Shown piece after piece: positions 1-38,245 of a stretch of 38,245 nucleotides of DNA. A program made the translations under genes and the position numbers. The stretch is from a virus. The stretch spans positions 1 through 38,245 of IMG/VR virus record IMGVR_UViG_3300033141_000627. One strand, 5' to 3'. How positions within the stretch are numbered: the stretch's first letter is position 1; each line of letters opens with the position of its first letter. The notes beneath the pieces were generated by a model that searched no databases, was not told the origin of the DNA, and saw only the letters and a list, made by a program, of their open reading frames with translations.

Positions 1-93
1 TCGGAATATTAATTGGAGTACAGACTGATTAATATTAAAATGCTATCTGGTAGTAGAGGAAGGTAATAACTTCATTCTACAGGGAAAATTACT
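1..93. repeat. 93-bp direct terminal repeat, left copy
   Basis: Bases 1-93 are identical to 38153-38245. Either the contig is circular and this is assembly overlap, or the virion DNA has a short direct terminal repeat. The repeat lies inside a structured leader RNA and contains its 9-bp hairpin (5-13 with 28-36). Confidence 0.97.
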
Positions 94-117
94 CGGGTGA
101 GGGTGATAGCAAAATAA

Positions 118-153
118 CTCCTAGGTGTTCTGTACAACAGCCTAGGGGTTTTT
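118..153 (+). terminator. Intrinsic terminator before the replication operon
   Basis: CTCCTAGG (118-125) pairs with CCTAGGGG (141-148). Inside it TGTT (126-129) pairs with AACA (136-139) around a CTGTAC loop. TTTTT follows at 149-153. This is a strong intrinsic terminator only 18 bases before the first start codon, so expression of the next genes needs readthrough, antitermination or another promoter. Confidence 0.85.
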
Positions 154-171
154 ACTTATTAATTTATAATT

Positions 172-366
172 ATGGATGAAATAGCAATCTTATTCGATAA
201 ACAGTTCAACCGTTGTGAATTGTACAAGAATGGGAAATACATCAAAGATATTCCATACGAAGAGGCTATGGGTAAGTGTGGATTAATTGAATCAGATAAT
301 TACTGTAAAGCAACTCCAGTTCTTAAGTTTGATTATGAAGAAGCAATGAAACAATTTAACAAATAA
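172..366 (+). CDS. Hypothetical protein, 64 aa
   Basis: First gene after the leader terminator, followed three bases later by the replisome organiser gene, so it heads the replication operon. The product is soluble and charged with three scattered cysteines (16, 36, 45) and no membrane segment. The AATTATG start has no Shine-Dalgarno. Function is unknown; position suggests an early accessory protein. Confidence 0.7.
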   Translation: MDEIAILFDKQFNRCELYKNGKYIKDIPYEEAMGKCGLIESDNYCKATPVLKFDYEEAMKQFNK

Positions 367-369
367 ACA

Positions 370-1038
370 ATGAGAAAATCTTTTATATTACATTTAGATA
401 GCCTATGCATACTAGATGATTTGACAGATGAACAGCGTGGGCAGTTATTCAATGCGATATATAAATTCAACGCAGGAGAAGAAATTGCGTTAACAGGAAT
501 GCTTAAGATTGCGTTCTCACCGTTTAAGAATCAGTTCATGCGAGACATTGTCAAATACGATGTATTCTGCGAGTCTCAGCGGAAAAGGAGACTTGGCAAA
601 GGCAGGAACCAAGCAGAACCAAATAAACCAAAAGAACCAACGGTTACCAAATTAACCAACGGTACCAATAGTGTTAGTGTTAATGATAGTGATAGTAATA
701 ATATAAGCGATGAATCGCCTGAGAGTGATTTTGAATTATTCTGGAATAGCTATAACAAGAAGAAGGATAGAAAGAAGTGTGAGACTGCATGGAAGAATCT
801 AACTAAGAAGAATAAGGAATATGCTTTAGCATCTGTAGAAGGATATGTACAATCAACACCTGAAGTGAAATACAGGAAGAACCCACTAACTTGGTTACAC
901 GGTGAAAGCTGGAATGACGAAGTAGCAGAAGATATTATAACACCAGAAGAAGATTATAAACGAATAGGCAAGTCATTCACGTACCAGGACTTTGTGAAGA
1001 AGCATGGAGAAGACGTGGCAATGCAAATGATACTTTAA
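370..1038 (+). CDS. Phage replisome organiser / replication initiator
   Basis: 222 aa. Residues 1-75 resemble the N-terminal domain of phage replisome organisers (FILHLDSL, LTDEQRGQLFNAI). A hydrophilic Asn/Ser/Asp-rich linker follows at about 76-120. The C-terminal part (FELFWNSYNKKKDRKKCETAW, then YRKNPLTWLHGESWND) is the motif set common in lambda-O/DnaD-type phage initiators. It probably binds the phage origin and loads the helicase encoded at 1226. The repetitive linker DNA at 640-720 (AACCAA and AGTGATAGT repeats) is a possible origin, as in lambda O, but this is inference. Confidence 0.72.
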   Translation: MRKSFILHLDSLCILDDLTDEQRGQLFNAIYKFNAGEEIALTGMLKIAFSPFKNQFMRDIVKYDVFCESQRKRRLGKGRNQAEPNKPKEPTVTKLTNGTNSVSVNDSDSNNISDESPESDFELFWNSYNKKKDRKKCETAWKNLTKKNKEYALASVEGYVQSTPEVKYRKNPLTWLHGESWNDEVAEDIITPEEDYKRIGKSFTYQDFVKKHGEDVAMQMIL

Positions 1039-1055
1039 TAATTAACTTTAAAACT

Positions 1056-1229
1056 ATGTTAAAATCTATACTAAGAAAACTATTACCTAGTGTTAAGTTT
1101 TATTGTAAACATAATTATACCACATTACATGGAAATGACAATAATCCGTTTAATGAGCAATATATATGTGAACATTGTGGAAAAGAAGCTACTAGATTTG
1201 AGAAATTTCTAAATAATGACAACAAATGA
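1056..1229 (+). CDS. Small zinc-ribbon-like protein, 57 aa
   Basis: Too short for routine gene calls but well placed: AAACTATG start, and its stop overlaps the helicase start (ATGA type, 1226-1229). The sequence has a Cys-x-His pair near residue 17 and a CEHCGKEA knuckle near 40, a likely zinc site. It is probably co-translated with the helicase. Function unknown. Confidence 0.6.
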   Translation: MLKSILRKLLPSVKFYCKHNYTTLHGNDNNPFNEQYICEHCGKEATRFEKFLNNDNK

Positions 1230-2080
1230 ATAAACTAATACAAAAACACGAAGATGTAGTACAAGAACTACACGATGATATCTATCTTGCAAAAGCACCT
1301 AACTATTTAACATGGGGCGTAAAAGAAGTGGATGATAAGTTCGGCAAGCCTGTTAAGCAAGATTTAATTGTAATGTGTGGGGAAAGTGGCTCAGGAAAAA
1401 CTAGTTATGCGTTTAACAATGCTCGTGCAATGGTTGCATCTGGACTAAAAGTATTATTCTGTACACTAGAGATGAGCAAGAAGGGACTTATGAAAAGGTT
1501 CGCACAACAGTATGCTAGATTCTCTGATGAAGATTATGAGCGTTCAAGCTATAGTCATAACCAAATGCAGAAGATTAATGAAGTTATTGAGTTCTGTGGA
1601 AACCCTAACTTTACAATTGCTGAAACAGATTATAATTCAGGTGAAGGAGTAAAGGTTGAAGATTTAATTACAGAGATTCTATTCAACTCAGAAGAAAAGA
1701 AGTTTGACTTTATATTTATTGATGCACTGCAATTCTTAAAAGGAAGTAATGTACACGCTAACGAGAAAGAAACAGTTGATGATGTGTTGAGTAAACTGCT
1801 TTCATTCGTTAATTCTTCAGACGGAGTGCCAGTATGCTTATTACATCATTTCGTAAAAGGTACTGAGGGTTCGAGAACAGGACCGCGAGGGATAAACCAA
1901 CTAATGGGAAGTGCTAAGATTGAACATAAAGCAACAAGAGTAGTCCAGATTTGGAGAGATATTATGAATGAGGATAGCGATGTAACAAAGTTTATAGTTA
2001 TGAAAGACCGATGGAATGGGAAGACTGGAATGATAGATTTACAATACAATAACGCTCAATATCGTGTTAGTACCCTATAA
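1226..2080 (+). CDS. DnaB-like replicative helicase (RecA domain only)
   Basis: 284 aa, about the size of a single DnaB C-terminal RecA domain, with no DnaB N-terminal helical domain. Walker A is GESGSGKTS (52-60), Walker B is DFIFIDA (161-167), a LLHH segment (205-208) corresponds to the DnaB sensor region, and KDRWNGKTG (260-268) matches the conserved DnaB C-terminal strand. It should unwind DNA 5' to 3' at the phage fork. It lies between the initiator and the zinc-finger primase-like protein and overlaps both neighbours by a few bases, so it is one translational unit with them. Confidence 0.88.
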   Translation: MNKLIQKHEDVVQELHDDIYLAKAPNYLTWGVKEVDDKFGKPVKQDLIVMCGESGSGKTSYAFNNARAMVASGLKVLFCTLEMSKKGLMKRFAQQYARFSDEDYERSSYSHNQMQKINEVIEFCGNPNFTIAETDYNSGEGVKVEDLITEILFNSEEKKFDFIFIDALQFLKGSNVHANEKETVDDVLSKLLSFVNSSDGVPVCLLHHFVKGTEGSRTGPRGINQLMGSAKIEHKATRVVQIWRDIMNEDSDVTKFIVMKDRWNGKTGMIDLQYNNAQYRVSTL

Positions 2081-2567
2081 GCAATTCTACGATAAATGTA
2101 ACGGCGATATGGATTTATTCATTGAGTACATAGACGAGTGGCACTGGCAGCAAGATATATTCTTAAAGAAGTTAGAGAGTAAATGGAAGTCAAGAAACAC
2201 AATGACACAATTCAAAGCCTTTCAGATATTCCAAGAAGACATGCCAAAGTACATACGATACAAAGAATACTACGAACCTGAAACAGATATAAGACAACTA
2301 AAGCAATGGTTAAACATGGATAACACCGACACCTTGAAAGCAAAAGAGGTAACAATGCAGGAGATAATAGACAGAGAAGGAATAAAGAACTACCGCAGAA
2401 GAGCAGCTTGCCCATTATGTGAAAGTGGAAACGACACAACCTTAAGCTTCAAAGATAAAGTATTTTGTTGTTTCAAGTGTGGCGAGAAAGGAGATACAAT
2501 AACATTCGTACAGAAACTACATAATCTGAACTTCAAAGAATCAATCAATTACTTAACATCAAACTAA
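2064..2567 (+). CDS. Zinc-finger primase-like protein
   Basis: 167 aa, read from GTG at 2064 inside the helicase end; ATG at 2109 is an alternative start. The C-terminal third has CPLC and, about 15 residues on, CFKCGEKGD, a Cys4 knuckle like the DNA-recognition ribbon of DnaG/CHC2 primases, followed by FVQKLHNLNFKESINYL, also typical after that ribbon. No TOPRIM catalytic domain is present, so it may recognise template and recruit the host primase, or act as a helicase partner. The N-terminal half is not recognised. Confidence 0.72.
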   Translation: MLVPYKQFYDKCNGDMDLFIEYIDEWHWQQDIFLKKLESKWKSRNTMTQFKAFQIFQEDMPKYIRYKEYYEPETDIRQLKQWLNMDNTDTLKAKEVTMQEIIDREGIKNYRRRAACPLCESGNDTTLSFKDKVFCCFKCGEKGDTITFVQKLHNLNFKESINYLTSN

Positions 2568-2722
2568 TGAATAAATACAAATGCCAATTAGGAAGCCGTG
2601 AAGAAGTAATAACAGCGAGCACTGAACGCAATGCCAAGATTCGGTTTGAGCATTACACAGGAATGTACTCTAATTCAGTTACAGCTAAGCTAATTGAAGA
2701 CGAAGAAGAAACACAATATTAA
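2567..2722 (+). CDS. Hypothetical protein, 51 aa
   Basis: Starts in the TAATG overlap with the primase-like gene. MNKYKCQLGSREEVITAS suggests a short beta-strand-rich protein with an acidic end (EDEEETQY). No family recognised. It is the last gene of the tightly overlapping replication operon. Confidence 0.55.
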   Translation: MNKYKCQLGSREEVITASTERNAKIRFEHYTGMYSNSVTAKLIEDEEETQY

Positions 2723-2743
2723 TAATTAATTAAAAACAATATT

Positions 2744-3310
2744 ATGAAGAAATACAATGTAATTTACGCTGATCCTGCTTGGAAATATGGAAGTAAAAGC
2801 GCTATAAATAATAGTAATGGAAAAGAAATAAAGAAATTATCAGAGCATTATAATACAATGACAACACAAGAAATTAAGGATTTACCTGTAAAAGATATTA
2901 TAGCAGAAGATTGTGCTTGTTTCTTATGGGTAACTGATAGTCATTTAAAAGAAGGTATTGAAGTGTTAGAGGCTTGGGGGTTTAAGTATAAAACAATAGC
3001 GTTTAACTGGATTAAAAAAACAAATAAGGGAAATACATTTAAAAACGTGGCACCTTGGACATTAAAGAGTTCAGAGATTTGTTTATTCGGAACGAAAGGA
3101 GCAATGACTAAGTATAAGAAAGCAAACAATATAGAACAGCTTATTGAAGCAGAGCGAACAAAACACAGCAAAAAGCCAGAAGAAGCAATTAAAAGAATAG
3201 AAAAATTGTTTGGAGAAATTCCAAGGCTTGAAATGTTTTGTAGATTCCCTAGAGAAAATTGGGACGTATGGGGGAATGAAGTAGAAAATTCAATTATTTT
3301 AATAAAATAA
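2744..3310 (+). CDS. MT-A70 family adenine DNA methyltransferase
   Basis: 188 aa, full length for compact phage MT-A70 enzymes. The catalytic motif is DPAW at 10-13 (usually DPPW), preceded by VIYA. Other family marks are CACFLWVTDSHL, GFKYKTIAFNWIK, a SSEICLFGTKG strand and MFCRFPRENWDVWGNE at the C-terminus. It should transfer a methyl group from SAM to adenine N6, probably marking phage DNA against restriction. No paired endonuclease is adjacent, so it is an orphan methylase. The P-to-A change in DPPW is the one oddity. Confidence 0.88.
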   Translation: MKKYNVIYADPAWKYGSKSAINNSNGKEIKKLSEHYNTMTTQEIKDLPVKDIIAEDCACFLWVTDSHLKEGIEVLEAWGFKYKTIAFNWIKKTNKGNTFKNVAPWTLKSSEICLFGTKGAMTKYKKANNIEQLIEAERTKHSKKPEEAIKRIEKLFGEIPRLEMFCRFPRENWDVWGNEVENSIILIK

Positions 3311-3315
3311 CAACT

Positions 3316-3906
3316 ATGAAAATATGCAAAACATGTAATAATTTAAAGAATATTAATCTGTTCTTTAATTGTATTAATAATAAACATGGGAAAAGTATGT
3401 CATGTAAGGAGTGTGATACAAGCAAATCAACGATATATAAGCGAACAATAAATGGATTAATAGGCAAGATTTATCAATCACAAAAATATGCATCTAAGAA
3501 TAGATTTGACAATCCTCCGTCTTATACAAGAGAAGAACTAATAGAATGGGTTGTATCACAGGATTGTTTTGAAGAATTGTACAATAACTGGATTGAGTCT
3601 GATTATGATAAAATGCTTATACCTTCCATTGATAGAATTGATGACTACAAAGGATATTCCTTTGATAATATTCAGTTAATTACCTGGAAAGATAATAATA
3701 AGAAAGGGTGGCTAGATAGAAAGAATGGAATTAACAATAAGCATAACAAGGCAGTATTACAATATACATTAGATGGTAAATTTGTAAAAGAATATCATTC
3801 AACAATGGAGGCAGAAAGAAATATGAACATAGCGCATGAAAATATTTCTAAAAATTGTAATTTAAAGATAAAATCATGTGGAGGATATATTTGGAAATAT
3901 AAATAA
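3316..3906 (+). CDS. HNH homing endonuclease with NUMOD1-like tail
   Basis: 196 aa. An N-terminal zinc finger (KTCNN, then CKECD) is followed by an HNH-type core (PSIDRIDDYKGYSFDNIQLI, then WKDNN) at about 96-125. The C-terminal AVLQYTLDGKFVKEYHSTMEA, then SCGGYIWKYK, matches the NUMOD1 DNA-binding module. Likely a free-standing mobile endonuclease inserted between methylase and VRR-NUC. Its codons (AAT, ATA, AGA) are more AT-rich than the structural genes, which fits recent arrival. Confidence 0.85.
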   Translation: MKICKTCNNLKNINLFFNCINNKHGKSMSCKECDTSKSTIYKRTINGLIGKIYQSQKYASKNRFDNPPSYTREELIEWVVSQDCFEELYNNWIESDYDKMLIPSIDRIDDYKGYSFDNIQLITWKDNNKKGWLDRKNGINNKHNKAVLQYTLDGKFVKEYHSTMEAERNMNIAHENISKNCNLKIKSCGGYIWKYK

Positions 3907-3915
3907 TTTAAAACT

Positions 3916-4365
3916 ATGAGCATCTTAAACATACACAAGTACCCTAAAAACATTCATAAATGGGTTCTAACGCAACAGGAGAAAAAAACAGAAGCTTACG
4001 AGCAAATGGTTTTAATCGAGTACATAGAGGACAATAATTTAAAGTTCACTTCTATACCTAATTCTACTTTCACTACAAGTTGGCAACAAAAGGCTAAAAA
4101 TAAAGCTACTGGCGTAAGAGCTGGACTACCTGACCTGTTAGTACTAGTTGAAACAGAGACACATGGTAAATGCACAGTATTCATTGAACTAAAGAAAGCT
4201 AAGAAAGTATTAAAGAACGGAAAGCTTAGTTCTTCTAATTCACAAATATCTGACACACAGGCTTCATGGATTGAGGCACTAATGGAATGTGCTAATACAG
4301 ATGCACAAGTATGTTACGGAGCAGAAGAGGCAATAGCGTATATAGAAGAAATACAAAACAGTTAA
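3916..4365 (+). CDS. VRR-NUC domain nuclease
   Basis: 149 aa. The order GVRAGLPDLLVL, then FIELKKAKK, then SDTQASWIEAL and VCYGAEEAIAYI is the VRR-NUC fold of the PD-(D/E)XK superfamily, with Asp in GLPD and E-x-K in IELKK as catalytic residues. Phage forms are thought to act as structure-specific nucleases or Holliday-junction resolvases during recombination and packaging. It lies upstream of the ERF recombination genes, consistent with that role. Confidence 0.85.
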   Translation: MSILNIHKYPKNIHKWVLTQQEKKTEAYEQMVLIEYIEDNNLKFTSIPNSTFTTSWQQKAKNKATGVRAGLPDLLVLVETETHGKCTVFIELKKAKKVLKNGKLSSSNSQISDTQASWIEALMECANTDAQVCYGAEEAIAYIEEIQNS

Positions 4366-4379
4366 TTAACAAATAAATT

Positions 4380-4619
4380 ATGGATAAAGTTTGTACTAAG
4401 TGCGGTGTAAGTAAAGACTTGAGTGAGTTTTATAATCTTAAGCGTAGTCGTGATGGTAAACAATGGTGGTGCAAAGAATGTTGTGCATTGTATAACAAAG
4501 AGCATCAAGTTAATGCGTATGAGTTTATAGATATGTCTGTGATAAAATATAAACATGATAAATGGCATAAAGAAAACAAGGAAAGACTAAAGAAAGAGAG
4601 AGATTTAAAGAAAACTTAA
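4380..4619 (+). CDS. Zinc-finger protein, HNH-associated type
   Basis: 79 aa. CTKCGVSKDLSEFY and, after about 18 residues, WCKECCALYN form a Cys4 zinc ribbon like those at the N-terminus of HNH nucleases, followed by a basic KEN/KER tail. There is no HNH core, so it may be a truncated HNH remnant or a stand-alone DNA-binding protein. It is the last gene before the promoter at 4628. Confidence 0.6.
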   Translation: MDKVCTKCGVSKDLSEFYNLKRSRDGKQWWCKECCALYNKEHQVNAYEFIDMSVIKYKHDKWHKENKERLKKERDLKKT

Positions 4620-4627
4620 AAATCCCC

Positions 4628-4656
4628 TTGCGTATTAATCTATAATAATCTATAGT
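4628..4656 (+). promoter_or_regulatory. Early promoter copy 1
   Basis: TTGCGT (4628-4633), 17-bp spacer, TATAGT (4651-4656). The spacer ATTAATCTATAATAATC is almost the same as in copies at 7642, 11267 and 35806, so this is a repeated regulatory sequence. It would drive the small genes and the ERF block from 4687. Confidence 0.7.
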
Positions 4657-4686
4657 AGTTATACATACAAATTAACATATTAAATT

Positions 4687-4842
4687 ATGAAAAACGAACA
4701 AGTAAAAGTTGATGTTGGAGTTGTAAGGAATGCTATTAATCTTCTTGATAATTATATTGATGAAATTCCTGAGGAATCACAAGGAACCCTATATTCAACA
4801 ATTGAATTTTTAGAACAAGCACTAAAGAATAATAACAACTAA
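4687..4842 (+). CDS. Hypothetical protein, 51 aa
   Basis: First gene after the early promoter at 4628. Acidic, predicted mostly helical (VVRNAINLLDNYIDEIPEES, then TIEFLEQALKN), no metal or membrane motif. Probably a small early protein, perhaps a host-takeover factor; function unknown. Confidence 0.6.
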   Translation: MKNEQVKVDVGVVRNAINLLDNYIDEIPEESQGTLYSTIEFLEQALKNNNN

Positions 4843-4853
4843 CCAACACTACT

Positions 4854-5063
4854 ATGAACAACGTACAACAAATTATAGAAAAGAAAGGAGAGCGAAGTTG
4901 TCAAATAAACTTTGCACGACAAGACGAGATGTTATTTGCACAGTTCTTGCTAGATAAGGACTTAGTGACGGATGAACAACTTGCAGCTTATGCAGAAGCT
5001 TACAGTGAAGGATACCGTGATTTTATTATCTGGGAACATGAAAACGAATTACTTAATAACTAA
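4854..5063 (+). CDS. Hypothetical protein, 69 aa
   Basis: AACACTACTATG start, 11 bases after the previous stop. Acidic helical protein (EQLAAYAEAYSEGYRDFIIW) without recognised motifs. Same transcription unit as the ERF gene. Confidence 0.6.
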   Translation: MNNVQQIIEKKGERSCQINFARQDEMLFAQFLLDKDLVTDEQLAAYAEAYSEGYRDFIIWEHENELLNN

Positions 5064-5069
5064 AACACC

Positions 5070-5168
5070 ATGTCAGACTTAATACAAACAATACAAGACA
5101 CATTTGGCTGTTCTAAGAAAGCAGCAGAGAAGAAAGCGCAAGAATATTTAGATCACTTAAATAAATAA
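5070..5168 (+). CDS. Very small protein, 32 aa
   Basis: Short ORF between two solid genes, with 6-base and 1-base gaps, so real coding is plausible. MSDLIQTIQDTFGCSKKAAEKKAQEYLDHLNK reads as a UBA-like three-helix fragment. Function unknown. Confidence 0.45.
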   Translation: MSDLIQTIQDTFGCSKKAAEKKAQEYLDHLNK

Positions 5169-5169
5169 A

Positions 5170-5706
5170 ATGAAAGAATTATACACAAAGCTAGCTAAGA
5201 TCCAAGGGCTAGGAGTAAAGAAGAATGCAGATAATCCATTCTTTAAATCTAAATATCAGAATCTTGATGAGATTGTAAAGACACTTAATCCATTACTACA
5301 CGAACATGGTTTACTAGTGTTTCATCAATCTATCGGAAGGACTATTTATACAAAGGTGATTGAAGTAGAAACACAGCAGTCTATTGAAAGTCAGTTTGAT
5401 ATTCCTGATCTAAATGATATTCAGAAGTTAGGAGGAGCAATTACTTACGCTAAGCGATATAATCTTGGTCAGCTATTCAACATTGTAACAGATGAAGATG
5501 ACGACGGCAATACTTCTGCAAAGGCTAAATCAGAAGATGATGATAAGGAGTGGTACACAGAGGAACAATATGAAGTACTAATAGCAAGTGGTAAGCTTAC
5601 TAAGGAATACACAGCTAAACAAGTAGTTACACGACTGAGAGAGAAGTATAAGGTGGCTAAGAAGTGGGAGGCGCAATTTGAGAAACATATTAATTCATTA
5701 AAATAA
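5170..5706 (+). CDS. erf: ERF-family single-strand annealing recombinase
   Basis: 178 aa. The pattern YTKLAKIQGLGVKKNADNPF, then FKSKYQNLDEIVKTLNPLL, KLGGAITYAKRYNLGQLFNI and DEDDDGN is diagnostic of the ERF superfamily (P22 Erf-like). It anneals complementary single strands for phage recombination and repair and often works with an SSB. The C-terminal 60 residues are a basic helical region. The candidate SSB and NinB-like genes follow directly, making a complete recombination block. Confidence 0.9.
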   Translation: MKELYTKLAKIQGLGVKKNADNPFFKSKYQNLDEIVKTLNPLLHEHGLLVFHQSIGRTIYTKVIEVETQQSIESQFDIPDLNDIQKLGGAITYAKRYNLGQLFNIVTDEDDDGNTSAKAKSEDDDKEWYTEEQYEVLIASGKLTKEYTAKQVVTRLREKYKVAKKWEAQFEKHINSLK

Positions 5707-5712
5707 CACAAT

Positions 5713-5859
5713 ATGAACAAAAAACATAAGTCTGATTTATGGGCTGAGTGCTGGATTGCAGTAGCTGCGTCAGATAATTGCTCTCGATTAAGAGCCCCAA
5801 CTGAATATGCAGACGAAATGATTAAACAGTATGATGATAGATTTAAAATTGAAGAATAA
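5713..5859 (+). CDS. Hypothetical protein, 48 aa
   Basis: Small ORF seven bases after the ERF gene. MNKKHKSDLWAECWIAVAAS and later TEYADEMIKQYDDRF match the general shape of short phage proteins found next to recombination genes. Two cysteines; no membrane segment. Function unknown. Confidence 0.5.
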   Translation: MNKKHKSDLWAECWIAVAASDNCSRLRAPTEYADEMIKQYDDRFKIEE

Positions 5860-5883
5860 TAATAATTAATTAAAACAATAACT

Positions 5884-6147
5884 ATGGCACAAGAAACTAA
5901 ATTTGTAGATGGACTTTTCTACAACGAACCACGAGAAGGCGCACCTGATTTTGTTCTAGCTTCTCTAAGTATCGATAAGATTAAGTTCGGAGAATGGCTG
6001 CTACAGCAAGAAGTAGATGCTAAAGGATATGTAAAAGTAGATGTGCTACGATCTAAGGCTGGTAAGGCATACTTAAAGTTAAATGACTTTAAGCCTAAAG
6101 CACAGTCTAGTTCACCAAGTACAGATGCTTCAGACCTTCCTATTTAA
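5884..6147 (+). CDS. Candidate ssDNA-binding protein
   Basis: 87 aa. The body is beta-rich (YVKVDVLRSKAGKAYLKLND) and the end is a Ser/Pro/Gln-poor linker ending DASDLPI, which resembles the acidic protein-docking tip of bacterial SSBs (DDDIPF). The gene lies between ERF and NinB-like genes and overlaps the latter by one base (TAATG). Function is inferred from tail and context, not from a full OB-fold match. Confidence 0.5.
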   Translation: MAQETKFVDGLFYNEPREGAPDFVLASLSIDKIKFGEWLLQQEVDAKGYVKVDVLRSKAGKAYLKLNDFKPKAQSSSPSTDASDLPI

Positions 6148-6569
6148 TGAAAGTACACGCAGAACTAAAGAACGGCGCACTAGAGCTAGACAGAATACTA
6201 TTCGCTCAACTCCTAAAAGAAATGGAAGATGGTAAAGTAGAGGTGAGTGTGAAGAAGTGGAAGAGTACAAGAAGCCTTAATCAAAACAGATATTATCACG
6301 GCTGCGTTACACCTACACTAGCAGAGCATTGTAAAGTTAGTGTAGAGATGATGCACGATATTCTAAGGTATAAGTTCTTAAAGCAAGAACTGCCACCAGA
6401 AGCAGAACAGCTATCAGAGTTTGCAGAGATCCAAAACTTCGCTTCAGTTAAAAGCACGACTAAGCTAAACACTAGAGAGTTTGAGGAATACATGGAGAAC
6501 TGTAGACGCTGGGCAGCGACACTAGGCTGCGATGTAAAAGAGCCAAATGAGAGTGAATACGCATACTGA
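6147..6569 (+). CDS. NinB-like recombination protein
   Basis: 140 aa, close to lambda NinB length. KSTRSLNQNRYYHGCVTPTL at about 39-58 is the family signature, followed by a helical HDILRYKFL region and CRRWAATLGCDVKEP near the C-terminus. NinB (Orf) binds ssDNA and helps load recombinases in lambda. The stop codon (6567-6569) overlaps the first base of RNA element A. Confidence 0.72.
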   Translation: MKVHAELKNGALELDRILFAQLLKEMEDGKVEVSVKKWKSTRSLNQNRYYHGCVTPTLAEHCKVSVEMMHDILRYKFLKQELPPEAEQLSEFAEIQNFASVKSTTKLNTREFEEYMENCRRWAATLGCDVKEPNESEYAY

Positions 6570-6677
6570 TTGTTCTTCTGAATGTGGGCTGTAACAAAGT
6601 ACTTACAGTTACCCGGTGGATTGCTGTTTAAATGCTCTGGACTTTTCACCCAGTGCAGCCTACTAAAGAAGAATAAT
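6569..6677 (+). ncRNA. RNA element A (long closing-stem family)
   Basis: Non-coding. The 5' arm 6569-6591 (ATTGTTCTTCTGAATGTGGG then CTG) pairs with the 3' arm 6656-6677 (CAGCC TACTAAAGAAGAATAAT) with a few mismatches and GU pairs. The same 5' sequence starts elements C (7364) and D (15171), so it is a small family member. The interior has a GTAA/TTAC hairpin near 6590-6606 and a CTGG/CCAG hairpin near 6637-6653. It has no tRNA-like domain. Confidence 0.55.
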
Positions 6678-6681
6678 TAGC

Positions 6682-6715
6682 TTGCAACTTATAAAACAAT
6701 ACTATAGATTATAAT
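6682..6715 (+). promoter_or_regulatory. Possible promoter before the HTH gene
   Basis: TTGCAA at 6682-6687 and TAGATT at 6705-6710 are 17 bp apart; a better TATAAT lies at 6710-6715 but too far from that -35. The TTGCAA/AT element resembles the repeated early promoters. Weak but plausible for the gene at 6738. Confidence 0.35.
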
Positions 6716-6737
6716 AGAATAATAACTAATACATAAA

Positions 6738-6947
6738 ATGAAAGAAACATACACAGTAAAAAACGTAGCAGATAGATTTAACCGATCAGTGCAAACTGTT
6801 CGTATATGGATAAAGAAAGGATCGTTCGGAAAAGAGAACGAAGGCTGGAAGTATTCAGTGCCTGCAGGAATGGTAAACACAGGGAACATGCACATTATCA
6901 TCAAAGCAGAACAAGTAGATAAGATGGCAGAAGGAATGACCTTTTAA
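6738..6947 (+). CDS. Small MerR/excisionase-type HTH protein
   Basis: 69 aa. YTVKNVADRFNRSVQTVRIW followed by IKKGSFG and WKYSVPA is a winged helix-turn-helix of the Xis/MerR type, and the remainder is too short for an effector domain. With no integrase in the window, it is more likely a transcription regulator than an excisionase. It separates RNA element A from the large RNA cluster and might regulate it. Confidence 0.7.
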   Translation: MKETYTVKNVADRFNRSVQTVRIWIKKGSFGKENEGWKYSVPAGMVNTGNMHIIIKAEQVDKMAEGMTF

Positions 6948-6970
6948 TCTTCGACTGAATAGTCGCTAAA

Positions 6971-7190
6971 CTATGGGAGTGTAAGTTGGGTTTTATTTTT
7001 GTGGTGGATTTATACCCGAGCAGCCTTGCACTTTCTAGTATGGGAAGTAGGGGCATAAAAGCGGGTTCGATTCCGGCTATTCCCTCTAACATGTTAGGCA
7101 ACCTCTCACGCCTATTAACAATGCGCACCCCGAGAGGTCCTCTAAAATCAAAAGTCTATATCGGCTTGTAGCGAAATGATATAGGCTGAA
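6971..7190 (+). ncRNA. Structured RNA region B with T-arm-like hairpin
   Basis: No convincing ORF. Helices: 6975-6985 with 7025-7035 (11 bp, three GU), enclosing GGGT/ACCC (6988/7014); GGGAAGTAG (7042-7050) with CTATTCCC (7077-7084), enclosing GCGGG TTCGATT CCGGC, which looks like a tRNA T-arm with one G-G mismatch; CTAAC/GTTAG palindrome (7086-7097); CCTCTC/GAGAGG (7102/7132); and a 10-bp stem 7153-7162 with 7178-7187. The spacing does not give a standard tRNA. It is either a degenerate tRNA plus hairpins or a distinct structured RNA. Confidence 0.5.
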
Positions 7191-7210
7191 AAGATTGTTC
7201 TTTTAAATAT

Positions 7211-7284
7211 CGGGGATTAATTCAGTGGCAGACGGCGCGGCTTGGATCTGTGAAGCGCAAGTTCGATTCTTGCATCCCCGACCA
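7211..7284 (+). tRNA. tRNA-Pro (anticodon UGG)
   Basis: Acceptor CGGGGAT (7211-7217) pairs with ATCCCCG (7274-7280), A73 then encoded CCA. C1:G72 is the mark of bacterial tRNA-Pro. The T-arm is GCAAG TTCGATT CTTGC, and the anticodon arm is CGCGG CTTGGAT CTGTG with anticodon TGG. The D stem is weak (ATTC with GACG, two pairs). It reads CCA, the commonest proline codon in these genes. Confidence 0.85.
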
Positions 7285-7287
7285 TAA

Positions 7288-7361
7288 TAGAGATTGGTGA
7301 AGTGGCATCACGCATGGTTTTGATCCATGAATCCTAGGTTCGATCCCTAGATCTCTAGCCA
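7288..7361 (+). tRNA. tRNA-Gln (anticodon UUG)
   Basis: Acceptor TAGAGAT (7288-7294) pairs with ATCTCTA; G73 and encoded CCA end at 7361. The D-arm is GTGA AGTGGCA TCAC, the anticodon arm is CATGG TTTTGAT CCATG with anticodon TTG, and the T-arm is CTAGG TTCGATC CCTAG, all perfectly paired. Only three bases separate it from tRNA-Pro. It reads CAA, which is abundant in the internal virion protein at 31510. Confidence 0.93.
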
Positions 7362-7363
7362 AA

Positions 7364-7578
7364 ATTGTTCTTTTAAATGTAGGTTGTAAGTGGCGATAAA
7401 GTAATCGCTAGATTAATAGGTTAGTAGAACGACTAACCAGCAAAGAAAGCCTGTTAATTGATAAAGATAGAATATAGGTATTTCGCTAGGATTGACACTG
7501 TGGTAGTGTTTCTGCCCCCTAGAGGATCTGGTTTCGATGCCAGAAAACATTGGCTTACAATCTACTTCAAGAGAATAA
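7364..7578 (+). ncRNA. RNA element C (long closing-stem family)
   Basis: Starts two bases after tRNA-Gln. The 5' arm 7364-7390 pairs with the 3' arm 7554-7578 over about 23 positions with GU pairs and one bulge, matching the outer stem of element D. Inside are GGCGAT/ATCGCT (7389-7411 region), ATTAATAGG with CCTGTTAAT, a D-arm-like ACAC TGTGGTA GTGT, and a T-arm-like TCTGG/CCAGA with a TTTCGATG loop. No acceptor stem or proper anticodon is present, so this is a tRNA-derived or tRNA-mimicking domain rather than a tRNA. Confidence 0.6.
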
Positions 7579-7589
7579 ACGGCAGCACT

Positions 7590-7619
7590 AAGCGATTACT
7601 TAAATAGTAGTCGCTTTTT
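7590..7619 (+). terminator. Intrinsic terminator closing the RNA cluster
   Basis: AAGCGATTACT (7590-7600) pairs with AGTAGTCGCTT (7606-7616) over 11 bp around TAAAT, followed by a T run to 7619. It ends transcription through the tRNA and structured-RNA cluster, just before early promoter copy 2. Confidence 0.9.
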
Positions 7620-7641
7620 AATACTTTTTACTAATTTCTTC

Positions 7642-7670
7642 TTGCATATTAATATATGATAATCTATTAT
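7642..7670 (+). promoter_or_regulatory. Early promoter copy 2
   Basis: TTGCAT (7642-7647), 17 bp, TATTAT (7665-7670), with upstream TTTCTTC and spacer ATTAATATATGATAATC shared with the other copies. It lies directly after a terminator and drives the genes from 7723. Confidence 0.75.
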
Positions 7671-7722
7671 ATTCTTAGATATCAATAAAGATTTAGATAA
7701 AATATTATTTAATAAAACACCA

Positions 7723-7875
7723 ATGAACGAATGTAACGATAAAGACGAAAACAATATTGCTTTTGGGTCTAGGGCATCATACCTAGAAGACCAGGCAAAG
7801 AAAGATAAGCCTAAACACTATTTTCCGCCATCAAGACAACGAGAACGGATAAAGATGGAATATTCTAATAATTAA
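7723..7875 (+). CDS. Hypothetical protein, 50 aa
   Basis: First gene after early promoter copy 2. Very hydrophilic and mixed-charge (MNECNDKDENN, KKDKPKHYFPPSRQRERIK), probably disordered. Possibly a small early takeover protein; no family recognised. Confidence 0.5.
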   Translation: MNECNDKDENNIAFGSRASYLEDQAKKDKPKHYFPPSRQRERIKMEYSNN

Positions 7876-7877
7876 AC

Positions 7878-8081
7878 ATGAACACCAACTGGATATATAC
7901 AGAAAAGACAGCGCATAGGTTTGATGAATATGGTAATATACTAATCTGTTCTGAACACTCTAAGACATCAGAGCAACACCAGAAGGTTCTAAAAGCTTTT
8001 AAACAGTCCTTTGATATTAGAGGTCACTCTACAATGACCTGTCCTATATGTGCAGAGAAATTATTACAAATTAAAAATTAA
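7878..8081 (+). CDS. Small protein with CPICAEK zinc knuckle
   Basis: 67 aa, two bases after the previous stop. Cys near residue 25, two His (28, 35) and the C-terminal CPICAEKLL suggest a small metal-binding fold. Function unknown. Confidence 0.6.
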   Translation: MNTNWIYTEKTAHRFDEYGNILICSEHSKTSEQHQKVLKAFKQSFDIRGHSTMTCPICAEKLLQIKN

Positions 8082-8084
8082 GGT

Positions 8085-8255
8085 ATGAATATTATAAATG
8101 TAGTTATTGTCGCAGTATCATTTGCAATTGCATTATTTACTATTATATATTTAGCACAGTATGGAAACATAAAACCTGAAGAGTTTTTATCAGGAATAGT
8201 TTTATTTGTTTCACTTCTATATGGTGCTGCATATTTATACGTGCATCTAAAATAA
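8085..8255 (+). CDS. Two-helix membrane protein, 56 aa
   Basis: Residues 4-24 (VVIVAVSFAIALFTIIYLA) and 36-54 (SGIVLFVSLLYGAAYLYV) are membrane segments joined by a short acidic loop. Early expression suggests superinfection exclusion or membrane remodelling rather than lysis. Confidence 0.55.
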   Translation: MNIINVVIVAVSFAIALFTIIYLAQYGNIKPEEFLSGIVLFVSLLYGAAYLYVHLK

Positions 8256-8296
8256 CCCCCACAAGAGAACTAATATTTATTAAATAAGAAAGGATT

Positions 8297-8488
8297 ATGA
8301 AAGATTTACTAAATGCAATTATTGGAGTATTATTCTTTGGTTTAATTGTTTATGGATTATCATATAATCTAGACTATGAAAAACTAAGAAGAGGTGAAAT
8401 AACAGAAGAGGAGTATTGCTTAAATATAGACACAAAGAAATCATTAAAACATTTGCCTATACGGTGTTTTAAGTATTACAACATTTAA
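8297..8488 (+). CDS. Small membrane protein, 63 aa
   Basis: One N-terminal membrane helix (AIIGVLFFGLIVYGLSYNL) followed by a charged tail with LRRGEITEEEYCLN, a short-helix motif like the SHOCT-type ends of some bacterial membrane proteins. Function unknown. Confidence 0.6.
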   Translation: MKDLLNAIIGVLFFGLIVYGLSYNLDYEKLRRGEITEEEYCLNIDTKKSLKHLPIRCFKYYNI

Positions 8489-8498
8489 CCAACCAACA

Positions 8499-8918
8499 AT
8501 GAACTACTACAACAAACTAATAGAGGAAAGGAATAAGCTTGAGACTCCTAAGCTGGAGTTTGGAGTATTATGTCAGAATAATTACTCAGATAGCCATGAG
8601 CCATACATGTTTATTGAGAAGAAGAATGGAATGACTGTATTTTGGAGCAATCAATTCAAAAGAACATTGTCAATGAAGCATAAAAAAGCTGATGAAGATA
8701 TTAAGCCTTACAAAATCCTAGGCAAGGAATTAAGCCTACAAGATGTGCTTAGGATGTTTGATAATAAATTTTATTCTACAATAGTAAGAATAGCTGGGGG
8801 TGAATGTATTATAAATTTTGATAGGAATTGTGATGATTTCACTGTTTCAGTTGACTTATCCAGGCCCCTAAAAGACCAAGAAGAAGCTTTACAATCTATT
8901 TTATCTCTGATAAAGTAG
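8499..8918 (+). CDS. Hypothetical protein, 139 aa
   Basis: Soluble mixed alpha/beta protein. No catalytic or metal motif seen, apart from a conserved-looking KILGKELSLQDVLRMFDNK helix around 76-95. Starts after CCAACAATG without Shine-Dalgarno. Function unknown. Confidence 0.65.
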   Translation: MNYYNKLIEERNKLETPKLEFGVLCQNNYSDSHEPYMFIEKKNGMTVFWSNQFKRTLSMKHKKADEDIKPYKILGKELSLQDVLRMFDNKFYSTIVRIAGGECIINFDRNCDDFTVSVDLSRPLKDQEEALQSILSLIK

Positions 8919-8943
8919 TTATGTACTTGTTAATATATAAATT

Positions 8944-9579
8944 ATGAAAAAAAGAGTAGTAAATCCTGGCGATAGGTTTAACAACTGGGAAATTGTAAAA
9001 GAGGTTGAATATCAACTTAAAAGAAGGTTTTTATGTAAGCATATAGAATATGGAGCTGAGAAAGAAATTAACTTGTGTCATCTAGTCTCTGGTAAGTCAT
9101 CTGGTGCAATTAGGGATGGAGTAAATTCTAAAAGCTATTGTCATGGGATGGGAGGTAAAAACAGACATCCAGAATATGAGGCTTGGCAGGGAATGAAGCG
9201 TAGATGTTATAATAAAAATGATCCTGGTTATAAAAATTATGGAGGAAGAGGAGTTGTAGTTTGTAATGAATGGATAAAAAATTATATGCAGTTTTATACA
9301 GATATTGGGAAAAGACCTTCTAATAAGTATAGCATTGAGAGAATTGATAATAATAAGTCATATTCAAAAGATAATTGTATATGGGCTTTAAGAAAGACTC
9401 AAAATAGAAATAAAAGAAATAGTAAGCGTGAAATATATAAAGGAAAACTAACACATATAGCAGATATAGCAGAAGACTTAGGAATAAGGCACGAAGCACT
9501 ATATAATAGGTTGTATGTATATAACATGACAAAAGAATTAGCTTTTACATCTGGTAGACTAAAAAGAAGAATCCTATAA
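8944..9579 (+). CDS. HNH homing endonuclease, YGGRG type
   Basis: 211 aa. The stretch HPEYEAWQGMKRRCYN, YKNYGGRGVVVCNEWI and SIERIDNNKSYSKDNCIWA with KTQNRNKR is the core of a widespread phage HNH family. The C-terminal part has an HTH-like DNA-binding tail (ADIAEDLGIRHEALYNRL). Same family as the gene at 37459, so this endonuclease has at least two copies here. AT-rich codons compared with late genes support mobility. Confidence 0.85.
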   Translation: MKKRVVNPGDRFNNWEIVKEVEYQLKRRFLCKHIEYGAEKEINLCHLVSGKSSGAIRDGVNSKSYCHGMGGKNRHPEYEAWQGMKRRCYNKNDPGYKNYGGRGVVVCNEWIKNYMQFYTDIGKRPSNKYSIERIDNNKSYSKDNCIWALRKTQNRNKRNSKREIYKGKLTHIADIAEDLGIRHEALYNRLYVYNMTKELAFTSGRLKRRIL

Positions 9580-9616
9580 AGCAAATATACGAACTAATTA
9601 AATAAACTAATTGGAT

Positions 9617-9784
9617 ATGGAAACACAAAACAATAAAACACTTGAGGAGCTTAAAAAGATAAAAGAAGGCGTAAAAGAACAGCTGCTTTTCTCTGAGCTT
9701 GGAATACATGAAAATATATCTCTATGGGTTACATTCATGATTGTACTAAACGACATAGCTACCCTTGAAACTAATAATAACTAA
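9617..9784 (+). CDS. Hypothetical protein, 55 aa
   Basis: Helical N-terminus (KTLEELKKIKEGVKEQLLF) and a moderately hydrophobic middle (SLWVTFMIVLNDIATL). No family recognised. Downstream of the HNH gene, in the early accessory operon. Confidence 0.5.
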   Translation: METQNNKTLEELKKIKEGVKEQLLFSELGIHENISLWVTFMIVLNDIATLETNNN

Positions 9785-9786
9785 TT

Positions 9787-9951
9787 ATGCCAGATATATC
9801 TAAATGCTCAAACGAGCAATGCAAACGTAAGGACGCATGCTACAGATACACATGTAAGCCTGATAAGCACCAATCGTATAATATGTTTAACGAAGAGAGC
9901 TGTGAATACTATATTAATAATAAACCATGCAGTGACTTAACAGTCACATAA
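9787..9951 (+). CDS. Cysteine-rich small protein, 54 aa
   Basis: Six cysteines (CSNEQCKRKDAC, YTCKPD, SCEYY, PCSD) in 54 residues suggest a metal-binding fold. A two-base gap from the previous gene supports coding. Function unknown. Confidence 0.6.
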   Translation: MPDISKCSNEQCKRKDACYRYTCKPDKHQSYNMFNEESCEYYINNKPCSDLTVT

Positions 9952-10029
9952 AATAAACAGCAACGCTAAGCCATAAAACAAATTATCGCAAAAACTGATA
10001 CTTAACAATATTACTTAAATCATTTAACA

Positions 10030-10263
10030 ATGACAACTAAATACACACCAGCACAGGAACAATTCTTATTGGATTGTGCAATTAGGTTCAAAGCAGAAAC
10101 TTTTAATAACATTGAAGCTTATCATAACTTTGACAATAAAAGCTTGCTTGAACATGCCAAAGAAATGCTAAAAGCTGCTCAAGACGAAGGATTACTGCAA
10201 GATGAGGAGGATAATAACGAACTGCCTTATGGTGTAAAGCCAGGAATTGGAGGCTTTAATTAA
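10030..10263 (+). CDS. Hypothetical protein, 77 aa
   Basis: Acidic helical protein beginning MTTKYTPAQEQFLLDCAIRF, with LLEHAKEMLKAAQDEGLL in the middle. No known motif. The 78 bases before it show nothing recognisable. Confidence 0.6.
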   Translation: MTTKYTPAQEQFLLDCAIRFKAETFNNIEAYHNFDNKSLLEHAKEMLKAAQDEGLLQDEEDNNELPYGVKPGIGGFN

Positions 10264-10278
10264 TTAAAACTAAATCAA

Positions 10279-10623
10279 ATGACTAAACAAATAACTAAAG
10301 AAGAGGCTATTAAAGCATTAGATAAGATGAAGTATTACGGAGTCGGGAAAGAATGCAATTTATTAGAAAATGTCGTATATTTTCAAGACATTAAGCAATA
10401 CCTAGAACAAGACGAAGTAGAAGCCAAGAGCTTGGAGGAGATTGAGGAGGAGTTTATTGATGATTTTATAAATCAAGTGCTTCACGTTCTTGATTATAAA
10501 AAAGAGTATATCGCATTCATCAAACAAGCCTGCATTTCTTACGCAGCCTCTAAGGACAAAGAAATAGAACAACTACGAGCTGACCTTTCAGAAATGGCGA
10601 ATAAACTAGAACTTAATAAATAA
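10279..10623 (+). CDS. Hypothetical coiled-coil protein, 114 aa
   Basis: Acidic helices with a C-terminal coiled coil (DKEIEQLRADLSEMANKLEL). A central DDFINQVLHVLDYKKEYIAF segment is amphipathic. Small phage proteins of this shape are common beside other accessory genes; function unknown. Confidence 0.6.
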   Translation: MTKQITKEEAIKALDKMKYYGVGKECNLLENVVYFQDIKQYLEQDEVEAKSLEEIEEEFIDDFINQVLHVLDYKKEYIAFIKQACISYAASKDKEIEQLRADLSEMANKLELNK

Positions 10624-10625
10624 TT

Positions 10626-10865
10626 ATGTTATCAGGTATTAAAGATGCGTATTATGCAGAAGATTTAGATAAACTTTTAGAAATAGAGTGTTCAATTTGT
10701 AATAACATAAACGCTATTAACAAAAACACTTGTAAGCAAGTAGTAGGCATATCTACTGTATTAAGCTTATCTGAAGCAGAAGAACTTAGTATAAATAAGA
10801 TATTATTAAAACACGTTCAAAAGTTTAGAATAAAACTACAAACAGTTCAGAACAATAATCAATAG
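10626..10865 (+). CDS. Hypothetical protein, 79 aa
   Basis: Two bases after the previous gene. Contains an isolated CSICNN near residue 23 and another Cys at 37, with a helical C-terminus. No family recognised. Confidence 0.6.
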   Translation: MLSGIKDAYYAEDLDKLLEIECSICNNINAINKNTCKQVVGISTVLSLSEAEELSINKILLKHVQKFRIKLQTVQNNNQ

Positions 10866-10867
10866 AT

Positions 10868-11011
10868 ATGAAATGTAAAGACCAAGACTGCAATAAGAAG
10901 ATAACACCGCATTGGCTATTTAAGAATAAGGGATGGTGTAATTCGATTTGTGAGTTCAATTATAGAATTAACAGAAAAAAGAATGAAGAAGTACAAAAGA
11001 AACTTTCTTAA
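10868..11011 (+). CDS. Small zinc-finger protein, 47 aa
   Basis: MKCKDQDCNKKITP then WCNSICEFN is a Cys4 ribbon as found at the start of NinG/HNH-type recombination nucleases, followed by a basic helix. Its end overlaps the HNH gene in another frame (10983), so the two may be a split NinG-like pair. Confidence 0.55.
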   Translation: MKCKDQDCNKKITPHWLFKNKGWCNSICEFNYRINRKKNEEVQKKLS

Positions 11012-11240
11012 GCATTATAACATAGCAGAACAGGACTTTATTAGCTGCATGATACATGATTGCGGATTGCAGGCAGTAGATACCCACCACGTGCTTTTGA
11101 AGTCAAGAGGAGGAACTGACGAGGTTTCTAATTTATGCGCTCTATGCAGAACACACCATCAAGCTGCACATTTTCTAGTAGAACCATACTTAAGTGAAGA
11201 GTACTTATTAGAAGTTGTGCAAGATAATTTAAACAGATAA
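10983..11240 (+). CDS. HNH nuclease, possibly NinG-like
   Basis: Read from ATG 10983 (86 aa); a GTG at 10950 in the same frame would add 11 residues but deepen the overlap with the previous gene. Motif: DCGLQAVDTHHVLLKSRGGT, then DEVSNLCALCRTHHQAAH, a classic HNH with H-H, N and H residues and zinc-binding cysteines. Likely role in phage DNA processing or recombination. Confidence 0.75.
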   Translation: MKKYKRNFLKHYNIAEQDFISCMIHDCGLQAVDTHHVLLKSRGGTDEVSNLCALCRTHHQAAHFLVEPYLSEEYLLEVVQDNLNR

Positions 11241-11266
11241 TACTTTTTTAGAACTTTCTTCTTGTG

Positions 11267-11295
11267 TTGCATATTAATGTATGATAATCTATAAT
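11267..11295 (+). promoter_or_regulatory. Early promoter copy 3
   Basis: TTGCAT (11267-11272), 17 bp, perfect TATAAT (11290-11295). Spacer ATTAATGTATGATAATC is near-identical to the other copies. An extra TGTTG duplicates part of the upstream CTTCTTG region. A T-rich stretch (11243-11249) lies before it. Drives the gene at 11320. Confidence 0.78.
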
Positions 11296-11319
11296 AGCCT
11301 TATATATTAAAATAACATT

Positions 11320-12456
11320 ATGAGTAACAAAGTAGCGGTAAACATCCGCACATTAAAACAACAAGAAAAGCTATTCAAGGCGTATGAAGATATTGACTGG
11401 GTGTCACGCAGTGGATTATGTGTACTTATTTATAGCAATAGACCATTTTACCATTTTGGCAAAGAATCAATTATAGATTTCAATGATAGATATGAATGGA
11501 ATAGTCGTGATTATTATAACGGATATGCAAAACCACCTGAAATCATCACCGTCCCTGAAGCCATTAAACGACTTAAGAAGATGAAGGAGGCGAAAGAGAT
11601 TGACGATGCTATTAGCGGAGAAGCTGTTAAAAGAATGGGGTTTGATCTAGACAAGCATTTTAAACCAGTAGAAGAAGAAAACATTACAGATAATGGAGAT
11701 GGCACAGTAGATATAAAAGCAGGACGTTCTAGTGAGGCTCCTAATGTAGCAACAGAAGAACAAAAGAAACAATACATGAAACCAACCTTCAAAGTAGGAG
11801 ACCGAGTACAAATCAAAGCAGATGTATCGAGTTATGGTAAAGCATGTGCAACAATTAATGCTATTGGAAACGATAATACAGTTTCATTAATTAATATTAC
11901 AGGCTGTTGGCAAGATCATAAAATGACTTTCCCTACAGACATGATTAAACCAGTAGAAGAATTATCAGACGATGCAAAAGATTTACTTAATGGATTGAGT
12001 GATGTTGCAATAGAAGGAATATGCAAAATGGGAGAAGAACACAAGCCAAAGATTATTACTTTAGATGAGAGTACTAATGTAGAAGGACGGTTTAAGTTGG
12101 TGAGTGTTGCTGATGTTAAATGGCAAGCAAGATATAAGCAGTACATAGGACAGGTTTTTACAAAAATATCTAAATATAACGATACTATGTCTACCTGCAA
12201 AGAAAGAAGTAGTACCATGTTGATTAAGCACGGCGCAACCTTCGAAGTACTCGAAGAAGAGCCTAAAACATTAGGACAGGCTATTACAGCAGCAGAGATT
12301 AGCCTTGATAAAAAGATGAAAGAAGAATATTTGAGAGGATTTGGCAAAACAGATAACAAGCGAATCTCTCAAGCAATGCTAGCCCTACACGACGTTGAAA
12401 TAACTGAAGAAAATATAGGAAGAGTAGAGGAGCTGTTGAATCACTTAAATAACTAA
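11320..12456 (+). CDS. Large accessory protein with SH3-like segment, 378 aa
   Basis: The largest early accessory protein. Residues about 150-212 (FKVGDRVQIKADVSSYGKAC, then MTFPTDMIKPVEE) look like an SH3/KOW-type beta barrel. The N-terminal 40 residues resemble a short fold seen in phage hypothetical proteins (NIRTLKQQEKLFKAYEDIDW, then GLCVLIY). The C-terminus is helical with KEEYLRGFGK. It has its own promoter (11267). No enzyme motif seen. Confidence 0.7.
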   Translation: MSNKVAVNIRTLKQQEKLFKAYEDIDWVSRSGLCVLIYSNRPFYHFGKESIIDFNDRYEWNSRDYYNGYAKPPEIITVPEAIKRLKKMKEAKEIDDAISGEAVKRMGFDLDKHFKPVEEENITDNGDGTVDIKAGRSSEAPNVATEEQKKQYMKPTFKVGDRVQIKADVSSYGKACATINAIGNDNTVSLINITGCWQDHKMTFPTDMIKPVEELSDDAKDLLNGLSDVAIEGICKMGEEHKPKIITLDESTNVEGRFKLVSVADVKWQARYKQYIGQVFTKISKYNDTMSTCKERSSTMLIKHGATFEVLEEEPKTLGQAITAAEISLDKKMKEEYLRGFGKTDNKRISQAMLALHDVEITEENIGRVEELLNHLNN

Positions 12457-12460
12457 AATT

Positions 12461-12709
12461 ATGTTAAATAAAAAACTAAAAAAATTTCTGGCAATTGAAG
12501 CTCAGATTTGGCTATCTGGTATGTTGCTTATGGCATTTGCAGGAGCTAGTCCGTTTAATACCCCTGTTTATATATTCTTATTTGGTGGATGGCTAATGTT
12601 GAATGGTACTGCATTAGTATGTGGTTTATTCTTATACGTTAATGATATTGCATTTGAAGAAAACAAGATGTATGAGCTGACAGGATTTAAGTGGTTTAAA
12701 CAAAAATAG
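12461..12709 (+). CDS. Two-helix membrane protein, 82 aa
   Basis: Membrane segments at about 13-31 (AQIWLSGMLLMAFAGAS) and 38-61 (YIFLFGGWLMLNGTALVCGLF). Charged termini. Four bases after the previous gene. Not recognised; possibly superinfection immunity. Confidence 0.6.
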   Translation: MLNKKLKKFLAIEAQIWLSGMLLMAFAGASPFNTPVYIFLFGGWLMLNGTALVCGLFLYVNDIAFEENKMYELTGFKWFKQK

Positions 12710-12710
12710 C

Positions 12711-12739
12711 TTGCAAAGTAAGAAAAGAAATACTAATAT
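12711..12739 (+). promoter_or_regulatory. Possible promoter for the pseudoknotted RNA
   Basis: TTGCAA (12711-12716), 17 bp, TAATAT (12734-12739), starting right after the stop at 12709. The start site would fall near 12746, just inside the first helix of the RNA. Plausible but not certain. Confidence 0.4.
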
Positions 12740-12741
12740 GG

Positions 12742-13085
12742 TTGTGCTGTAATTAAAACAATGACAACTTTTATTAGAGGTTGCTTGGATCGGGGAGAAA
12801 TCCGTACGATTACAGCACCAAGTAATTTCTAATAAGGGTTGTTTTATCTATCCTTTAGGCGACTAACTCGAAAGAGTATGAACGCAATACATAAATGTAA
12901 TGTATCCGAATGGCTAAGTTAAACAACATTAAGACACAAGACCTGAATAAGAGACTGCGATGATCTCTTCTAGTACAGGCAGGGCGAAAGCTGGTTGCAA
13001 TACCAAGGTGAAAGTCGATACTCATTATGGCAAACATTCTTACTCTAAGGAGTAGGAGGATTCCTGTCTTCAATCTATTCTGGCA
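12742..13085 (+). ncRNA. Large pseudoknotted structured RNA (element E)
   Basis: A 405-base interval without a plus-strand gene. Helix 1 pairs 12742-12753 with 12809-12821 (about 12 bp). Helix 2 pairs 12764-12778 with 12828-12842 (15 bp, two GU). They cross, forming an H-type pseudoknot. Downstream: ACTC GAAA GAGT (12866-12877), ATACAT/ATGTAT (12887/12900), AAGAGA/TCTCTT (12948/12963), a GCGAAAGC tetraloop near 12983, TGGT/ACCA near 12992, and CTTACTC TAAG GAGTAGG near 13040. GNRA tetraloops plus a pseudoknot indicate a compact folded RNA. It resembles the large ornate phage RNAs (GOLLD, ROOL) in setting, but I cannot assign it to either. Confidence 0.7.
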
Positions 13086-13114
13086 ATAGTAATAAACTAA
13101 TTAAATATATACCT

Positions 13115-13534
13115 ATGAAACATTTACACGATCTATTAAACAACTCTGAATATAGAGCAGATCAAAAAGAAGCTATTAAGTACGCTAAATCAAAAGGATT
13201 ATTAATTTATCAAACATTCAGTGATGATATTTTAAGCGTAGAAGGAATACAAGAAGACGAAGGACGTTTAAATTCTTACACTTGGCAAACATTCGGTGAT
13301 GAAAAAGTTTTAGTAACAGAAATAGATGGATCATTTCATATTACAGCGAACGCTGCTAACTTTATGAATTTTAATGTAATGGAAGACGGACAACTTTATT
13401 GCAAAGGCGTTATTGTTGAACCAAAGAAGAGAGAAGTAATTGAGCTAAACCTAGAACGAGATGAAATGGATACTTTAACAGAACACGGAGAACTTACCTT
13501 TATTAAAGGAGATATATTATACAAGATTAGCTAA
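13115..13534 (+). CDS. Hypothetical protein, 139 aa
   Basis: Mixed alpha/beta soluble acidic protein with a helical N-terminus (LLNNSEYRADQKEAIKYAKS). No motif recognised. It follows the structured RNA after a 30-base A-rich leader. Confidence 0.65.
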   Translation: MKHLHDLLNNSEYRADQKEAIKYAKSKGLLIYQTFSDDILSVEGIQEDEGRLNSYTWQTFGDEKVLVTEIDGSFHITANAANFMNFNVMEDGQLYCKGVIVEPKKREVIELNLERDEMDTLTEHGELTFIKGDILYKIS

Positions 13535-13569
13535 GTTAGGACAGGTAATAAACAATTAATAAAAAGGTT

Positions 13570-13749
13570 ATGGAAATAATTGCATTAAAAATAATTGCTA
13601 GCTTATACATATATGTTACTGGATTTTTAACAGCACTCGGAATAAGTATAGGAGTAGAAAGAAAAAACTTTACTTCGTATGAAGTAGCATGGCTATGGAT
13701 AGCTAATACCTTAGCACTAATGCTTTTTATATTACTATTAATAAACTAA
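13570..13749 (+). CDS. Two-helix membrane protein, 59 aa
   Basis: Segments at 4-26 (IALKIIASLYIYVTGFLTAL) and 40-58 (VAWLWIANTLALMLFILLLI) are strongly hydrophobic. Early location makes a holin less likely. Function unknown. Confidence 0.55.
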   Translation: MEIIALKIIASLYIYVTGFLTALGISIGVERKNFTSYEVAWLWIANTLALMLFILLLIN

Positions 13750-13753
13750 AATT

Positions 13754-13948
13754 ATGAAAATTACAATACAACAATTCGGCGAAACTTACACAGTTTCAAA
13801 ACAAGATGGAGCAGTAAGTGAAGGATTGCCAGAAGAAATTCAACCAGGATTAACAGGGGTTGACGCACTAGAAATGATTACGCCAATCTTATTAGAAAAA
13901 CAGGCGACTGGTCTTACGAATGATGAGTTTTTATATTTATGTACTTAA
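13754..13948 (+). CDS. Hypothetical protein, 64 aa
   Basis: Four bases after the membrane protein. MKITIQQFGETYTVSKQDGA starts as a beta hairpin, then GLTGVDALEMITPILLEK is a helix. No family recognised. Confidence 0.55.
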   Translation: MKITIQQFGETYTVSKQDGAVSEGLPEEIQPGLTGVDALEMITPILLEKQATGLTNDEFLYLCT

Positions 13949-14011
13949 ACCAACCTATGAAAAAGACTAAGAACAGTAAATGAAAGAGATATATAAACTA
14001 ACTTATAAGTT

Positions 14012-14167
14012 ATGAAGTACGATGACGGATCAGTGGAAAAGATAGAACCACCATTTACAACACCGAAAGAACCATGTACTCCACCATTTGGTGAATGGAT
14101 AGGAGAAAACTTTAAACTAGGAAAGGCATGTAGTATACAAGTGAAGTCTTGTAAGAGTTGTTCGTAA
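14012..14167 (+). CDS. Hypothetical protein, 51 aa
   Basis: Proline-rich N-terminal half (EKIEPPFTTPKEPCTPPFGE) and a Cys-containing end (CSIQVKSCKSCS). The single-purpose ORF fits the gap exactly and starts after TTATAAGTTATG. Function unknown. Confidence 0.45.
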   Translation: MKYDDGSVEKIEPPFTTPKEPCTPPFGEWIGENFKLGKACSIQVKSCKSCS

Positions 14168-14186
14168 AATTAATTAAACTAAACCT

Positions 14187-14531
14187 ATGAAACTAACAAA
14201 GAAAGACTACGACTGGTGTTATAAGAAGATGAAGTACTGGCAGAAGGAGTTAGGTGTTATGAATTGTAGATTAACAATGCACTTAGATGACAGTATAGAA
14301 TGTGGACAATGTGTAGTAGATGTGACCTCTTCAACAGGAGAGATTAGTTTATCAGCTTCTAATTACTGGAACAGCAAACAAGAACTTGAGCGTGTAATAT
14401 TCCACGAAGTATGTGAAGCAATGCTATATATTGAATTTGGATACTATATGACTGAAATGTATTCTGATGACTTTATAGCTTCTAAGACACACGCTGTTAT
14501 ACGAAGACTAGAGAACTTAATGTTTAAATAA
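14187..14531 (+). CDS. HExxE metallopeptidase-like protein, 114 aa
   Basis: VIFHEVCEAMLYIEF near residues 72-86 carries HEVCE, close to the HExxH zinc motif of small phage metallopeptidase-like proteins, with helices around it. The last base overlaps the next start (TAATG). Substrate unknown. Enzyme status is uncertain because the second His is replaced. Confidence 0.6.
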   Translation: MKLTKKDYDWCYKKMKYWQKELGVMNCRLTMHLDDSIECGQCVVDVTSSTGEISLSASNYWNSKQELERVIFHEVCEAMLYIEFGYYMTEMYSDDFIASKTHAVIRRLENLMFK

Positions 14532-14734
14532 TGAAAACAACTTACAAGTACGGAACAACAGAACATGTCTTCACAAAGGATGATGGATACCTGGGTTGCC
14601 AAATAGATGGACGTAAGATATCACACAGGCTAGAAGCTAATGGTTGCAAAATTGTACCCTGGATGCAGCCTACTAAAGAAGTAGATGAACTATTTGAACG
14701 GTTAGGGTTTAAGAAAGTGGTAACAAACAACTAA
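14531..14734 (+). CDS. Hypothetical protein, 67 aa
   Basis: Starts in a TAATG overlap. Short alpha/beta protein. Its sequence TGCAGCCTACTAAAGAAG (within 14660-14680) also occurs in the 3' arm of RNA element A. No recognised family. Confidence 0.6.
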   Translation: MKTTYKYGTTEHVFTKDDGYLGCQIDGRKISHRLEANGCKIVPWMQPTKEVDELFERLGFKKVVTNN

Positions 14735-14741
14735 ATGAAAT

Positions 14742-14766
14742 AAGACAGCTTAACGGCTGTTTTTTC
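14742..14766 (+). terminator. Intrinsic terminator
   Basis: GACAGC, loop TTAACG, GCTGT and TTTTTT, right after the stop at 14734. Short stem (5-6 bp) but a good U tract. Confidence 0.8.
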
Positions 14767-14787
14767 TACACTGCTAAGCATACAAAC

Positions 14788-14801
14788 GTAGAACATTCTA
14801 C
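14788..14801. promoter_or_regulatory. Palindrome, possible operator
   Basis: GTAGAACATTCTAC is a perfect 14-bp palindrome between the terminator and a TTGACT element at 14820. A related half, GTAGAATGT, occurs at 20988. It could bind a dimeric regulator such as the HTH proteins at 6738 or 15545. Confidence 0.4.
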
Positions 14802-14877
14802 ATAAACATAAAGAAAGTGTTGACTTTGTAATTCAGTGTGTTAAACTTCTTGTGTCTTACAAATTAATTACAATGTT

Positions 14878-15132
14878 ATGGCAAATAAAATAGAAGTCGG
14901 GAATATATTTAGCATAAATGGCTATACATCTGGAAGTGCAAAAGTTTTAGAGGTAATAACAAAAGACGACTGGGGTGGTAGACATAAGGAGGTACAAAAA
15001 GAATTGGGGATTAAAACTTCTGCAAAATTAATTAAGTATGCAAAGATTTCATCTGGAAATGATTTTAATAGTTTTGCCTTTATAAATTATATGAAACTAT
15101 CAAAATTCAAGGAGAATTTTACTAAGAAATAG
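14878..15132 (+). CDS. Hypothetical protein, 84 aa
   Basis: VGNIFSINGYTSGSAKVLEV starts as a small beta barrel, and the C-terminus is basic. Preceded by ACTTCTTGTGTC and AATTAATTACAATG, a degraded copy of the early-promoter sequence. Function unknown. Confidence 0.6.
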   Translation: MANKIEVGNIFSINGYTSGSAKVLEVITKDDWGGRHKEVQKELGIKTSAKLIKYAKISSGNDFNSFAFINYMKLSKFKENFTKK

Positions 15133-15144
15133 ACAGCTAAATAG

Positions 15145-15168
15145 TTCTGCTCCATAGGGGCAGAGCAG
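15145..15168 (+). ncRNA. Stable hairpin upstream of RNA element D
   Basis: CTGCTC pairs with GAGCAG, or alternatively CTGCTCC with GGGGCAG around ATA. The two exclude each other. It lies right before the element D outer stem and could be a processing signal or part of its 5' end. No T run follows. Confidence 0.5.
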
Positions 15169-15170
15169 AG

Positions 15171-15390
15171 AATTGTTCTTTTAAAGTAGAGTGTAAGTGG
15201 CGGACAGTGAGCCGCTAATATAAAGTTAAGGAGAATTTAACGGGAGTTGGTGTAGTGGCAGCATACTAACGATGGCGTTAAAGGGGGTAGTTCAATTCTA
15301 TCACTCCCGACCATAAAACGAGGCGTCATTACACGCCTATTCTTAACTCCAAGTCAAACCTTGGCTTACACCCTACTTCAAGAGAACAAT
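15171..15390 (+). ncRNA. RNA element D with embedded tRNA-like domain
   Basis: Outer stem: 15172-15197 pairs with 15365-15389 over about 25 positions with two mismatches and a GU. It encloses an AGTGGC/GCCGCT hairpin (about 15197-15218), a helix AGTTAAG/CTTAACT (about 15223 with 15345) around the tRNA-like domain plus an AGGCGT/ACGCCT hairpin (15321-15338), and a CCAAG/CTTGG hairpin (15350-15365). The arrangement is a multibranch junction. The outer stem has the same sequence as element C and similar to A. No ORF fits. I do not recognise a described family. Confidence 0.72.
15241..15313 (+). ncRNA. tRNA-like domain lacking an anticodon loop
   Basis: Acceptor CGGGAGT (15241-15247) pairs with ACTCCCG (15303-15309); A73 and CCA follow. 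D-arm GTGT/ATAC and T-arm GGTAG TTCAATT CTATC are intact. The anticodon arm is TAACG ATGG CGTTA, a 5-bp stem with a 4-nt loop, so no triplet can be read. C1:G72 and A73 are prolyl-type identity marks. It might be processed and even charged, but it cannot decode. Confidence 0.8.
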
Positions 15391-15416
15391 TTAGATTTAT
15401 TTAATAATTATATGGT

Positions 15417-15545
15417 ATGAAGAAAGAACAAATAATTGATGAAATTAATGAGCTTAGAGAAAATTTAAGGTGTTTACCGAGAGACAGAGACAGATTTATG
15501 GAGATGTTTGATAATATTGAGTATTACGTTAATAACAACACATAA
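15417..15545 (+). CDS. Hypothetical protein, 42 aa
   Basis: Starts 27 bases after RNA element D and overlaps the next start (TAATG). Charged helical product (QIIDEINELRENLRCL). Function unknown. Confidence 0.5.
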   Translation: MKKEQIIDEINELRENLRCLPRDRDRFMEMFDNIEYYVNNNT

Positions 15546-15742
15546 TGAATATAACAAAACTAATAACGCCTACAATGAATTGCACTAAATGTAACACACC
15601 ATTAGAATATTTAAACAAAGCACAAGCAGCTAGGCTAATAGGAGTAGACAGAAAGACTATTTATAACTGGATAGACTCAGGAAGGATTAAGCTACATGGG
15701 AATAAGGTAAAGAGGAGCGAGATACTAGCAATTAAAAACTAA
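15545..15742 (+). CDS. HTH DNA-binding protein, excisionase-like
   Basis: 65 aa. CTKCNTPLEYLNKAQAARLI, GVDRKTIYNWIDSGRIKL and HGNKVKRSEILAI form a helix-turn-helix of the excisionase/MerR family, with an unusual CxxC before it. Near the switch to the packaging genes, so it may be a regulator of late transcription. Confidence 0.7.
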   Translation: MNITKLITPTMNCTKCNTPLEYLNKAQAARLIGVDRKTIYNWIDSGRIKLHGNKVKRSEILAIKN

Positions 15743-15745
15743 GGT

Positions 15746-15925
15746 ATGAATAAGCAAGACCCATTGTTAAAACTGATAAATGATTTAGACAAAAATATAA
15801 TGGACACCTGTATGGGGTTTACTACTGATTGTGTAAAGATAATAGGCGGAAAGATTATAGTATGGATGATAATACTACAGATAGTTAATTTTATACTATT
15901 TGCTATACTGTTTTACATTAAATAG
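15746..15925 (+). CDS. Small tail-anchored membrane protein, 59 aa
   Basis: Acidic N-terminus, two Cys in DTCMGFTTDCVK, and a C-terminal membrane helix (IIVWMIILQIVNFILFAILF). Four bases after the HTH gene. Function unknown. Confidence 0.5.
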   Translation: MNKQDPLLKLINDLDKNIMDTCMGFTTDCVKIIGGKIIVWMIILQIVNFILFAILFYIK

Positions 15926-15961
15926 CCACCCCCAACAGATTAACAACTAATAAACTAAACT

Positions 15962-16333
15962 ATGAACGATAAAGAATTAATACTAGAAGCGGTTAAGCTA
16001 TCGTGTATAAATGGATTCAAAATTGATCTAATGGAGTATCCTTTTAATATATATAGTAAGTATGAGTATAACGAGAAGGGGAACTTCTTTTACAATGAAT
16101 ATTCAGAAAACATTCATATTTATCAGATTCTATTCGACAGTAAGTTTTGGATGGGGTTAATCATAGCAACTCACGATCTTTCAGAAATGAGCATAGAAGA
16201 GCAAGAAGAGCATATATTCTACTGCACGATTACATACCTAACAGAAATAGCAAAAGCATTTACAACAGAAGCAAGGATTCAATACCTTAGAGATTACTTA
16301 GCAAGAGAAGATAATAAAGTAAGGATTAACTAA
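15962..16333 (+). CDS. Hypothetical protein, 123 aa
   Basis: Acidic, tyrosine-rich soluble protein with LILEAVKLSCINGFKIDLMEY and a C-terminal helix. No family recognised. Confidence 0.65.
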   Translation: MNDKELILEAVKLSCINGFKIDLMEYPFNIYSKYEYNEKGNFFYNEYSENIHIYQILFDSKFWMGLIIATHDLSEMSIEEQEEHIFYCTITYLTEIAKAFTTEARIQYLRDYLAREDNKVRIN

Positions 16334-16337
16334 CTAT

Positions 16338-16366
16338 TTGACTATTAGTATATAAGAATATAATAT
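16338..16366 (+). promoter_or_regulatory. Promoter for the packaging module
   Basis: TTGACT (16338-16343), then TATAAT at 16359-16364 (15 bp) or TAATAT at 16361-16366 (17 bp). It is in the only sizeable gap before the terminase genes. Confidence 0.55.
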
Positions 16367-16387
16367 AAGAGTAATTAATAAAGGATT

Positions 16388-16576
16388 ATGAATAAAAGCG
16401 AATCACTAGAATACCTAAGAGACGAGCTTAACTATGAAGAGTACAAGATAGAATTAAGCAGACTAGGAAACTTTGTAGTAACTAAAGATGGTGAAGTAGT
16501 GGCAACTATGGGACTAACAGCAGAGAGCAGTAAGGCTAAGTTAGATAAACTGATTAAAGAAATTAATAAAGCGTAA
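16388..16576 (+). CDS. Hypothetical protein, 62 aa
   Basis: Basic/acidic alternating product (SLEYLRDELNYEEYKIEL). Its stop overlaps the start of the small terminase ORF (TAATG). Possibly co-translated with the terminase. Function unknown. Confidence 0.6.
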   Translation: MNKSESLEYLRDELNYEEYKIELSRLGNFVVTKDGEVVATMGLTAESSKAKLDKLIKEINKA

Positions 16577-16656
16577 TGGCAAAGGAAGAAAATATAGTAG
16601 GCAGACCAACTGTAATGACTGAAAATACAGTGAATAAACTAGAAGAGGAACTGTAA
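16576..16656 (+). CDS. Broken start of small terminase gene
   Basis: 26 codons beginning MAKEENIVGRPTV then MTENTVNKLEE and ending EL-stop because of the 41-bp duplication. Without the second copy this ORF would run in frame into the terminase protein. Translation may continue by reinitiation at the TAATG 16654-16658. Confidence 0.65.
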   Translation: MAKEENIVGRPTVMTENTVNKLEEEL

Positions 16657-16689
16657 TGACTGAAAATACAGTGAATAAACTAGAAGAGG
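16608..16689. repeat. Perfect 41-bp tandem duplication
   Basis: 16608-16648 and 16649-16689 are identical. 41 is not a multiple of three, so the duplication shifts the reading frame inside the small terminase gene. The unit ends with CTAGAAGAGG. The exact identity points to a recent slippage or assembly event. Confidence 0.98.
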
Positions 16690-16970
16690 CTTTTGCAATG
16701 GGATGTACTGACCTTGAGGCTTGTTTGTTTGCGGAAATTACTAAGAAGACTTTATATAACTACCAAGACAAGAACCCTGAATTTATACACCGAAAAGAGG
16801 CATTGAAGGAAACGCCTGTATTAAAGGCTAGACAGTCAGTTATTAAAGGCTTTGCAGAAGATTCTAACCTAGCCTTGAAATACTTAGAACGTAAGAAGAG
16901 AGATGAGTTTAGCCTGAAGACAGAGCAGGATATTAAGGTAGAATTACCAACGCCAATTATGCCAGTGTAA
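16656..16970 (+). CDS. terS: Terminase small subunit
   Basis: 104 aa from the second ATG. Contains a HTH-like block (MGCTDLEACLFAEITKKTLYN), YQDKNPEF, a RQSVIKGFAEDSNLALKYLERKK helix and a C-terminal strand DIKVELPTP, the usual plan of phage small terminases that bind packaging sites and feed DNA to the large subunit. It lacks the first 13 residues of the ancestral gene, which are now in a separate ORF. Adjacent to terL. Confidence 0.82.
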   Translation: MTENTVNKLEEAFAMGCTDLEACLFAEITKKTLYNYQDKNPEFIHRKEALKETPVLKARQSVIKGFAEDSNLALKYLERKKRDEFSLKTEQDIKVELPTPIMPV

Positions 16971-17052
16971 AGATTTTGTCAAGAATGGCTTAGTAGCTTA
17001 ATCCATACGGTGAGACGTGGTAATAATAAAAAGAATAAATGTTGTATAATAT

Positions 17053-18243
17053 ATGAAGTTTAGCCAGACTACAGCAACGAATAAGATCAAAGCTCTTGAT
17101 AAGAAGATAAGAGCAGTGTGTGGAGGAACGTCAGCATCAAAGACGATCTCCATTCTTTTGTATTTAATAGCAATGGCACAGAGTGATAAAGAACCAACGC
17201 TAACAAGTATTATTTCAGAGAGTACGCCTCATCTTAAACGAGGAGCAATGCGTGACTTCAAGAACATAATGCAAGGACACGGATACTGGAAGATAGCGAG
17301 CTGGAACGCAACAGATTCTATTTATACTTTCGAGACAGGAAGTAAGATAGAGTTCTTTTCAGCTGATCAATCAGATAAGCTGCGAGGAGCAAGACGGGAC
17401 AGGGCATATATTAACGAGTGTAATAATATTTCTCTTGATGCGTTTGATCAAATTGAAGTACGGACTAAAGACTTTGTGTTCTTAGATTGGAATCCTACTT
17501 CGGAGTTTTGGTACTATACTGAAATACAGAATAGCCGATCAGATGTAGACTTCTTAACTATTACGTATAAAGACAATGAAGCATTAAGCCAAGAGATTGT
17601 AGATAGTATTGAATCACGTAAGAACCGTAAAGGATGGTGGAAAGTTTATGGGTTAGGAGAACTAGGCGAAGTAGAAGGAAAGATTTACAAGGACTGGCAG
17701 ATAGTAGATGAGATACCACATGAAGCTAGACTTGAAAGGTATGGACTTGATTTCGGGTTCAGTAATGATCCAACAGTAATTGAAGCAATATACTTCTATA
17801 ACGGAGGGTTTATCATTGATGAGATAGCTAACAGCAAAGGATTAAGTAATAAACAAATAGCTGATATACTTAATGCACAAGAGAATAATGTATTAGTAAT
17901 GGCTGATAGCGCAGAACCTAAGAGTATAGATGAGATTAGAAACTATGGAGTAAACATTATAGGGGCTAAGAAGGGAGCTGATAGTGTTAGACAAGGAATA
18001 CAGTTTGTACAAGACCAGAAGATAAGTGTAACTAAGCGTAGTGTTAAAACTATAAACTGTTACAGGAACTACATGTGGAAGATAGATAGGGATGGAAAGA
18101 TATTAAACCAGCCTGAGCATACTTTTAGTGATCCAATGGATGCTATACGATATGGACTAAGTGGGTATAAATCTAGTACAGGTGTAAGCACAATAAGCGC
18201 ACAAAGAAACTACATACAATCACTACGTATGAAACGTCGTTGA
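17053..18243 (+). CDS. terL: Terminase large subunit
   Basis: 396 aa. Walker A GGTSASKT (24-31), Walker B with catalytic Glu in AYINECN (E122), coupling segment LDWNPT (145-150) and RNase H-like nuclease acidic residues in GLDFGFSNDP (D233), VMADSAEPK (D285) and FSDPMDAIRYG. It drives ATP-dependent DNA packaging and cuts genome ends. Length fits phage enzymes that package by headful or site cutting; the terminal repeat does not settle which. Confidence 0.95.
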   Translation: MKFSQTTATNKIKALDKKIRAVCGGTSASKTISILLYLIAMAQSDKEPTLTSIISESTPHLKRGAMRDFKNIMQGHGYWKIASWNATDSIYTFETGSKIEFFSADQSDKLRGARRDRAYINECNNISLDAFDQIEVRTKDFVFLDWNPTSEFWYYTEIQNSRSDVDFLTITYKDNEALSQEIVDSIESRKNRKGWWKVYGLGELGEVEGKIYKDWQIVDEIPHEARLERYGLDFGFSNDPTVIEAIYFYNGGFIIDEIANSKGLSNKQIADILNAQENNVLVMADSAEPKSIDEIRNYGVNIIGAKKGADSVRQGIQFVQDQKISVTKRSVKTINCYRNYMWKIDRDGKILNQPEHTFSDPMDAIRYGLSGYKSSTGVSTISAQRNYIQSLRMKRR

Positions 18244-18311
18244 TTTATTTATAGAGATATATATTATAAGACCAAGTAAAACGACTAAGTATTATAAATA
18301 ACACATAGTTT

Positions 18312-20090
18312 ATGAAAGACCTAAAGACAAAAGAAGATCAAGGAGTCGTTAGTGGATTAGATAACGTAGGAGCTAAAGCAGCCATTGATCTTTACATGAG
18401 AGCAATGAATTCTCGTCGTAATGCAGGGTTTGACTTAGATAATAAATGGCAAGAACTTGTAGACTTCTACAATGAAAGCATGAACGGCGATGATACAATG
18501 GGAGAAGATGCCTCTAGCTTTGGAACAGCTTTTAGCGATCCTTTTAAAGTTAAGAGTAAGTTATTCTTTCAGTCGTTATCTAAGATTGTTAAGAACATGA
18601 GACGACCTTCACGGGCTTTCAAGTCTTCAGGAATAGATAAAGAGAAACTAGAAGCTATTAAAGATGGAGTTGATATGGTTCAACTTGATGGAGGACTATA
18701 CGATGTAATGACAGAAGACTTTAACCTGTTCAGTCGATTCACTTCATTAGGTGATTCGTTTATTATGTTAGGGTACGGTGATGACGCACAGCCAGTTAAG
18801 TTTGATCTTACGCAGTTAAGTGGAACTTATATTGATCCATCAGCTAACTGTTTACGTAATAAGACAGGTATTGGAGCAGCAGGTGAAGCGTTAGTTAAAG
18901 AAGAAATGACCTATACTAAGGCTAAAGGAATGTTTCCAGACAAGAAGTTCATGTCAGGCAACTTACCAATGACAACAGAATGGAACGATAACTTCAACCA
19001 AACAGAATACCAGAAATGGCAGCAAGAGAATAATATTACAGAGATTGGACATTACTTTAATATTGATGACCCTAAGAACCCTTACTACTGTGTAATTGCG
19101 GGGGTGCAGGCAACAGTTCTTAAGAAGGCAGAAGGTAAAGACTATCCTTTCTATGATCTAGACGGTAAACCATTTATTCCTCTGATTCACTTTAAAGGAC
19201 TTACATCACCAACAGGGTTCTATAACTTTGGTATTTGGCATTTACTATTTGACTTTGCTAAACTAGAGCAAGCTATACGTAACATGGCACTTAAACATGT
19301 AGAGACTAATGTCAACCCAGTAGGGATTGTAAACATTGATGGAACAGCAGAAGAGTTCTTAAACCAATGGGGTGAAGCACGAGAAGCACAGGCACTAGGA
19401 GAACGAGGGTTTATTATTAACCAGATCAATAACGGACAAAATTCAAATAGTGGAAACATGACAGAATTATCTAATGCGCCACTAACAGGAGAATATGAAC
19501 GAATGCTAAATGATTTATCAGTACAGATTAAACGGTGTGGTATACCTATTGATGAGAGTGATCGGCCTAGTTCACAAACAGCCACTACTACATTAGCAGA
19601 AGAAAGTTCTAAGCTTGAGTTCATCCAAGACATAATGGAACGGAACGTAGAAAGCTTTAGAGACTGTGATTCACTTACAATGGCAATGATGGCTATAGGT
19701 ATTGGAATTGATAATGATAAGAAAGTAGTAACAGATGTCTTGCAATTTGATGGAGGAGAGACTAATATAACATTAGCAGGAGTAGCAGACGCTATTAAGA
19801 ACTCTAACATTGATGTAGATGTTGAAAGCAGAACAGGAGCATACAAGAGCGAAGCATTTAAGATTGCAGCTAGTAATGATCTTATGAACTTATCAGTTGG
19901 TACAGCAGTAGAAGGAAAGGTTAAAGCAGAAGCTCTTCGATTAAGAGGATTAGCAGTAACAGAAGAAGAGCTAACCCCTCAACAACAAGAAGCTCCACAG
20001 GGACAAGGAGAAGCGCCAAAGAATCCAACAGGAACAGGACAAGCAGCACAGATGCAACAAATTATAGCTAAGTCTGCACCGACAGTATAA
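18312..20090 (+). CDS. Portal protein
   Basis: 592 aa, the expected size and position (after terL) for a podovirus-type portal / head-tail connector. Features: N-terminal helix, core with FNLFSRFTSLGDSFIMLGYG, the conserved wing with YCVIAGVQATV and LIHFKGL, then a long C-terminal helix and a Pro/Gln-rich tail (QQQEAPQGQGEAPKNPTGTG). It forms the dodecameric DNA gateway. Confidence 0.82.
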   Translation: MKDLKTKEDQGVVSGLDNVGAKAAIDLYMRAMNSRRNAGFDLDNKWQELVDFYNESMNGDDTMGEDASSFGTAFSDPFKVKSKLFFQSLSKIVKNMRRPSRAFKSSGIDKEKLEAIKDGVDMVQLDGGLYDVMTEDFNLFSRFTSLGDSFIMLGYGDDAQPVKFDLTQLSGTYIDPSANCLRNKTGIGAAGEALVKEEMTYTKAKGMFPDKKFMSGNLPMTTEWNDNFNQTEYQKWQQENNITEIGHYFNIDDPKNPYYCVIAGVQATVLKKAEGKDYPFYDLDGKPFIPLIHFKGLTSPTGFYNFGIWHLLFDFAKLEQAIRNMALKHVETNVNPVGIVNIDGTAEEFLNQWGEAREAQALGERGFIINQINNGQNSNSGNMTELSNAPLTGEYERMLNDLSVQIKRCGIPIDESDRPSSQTATTTLAEESSKLEFIQDIMERNVESFRDCDSLTMAMMAIGIGIDNDKKVVTDVLQFDGGETNITLAGVADAIKNSNIDVDVESRTGAYKSEAFKIAASNDLMNLSVGTAVEGKVKAEALRLRGLAVTEEELTPQQQEAPQGQGEAPKNPTGTGQAAQMQQIIAKSAPTV

Positions 20091-20106
20091 ATTAACTAAA
20101 GCGACT

Positions 20107-20397
20107 ATGAGAGAATTTAAATTTAGAGCATGGTTTGAAGATATAGGAATGAAGTTTAACTACAATCCACTACATGCTTGTGATAATATTATGCAATACA
20201 CAGGACTTAAAGATAAGAATGGAGTAGAGATATATGAGGGGGATATAGTAGTAGCTAACAAAGGATCTTGGGATTCTGGTGAAGTAAGATATATGAATGG
20301 TGCATTCAGAGTGCATGCTTACGTGATATTTGAGCTTATAGAAGACATAGAAGTAATCGGTAACATATACGAAAACCCAGAACTAATTAATAACTAA
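20107..20397 (+). CDS. YopX family protein
   Basis: 96 aa. MREFKFRAWFE, IMQYTGLKDKNGVEIYEGDI and VIGNIYENPEL are diagnostic of the YopX family (PF09643), widespread in phages with unknown function. Its place inside the head module, not the early region, is unusual. Start sequence AAGCGACTATG. Confidence 0.92.
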   Translation: MREFKFRAWFEDIGMKFNYNPLHACDNIMQYTGLKDKNGVEIYEGDIVVANKGSWDSGEVRYMNGAFRVHAYVIFELIEDIEVIGNIYENPELINN

Positions 20398-20406
20398 ACG
20401 ACTATT

Positions 20407-20700
20407 ATGGTTGAAAAATTCAAACAGTACTTACTTGATAACGTAGAGATGGTTAAGTTAGTAGAAGTACATGAGATGACAGATGAAGTTAAAGCTAACC
20501 AGTTAGAAGCTGGTATTGAAGATATGACACATATTGTTGTTGTTATCTTTGATTTTGCGTATATGGCACTTAGTATAAATGAGAACAAGAAAACTATTAA
20601 AGGATGGAAGAAACAAGTACGAGAGATTAATGAAGGATACCAAGAGGTAATGAAGGCTAAAGAGTTAGAGGCTAAGGAAGAATCTAAATCAACTAAATAA
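20407..20700 (+). CDS. Hypothetical protein, 97 aa
   Basis: Acidic helical protein with a hydrophobic segment (THIVVVIFDFAYMALSI) in the middle and a lysine/glutamate-rich C-terminus (KELEAKEESKSTK). Starts after AAACGACTATT. Not recognised; possibly a head-module helper. Confidence 0.65.
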   Translation: MVEKFKQYLLDNVEMVKLVEVHEMTDEVKANQLEAGIEDMTHIVVVIFDFAYMALSINENKKTIKGWKKQVREINEGYQEVMKAKELEAKEESKSTK

Positions 20701-20706
20701 ACGACT

Positions 20707-20847
20707 ATGTTAGATTGGAAGGGACATCATAAGGCATTACAACAACGTAATAAAGGAGATACACGAGCTGAACAGTTGGCAGGTGAGAACGTTGCGTTCT
20801 TTTCTGGGCTGTATGATCAGAACGGACAGAAGCTAGTACAACCTTAA
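20707..20847 (+). CDS. Hypothetical protein, 46 aa, maybe frameshifted
   Basis: MLDWKGHHKALQQRNKGDTR, then VAFFSGLYDQNGQKLVQP, stop TAA. An open frame starts exactly at the stop in +1 (KFEYEKETLVRLG...), without its own start codon, and runs to 20962, so the original product was probably 84-85 aa. Sits between portal and scaffold genes. Function unknown. Confidence 0.55.
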   Translation: MLDWKGHHKALQQRNKGDTRAEQLAGENVAFFSGLYDQNGQKLVQP

Positions 20848-20962
20848 GTTTGAGTATGAGAAAGAAACATTGGTGCGGCTAGGAATAGATCAATTCATCA
20901 ATGCAATGTTAGCTTGTAGTAACTCAGTTAAGAATAGTAATAAGCGAAAAGTTAAGCCATAA
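20846..20962 (+). pseudogene. Frame-shifted C-terminal part of the 20707 gene
   Basis: 38 codons (KFEYEKETLVRLGIDQFINA then MLACSNSVKNSNKRKVKP) in +1 relative to 20707. No ATG; internal TTG/GTG at 20872 are poor starts. CCT TAA G at the junction could allow +1 slippage, or one T is extra by mutation or sequencing error. Confidence 0.5.
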
Positions 20963-20972
20963 TATTACACAC

Positions 20973-21000
20973 TTGATTTATTATATGTAGAATGTATGAT
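20973..21000 (+). promoter_or_regulatory. Possible promoter for scaffold/coat genes
   Basis: TTGATT (20973-20978), 16 bp, TATGAT (20995-21000). Followed by a long hairpin with T run before the scaffold gene, so expression may be attenuated. Confidence 0.4.
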
Positions 21001-21025
21001 TGAAGTAGAAAGACCTTTTACAATT

Positions 21026-21092
21026 AGAAAACGACTAAAACAAACCTTGTGATCCCTAGTGACCGCAAAAAGTTTCTTAGTCGTTCTTTTTT
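21026..21092 (+). terminator. Terminator-like hairpin before the scaffold gene
   Basis: AACGACTAA (21030-21038) pairs with TTAGTCGTT (21077-21085), with AAAC/GTTT extending it, and TTTTTT follows at 21087. The 38-base loop is long. The 5' arm lies in an 18-codon ORF (ATG 20998 to TGA 21054), so attenuation by a leader peptide is possible. Confidence 0.6.
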
Positions 21093-21142
21093 GCGTTCTC
21101 TAGAGTTTACAAGCTCTAACTATAACACTTAACCTATTCACT

Positions 21143-21811
21143 ATGAATGACAGTACGAACACAACCTTTAATGAGATTGAGGAATCCATTAAACAAGATG
21201 AATCGTCTGCATCAGCTCAAGACACGGAAACTACCTCAGTATCCGATGAACTAGATGTAGAGGAAGCCCTAAGACCCTCAAGTGATCCTAAACAAAGTGC
21301 AGCCGAAGTAGCAGAAGCTAAGAAAGCTAAGTGGACTCGTTCAATCAATGACGGTACTAAAACTTTAGATGACTTAAAAGGTACAGCATCAGATAACTGG
21401 ATGGCTCTAGAAGTAGCACAACGACTTGGACTAGCAGATGTAAAAGACGAGATTCGTCAGACCATCAAGCAAGAACAAGTAGAACAGCAGTTCGCATCGG
21501 ATATGGTGGACGTGAAAGCTTTACCAGTAGACGTTAGAAAAGAGATCGTATCTCTATCTAAAGAATACATGGAAGTTGGAGCAACACCAGAAAAGGCACT
21601 ACGTAAAGCAATGGAGAAATCTAAAGGACTTATGACAGAAATGGAATCTACTCGTAAAACACGGATTGAAGCAGGACAACTACCAACAGGTAAAGCAGCC
21701 AGTGGAAAGAACGTATATACAGCAGAACAAGTTGGTAACATGAGTCGAGCAGACGCATCTAAAATCTTTGCACAGGAAAAAGCAGGTGAAATAGTTATTA
21801 AATTAAAATAA
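21143..21811 (+). CDS. Scaffolding-like protein, 222 aa
   Basis: Very acidic, Ser/Thr/Glu-rich N-terminal half, then coiled-coil segments (VEQQFASDMVDVKALPVDVR, KALRKAMEKSKGLMTEMEST) and a basic C-terminus, which fits a podoviral scaffolding protein directly upstream of the coat gene. It would guide procapsid assembly and exit. No protease is adjacent. Confidence 0.75.
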   Translation: MNDSTNTTFNEIEESIKQDESSASAQDTETTSVSDELDVEEALRPSSDPKQSAAEVAEAKKAKWTRSINDGTKTLDDLKGTASDNWMALEVAQRLGLADVKDEIRQTIKQEQVEQQFASDMVDVKALPVDVRKEIVSLSKEYMEVGATPEKALRKAMEKSKGLMTEMESTRKTRIEAGQLPTGKAASGKNVYTAEQVGNMSRADASKIFAQEKAGEIVIKLK

Positions 21812-21829
21812 TATACTAACAACACAACA

Positions 21830-22999
21830 ATGGCACTATCATTCGCAACAACGGCTCTCTTACAACGAGAGATTATCGCAAACCTAGACAACAAAACAAT
21901 TATCCGAGAATTTGCTAATCACAAATTTGAAGGAGAATTAAAACGGCAAGGAGACACTGTAACAGTACAATCTCTAGGAGACGTTACTTGGAATCGAGGA
22001 CAAACTTCAGGATCAGCTATTACAGCAGGAACACTTACTGTATCTGAATTCCAATTAACAGTAAACGAATGTGACAATGTTAACATTCCAGTAAAAGATA
22101 TTGATGTAATTCAATACAACCGTGATGCACAAGGAGACGTAGCTTCTCGAATGGGGAACGCACTTGCACAAAACATGGATAAATATACTGGACAGCTTGC
22201 AGCATATAACGCTACAACTAAGAATACTACAGCTATTACTATGGCAGTAGGTAACTCTTACTCTACAATTGCACGACTTAAAACTGATCTAGCAAAACTA
22301 AACGTAATTGACGGACTAACAGTATTCGTATCTCCAGAAGTAGAAAACTTCTTAGTACAATCTACTGAGTTTATCAATACTGAAGTAGGTGCAGGACAAC
22401 GAATTAACGGTATGATTGGACGAGTAGCAGGATTAGATGTACGTAGTACAAACAACCTACCTCATGTTTCAACTTTAACAATGCCTACAATTGCAGTTGA
22501 TACTAATACTTTCACTATTGACGGAGTAGTAATTACTTTCGTTTCATCAGGAACAGCGGCAGCAGCAGGAGAAGTTTCAATTGGAGCAGATGTAGCAGCT
22601 AACCAGGTAAACCTTGTAGCAGCTATTAACGGAACAGGAACACCAGGAGCAGCAACTTATATTGAGTTCTCTGCAGCAGACCGACTAATTCTAAAGAATG
22701 CATACATACAAGCAGAATCTGCTTTTAATGCTTCTGACAAACTACGAATCTACTCAGCATCAGCTATTACAACTTCTGAAACGGTAACACCAGCAGATTT
22801 CGTTGTATCAGCAGACGCAACTATTATCTTCGCAATGGATCGAGACGCAGTTAATGTGGTAGATCAAATGGTGAAAATGGTTTCACGAGATCAACAAGAC
22901 GCAACATCTACAAATCTTTTAGGAGAATATGTGTACGGTGGAGCAGTTCTAGGACGAAACGCAGACCGAATCGCAACATACGATGTAGCAAACGGATAA
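21830..22999 (+). CDS. Major capsid protein (HK97 fold)
   Basis: 389 aa. Core features: LQREIIANLDNKTIIREFAN, a spine-helix region, VFVSPEVENFLVQSTEF and IIFAMDRDAVNVVDQMVKMV typical of P22/N4-type coat proteins. Residues about 212-326 form an inserted Thr/Ala-rich domain (FTIDGVVITFVSSGTAAAAG and so on), an accessory surface domain also seen in other coat proteins. Arg codons are 13 CGA, 2 CGT, 1 CGG and no AGA/AGG. Followed by a terminator at 23014. Confidence 0.9.
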   Translation: MALSFATTALLQREIIANLDNKTIIREFANHKFEGELKRQGDTVTVQSLGDVTWNRGQTSGSAITAGTLTVSEFQLTVNECDNVNIPVKDIDVIQYNRDAQGDVASRMGNALAQNMDKYTGQLAAYNATTKNTTAITMAVGNSYSTIARLKTDLAKLNVIDGLTVFVSPEVENFLVQSTEFINTEVGAGQRINGMIGRVAGLDVRSTNNLPHVSTLTMPTIAVDTNTFTIDGVVITFVSSGTAAAAGEVSIGADVAANQVNLVAAINGTGTPGAATYIEFSAADRLILKNAYIQAESAFNASDKLRIYSASAITTSETVTPADFVVSADATIIFAMDRDAVNVVDQMVKMVSRDQQDATSTNLLGEYVYGGAVLGRNADRIATYDVANG

Positions 23000-23013
23000 T
23001 CGTTAATTAATCC

Positions 23014-23034
23014 CTCCCCTTGTAATGAGGGGAG
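23014..23034 (+). terminator. Hairpin after the coat gene
   Basis: CTCCCC (23014-23019) and GGGGAG (23029-23034) form a GC-rich hairpin, with TATTT following. Weak U tract; it may act as a partial terminator or as an mRNA-stabilising 3' end for the coat message. Confidence 0.7.
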
Positions 23035-23058
23035 TATTTAGCAAATAATTATAATAAT

Positions 23059-23298
23059 ATGTCAAATTCATCAACAGGTAAATTCGTAGTAGTAACAGCA
23101 AGTGCAACTCCTTTCTCATACGGAGGACATCTTGCCATTACTCAATCAGTTTATTCTTCAACAACACAAAACATTGTATGTTTAAATAGCATTGGAGACT
23201 CAATCACTATTCCTTTCTTTGAAGGTCAAACAATAGAGATTGAAACAAATGCTATTACTACAGCAGGTGCTAACACATGTCTAGCAATTTTCAAATAA
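23059..23298 (+). CDS. Small virion protein candidate, 79 aa
   Basis: Beta-rich, Ser/Thr-rich sequence with no charged clusters (KFVVVTASATPFSYGGHLAI, then SITIPFFEGQTIEIETNAIT), like head decoration or spike-base proteins. Between the coat and fibre genes. Function is inferred from place and composition. Confidence 0.6.
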   Translation: MSNSSTGKFVVVTASATPFSYGGHLAITQSVYSSTTQNIVCLNSIGDSITIPFFEGQTIEIETNAITTAGANTCLAIFK

Positions 23299-23317
23299 TA
23301 CATTAATTACCTAGAAC

Positions 23318-25726
23318 ATGGCAGCAACAAGAACTGTACAAAACGGCGTGTTAGTTGACGGTGAAAAACTGGATAATCTTCCAGCTGATACTAGTGCTGA
23401 GTTAGCATTAAAGGCAGACAAATCAACAACAATCACAGCAGGGACAGGATTAAGCGGAGGAGGTGATTTAAGTTCTAATAAGACTATTGATTTAGAGAAT
23501 ACTGCTGTTACTCCAGGAGCATATACTTCTGTAAACGCAACAGTAGATGAACAAGGACGTATTACATCTATGGCTAACGGAGCAGGAGGAGGAACGGTTA
23601 CAGAGGTTACATCTGCCAATGCTGACATTGCAGTAGCTACAGGAACTACAACACCAGAACTTACTTTAAATAGTGGTACAGGAGCAGATCAGATAGTAAA
23701 ACTAGATGGCACGGCTAAACTTCCAGCAGTAGACGGTTCACAACTTACAAACTTACCAAGTCCAGGAGGAGATGTAGTAGGACCAGCAAGTGCGGTAGAT
23801 GAAAATATTGCAGTTTATGATAGCACTACAGGAAAACTTATTAAAGATGGAGGTAAAACAGTAGCGCAAGTATTAGATCGTGCTAATCATACAGGAACAC
23901 AAACAGCTTCAACTATTAGTGATTTAGATAGCGCAACAATTACATTTTCAAATAAAACATTAGATGATACTAATGTTATTGAGGACTTTGCCTCATTAAA
24001 ACAAGCAAATGTTGTAGGTAATCCTACAAGTATTGATAACTTTCAAGAAATCTATAATCACTGGTATAGTTCAGGTTTAATGCACTATGGTGATTTAACA
24101 GATAACGAAGACGGTACAGTTAATATAGATGAAGGAGAAGGCGCATTACGTGCAGCAGCGGATGCTCATACAACTTTATATAATATTGTTATACCTGAAA
24201 AACTGAGTCTCGCAATGACTGATAATGCGACAAACTATATTTCTATAGATTGGAATGGAGGAACCCCTCAATACATCACAAGTACATCAGAAGCTTCATT
24301 TAACTGTTTAGATGTTTGTTTATGTTATATGGTTGTAAGGGAAGGATTTACATTAAACTGGGTAGACGCAAGAGAACAAAACGTAGATGCGAATCGTAAG
24401 GCAAGACGGTTATTCTTAGATTTCTCACGATTTATACATGCAGAAGGAGGAACGCTTATATCAGAGCCGGCAAACTTAGCAGTCGCACTAACTGAAGGGT
24501 CGTTTTATTTTATGATGGAACAAGTGCCTCATATTGCATTTGATACCTCTGTAGCAGGAACAGCAAATGCTAATGTATTTACATTATACTATAGAGATGG
24601 TGGAACAGGGTGGACATCAGAAGAAGATTCAAAATTAATTGATACAACATTATACGATGGAGATACAGGAACGCCAGTAGAATTAGGTAATGCTAAATAT
24701 GGTGTAACATGGTTTTATGTTGCAAATAATACGCCATCTAAAATGGTGGCAGTTATGGGACAAGAAGTGTATGGGAGTCAAGCAGCCGCAGAAGCAGCCA
24801 GTCCTCCGTCAGAAGTACCACCTATTGTGGCTGGACTAGGTGCATTAGCAGGATTTGTGGTATATATAAAAGGAGGAGCATCATTTCTTAATGAACTAAG
24901 TGCATTTGAGCAAACATTTAGCGCATCACAAGTTTCAACACATAACGCACAAGCAGGATTACAAGGAGGAGGAGTAGATGAATACTACCATGCAACTGAT
25001 GCTGAATATACAGTACTACAAAATACAAGTGGAACAAATACAGGAGATCAAACAAGTATAGTAGGTATTACAGGAACTAAAGCACAGTTCGATACAGCTG
25101 TTACAGATGGTGACTTTGCATATCAAGCAGATATACCAGACAACACAGACTTTGTAGATTTAACAACTGCACAAACAGTAGCAGGAGTTAAAACATTCTC
25201 TAGTTCGCCAGTAGTACCAGCACCAACAACTGATTTACAGGCAGCTACAAAGAAATATGTAGATGATGCTTCAGGAGGAGGAGCAGAATATTTTATAATT
25301 GAAGATCAAAAAGCAACTAGTGTAGCAGGAGGTACATTTACATCTGGTGCATGGCAAACACGAGATATTAATACAGTTATAGTTAATAGTATTACCGACG
25401 CGTCTTTATCATCAAATCAATTCACATTACCATCTGGTACTTATAACATACAATATAAGGCGCCAGCATATTCTGTAACTGGTCATAAAGTAAAATTATA
25501 CAATACAACAGATGCTACTGATGACTCTATTGGCTCTTCTGAAATTTCAGATTCTGGAGCTTCTCCTTCAAGTTTTGGTGAAACACAAATAACTATTGCA
25601 GCAACAAAGACATTTGAATTACAACATCGTTGTAGTGCAACGAGAACTGTAACTGGGCTTGGAAGAGCTACCAATTTTGGAGTAGTAGAAGTATATGCTC
25701 AAGTATCTATTCAAAAAATAGCATAA
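23318..25726 (+). CDS. Tail fibre / fibre-like protein, 802 aa
   Basis: The N-terminal 100 residues carry the phage-fibre repeat TAGTGLSGGGDLSSNKTIDL plus VDEQGRITSMANG. Repeats of the HTGTQ and NTSGTNTGDQTS type and VPAPTTDLQAATKKYVDD follow, then a C-terminal beta domain (ATSVAGGTFTSGAWQTRDIN...) like C1q/DUF-type fibre heads. The middle, about 220-500, is a soluble globular region. It probably trimerises and touches the host. A second candidate receptor-binding protein lies at 29758. Confidence 0.78.
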   Translation: MAATRTVQNGVLVDGEKLDNLPADTSAELALKADKSTTITAGTGLSGGGDLSSNKTIDLENTAVTPGAYTSVNATVDEQGRITSMANGAGGGTVTEVTSANADIAVATGTTTPELTLNSGTGADQIVKLDGTAKLPAVDGSQLTNLPSPGGDVVGPASAVDENIAVYDSTTGKLIKDGGKTVAQVLDRANHTGTQTASTISDLDSATITFSNKTLDDTNVIEDFASLKQANVVGNPTSIDNFQEIYNHWYSSGLMHYGDLTDNEDGTVNIDEGEGALRAAADAHTTLYNIVIPEKLSLAMTDNATNYISIDWNGGTPQYITSTSEASFNCLDVCLCYMVVREGFTLNWVDAREQNVDANRKARRLFLDFSRFIHAEGGTLISEPANLAVALTEGSFYFMMEQVPHIAFDTSVAGTANANVFTLYYRDGGTGWTSEEDSKLIDTTLYDGDTGTPVELGNAKYGVTWFYVANNTPSKMVAVMGQEVYGSQAAAEAASPPSEVPPIVAGLGALAGFVVYIKGGASFLNELSAFEQTFSASQVSTHNAQAGLQGGGVDEYYHATDAEYTVLQNTSGTNTGDQTSIVGITGTKAQFDTAVTDGDFAYQADIPDNTDFVDLTTAQTVAGVKTFSSSPVVPAPTTDLQAATKKYVDDASGGGAEYFIIEDQKATSVAGGTFTSGAWQTRDINTVIVNSITDASLSSNQFTLPSGTYNIQYKAPAYSVTGHKVKLYNTTDATDDSIGSSEISDSGASPSSFGETQITIAATKTFELQHRCSATRTVTGLGRATNFGVVEVYAQVSIQKIA

Positions 25727-26472
25727 TGAACAACACAATATACAGCGTCGGCGAAGGAGACTTCATCTTACATGCTACAAAACATGTAAGATCTCCTGCA
25801 AAAAGCTACTTCAATACACGAATAGCTTACTATCAGAGTGAAATCCACAAGCTTTCATGTTCACTACACGCTTGCATGACAGTAGTATCTAACCAAACAG
25901 GATATAAATTTACTTTACAACAACGAAAATCTATACTAAAACTAGCTATTTCAAGAGGCTTTGATGTAAATATGGGCTGGTACATGCAATCTTCCGTTAA
26001 GTGCATTGCAGACTATTGTAACGACGAATTAGGTATGGATTTAGTGTATGCACGAGTTAAGTGGACACAATATGAAGAACTAGCAGAGAAAGGGTTTGGT
26101 ATTGTATCAGGATACAAGCAAAAGGCAGGAATGGGTAAAGATCGTTCAGATGGTGTACTAGGAGATGATGGGATTCAGTATGGCAGCGTAGCTTACGGAC
26201 ATTTAGTTAGTTTCTGGAACTATGCAAAACGTGTAGATCAAAAGAAAGCGTTTACAAAAGTAATTGGAGATAGTAAGTTTGGGATGGTAGATAATTACTA
26301 TCCTAAACATAAAAATAATGAGACTTTCATAGAAAACCTTGCAGATATGGTGTTACAAGATACTATATTTAAGAACGGGTATATTATATACGAAAAGAAG
26401 TTAACTAAAGCATTTACAAGAATACATTTCAATCAGAAGCTTAGAGATTTGCGTAAGATATTAAGCACATAA
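25726..26472 (+). CDS. Papain-like cysteine peptidase candidate, 248 aa
   Basis: The pattern KLSCSLHACMTVVSNQ (C45 or C50, start of a helix), YGHLVSFWNY (H159) and GDSKFGMVDNYY (D182 or N190) matches the Cys-His-Asx order of C39/papain-like peptidases. The start overlaps the fibre stop (TAATG). In a structural cassette such an enzyme could process virion proteins or cut cell-wall peptide during entry. Without alignment I cannot prove catalysis. Confidence 0.5.
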   Translation: MNNTIYSVGEGDFILHATKHVRSPAKSYFNTRIAYYQSEIHKLSCSLHACMTVVSNQTGYKFTLQQRKSILKLAISRGFDVNMGWYMQSSVKCIADYCNDELGMDLVYARVKWTQYEELAEKGFGIVSGYKQKAGMGKDRSDGVLGDDGIQYGSVAYGHLVSFWNYAKRVDQKKAFTKVIGDSKFGMVDNYYPKHKNNETFIENLADMVLQDTIFKNGYIIYEKKLTKAFTRIHFNQKLRDLRKILST

Positions 26473-26473
26473 C

Positions 26474-26872
26474 ATGAGTGACAACGTAACATATAAAGAT
26501 TTGGCTAAATTTGAAAAAAGCTTTGAAGCTGCTTTAAAGCATGACAGGCATGAGGCGCGTAAAGATCGAACAGTTTTTGAGCATAATCTAACAGATTCGT
26601 TGTCTGATCTATCAACAGCAACAACGGAAAACACTGTTAATATAAAGAATATGGCAAAGTCAATAACTCGAATGTCACAAGCTATTATTAAATTGTCAGA
26701 TAAGAACGATGGGAAAGTAAGTAATACATTATTTTACAGTACAGTAGCAGCATTTGCAACGGCTTTAGTTTTTTTTCTATATGCTCAGTTATCAAATATA
26801 GAAAGAATTACTTCCTTAGAGGCAATGAATAATAGAATAGAGGACTTAGAAGAAGAAATTAATAAACAATAA
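26474..26872 (+). CDS. Coiled-coil tail-anchored membrane protein, 132 aa
   Basis: A charged N-terminal half (KFEKSFEAALKHDRHEARKD), a long helical region, one membrane helix at about 85-103 (LFYSTVAAFATALVFFLYAQ) and an acidic C-terminal coiled coil. Two bases after the peptidase gene. Could be a minor virion protein or holin-associated factor. Confidence 0.6.
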   Translation: MSDNVTYKDLAKFEKSFEAALKHDRHEARKDRTVFEHNLTDSLSDLSTATTENTVNIKNMAKSITRMSQAIIKLSDKNDGKVSNTLFYSTVAAFATALVFFLYAQLSNIERITSLEAMNNRIEDLEEEINKQ

Positions 26873-26874
26873 TT

Positions 26875-27045
26875 ATGGCAACTACAGCAAAAGAACGTAT
26901 AAAAGCAAGGGTTAAAGCTCGTGGAGGAGCAACTGCAGCATCTAAAGCGGCAGCTAAAGCACGTATTAAGAAACGTGTAGAAGCACGCAAGAAGAAAGCT
27001 AAAGGGATTATAAGACGAAATATACGAGGTAATCTACACGCATGA
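26875..27045 (+). CDS. Highly basic Ala/Lys/Arg-rich protein, 56 aa
   Basis: MATTAKERIKARVKARGGAT, AASKAAAKARIKKRVEARKK, then KAKGIIRRNIRGNLHA. Lys and Arg make up about 40 percent with almost no acidic residues, like small chromatin proteins (Hc1, H1 tail, adenovirus core proteins). Within the structural module it could be packaged with DNA. Downstream in the +1 frame lies a short hydrophobic peptide (AILAGLLLLLTLNSVIQL) without a clear start. Confidence 0.6.
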   Translation: MATTAKERIKARVKARGGATAASKAAAKARIKKRVEARKKKAKGIIRRNIRGNLHA

Positions 27046-27129
27046 TAAACAACTGGCAATATTAGCAGGTTTGTTGTTATTGCTTACTTTAAATAGTGTG
27101 ATACAATTGGATTAATTAACTTTATTACT

Positions 27130-27336
27130 ATGAACAAAGCACTTGAACTACTAAAACAAAGGCGTGTATGGGCTGGTATTGTAGGTACACTAGGTTTCTT
27201 AGCAACTGCGCTAGGGTTAGGAATTGAAATTGATACAGAAAACCTTACAGAAGCACTTACAGCAGCAGGAACAGCACTTTCAGCTCTTATTACAGCTTTA
27301 TTAGCACTATCTAGTTACTTTCAACCTAAAAAATAA
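27130..27336 (+). CDS. Holin-like two-helix membrane protein, 68 aa
   Basis: Segments at about 13-31 (VWAGIVGTLGFLATALGLGI) and 45-62 (AGTALSALITALLALSSYF), both termini charged (QRR at the start, PKK at the end). Size and shape fit class II holins, and similar small proteins occur among late genes, but it is not next to the endolysin; the lysis-cassette proteins at 36485 and 36640 are alternatives. Confidence 0.55.
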   Translation: MNKALELLKQRRVWAGIVGTLGFLATALGLGIEIDTENLTEALTAAGTALSALITALLALSSYFQPKK

Positions 27337-27339
27337 GTC

Positions 27340-28170
27340 ATGGCATTCCAATATCAAGAAATTCTAGACAGTCAGGTTAATGGTACAGAAACAGTATTCA
27401 CGCTTGATAACAATATATCGCTAATTACAGCGGTTACTTTTGATGGTGTTGCTTATCTTGGAACAGTTACAGTTACAGGAGCAAAAGAAATTGCTTTGGC
27501 AGATGTACCAAATGCAACTCTACGTGTTTCTTATTACACATCAGCACCAACAGGTACATCAAATCTTATTCTAGTTTCAGACGCTATAGCACGACTACAA
27601 CGAGCATACAATGACAACTTAGGAGAAATAAGTAACGAGTTATTCTTTGATTGGTTCTCTGATCTGAACTATATGATCTACCGAGTTCTATATAAGAACG
27701 ATCCTACTGCGTATATAAACACAGTACCATTTAGTATTACTTCTGGTACAGCAGCTTACTCATTGCCCTCAGACTTTAAAGACATGAAAGTACGAGGCTG
27801 TGGAATATTTAAAGATGATGCAACAACAGGAGCAACAACAAGTAAAAGGCTTATCCAGTCAGGAGTAGGAGCAAAAGACTTAGGGTACTACTTAAATCTT
27901 AATACATTTGTAGTAACTCCAGAGCCTGATACAGCGGCTACAGTAACAATGAGGTATATTCCTAAGGTTTTACCTATTACAGCTACTACAGACTATTTAT
28001 ACTTAGATATTGAACACTTCAATGCAGTGATCAACTACCTAGATAATCGGTACGGACAATGGAACTTAGACTCTATTAAAGAAATGAGTGCAGATACTAG
28101 GTTTGCAAGAGACTTACAAGAGATATTTGCAGACACATATAGAACGCCAAAAATAGTCAGGTTTCGTTAA
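27340..28170 (+). CDS. Head-tail adaptor / tail tubular protein A-like
   Basis: 276 aa. The N-terminal 80 residues are beta-rich (FTLDNNISLITAVTFDGVAY), then the helical core typical of podoviral adaptors: LVSDAIARLQRAYNDNLGEI, YSLPSDFKDMKVRGCGIF and a closing HFNAVINYLDNRYGQW. It should ring the portal and connect to the nozzle protein encoded next. Confidence 0.7.
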   Translation: MAFQYQEILDSQVNGTETVFTLDNNISLITAVTFDGVAYLGTVTVTGAKEIALADVPNATLRVSYYTSAPTGTSNLILVSDAIARLQRAYNDNLGEISNELFFDWFSDLNYMIYRVLYKNDPTAYINTVPFSITSGTAAYSLPSDFKDMKVRGCGIFKDDATTGATTSKRLIQSGVGAKDLGYYLNLNTFVVTPEPDTAATVTMRYIPKVLPITATTDYLYLDIEHFNAVINYLDNRYGQWNLDSIKEMSADTRFARDLQEIFADTYRTPKIVRFR

Positions 28171-28178
28171 ACACATAA

Positions 28179-29747
28179 ATGAACTACACACCAGTACAAC
28201 TCCCAGTGGCAAAAACGACTAACAAGCTTACAACTTTTGCACCTAAAGGAGAGAATCTTTTAGATTTACCTGAGTTTACTAGCTTAGACTTTGCTACACG
28301 TATTGAAAACTTGTTACCTGTTGCAGGAGCAAAACTAGAGAAGAGTAAGGGATACACCGACTACTTAACTAATGGAACAACACAAATCAGTAATTCTGTT
28401 AAATATAACGGTGTTACTTACTACGGACAAGACGACAAGTTTTATAAGAATGACGGTACTACAAATACACTTATACATACAATGACTGCAACAGGAGTAT
28501 TTTCGATTGTACGGTTTGGTGAGTATATTCTAGTTACTAACAACTCTGAGAAAGTAGGACGTTATGATATAAGTGGAACATCATATGCTGCAATCACACT
28601 AGCCCCTATATGTAAACGGTTATTTATATTTAATAAACGGCTTGCATGTGGTGGTATTAGTACAGATTTAAGTGAGGTTATATGTTCAGAGGAGTTTGTA
28701 GGATCTAATCCTCCATTTGAATTTCCAGCAGCATCGTCACCAGCACTTACAACAGATCAGTTTGACTTTTCTTTTGCTAATGCAGGAGAAGTAAATGATT
28801 TTGGTCAATTAGGATCTCAATTAATTACAGTTTATAAGCAAGGAGAATCAGGGATACGAGCAGACGTTATTGATACTAGTGGACTTGGAGTACGACTTAA
28901 TATCATTACTGATTTCCAACGAACAAGCTTAGGAGGGATTAGAGCATTATCTACTAAGTTTGGGTTATTCTACACTAGCAGTGCAGGAGTATTACAAATG
29001 CTATCAGGTGGAGCTACTAATCAACCATACTCAGAACAAAACAACGTAATCTCTAATTTATTTGATGATCCATTCATTAATACCTTAGACTTCGATAACT
29101 CTTCACTGTACTTAGACGAAAAGAGACACCTATTATACATTTCATGCGCTCAGAACTCTTCTTTTAACAACTTTGTACTTATATATAATCTTGACACTAA
29201 ACAGTGGACAAGACGAACAGGATGGTATATTTCATCATTCTATAATGACGGATTAACGGTGTATGGATCTTCTTCAATCGAAGGGAAGATTTATAAACTG
29301 TTTGACGGTAACTCTGATGGAGATTTAGACATTAAGATTACATTTGAACAAGAGTTTACAGAAGGACAAGTTATTAGTTTGAGTATGCTAGAAGAGATTT
29401 ACGCAGGAGGTAAACTTTCAGCTGGTCAAGTAATAAATATCGAACTTGATATATGGGATAAAGCTGGTATTCTAAAGCCAAACTACAAGACATTGACATG
29501 GGGATTGTCATCTGCTAGTCCTAGCGGATTAGGAATAGGTACAGGAGGAGGAGGAACTCTACCTATAGGATCAGGAGGAATAGCATCATCAAGTACTATT
29601 GCATCATGGTTTCATAAGCAAGTTAAAATCTTTGAATACTCACGATTAGTGGTTAGAGTAACAGAAGAAAGTGGTTTACCTTTAGAATTAAACTGGTTGT
29701 CACTTATAACAAAAGAAAAAGGCGTAAATCGGAAATATACATACTAA
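28179..29747 (+). CDS. Tail nozzle / tubular protein B-like
   Basis: 522 aa. Repeated beta blades (GYTDYLTNGTTQI, VRFGEYILVTNNSEKVGRYD, LFIFNKRLACGG, YISCAQNSSFNNFVLIYNLD) indicate a beta-propeller as in P22 gp10 and T7 gp12 nozzles. Starts MNYTPVQLPVAKTTN, typical of this group. Follows the adaptor after eight bases. Confidence 0.75.
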   Translation: MNYTPVQLPVAKTTNKLTTFAPKGENLLDLPEFTSLDFATRIENLLPVAGAKLEKSKGYTDYLTNGTTQISNSVKYNGVTYYGQDDKFYKNDGTTNTLIHTMTATGVFSIVRFGEYILVTNNSEKVGRYDISGTSYAAITLAPICKRLFIFNKRLACGGISTDLSEVICSEEFVGSNPPFEFPAASSPALTTDQFDFSFANAGEVNDFGQLGSQLITVYKQGESGIRADVIDTSGLGVRLNIITDFQRTSLGGIRALSTKFGLFYTSSAGVLQMLSGGATNQPYSEQNNVISNLFDDPFINTLDFDNSSLYLDEKRHLLYISCAQNSSFNNFVLIYNLDTKQWTRRTGWYISSFYNDGLTVYGSSSIEGKIYKLFDGNSDGDLDIKITFEQEFTEGQVISLSMLEEIYAGGKLSAGQVINIELDIWDKAGILKPNYKTLTWGLSSASPSGLGIGTGGGGTLPIGSGGIASSSTIASWFHKQVKIFEYSRLVVRVTEESGLPLELNWLSLITKEKGVNRKYTY

Positions 29748-29757
29748 CAATTAGCCA

Positions 29758-31497
29758 ATGGCAGATATTACACAATTACAGGATTTAGAACTATCACAAA
29801 GTTCAACGGCAGCTAACCCAGTTGTAACAGTAGCACGAAAGATTTCGGATTCTTCTGCAGATCTTATTACAAGTTCAGCTTTAGTAGACAAGGATGGCTC
29901 TACTATTACTAAGGCTTGTATTCTAGCAATAAGAAAAGCTAATGGTTATACAGAAAATGTATACGTGGCAGCTGGAGGCATTACAGGAACAGCGGTAACT
30001 ATTACTACACGAGGCCTACCAACAGGAGGAATTGATTTATTAACATCTATCCCAGCTAATGCAGTTTCGCATGAACAAGGTGAAGAAGTATTCTTAAATG
30101 TTTCTCCTTTTATTCTTCAACAAATCACAGATAGTTTGCAAGGAGATATTGAAGCTAGTCTTAAATTTGAAACACGTCCTACATATGGAACAGGCGGAGC
30201 AGCAGCGTTACCTAGTTTCGCAGATGCAACAGCACGAGATGCAGCATTAACTAGTCCGCAAGACGCTGATAAGTGTTTCTTAGAAGATGGGACAGGAGAA
30301 CAGCATTATGATGGCGGATGGCTTACGTTAGGAGTAGCAACACCAGTTACAGCTAGCTTAGGAGTTCAAAAGGCAGGGAATGATTTACAACTAGATTTAG
30401 CAGCTAATCCTGGACTAGAAATAGTTTCAAATAAAGTAAGAGTTCTTGCAGATTTTGGGGCTGGTTCAGATGGAGACGTTACAATTTCAAGTAATACAAG
30501 TCTTTCAAGGGATATGTATTACAATAATTTAACGGTAGATGCTACATTCACACTGGATACAAATGGTTACAGAGTTTTTGTAAAAGAGGCATTCGCAAAT
30601 AATGGTGATATTGATAATTCTGGTACAGGAGGAAGTGGAATAACTGGAGGAATAGGAGGAGGTAGTGCAAATGGTACTCTTGCAAAAGGTAAAGATGGAC
30701 TTGCTGGTAAAACAGGACAAGCTGGAGGAGCAGGAGGAACTACAAACGCTGCTGGACAACACGGTACAGCAGGAACGCCTGGAAGTAATTCAATTGCTTC
30801 AAGTGCAGTTATTAACGGTCTTGGAAATACAGTTTCAGGTCTTCATGGATTAGCAGGAACAGGAGGATCAGCAGTAGGCCCAGGAGGATCGGTTGGAGGC
30901 GCGCAGCTCTATGGAACACTTGCAAGTTCTACAGCATTGCAAATGAAAGTAGAGATTATTTCACAGGCAGTTCAAATGATTTCAACACAAGAAGAATTAG
31001 TACAAGTTATTAGTCCATCAGCAGGAAATACAGGATCTCCAAGTGGAGGAGGAGGAGGAGGAGGAGGAGGAGATGGCAGTGGATCAGGAGGGGACGGAGG
31101 AGAAGGAGGAGACAGCGGAGCAGGAGGAGCAAACGGAGGTATTGTAGCTATATATGCAAAAAACTTTGATAACCAAGGTACTATTACATGTACAGGTGGC
31201 GATGGAGTAAATGGAGTAAACGGAGTAAGTGGAAGTGTGCCTGTATCATCAGGAGCAGGAGGAGGAGGAGGAGGAGGAGGTGGAAGTGCTGGTAATGGTG
31301 GTAATGGTGGTACAATTGTATTATGCTATCAAACACTTACAAACATTGGAACTACAGATATCACAGGAGGAGCAGGAGGAACTAAAGGAGCAGGAGGAGC
31401 AGGAGGAGTAAGTAGTGGTAATGATGGTAACGATGGATCGGATGGATCGGATGGATTAACAGGAGACACTGGATCGGTTATTCAAATTCAAGTATAA
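29758..31497 (+). CDS. Glycine-rich adhesin / tail tip protein, 579 aa
   Basis: The N-terminal 200 residues are a soluble attachment domain with a DGGWLTLG motif. Residues about 210-290 are beta-rich. From about 290 to the end there are long Gly-rich tracts, including Gly runs near 431-439 and 501-509, separated by short non-Gly segments. This layout matches the polyglycine-II sandwich receptor-binding tips known from T4-type gp38 adhesins, though that family is not directly shown here. The GGA-run DNA is prone to length variation. Confidence 0.7.
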   Translation: MADITQLQDLELSQSSTAANPVVTVARKISDSSADLITSSALVDKDGSTITKACILAIRKANGYTENVYVAAGGITGTAVTITTRGLPTGGIDLLTSIPANAVSHEQGEEVFLNVSPFILQQITDSLQGDIEASLKFETRPTYGTGGAAALPSFADATARDAALTSPQDADKCFLEDGTGEQHYDGGWLTLGVATPVTASLGVQKAGNDLQLDLAANPGLEIVSNKVRVLADFGAGSDGDVTISSNTSLSRDMYYNNLTVDATFTLDTNGYRVFVKEAFANNGDIDNSGTGGSGITGGIGGGSANGTLAKGKDGLAGKTGQAGGAGGTTNAAGQHGTAGTPGSNSIASSAVINGLGNTVSGLHGLAGTGGSAVGPGGSVGGAQLYGTLASSTALQMKVEIISQAVQMISTQEELVQVISPSAGNTGSPSGGGGGGGGGDGSGSGGDGGEGGDSGAGGANGGIVAIYAKNFDNQGTITCTGGDGVNGVNGVSGSVPVSSGAGGGGGGGGGSAGNGGNGGTIVLCYQTLTNIGTTDITGGAGGTKGAGGAGGVSSGNDGNDGSDGSDGLTGDTGSVIQIQV

Positions 31498-31509
31498 TAA
31501 TTATAAACA

Positions 31510-33891
31510 ATGGCAACATTAACACCTCAGGAGCGTATAGCTAAGAGACGAGCAGAAGACTTAGCAAAACAACAAGCAGCAACAAAGGCTGCTAATAAAG
31601 CTACGATTACCGCTGGACAAGTAAAGATACAGCAAGAGCGCCTTAAGAAATCAGGGCAGTCTTTTGCTGGTGGTACTGCTACTGAAGCAGCAAGATTAGT
31701 TACTGAGCGTAAAACTAAACAAGCTGCTGATGAGAAGGCTAGGCTACAAGAAGAGCAGAGGATAAAGTTTGAGAAAGAACAAGGAATATCTCAAGTTACG
31801 CCAGGTGACAGAGAGCTAACTTTTGATGAAAAGATTGCAAAACAAACGCAGCAGTCTTTTGGTGAAACACCTTTAACTTCAGAGCAACGTAAACAAGAAC
31901 TATTATCACAACAAGCTTCTAAAAAGGATTTATTAGATGCACAAATAGCACAACAAAAGTTAGCAAAACAACAAGCTGTAGATGAGGCACTAACTACACA
32001 AGAAGGAAATAGAGCAGCTTTATTATCACGTTTTACAGCAGCACCAGGGGGACTTGTAGCAAGTACAGGAGAACCACTAGCAGCAGGTATTACAGCAGTA
32101 CAAGAACGACGAATAGACACATTTCAAAAACAGGCAGATATACAATTTCAACAAGCAGATGCTTTAAAGAAACAGCTTGAGATAGCACAACGAGAACAAC
32201 GACACGAGTTTGCAGCAGACTTACAAAGACAAATTGCACAAGCAGAGGCTATGGCAGCACAAGCACAAGAAGGTGCTAGTAAAGCTAAAGCAGAGGCAAC
32301 TGCAGAAACACTTGCACTACAAAAACAAGAACAAGAAGCTAATATTAAAGCTATTGAAGTAATAGGAGATATTCCAGCGTCTGCATTAATTAACATGACA
32401 CCTGAGGCAATTGAAGGTATTGCAAACGCAGTAGGAGGTACTATATCACCTATGTTAGCATCTGGATACATTTCACAGGCTAAGTCAGTAATGGAAGATA
32501 AGAAATTATCAGATGAAGAAAAGCTGTTAAGTGTACAGAAGCTTCGACAAGATTTAATTACGTCTCAAACATCTGAAGCACAAGAAGCAATACAAGGAAT
32601 ACAAACAATTGATGCACAAGTAGGGATTAATGGATTTACACAAGCTAATGCAGACGCATTAAAAGCTAGTTTAGGGTTTGCAGCAGCCGTTGAAACTCCT
32701 AAGCAGAAAGCTGAACGATTGAAAATAGAAGCTCAAACAGCAGAAATAACAAGTCAAGTAACAGATACAAGCCCACAAAGAAAGATTAATATTGCAGACA
32801 CAACAACAGGAAGCCCTTTACCATTAGGAAGCTTTGGTAACGTACAACAAGTAACACGAGCAGACAGACATAATAACCCTATTGCTAATAAAGCATATGA
32901 TGTTACTATACAAAGATTAAAAGATGCAGGACTACAACAAGGGATTGATTTTAATGTAGGAGAAACAACAGAAGGAATTGATGATGATGGAGTAGCTACT
33001 ATTGTTTACTCTAGCCCTGAAATTGGTGTAAGAGGTGCAATTGCTGGATTAGAAGCAGGTACTATTGGTAGCTGGTATGCAAATCCTAAGTATGCAGGAT
33101 CTAAAAAGATTCAAACTAAACTTGGTCAACTATCAGGTCAAAATGTTACAGAATCAAACGCACAAGAGGTGTTTAATAACTTAACAGCAGGACAACAAAC
33201 AGAGGTTGTTAAAACTATTTATGGACATGAAGGAGGAACACAATTATTTAAGCCACGAGATAAGGTAACAGTAAAATTAAAACCTAAAGAGAAAGTTGAG
33301 GCAGAAGATAAGCTTAGAAAAGAATCAACAAAACTAGCAAATAGTATAAAAAACTTTAGACAATTTTCTAACAATATCGACATTGGTATAGATGAATTTA
33401 TAAATCAGAAAGCAGAAGGAGGTGATTTATCAGCAGCAACACAAGCAGTTATATTTTCATTTAATAAACTACTTGATGAAGGATCTGTTGTTAGGGAAAG
33501 TGAATTTGCAAGAACAGCAGATGGACAATCTTTAATAAACAGACTTGAAGGAGGTATTGAACAAATAGAACAAGGGGGTGCAGGAGTAACGCTAGAAACA
33601 ATACAAAGTGTACAATCAATTGCTAAGAAGTTGTTAGGCTCTGCTGAGAGTATCAATAGAGACTTATTAATACCTGTTAGAAAATCAGCAGAAAAACAAG
33701 GACTTGATCTAGAGGCTATATTTTCACCATCAACTATTAAGTTGTTAGAAGAAGCAGGAATTAATATAGAAAACCAACAAGACTTTTCAGAAATGTCAGA
33801 TGATGACTTTGTAAATCAAGGACAAGAACAACAAGATAATAAGTCTTTCTATGATGTAATAAAATTCACACCTAAAGGAACAGAAGAATAA
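31510..33891 (+). CDS. Internal virion protein, 793 aa
   Basis: A Gln/Ala/Lys-rich helical N-terminal 300 residues with long coiled coils, followed by a beta-containing module near 455-570 (RADRHNNPIANKAYDVTIQR, then TIVYSSPEIGVRGAIAG) and another helical C-terminal domain. RHNNP-type sequences occur in virion lysozyme-like domains of ejection proteins, so peptidoglycan contact is possible. Together with the gene at 33917 it probably makes up the inner core ejected with DNA. Confidence 0.7.
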   Translation: MATLTPQERIAKRRAEDLAKQQAATKAANKATITAGQVKIQQERLKKSGQSFAGGTATEAARLVTERKTKQAADEKARLQEEQRIKFEKEQGISQVTPGDRELTFDEKIAKQTQQSFGETPLTSEQRKQELLSQQASKKDLLDAQIAQQKLAKQQAVDEALTTQEGNRAALLSRFTAAPGGLVASTGEPLAAGITAVQERRIDTFQKQADIQFQQADALKKQLEIAQREQRHEFAADLQRQIAQAEAMAAQAQEGASKAKAEATAETLALQKQEQEANIKAIEVIGDIPASALINMTPEAIEGIANAVGGTISPMLASGYISQAKSVMEDKKLSDEEKLLSVQKLRQDLITSQTSEAQEAIQGIQTIDAQVGINGFTQANADALKASLGFAAAVETPKQKAERLKIEAQTAEITSQVTDTSPQRKINIADTTTGSPLPLGSFGNVQQVTRADRHNNPIANKAYDVTIQRLKDAGLQQGIDFNVGETTEGIDDDGVATIVYSSPEIGVRGAIAGLEAGTIGSWYANPKYAGSKKIQTKLGQLSGQNVTESNAQEVFNNLTAGQQTEVVKTIYGHEGGTQLFKPRDKVTVKLKPKEKVEAEDKLRKESTKLANSIKNFRQFSNNIDIGIDEFINQKAEGGDLSAATQAVIFSFNKLLDEGSVVRESEFARTADGQSLINRLEGGIEQIEQGGAGVTLETIQSVQSIAKKLLGSAESINRDLLIPVRKSAEKQGLDLEAIFSPSTIKLLEEAGINIENQQDFSEMSDDDFVNQGQEQQDNKSFYDVIKFTPKGTEE

Positions 33892-33916
33892 GACACTCAA
33901 CAATTAATAAAAGACA

Positions 33917-35611
33917 ATGTCATTACAATCATCAATTGAACGTGCGCAACAAGACCCTAACTCACCCTTTGCAGTTGAGTTAAGAAGTCGTATAGAGTCT
34001 GGTGCAATGGATAGATTTGCACAACAAGAGGGTATTACATTGCCTGGAAGAGAAGCTATTATTCCTGAGCCAGAAGTTCAGCCAACATTAGTTGAACGTG
34101 GTGTTGAAGGTGTAACGGAATTTGCAAAAGGTGCTGAAAGAACATTAGCACGTACGGCAGCAGGTGCAGCTCCATTCTTAACAGCTGGGATAGTTTCTAA
34201 AGAAGAGCTACAAAAGAAGACAGGGCTTGAGCCAGCTGAGACATTTGGTGAAAAAGCATTAGAAGTTGCAGGAGCAGGAGCAGGTATTATTGGACAAGCA
34301 ATTCCTATTGCAAAAGGAGTACAATTAGCAGGTAAAGCAGCACAAGGACTAGCAGCATTAAAACCAATTGGTGATTTAATACGTGCTGGTGGTATTACTA
34401 CAGCAGCTATAGAAGGTGCATTGGCAGGAGTATTACAAGAAGGAGATTTAGAAGAGCGTGCAAAACAAGCAGGAGTAGGTGCGGCAATAGGAGGAGTATT
34501 AGGAGGTGTTATAAAAGGAGCAGGAATAGGGTTCTCTAAATTAAGAAAATCGTTCTCTAATATTGATGAAGCAACAGAGTCAGTTATAAACCCAGTAGCT
34601 AAGCTGTCAAAAGAAGAGCAGGCAAAATTTATTAAAACTGCAACAACACAGTCACAGCGTGCGTCTAAACTTGATAAGTTTTTAGATGCAGCAGAAACAA
34701 ACGCTCGTAATCGTCGTGATGTAAGTGCAATGGATTTAGCTGTTGATGCGGTAGAGGACACTGCCAATAAGGTTCGTACACTTAAGAGTGAGGCAGGTAA
34801 AGTTATAGGAGATGTTAAGAAGAAAGTTGGGACTAAGGTTGTTTCTAATACTAAGGATATTGTTACAAACTTAAAGAAAAAGCTTGCTGAACGATTTAAT
34901 ATTGGATCAGTTGCAAAAGACGGTACATTAAAACCTGTTAAAGGAAGAACTATTACATTAGATGTAACAGATCAGAATCGTGTTGCAAACATACTTAATG
35001 ATGTTAAGCCTTTAAGCAAAGCAGGAGTAACTATTAATACTTCAGATGATGTTAAGAGTATAGTTAGAAATAATATTGACTTTGATAAAGCTGCACTAAA
35101 ACAAGACAAACTAGAGAAGCTACTAAAAGAAGTAGATGCAGATATCGTGGGAGTTCAGCGTGGAGCAAGTACAGAGTTAGCAGAAGCTAATAAAAGTTTC
35201 TCAGAACTAGCTAATATTGAAAAGGAGTTATTTAAAGCAACTGGTAATAAATCAGAACGAGCTGTAACAATATTAAACCGAGTATTAAGTGAACGAGGTA
35301 AAGCAACTAAAGACCTCTTTGAAAGATTAGCTACATTAACTGGGAATGACTTATTTGAAGACGCTATGTTTGCTAAGTTCTCAACAGAGGCACTTGGAGG
35401 AGAACAAGCAAAAAGTGTATTGGCGCAAATTATAAAAACATCTGTATCTCCGTTTGGACTAATTGGAGAGGCAGCAGAGGCAGCAGGTAGATTTATTGCA
35501 AAACCTGAAAAGATTGCACGAGAAATAGCAAGACCAGCAGCCGAAGTTACTCGTAAAGGAGTAATACCAGCAGTGTCAGGAGTTACAGCGGGAGCAGTAA
35601 TAGAAGACTAA
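33917..35611 (+). CDS. Internal virion / DNA-ejection protein, 564 aa
   Basis: Several Ala/Gly-rich hydrophobic segments (AAGAAPFLTAGIVS; GAGAGIIGQAIPIAKGVQLA; GAAIGGVLGGVIKGAGIGF) at about 75-200 can insert in membrane, followed by a long charged helical domain. This plan matches podoviral ejection proteins that form a trans-envelope channel. Last gene of the virion operon. Confidence 0.75.
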   Translation: MSLQSSIERAQQDPNSPFAVELRSRIESGAMDRFAQQEGITLPGREAIIPEPEVQPTLVERGVEGVTEFAKGAERTLARTAAGAAPFLTAGIVSKEELQKKTGLEPAETFGEKALEVAGAGAGIIGQAIPIAKGVQLAGKAAQGLAALKPIGDLIRAGGITTAAIEGALAGVLQEGDLEERAKQAGVGAAIGGVLGGVIKGAGIGFSKLRKSFSNIDEATESVINPVAKLSKEEQAKFIKTATTQSQRASKLDKFLDAAETNARNRRDVSAMDLAVDAVEDTANKVRTLKSEAGKVIGDVKKKVGTKVVSNTKDIVTNLKKKLAERFNIGSVAKDGTLKPVKGRTITLDVTDQNRVANILNDVKPLSKAGVTINTSDDVKSIVRNNIDFDKAALKQDKLEKLLKEVDADIVGVQRGASTELAEANKSFSELANIEKELFKATGNKSERAVTILNRVLSERGKATKDLFERLATLTGNDLFEDAMFAKFSTEALGGEQAKSVLAQIIKTSVSPFGLIGEAAEAAGRFIAKPEKIAREIARPAAEVTRKGVIPAVSGVTAGAVIED

Positions 35612-35613
35612 CG

Positions 35614-35638
35614 CTTCTTATACATTAGCAATAAGAAG
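35614..35638. terminator. Hairpin after the virion operon
   Basis: CTTCTTAT (35614-35621) pairs with ATAAGAAG (35631-35638) around a 9-base loop right after the stop codon. No U tract follows, so it may be an mRNA 3' end structure rather than a true terminator. Confidence 0.5.
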
Positions 35639-35658
35639 AATAACCAAAAACCACCAAC

Positions 35659-35720
35659 AATTGGATTAATTATAAATAGAAATATTGTGATTAATGATAA
35701 CGCCAATTAGTACTCTTTTT
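35659..35720 (+). terminator. Possible late terminator
   Basis: AATTGG with CCAATT plus inner ATTAAT/ATTAAT enclose a large loop, and CTTTTT follows at 35715-35720. Weak stem, but its position before promoter copy 4 supports it. The rest of 35612-35921 shows only T-rich repeats and that promoter. Confidence 0.4.
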
Positions 35721-35805
35721 ATATACCAAATCTTAAATAAAGTCAAAATAAACATAAAATTTCCGCAGCAGTAACACAATCTTAGACTTTCTTAGATCTT
35801 TCTTC

Positions 35806-35834
35806 TTGCATATTAATCTATGATAATGTATGAT
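35806..35834 (+). promoter_or_regulatory. Promoter copy 4, lysis module
   Basis: TTGCAT (35806-35811), 17 bp, TATGAT (35829-35834), with upstream TTTCTTC and spacer ATTAATCTATGATAATG as in copies 1-3. It would drive 35922 onwards. Shared sequence suggests lysis genes and early genes are controlled together. Confidence 0.75.
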
Positions 35835-35921
35835 AGTCTTAGTTGCCAATTTAACCACTAAATAAATACAATGTTTCCAACTTAAAACAGAACTTATATT
35901 TATCAAATAAAAACAAACACT

Positions 35922-36083
35922 ATGACAAGAGCAGACTACTTCCTAAACAAGGAGATGACAGAACTAACAGAGAACAGCAAATTAGACGCCTGTGCAGCCT
36001 CTAGCAGCACTTTAGAGAACGACAGTATAGTTTATGCCAACACGGCACAAGCATTCGTTATAAAGCAATTTGGACTATTATAA
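35922..36083 (+). CDS. Hypothetical protein, 53 aa
   Basis: MTRADYFLNKEMTELTENSK, then DACAASSSTLENDSIVYANT. Acidic soluble protein with no membrane segment. First gene after promoter copy 4. Function unknown. Confidence 0.55.
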   Translation: MTRADYFLNKEMTELTENSKLDACAASSSTLENDSIVYANTAQAFVIKQFGLL

Positions 36084-36101
36084 TCAATTAAATCTTAAAT
36101 T

Positions 36102-36488
36102 ATGAATCCAACAAACATATTAAGGATATTTATGAGACACAATAATGAGATACTTAGACTAAAAGCTAAAGTAATTAAAGAACAGAAGAGTAAAAGCTAC
36201 TTTAAGGATGCGCTTAAGAAGAGTAAAGAACTGATGAAGAAAGTTAGCTTTGATAATTCACTATTATACGAGACTGTACAATTTCAATTAAAAGAAAACA
36301 AAGAATTGCTTGCTGAACGAAACAATCTACAAGATTCATTAAGTAAAGTAATTAGTTCAGAGCTTGATGTTACCAATGAGAATACTAAGTTAAAACGAGC
36401 GATAGCATGGTCTAAGCACTTAGCAATTGTACTAGGATTTATTATATTTGTATTCGGACTTATTATATTTATTAACGCAATATCATGA
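36102..36488 (+). CDS. Coiled-coil membrane protein of the lysis block, 128 aa
   Basis: Basic N-terminal 60 residues, long coiled coil about 60-100 (ETVQFQLKENKELLAERNNL, QDSLSKVISSELDVTNENTK) and one C-terminal membrane helix 106-126 (AIVLGFIIFVFGLIIFINAI). The layout fits an inverted spanin-like or antiholin-like factor. Its stop overlaps the start of the next gene (ATGA, 36485-36488). Confidence 0.6.
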   Translation: MNPTNILRIFMRHNNEILRLKAKVIKEQKSKSYFKDALKKSKELMKKVSFDNSLLYETVQFQLKENKELLAERNNLQDSLSKVISSELDVTNENTKLKRAIAWSKHLAIVLGFIIFVFGLIIFINAIS

Positions 36489-36643
36489 AACTAGCAGCAT
36501 TTTACGCAGTAGGAACAATGGCAAACTTACTATTAACAATTGAATACGCTAAACTAGAGCTTATCCTACCAGTAATAGTATTCGGATTATTCACAGCTAT
36601 ATGCTTTATATTATTTGAACAATCAATTAATCGAAAGAAATGA
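36485..36643 (+). CDS. Two-helix membrane protein, holin candidate, 52 aa
   Basis: Helices at 3-18 (LAAFYAVGTMANLLLT) and 26-44 (LILPVIVFGLFTAICFIL), short basic tail (NRKK). Translationally coupled on both sides by ATGA overlaps, next to the endolysin, so a holin role is plausible. Confidence 0.6.
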   Translation: MKLAAFYAVGTMANLLLTIEYAKLELILPVIVFGLFTAICFILFEQSINRKK

Positions 36644-36735
36644 ACTACAAAATAAAAGAAGGCAGAGGAAATATTATATTATTCCTATTAGCCTGCACAG
36701 GATTCTTATTCACATTATTACAAATTAACTTTTAA
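36640..36735 (+). CDS. Very small membrane protein, 31 aa
   Basis: MNYKIKEGRGNIILFLLACT then GFLFTLLQINF: one membrane helix. Starts in an ATGA overlap. Possibly a second holin/antiholin or lysis regulator. Confidence 0.5.
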   Translation: MNYKIKEGRGNIILFLLACTGFLFTLLQINF

Positions 36736-36738
36736 ACT

Positions 36739-37023
36739 ATGAAACTAACAATTAAACAAAAACTATCGGCAGCAGGAGTAGCAATATTCTTTATCGGATC
36801 AATGCTAGTATTCGCTTCACCTAACTACGAAGCTAAGATTCAACATGAGCAAGACAATAAAATTGAGTACAATCAATCAGCAGACAGATTACGAGGAGAA
36901 CTAGAAGTAATGGAAGCACGAGTACTAGTATTACGAAAAGAAATCTCATCTCAGAAATCATTATACGCTGTATCAGAAGGTAAGATTGCAGTTTATAAAG
37001 AACTTCTATCAGAGGGTTTATAA
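36739..37023 (+). CDS. Membrane-anchored coiled coil (endolysin N-terminus?)
   Basis: 94 aa: one helix at about 11-28 (AAGVAIFFIGSMLVFAS) of signal-anchor type, then an extracytoplasmic coiled coil (DRLRGELEVMEARVLVLRKE). It ends GAG GGT TTA TAA; the GGGTTTA site would allow a -1 shift into the glucosaminidase frame, giving a roughly 221-aa anchored endolysin. Alternatively it stands alone as a spanin-like protein. Confidence 0.7.
   Translation: MKLTIKQKLSAAGVAIFFIGSMLVFASPNYEAKIQHEQDNKIEYNQSADRLRGELEVMEARVLVLRKEISSQKSLYAVSEGKIAVYKELLSEGL
37014..37020 (+). promoter_or_regulatory. Candidate -1 ribosomal frameshift site GGGTTTA
   Basis: In the zero frame it reads G GGT TTA, immediately followed by TAA, and in -1 it reads GGG TTT ATA ATT GAG. 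A weak AAGCC/GGCTT hairpin starts about 12 bases downstream. A classic X XXY YYZ heptamer in exactly the frame needed to join two ORFs. Confidence 0.5.
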
Positions 37024-37088
37024 TTGAGAATAAGCCAGCTCATAAAGAGGCTTCATGGAGAACACTAGAAGACGGAACAGATTTAGTA

Positions 37089-37403
37089 ATGCTTGCACAT
37101 GCAGTTGCTAGACATGAAACAGGTAACGGAAAATATGGATACGGTAAAGAGTACAACAATCATTTCGGTATCAAGAACGGAAACACAGCGCCTTGTCCTA
37201 AGATTGGACGTAACAGAATGTGTATTTATGAAACATCTGAAGAATCTTACAAAGCCTTTTACAAGATATGGACTAAATGGTATAAAGGAATGCCTAACTT
37301 AGAAATGTCTCGTAGATACAGTGGTAAAGATCGTGCAAATATTTGGCTACAAAATGTTACAAATTTTTATAATGAGCAGAATCTATTAGCAGCTAATAAA
37401 TAG
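37089..37403 (+). CDS. Endolysin: glucosaminidase domain
   Basis: 104 aa from the first ATG, but the frame is open back to 37014 and the catalytic helix (DLVMLAHAVARHETGNGKYG) begins before that ATG, so a longer product is likely (see the frameshift site). Motifs HETG.GK, NNHFGIK and YETSEESYKAFYKIW match FlgJ/Auto-type glucosaminidases (PF01832), with Glu in HETG catalytic. It hydrolyses the glycan strand of peptidoglycan. The C-terminal segment DRANIWLQNVTNFYNEQN recurs in diverged form at 37868. Confidence 0.82.
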   Translation: MLAHAVARHETGNGKYGYGKEYNNHFGIKNGNTAPCPKIGRNRMCIYETSEESYKAFYKIWTKWYKGMPNLEMSRRYSGKDRANIWLQNVTNFYNEQNLLAANK

Positions 37404-37458
37404 TATTGCATTTTCTGGAACTACATGATAGACTTATCATACAATTTAATTAAACTAT

Positions 37459-37884
37459 ATGAAAAAGGAATCAAGGCAACGTTTGTATTATATATGGTAT
37501 GATATGAAAAGAAGGTGTGATAATCCAGATCGCTCTAGTTATAAGTACTACGGAGGAAGAGGAATATCTTATTGTGATGAATGGAAAGATTTTAACGTAT
37601 TTCATAAAGATATGTATAAAACATATTCTGACAATATGACAATTGATAGGATTGATAATGATAAGGATTATTGTAAATCAAATTGCCAATGGATGACAAT
37701 GCAAGATCAAAATAAGAAGCATACAAATTGCGTAAAAGTTACATACAATGGAGATACATTAAATATATCAGATATGGCTAGAAAATATAATATTAAGCCT
37801 AATACATTCCAAAGAAGATTATGGAAAGGGTGGAGTATTGAAAGATCAATAACACAGTCTACAAACAATGGAAGGTGGGAATGA
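37459..37884 (+). CDS. HNH homing endonuclease, YGGRG type
   Basis: 141 aa. RLYYIWYDMKRRCDNPDRSS, YKYYGGRGISYCDEW, TIDRIDNDKDYCKSNCQWMT and DQNKKH are the same family marks as the gene at 8944. The C-terminus has an HTH-like DISDMARKYNIKPNTFQRRL tail. It lies exactly between the endolysin and an out-of-frame copy of the endolysin C-terminus, showing a mobile insertion. Confidence 0.87.
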   Translation: MKKESRQRLYYIWYDMKRRCDNPDRSSYKYYGGRGISYCDEWKDFNVFHKDMYKTYSDNMTIDRIDNDKDYCKSNCQWMTMQDQNKKHTNCVKVTYNGDTLNISDMARKYNIKPNTFQRRLWKGWSIERSITQSTNNGRWE

Positions 37885-37957
37885 CAGAGCTTATACATGG
37901 AGAAATAACGTAACACAGTTCTATAACGAACAACAATTAGTAGCATTTAACACATAA
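37868..37957 (+). pseudogene. Displaced endolysin C-terminus remnant
   Basis: An open frame MEGGNDRAYTWRNNVTQFYN, then EQQLVAFNT, 29 aa, overlapping the HNH gene end in another frame. It is about 60 percent similar to the endolysin end (GKDRANIWLQNVTNFYNEQN then LLAANK). Most simply it is the old 3' end of the endolysin gene, separated by HNH insertion. Confidence 0.7.
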
Positions 37958-37960
37958 ACT

Positions 37961-38086
37961 ATGAGAACTAAAATTGAATCAGCTATTATAACTGAACTAT
38001 TAAATAAGATCTCTAAAGGGATTGAAGTAACCAAATGCAAGGTAGCACTTAAGAACTTTGGAGTTGACACTGATATTACATGCTAG
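37961..38086 (+). CDS. Hypothetical protein, 41 aa
   Basis: MRTKIESAIITELLNKISKG, then IEVTKCKVALKNFGVDTDIT. Short basic/acidic helical protein, starting three bases after the remnant. The promoter at 38064 lies inside its 3' end. Function unknown. Confidence 0.5.
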   Translation: MRTKIESAIITELLNKISKGIEVTKCKVALKNFGVDTDITC

Positions 38087-38092
38087 TACAAT
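38064..38092 (+). promoter_or_regulatory. Strong sigma70-type promoter of the leader RNA
   Basis: TTGACA (38064-38069), exactly 17 bp, TACAAT (38087-38092). This is the closest match to consensus in the window. Transcription reads over the genome ends to the terminator at 118-153. Confidence 0.8.
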
Positions 38093-38098
38093 AAGAGT

Positions 38099-38245
38099 AC
38101 AACATCCTCAGAGCCTATCGAAGAAGCTAACTGTGAGGATTGAAAATACAATTCGGAATATTAATTGGAGTACAGACTGATTAATATTAAAATGCTATCT
38201 GGTAGTAGAGGAAGGTAATAACTTCATTCTACAGGGAAAATTACT
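38099..38245 (+). ncRNA. Structured leader RNA (5' part)
   Basis: Begins about seven bases after the -10 element. ATCCTCA (38104-38110) pairs with TGAGGAT (38134-38140) around a 23-base loop. After the junction it continues in bases 1-153. See the left part for the whole structure. Confidence 0.55.
38153..38245. repeat. 93-bp direct terminal repeat, right copy
   Basis: Exact copy of bases 1-93. Joining the ends here makes a continuous stretch from promoter 38064-38092 to terminator 118-153, which favours a circular or circularly permuted molecule with the contig cut inside one transcription unit. Confidence 0.97.

Follow-up and report, generated by a model that had tools for sequence, protein, structure and literature searches.

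The window, by which we mean the whole 38,245-nt stretch of viral DNA analysed here, contains at 15171–15391 a structured + strand RNA (element B). This RNA is a tRNA-derived cloverleaf without decoding function, in which a payload consisting of a second tRNA mimic and a hairpin replaces the anticodon arm. Through one of its homologues, element B is linked to a large family of phage RNAs in which a leucine-tRNA body is retained but its anticodon arm is missing.

Element B is a tRNA-shaped RNA that encloses another tRNA-like RNA

Element B is 221 nt long and is closed by 25 pairs between 15171–15197 and 15365–15391, in agreement with the 25-position outer stem proposed in an earlier, sequence-only reading of this DNA. 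Its fold (-81.4 kcal/mol) is far more stable than those of dinucleotide-shuffled sequences (-52.5 ± 4.4 kcal/mol; z -6.6), with 0 of 200 shuffles as good. Within the closing stem, the outer acceptor strands (GTGTAAG, 15191–15197; CTTACAC, 15365–15371) are lengthened by 18 more positions, formed by a 5' arm at 15171–15190 (AATTGTTCTTTTAAAGTAGA), which includes the 14-nt motif ATTGTTCTTTTAAA common to all copies, and a 3' arm at 15372–15391. The acceptor encloses a D-arm (GCGG ACAGTGAG CCGC, 15200–15215), a 9-bp stem at the anticodon position (15224–15232 pairing with 15340–15348) and a T-arm (CCAAG TCAAAC CTTGG, 15349–15364). With these parts, the outer RNA, too, derives from a tRNA. The earlier proposal of a tRNA-like domain within a multibranch RNA is therefore correct as to the embedding but not as to the surroundings, because the outer RNA is an anticodon-less tRNA derivative rather than an unrelated structure. 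A search of 351 bases with Rfam at a permissive threshold returned chance families only.

The payload within the 9-bp stem consists of a nested, Pro-type tRNA-like RNA (15241–15313, + strand) and a hairpin (AGGCGT...ACGCCT, 15321–15338). In the nested RNA, the acceptor pairs at 7/7 positions (CGGGAGU/ACUCCCG), the D-arm (GUGU/AUAC) and the T-arm (GGUAG/CUAUC) each include one G-U pair, and C1:G72, A73 and an encoded CCA are present; these are the parts named in the earlier reading. The tRNA-like fold is real by the criterion of similarity to known tRNAs, with 38.5 bits to RF00005 (gathering threshold 29) when the stretch was scanned alone; it was missed by the Rfam fast filters and by ARAGORN when the whole window was scanned. 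The anticodon arm, UAACG-AUGG-CGUUA, is a 5-bp stem with a four-base loop, exactly as first described, in place of the 7-nt loop with U33 expected of a tRNA. The nested RNA is not a decoding tRNA. Its cloverleaf is not the best state in the minimum-energy fold of full-length element B, from which it is separated by 4.7 kcal/mol (-74.8 constrained, -79.5 unconstrained); when folded by itself, the nested RNA does form its acceptor, anticodon and T arms.

Element B belongs to an extended-stem subfamily

We identified four homologues of element B, which bring the extended-stem subfamily to five members. One, element C, is located within the tRNA cluster of the same window (7363–7581, + strand; fold z -4.5) and has a degenerate T-arm in its central domain (CTGGTTTCGATGCCAG). 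The other three (L009, L181 and L222) were found by pattern search; the pattern CCTTGGCTTACA gave 28 matches, the real ones being only L181, L222 and L009/L282. A covariance model built from L009, L181 and L222 (R2) recovered both copies in the window, neither of which was used in building it, with 55.1 bits for element C (E 2e-14) and 46.8 bits for element B (E 1e-14, unfiltered, on its own stretch). The - strand of element B scored 27.4, far below the + strand; a large share of the pairs are G-U, which accounts for the difference and assigns the RNA to the + strand. The outer stem has undergone compensatory change between copies (AAACCG/CGGUUU in L009, AAUUUAG/CUAAAUU in L181 and AAGUAG/CUACUU in B), so that the refuting condition set in the sequence-only reading, homologues lacking such changes, did not hold for this stem.

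The exact 5'-arm pattern gave 113 matches in 84,980 bacterial and archaeal species, 0 of them with a matching 3' arm; the 3'-arm pattern gave only five chance matches in viral contigs, in coding DNA; BLAST of element B against phages gave short partial matches only, partly to tRNA T-arms; and a loose motif scan of loci gave mostly chance matches.

The L181 copy connects this subfamily to leucine tRNAs. Its inner closing stem, TTGTAAG-TG-GCGGAATAGGTAGACGC...CCAAGG..CCTTGG-CTTACAA, corresponds to the acceptor, D-arm and T-arm of a leucine tRNA, and the arms of element B match it (TGTAAG-TG-GCGG..CCGC, CCAAG..CTTGG and CTTACA). In both L181 and L222 the T-loop is split by an insert between G55 and C56 (GGTG/.../CAAATCC). 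The contig of the L181 phage (L292) has three further tRNA-like genes at 8604–9344, all with abnormal anticodon arms (an 8-nt loop, or over 30 nt); a short RNA at 8608–8715 has the same closing stem without tRNA arms.

A large family of phage RNAs keeps a leucine-tRNA body without an anticodon arm

BLAST with the D-arm of L181 identified un-annotated stretches in SPP1, SPG24 and phages of Latilactobacillus, Weissella and Lactiplantibacillus, each with a matching acceptor, a T-arm with the loop UGCAAAU, and no anticodon arm. The family spans SPP1, SPG24, phi3T, phages of Listeria, Enterococcus and lactobacilli, and at least 100 viral metagenome contigs. All 21 fetched phage loci carry a family RNA with a 7-bp acceptor, a 6-bp T-stem, a near-invariant D-arm and a central domain of 28–152 nt; across the family, 23–183 nt of variable sequence stand in place of the anticodon arm. 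The shared body has a Leu-type D-arm, G18G19, the T-loop UGCAAAU and a 13-bp acceptor/T helix, and the T-loop, D-arm and a YCAUG motif are near-invariant across phages of many hosts. None of the fetched loci has an RNA annotation for the family member. The family also escapes both standard finders: in five reference loci run with Rfam and ARAGORN, 0/5 members were reported, each tool giving just one ordinary tRNA-Arg, away from the element. In most members the acceptor helix stops at 7 bp, the length found in tRNA; the window subfamily differs in its long closing stem.

Pairing is maintained through sequence change. In 19 members from cultured phages, 98% of cells are paired, double changes occur in 11 of 16 pairs (87 double-change cells, compared with 25.9 in shuffled alignments), and the covariation score is 0.732, compared with 0.185 ± 0.023 when shuffled and at most 0.155 when slid; the choice of acceptor offset (3 or 4 nt) by best pairing introduces mild selection into this count. 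For an independent test, viral contigs were picked on the T-arm alone. Among the 123 T-arm matches listed, 110 lie within 400 nt of a Leu-type D-arm, and in 101 of those at least 6/7 acceptor pairs form, with 76 distinct acceptors; these matches are not exhaustive, and the family is therefore larger. The 61 distinct cores from viral contigs among the matches listed are 97.2% paired, with 229 double-change cells (65 when shuffled) and a covariation score of 0.617 (0.168 ± 0.012 when shuffled). At the place where a tRNA has its anticodon arm, 1/101 members among the matches listed has a canonical one, with a shuffled expectation of 0.8. Strong matches also occur in bacterial genomes, in at least 4/299 Bacillota and at least 1/198 Bacteroidota, with few candidates scored per genome.

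The link between element B and this family is transitive. A model built from the 19 cultured-phage members (R1) scored 42.5 bits (E 4e-10) on L181, which was not in the training set. The best cellular matches of R1 are ordinary tRNA-Leu genes, at 27–47 bits, which shows the origin of the family and means that the score of L181 alone is no proof of membership; we include L181 because of its exact D-arm (19/19) and the split T-loop, UG/CAAAU. Element B itself scored 10.3 bits in register at 15191–15371, no better than chance in the window, where a control stretch scored 11.4; its connection to the large family thus runs only through L181. Like the family, element B lacks a canonical anticodon arm and has instead a 9-bp stem that holds another tRNA.

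Two other RNAs were observed. In SPP1, a tRNA-like RNA of ~45 nt with only an acceptor, a TTCAATT T-arm and one short hairpin directly follows the family member (L516, 711–760). Beside a RecT-like gene, L545 has on the - strand at ~1501 a tRNA-Leu-like RNA with an ordinary TTCGAAT T-loop and no normal anticodon arm, which is perhaps a parallel lineage.

Payloads change rapidly and occupy three positions

The insertion points for fast-changing payloads are the anticodon arm, the tip of the D-loop and the tip of the T-loop. In 10 distinct members among the matches listed (L551, L552, L577, L583, L593, L600, L620, L645, L648 and L656), an insert of 52–118 nt separates G18 from G19 and so opens the D-loop, and most of these inserts bear a GGTAAA-type motif. 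Payload sequence is hardly conserved across the family; rapid payload change would fit an arms race and would also fit relaxed constraint. The nested tRNA-Pro-like piece is the payload in the element B copy only. A complete tRNA-Lys(UUU) is nested in L602, and T-arms lie inside the payloads of L564, L590 and L645, so element B exemplifies a recurrent arrangement in which one tRNA body holds another. The payloads of SPP1 and SPG24 have a pseudoknot-like pairing, CCTC/GAGG.

Comparison with known RNAs

The closest known relative is class II tRNA-Leu (RF00005), with which the family shares a 7-bp acceptor, the D-arm UGGCGGAAUAGGUAGACGC, G18G19 and a 7-nt T-loop with U54, C56 and A58. It differs in having no anticodon arm, a 6-bp T-stem (and so a 13-bp helix), G55, a YCAUG motif before the T-arm, a position 73 that is not fixed, a CCA that is almost never encoded and, in some members, inserts at the tips of the D-loop or T-loop. 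Phage tRNAs that evade tRNA nucleases (van den Berg, 2023; PMC10264068) or act against retrons (PMC11555353) are likewise phage-borne and tRNA-derived with a changed anticodon arm; however, they decode and carry point changes, whereas the present family has lost the whole arm. GOLLD and ROOL RNAs (PMC12286853) are also phage non-coding RNAs near tRNA clusters, sometimes with an embedded tRNA or pseudo-tRNA, as in GOLLD (PMC6582537), but they are ornate folds of 400–800 nt, while here the framework itself is a tRNA. Identity with GOLLD or ROOL was rejected, there being no match to an Rfam covariance model. tmRNA also has a tRNA-like body with a long insert replacing the anticodon arm; by contrast, the present RNAs have a complete D-arm, are Leu- rather than Ala-type and have no tag frame. 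Identity with tmRNA was rejected, the RNAs being unrecognised by ARAGORN and Rfam and having no tag reading frame. Pseudo-tRNAs such as tRNA-Other of Bacillus cereus are transcribed and tRNA-like but are not known to serve in translation; tRNA-Other is a single chromosomal or plasmid case, unlike this covarying, payload-bearing phage family. A plain pseudogene was set aside on the grounds that covariation indicates a structure kept by selection.

A search of the open-access literature, subscription journals being outside its scope, found no description of the family, which descends from tRNA-Leu. Phage tRNAs have been puzzling for half a century, and a widespread family that keeps the elbow and acceptor and does not decode shows that phages use the tRNA body beyond translation. 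Because un-annotated members occur in the textbook phages SPP1 and phi3T and in SPO1-like phages, this use is open to immediate testing in Bacillus subtilis.

Possible roles of the family

RNase P, RNase Z and the CCA enzyme recognise the elbow and the acceptor of a tRNA, and EF-Tu is disfavoured by acceptor/T helices of 13 bp, such as that of tRNA-Sec. A mature, non-translating tRNA body that presents a payload or serves as bait for a tRNA-binding factor would therefore be the likeliest role. Specifically, we propose, with confidence that is evenly balanced and on the basis of sequence features, that the phages encode a tRNA scaffold that does not decode and that bears a fast-changing payload; it would act as a decoy for enzymes that handle tRNA, as their cargo or as a display scaffold, against tRNA-directed host defence or to occupy a host factor. 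The sequence-only reading had likewise suggested a decoy or a folded scaffold, a role that is still an inference. Through its conserved body, the RNA would be matured, stabilised or bound by host RNase P, RNase Z, the CCA enzyme and elbow-binding proteins; the lack of an anticodon, the G55 T-loop and the 13-bp helix would keep it out of translation. For the phage it could then serve as a tRNA decoy that takes no part in translation, or as a display scaffold; the most plausible targets would be host enzymes of tRNA-directed defence, or a tRNA-binding host factor that it would occupy, and a nested tRNA mimic would be a second bait. Anti-defence use is the leading guess, with no particular defence system singled out by the data, and it agrees with published counter-defence by phage tRNAs (PMC10264068, PMC11555353). 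Against this reading, RNase P and RNase Z would be impeded by the 25-bp closing stem found in the window subfamily. In addition, A73 is present in only about half of the members and CCA is encoded in 1/93 among the matches listed, which argues against a uniform aminoacylated product. More broadly, and tentatively, the family may be a major undescribed class of phage non-coding RNA in which an anticodon-less leucine-tRNA body is a modular chassis for rapidly exchanged payloads that include whole tRNAs, with which phages of a wide range of hosts would counter those host factors that act on tRNA; this reading includes, at the same tentative level, insertion points at the anticodon arm, at G18/G19 of the D-loop and at G55/C56 of the T-loop.

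Alternatively, the RNAs could be cis-acting leader or processing elements, providing an RNase P/Z site or an attenuator in a late or tRNA operon transcript, with the excised RNA inert. Several members lie directly after a gene annotated as a transcription regulator or activator in temperate phages, others lie within tRNA clusters, and the acceptor helix is limited to 7 bp, as that of a processing substrate would be. We nevertheless consider this explanation unlikely: members also occur in quite different places (between genes 9 and 11 in SPP1), some phages carry two, a mere cutting site needs no payload of 23–183 nt, and the long closing stem of the window subfamily makes a poor RNase P substrate.

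It is quite improbable that the family is evolutionary debris, that is, decaying, functionless tRNA-Leu genes captured by phages, into which other tRNAs were inserted by recombination. The poorly conserved payloads, with nested pieces that range from a complete tRNA to lone T-arms, are consistent with decay, as is the absence of element B from the corresponding place in L009, which has homing-type endonuclease ORFs there instead. However, decay predicts the opposite of what is seen in the bodies, where almost all of the 76 distinct acceptor stems pair, the T-loop, D-arm and YCAUG motif barely vary between hosts, and 0/500 shuffles reach the covariation score; for the family, this explanation is already contradicted. 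The sequence-only view that element B is neither a normal phage tRNA nor a typical pseudogene is borne out: it is structured, non-decoding, kept by selection and not a product of random decay.

LeuRS does not need the anticodon, and for this reason the RNAs could be leucylated, draining LeuRS or feeding a non-ribosomal reaction. The Leu-type D-arm and retained G18G19 would suit such a leucine acceptor, and A73 is present in 51/98 members among the matches listed; yet A73, which bacterial LeuRS requires, is absent from the other half or so, the 1:72 pair is unpaired in 19% of members among the matches listed, and the acceptor end of the subfamily is buried in a long helix. We regard leucylation as very unlikely.

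For element B specifically, the 4-nt loop could have arisen through an error of sequencing or assembly, the embedded RNA then being a normal tRNA-Pro, given that there is one metagenomic copy only and that loss of 3 nt is a small change. We consider this explanation very unlikely: the loop site has no homopolymer, both flanking anticodon-stem strands pair exactly, the tRNA-like genes of relatives are likewise abnormal in the anticodon arm, whose loss or rebuilding is the rule among relatives, and the outer RNA would be untouched by such an error. Lastly, a tmRNA-like trans-translation RNA with a tag reading frame in its payload, suggested by the tRNA-like body with a large insert for an anticodon arm and by the pseudoknot-like pairing in SPP1 and SPG24, can be dismissed as extremely unlikely given the complete D-arm, the Leu-type rather than Ala-type body, payloads that can be as short as 23 nt, too little to hold a tag frame, and the lack of a tmRNA match with ARAGORN or Rfam.

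Genomic context of the window

With identical 93-nt ends, the window represents a complete circular contig of a phage and encodes terminase, capsid, DnaB and ERF proteins. The closest cultured terminases are those of Flavobacterium phages, at 44%; DnaB used as a query returned no relatives. L009 is from a near relative of the window phage (TerL identity 96%), and its homologue is syntenic with element C. Upstream of element C, the tRNA cluster includes a normal tRNA-Pro(UGG) with an encoded CCA (7211–7284, + strand), before which the 5' motif occurs for a third time (7195–7207), and a normal tRNA-Gln(UUG) (7288–7361, + strand).

Other elements were observed in the window. An abiF RNA lies at 7102–7138 (RF03085; 42.7 bits, above gathering); no Abi_2 protein was found across the whole phage genome, and the RNA is possibly an orphan RNA antitoxin against host AbiF. 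A second conserved RNA hairpin, TTTGTGGTGGATT..CGAGCA, is found at 6973–7030 of the window and at 3246–3312 of L009, with pairing kept through stem changes (GGGU/ACCC vs GAAU/AUUC). Finally, a promoter-like block, TTGCATATTAATNTATGATAATCTATAAT, is repeated at 4621, 7635, 11260 and 35799 of the window, and more weakly at 16331; these sites look like phage promoters under common regulation.
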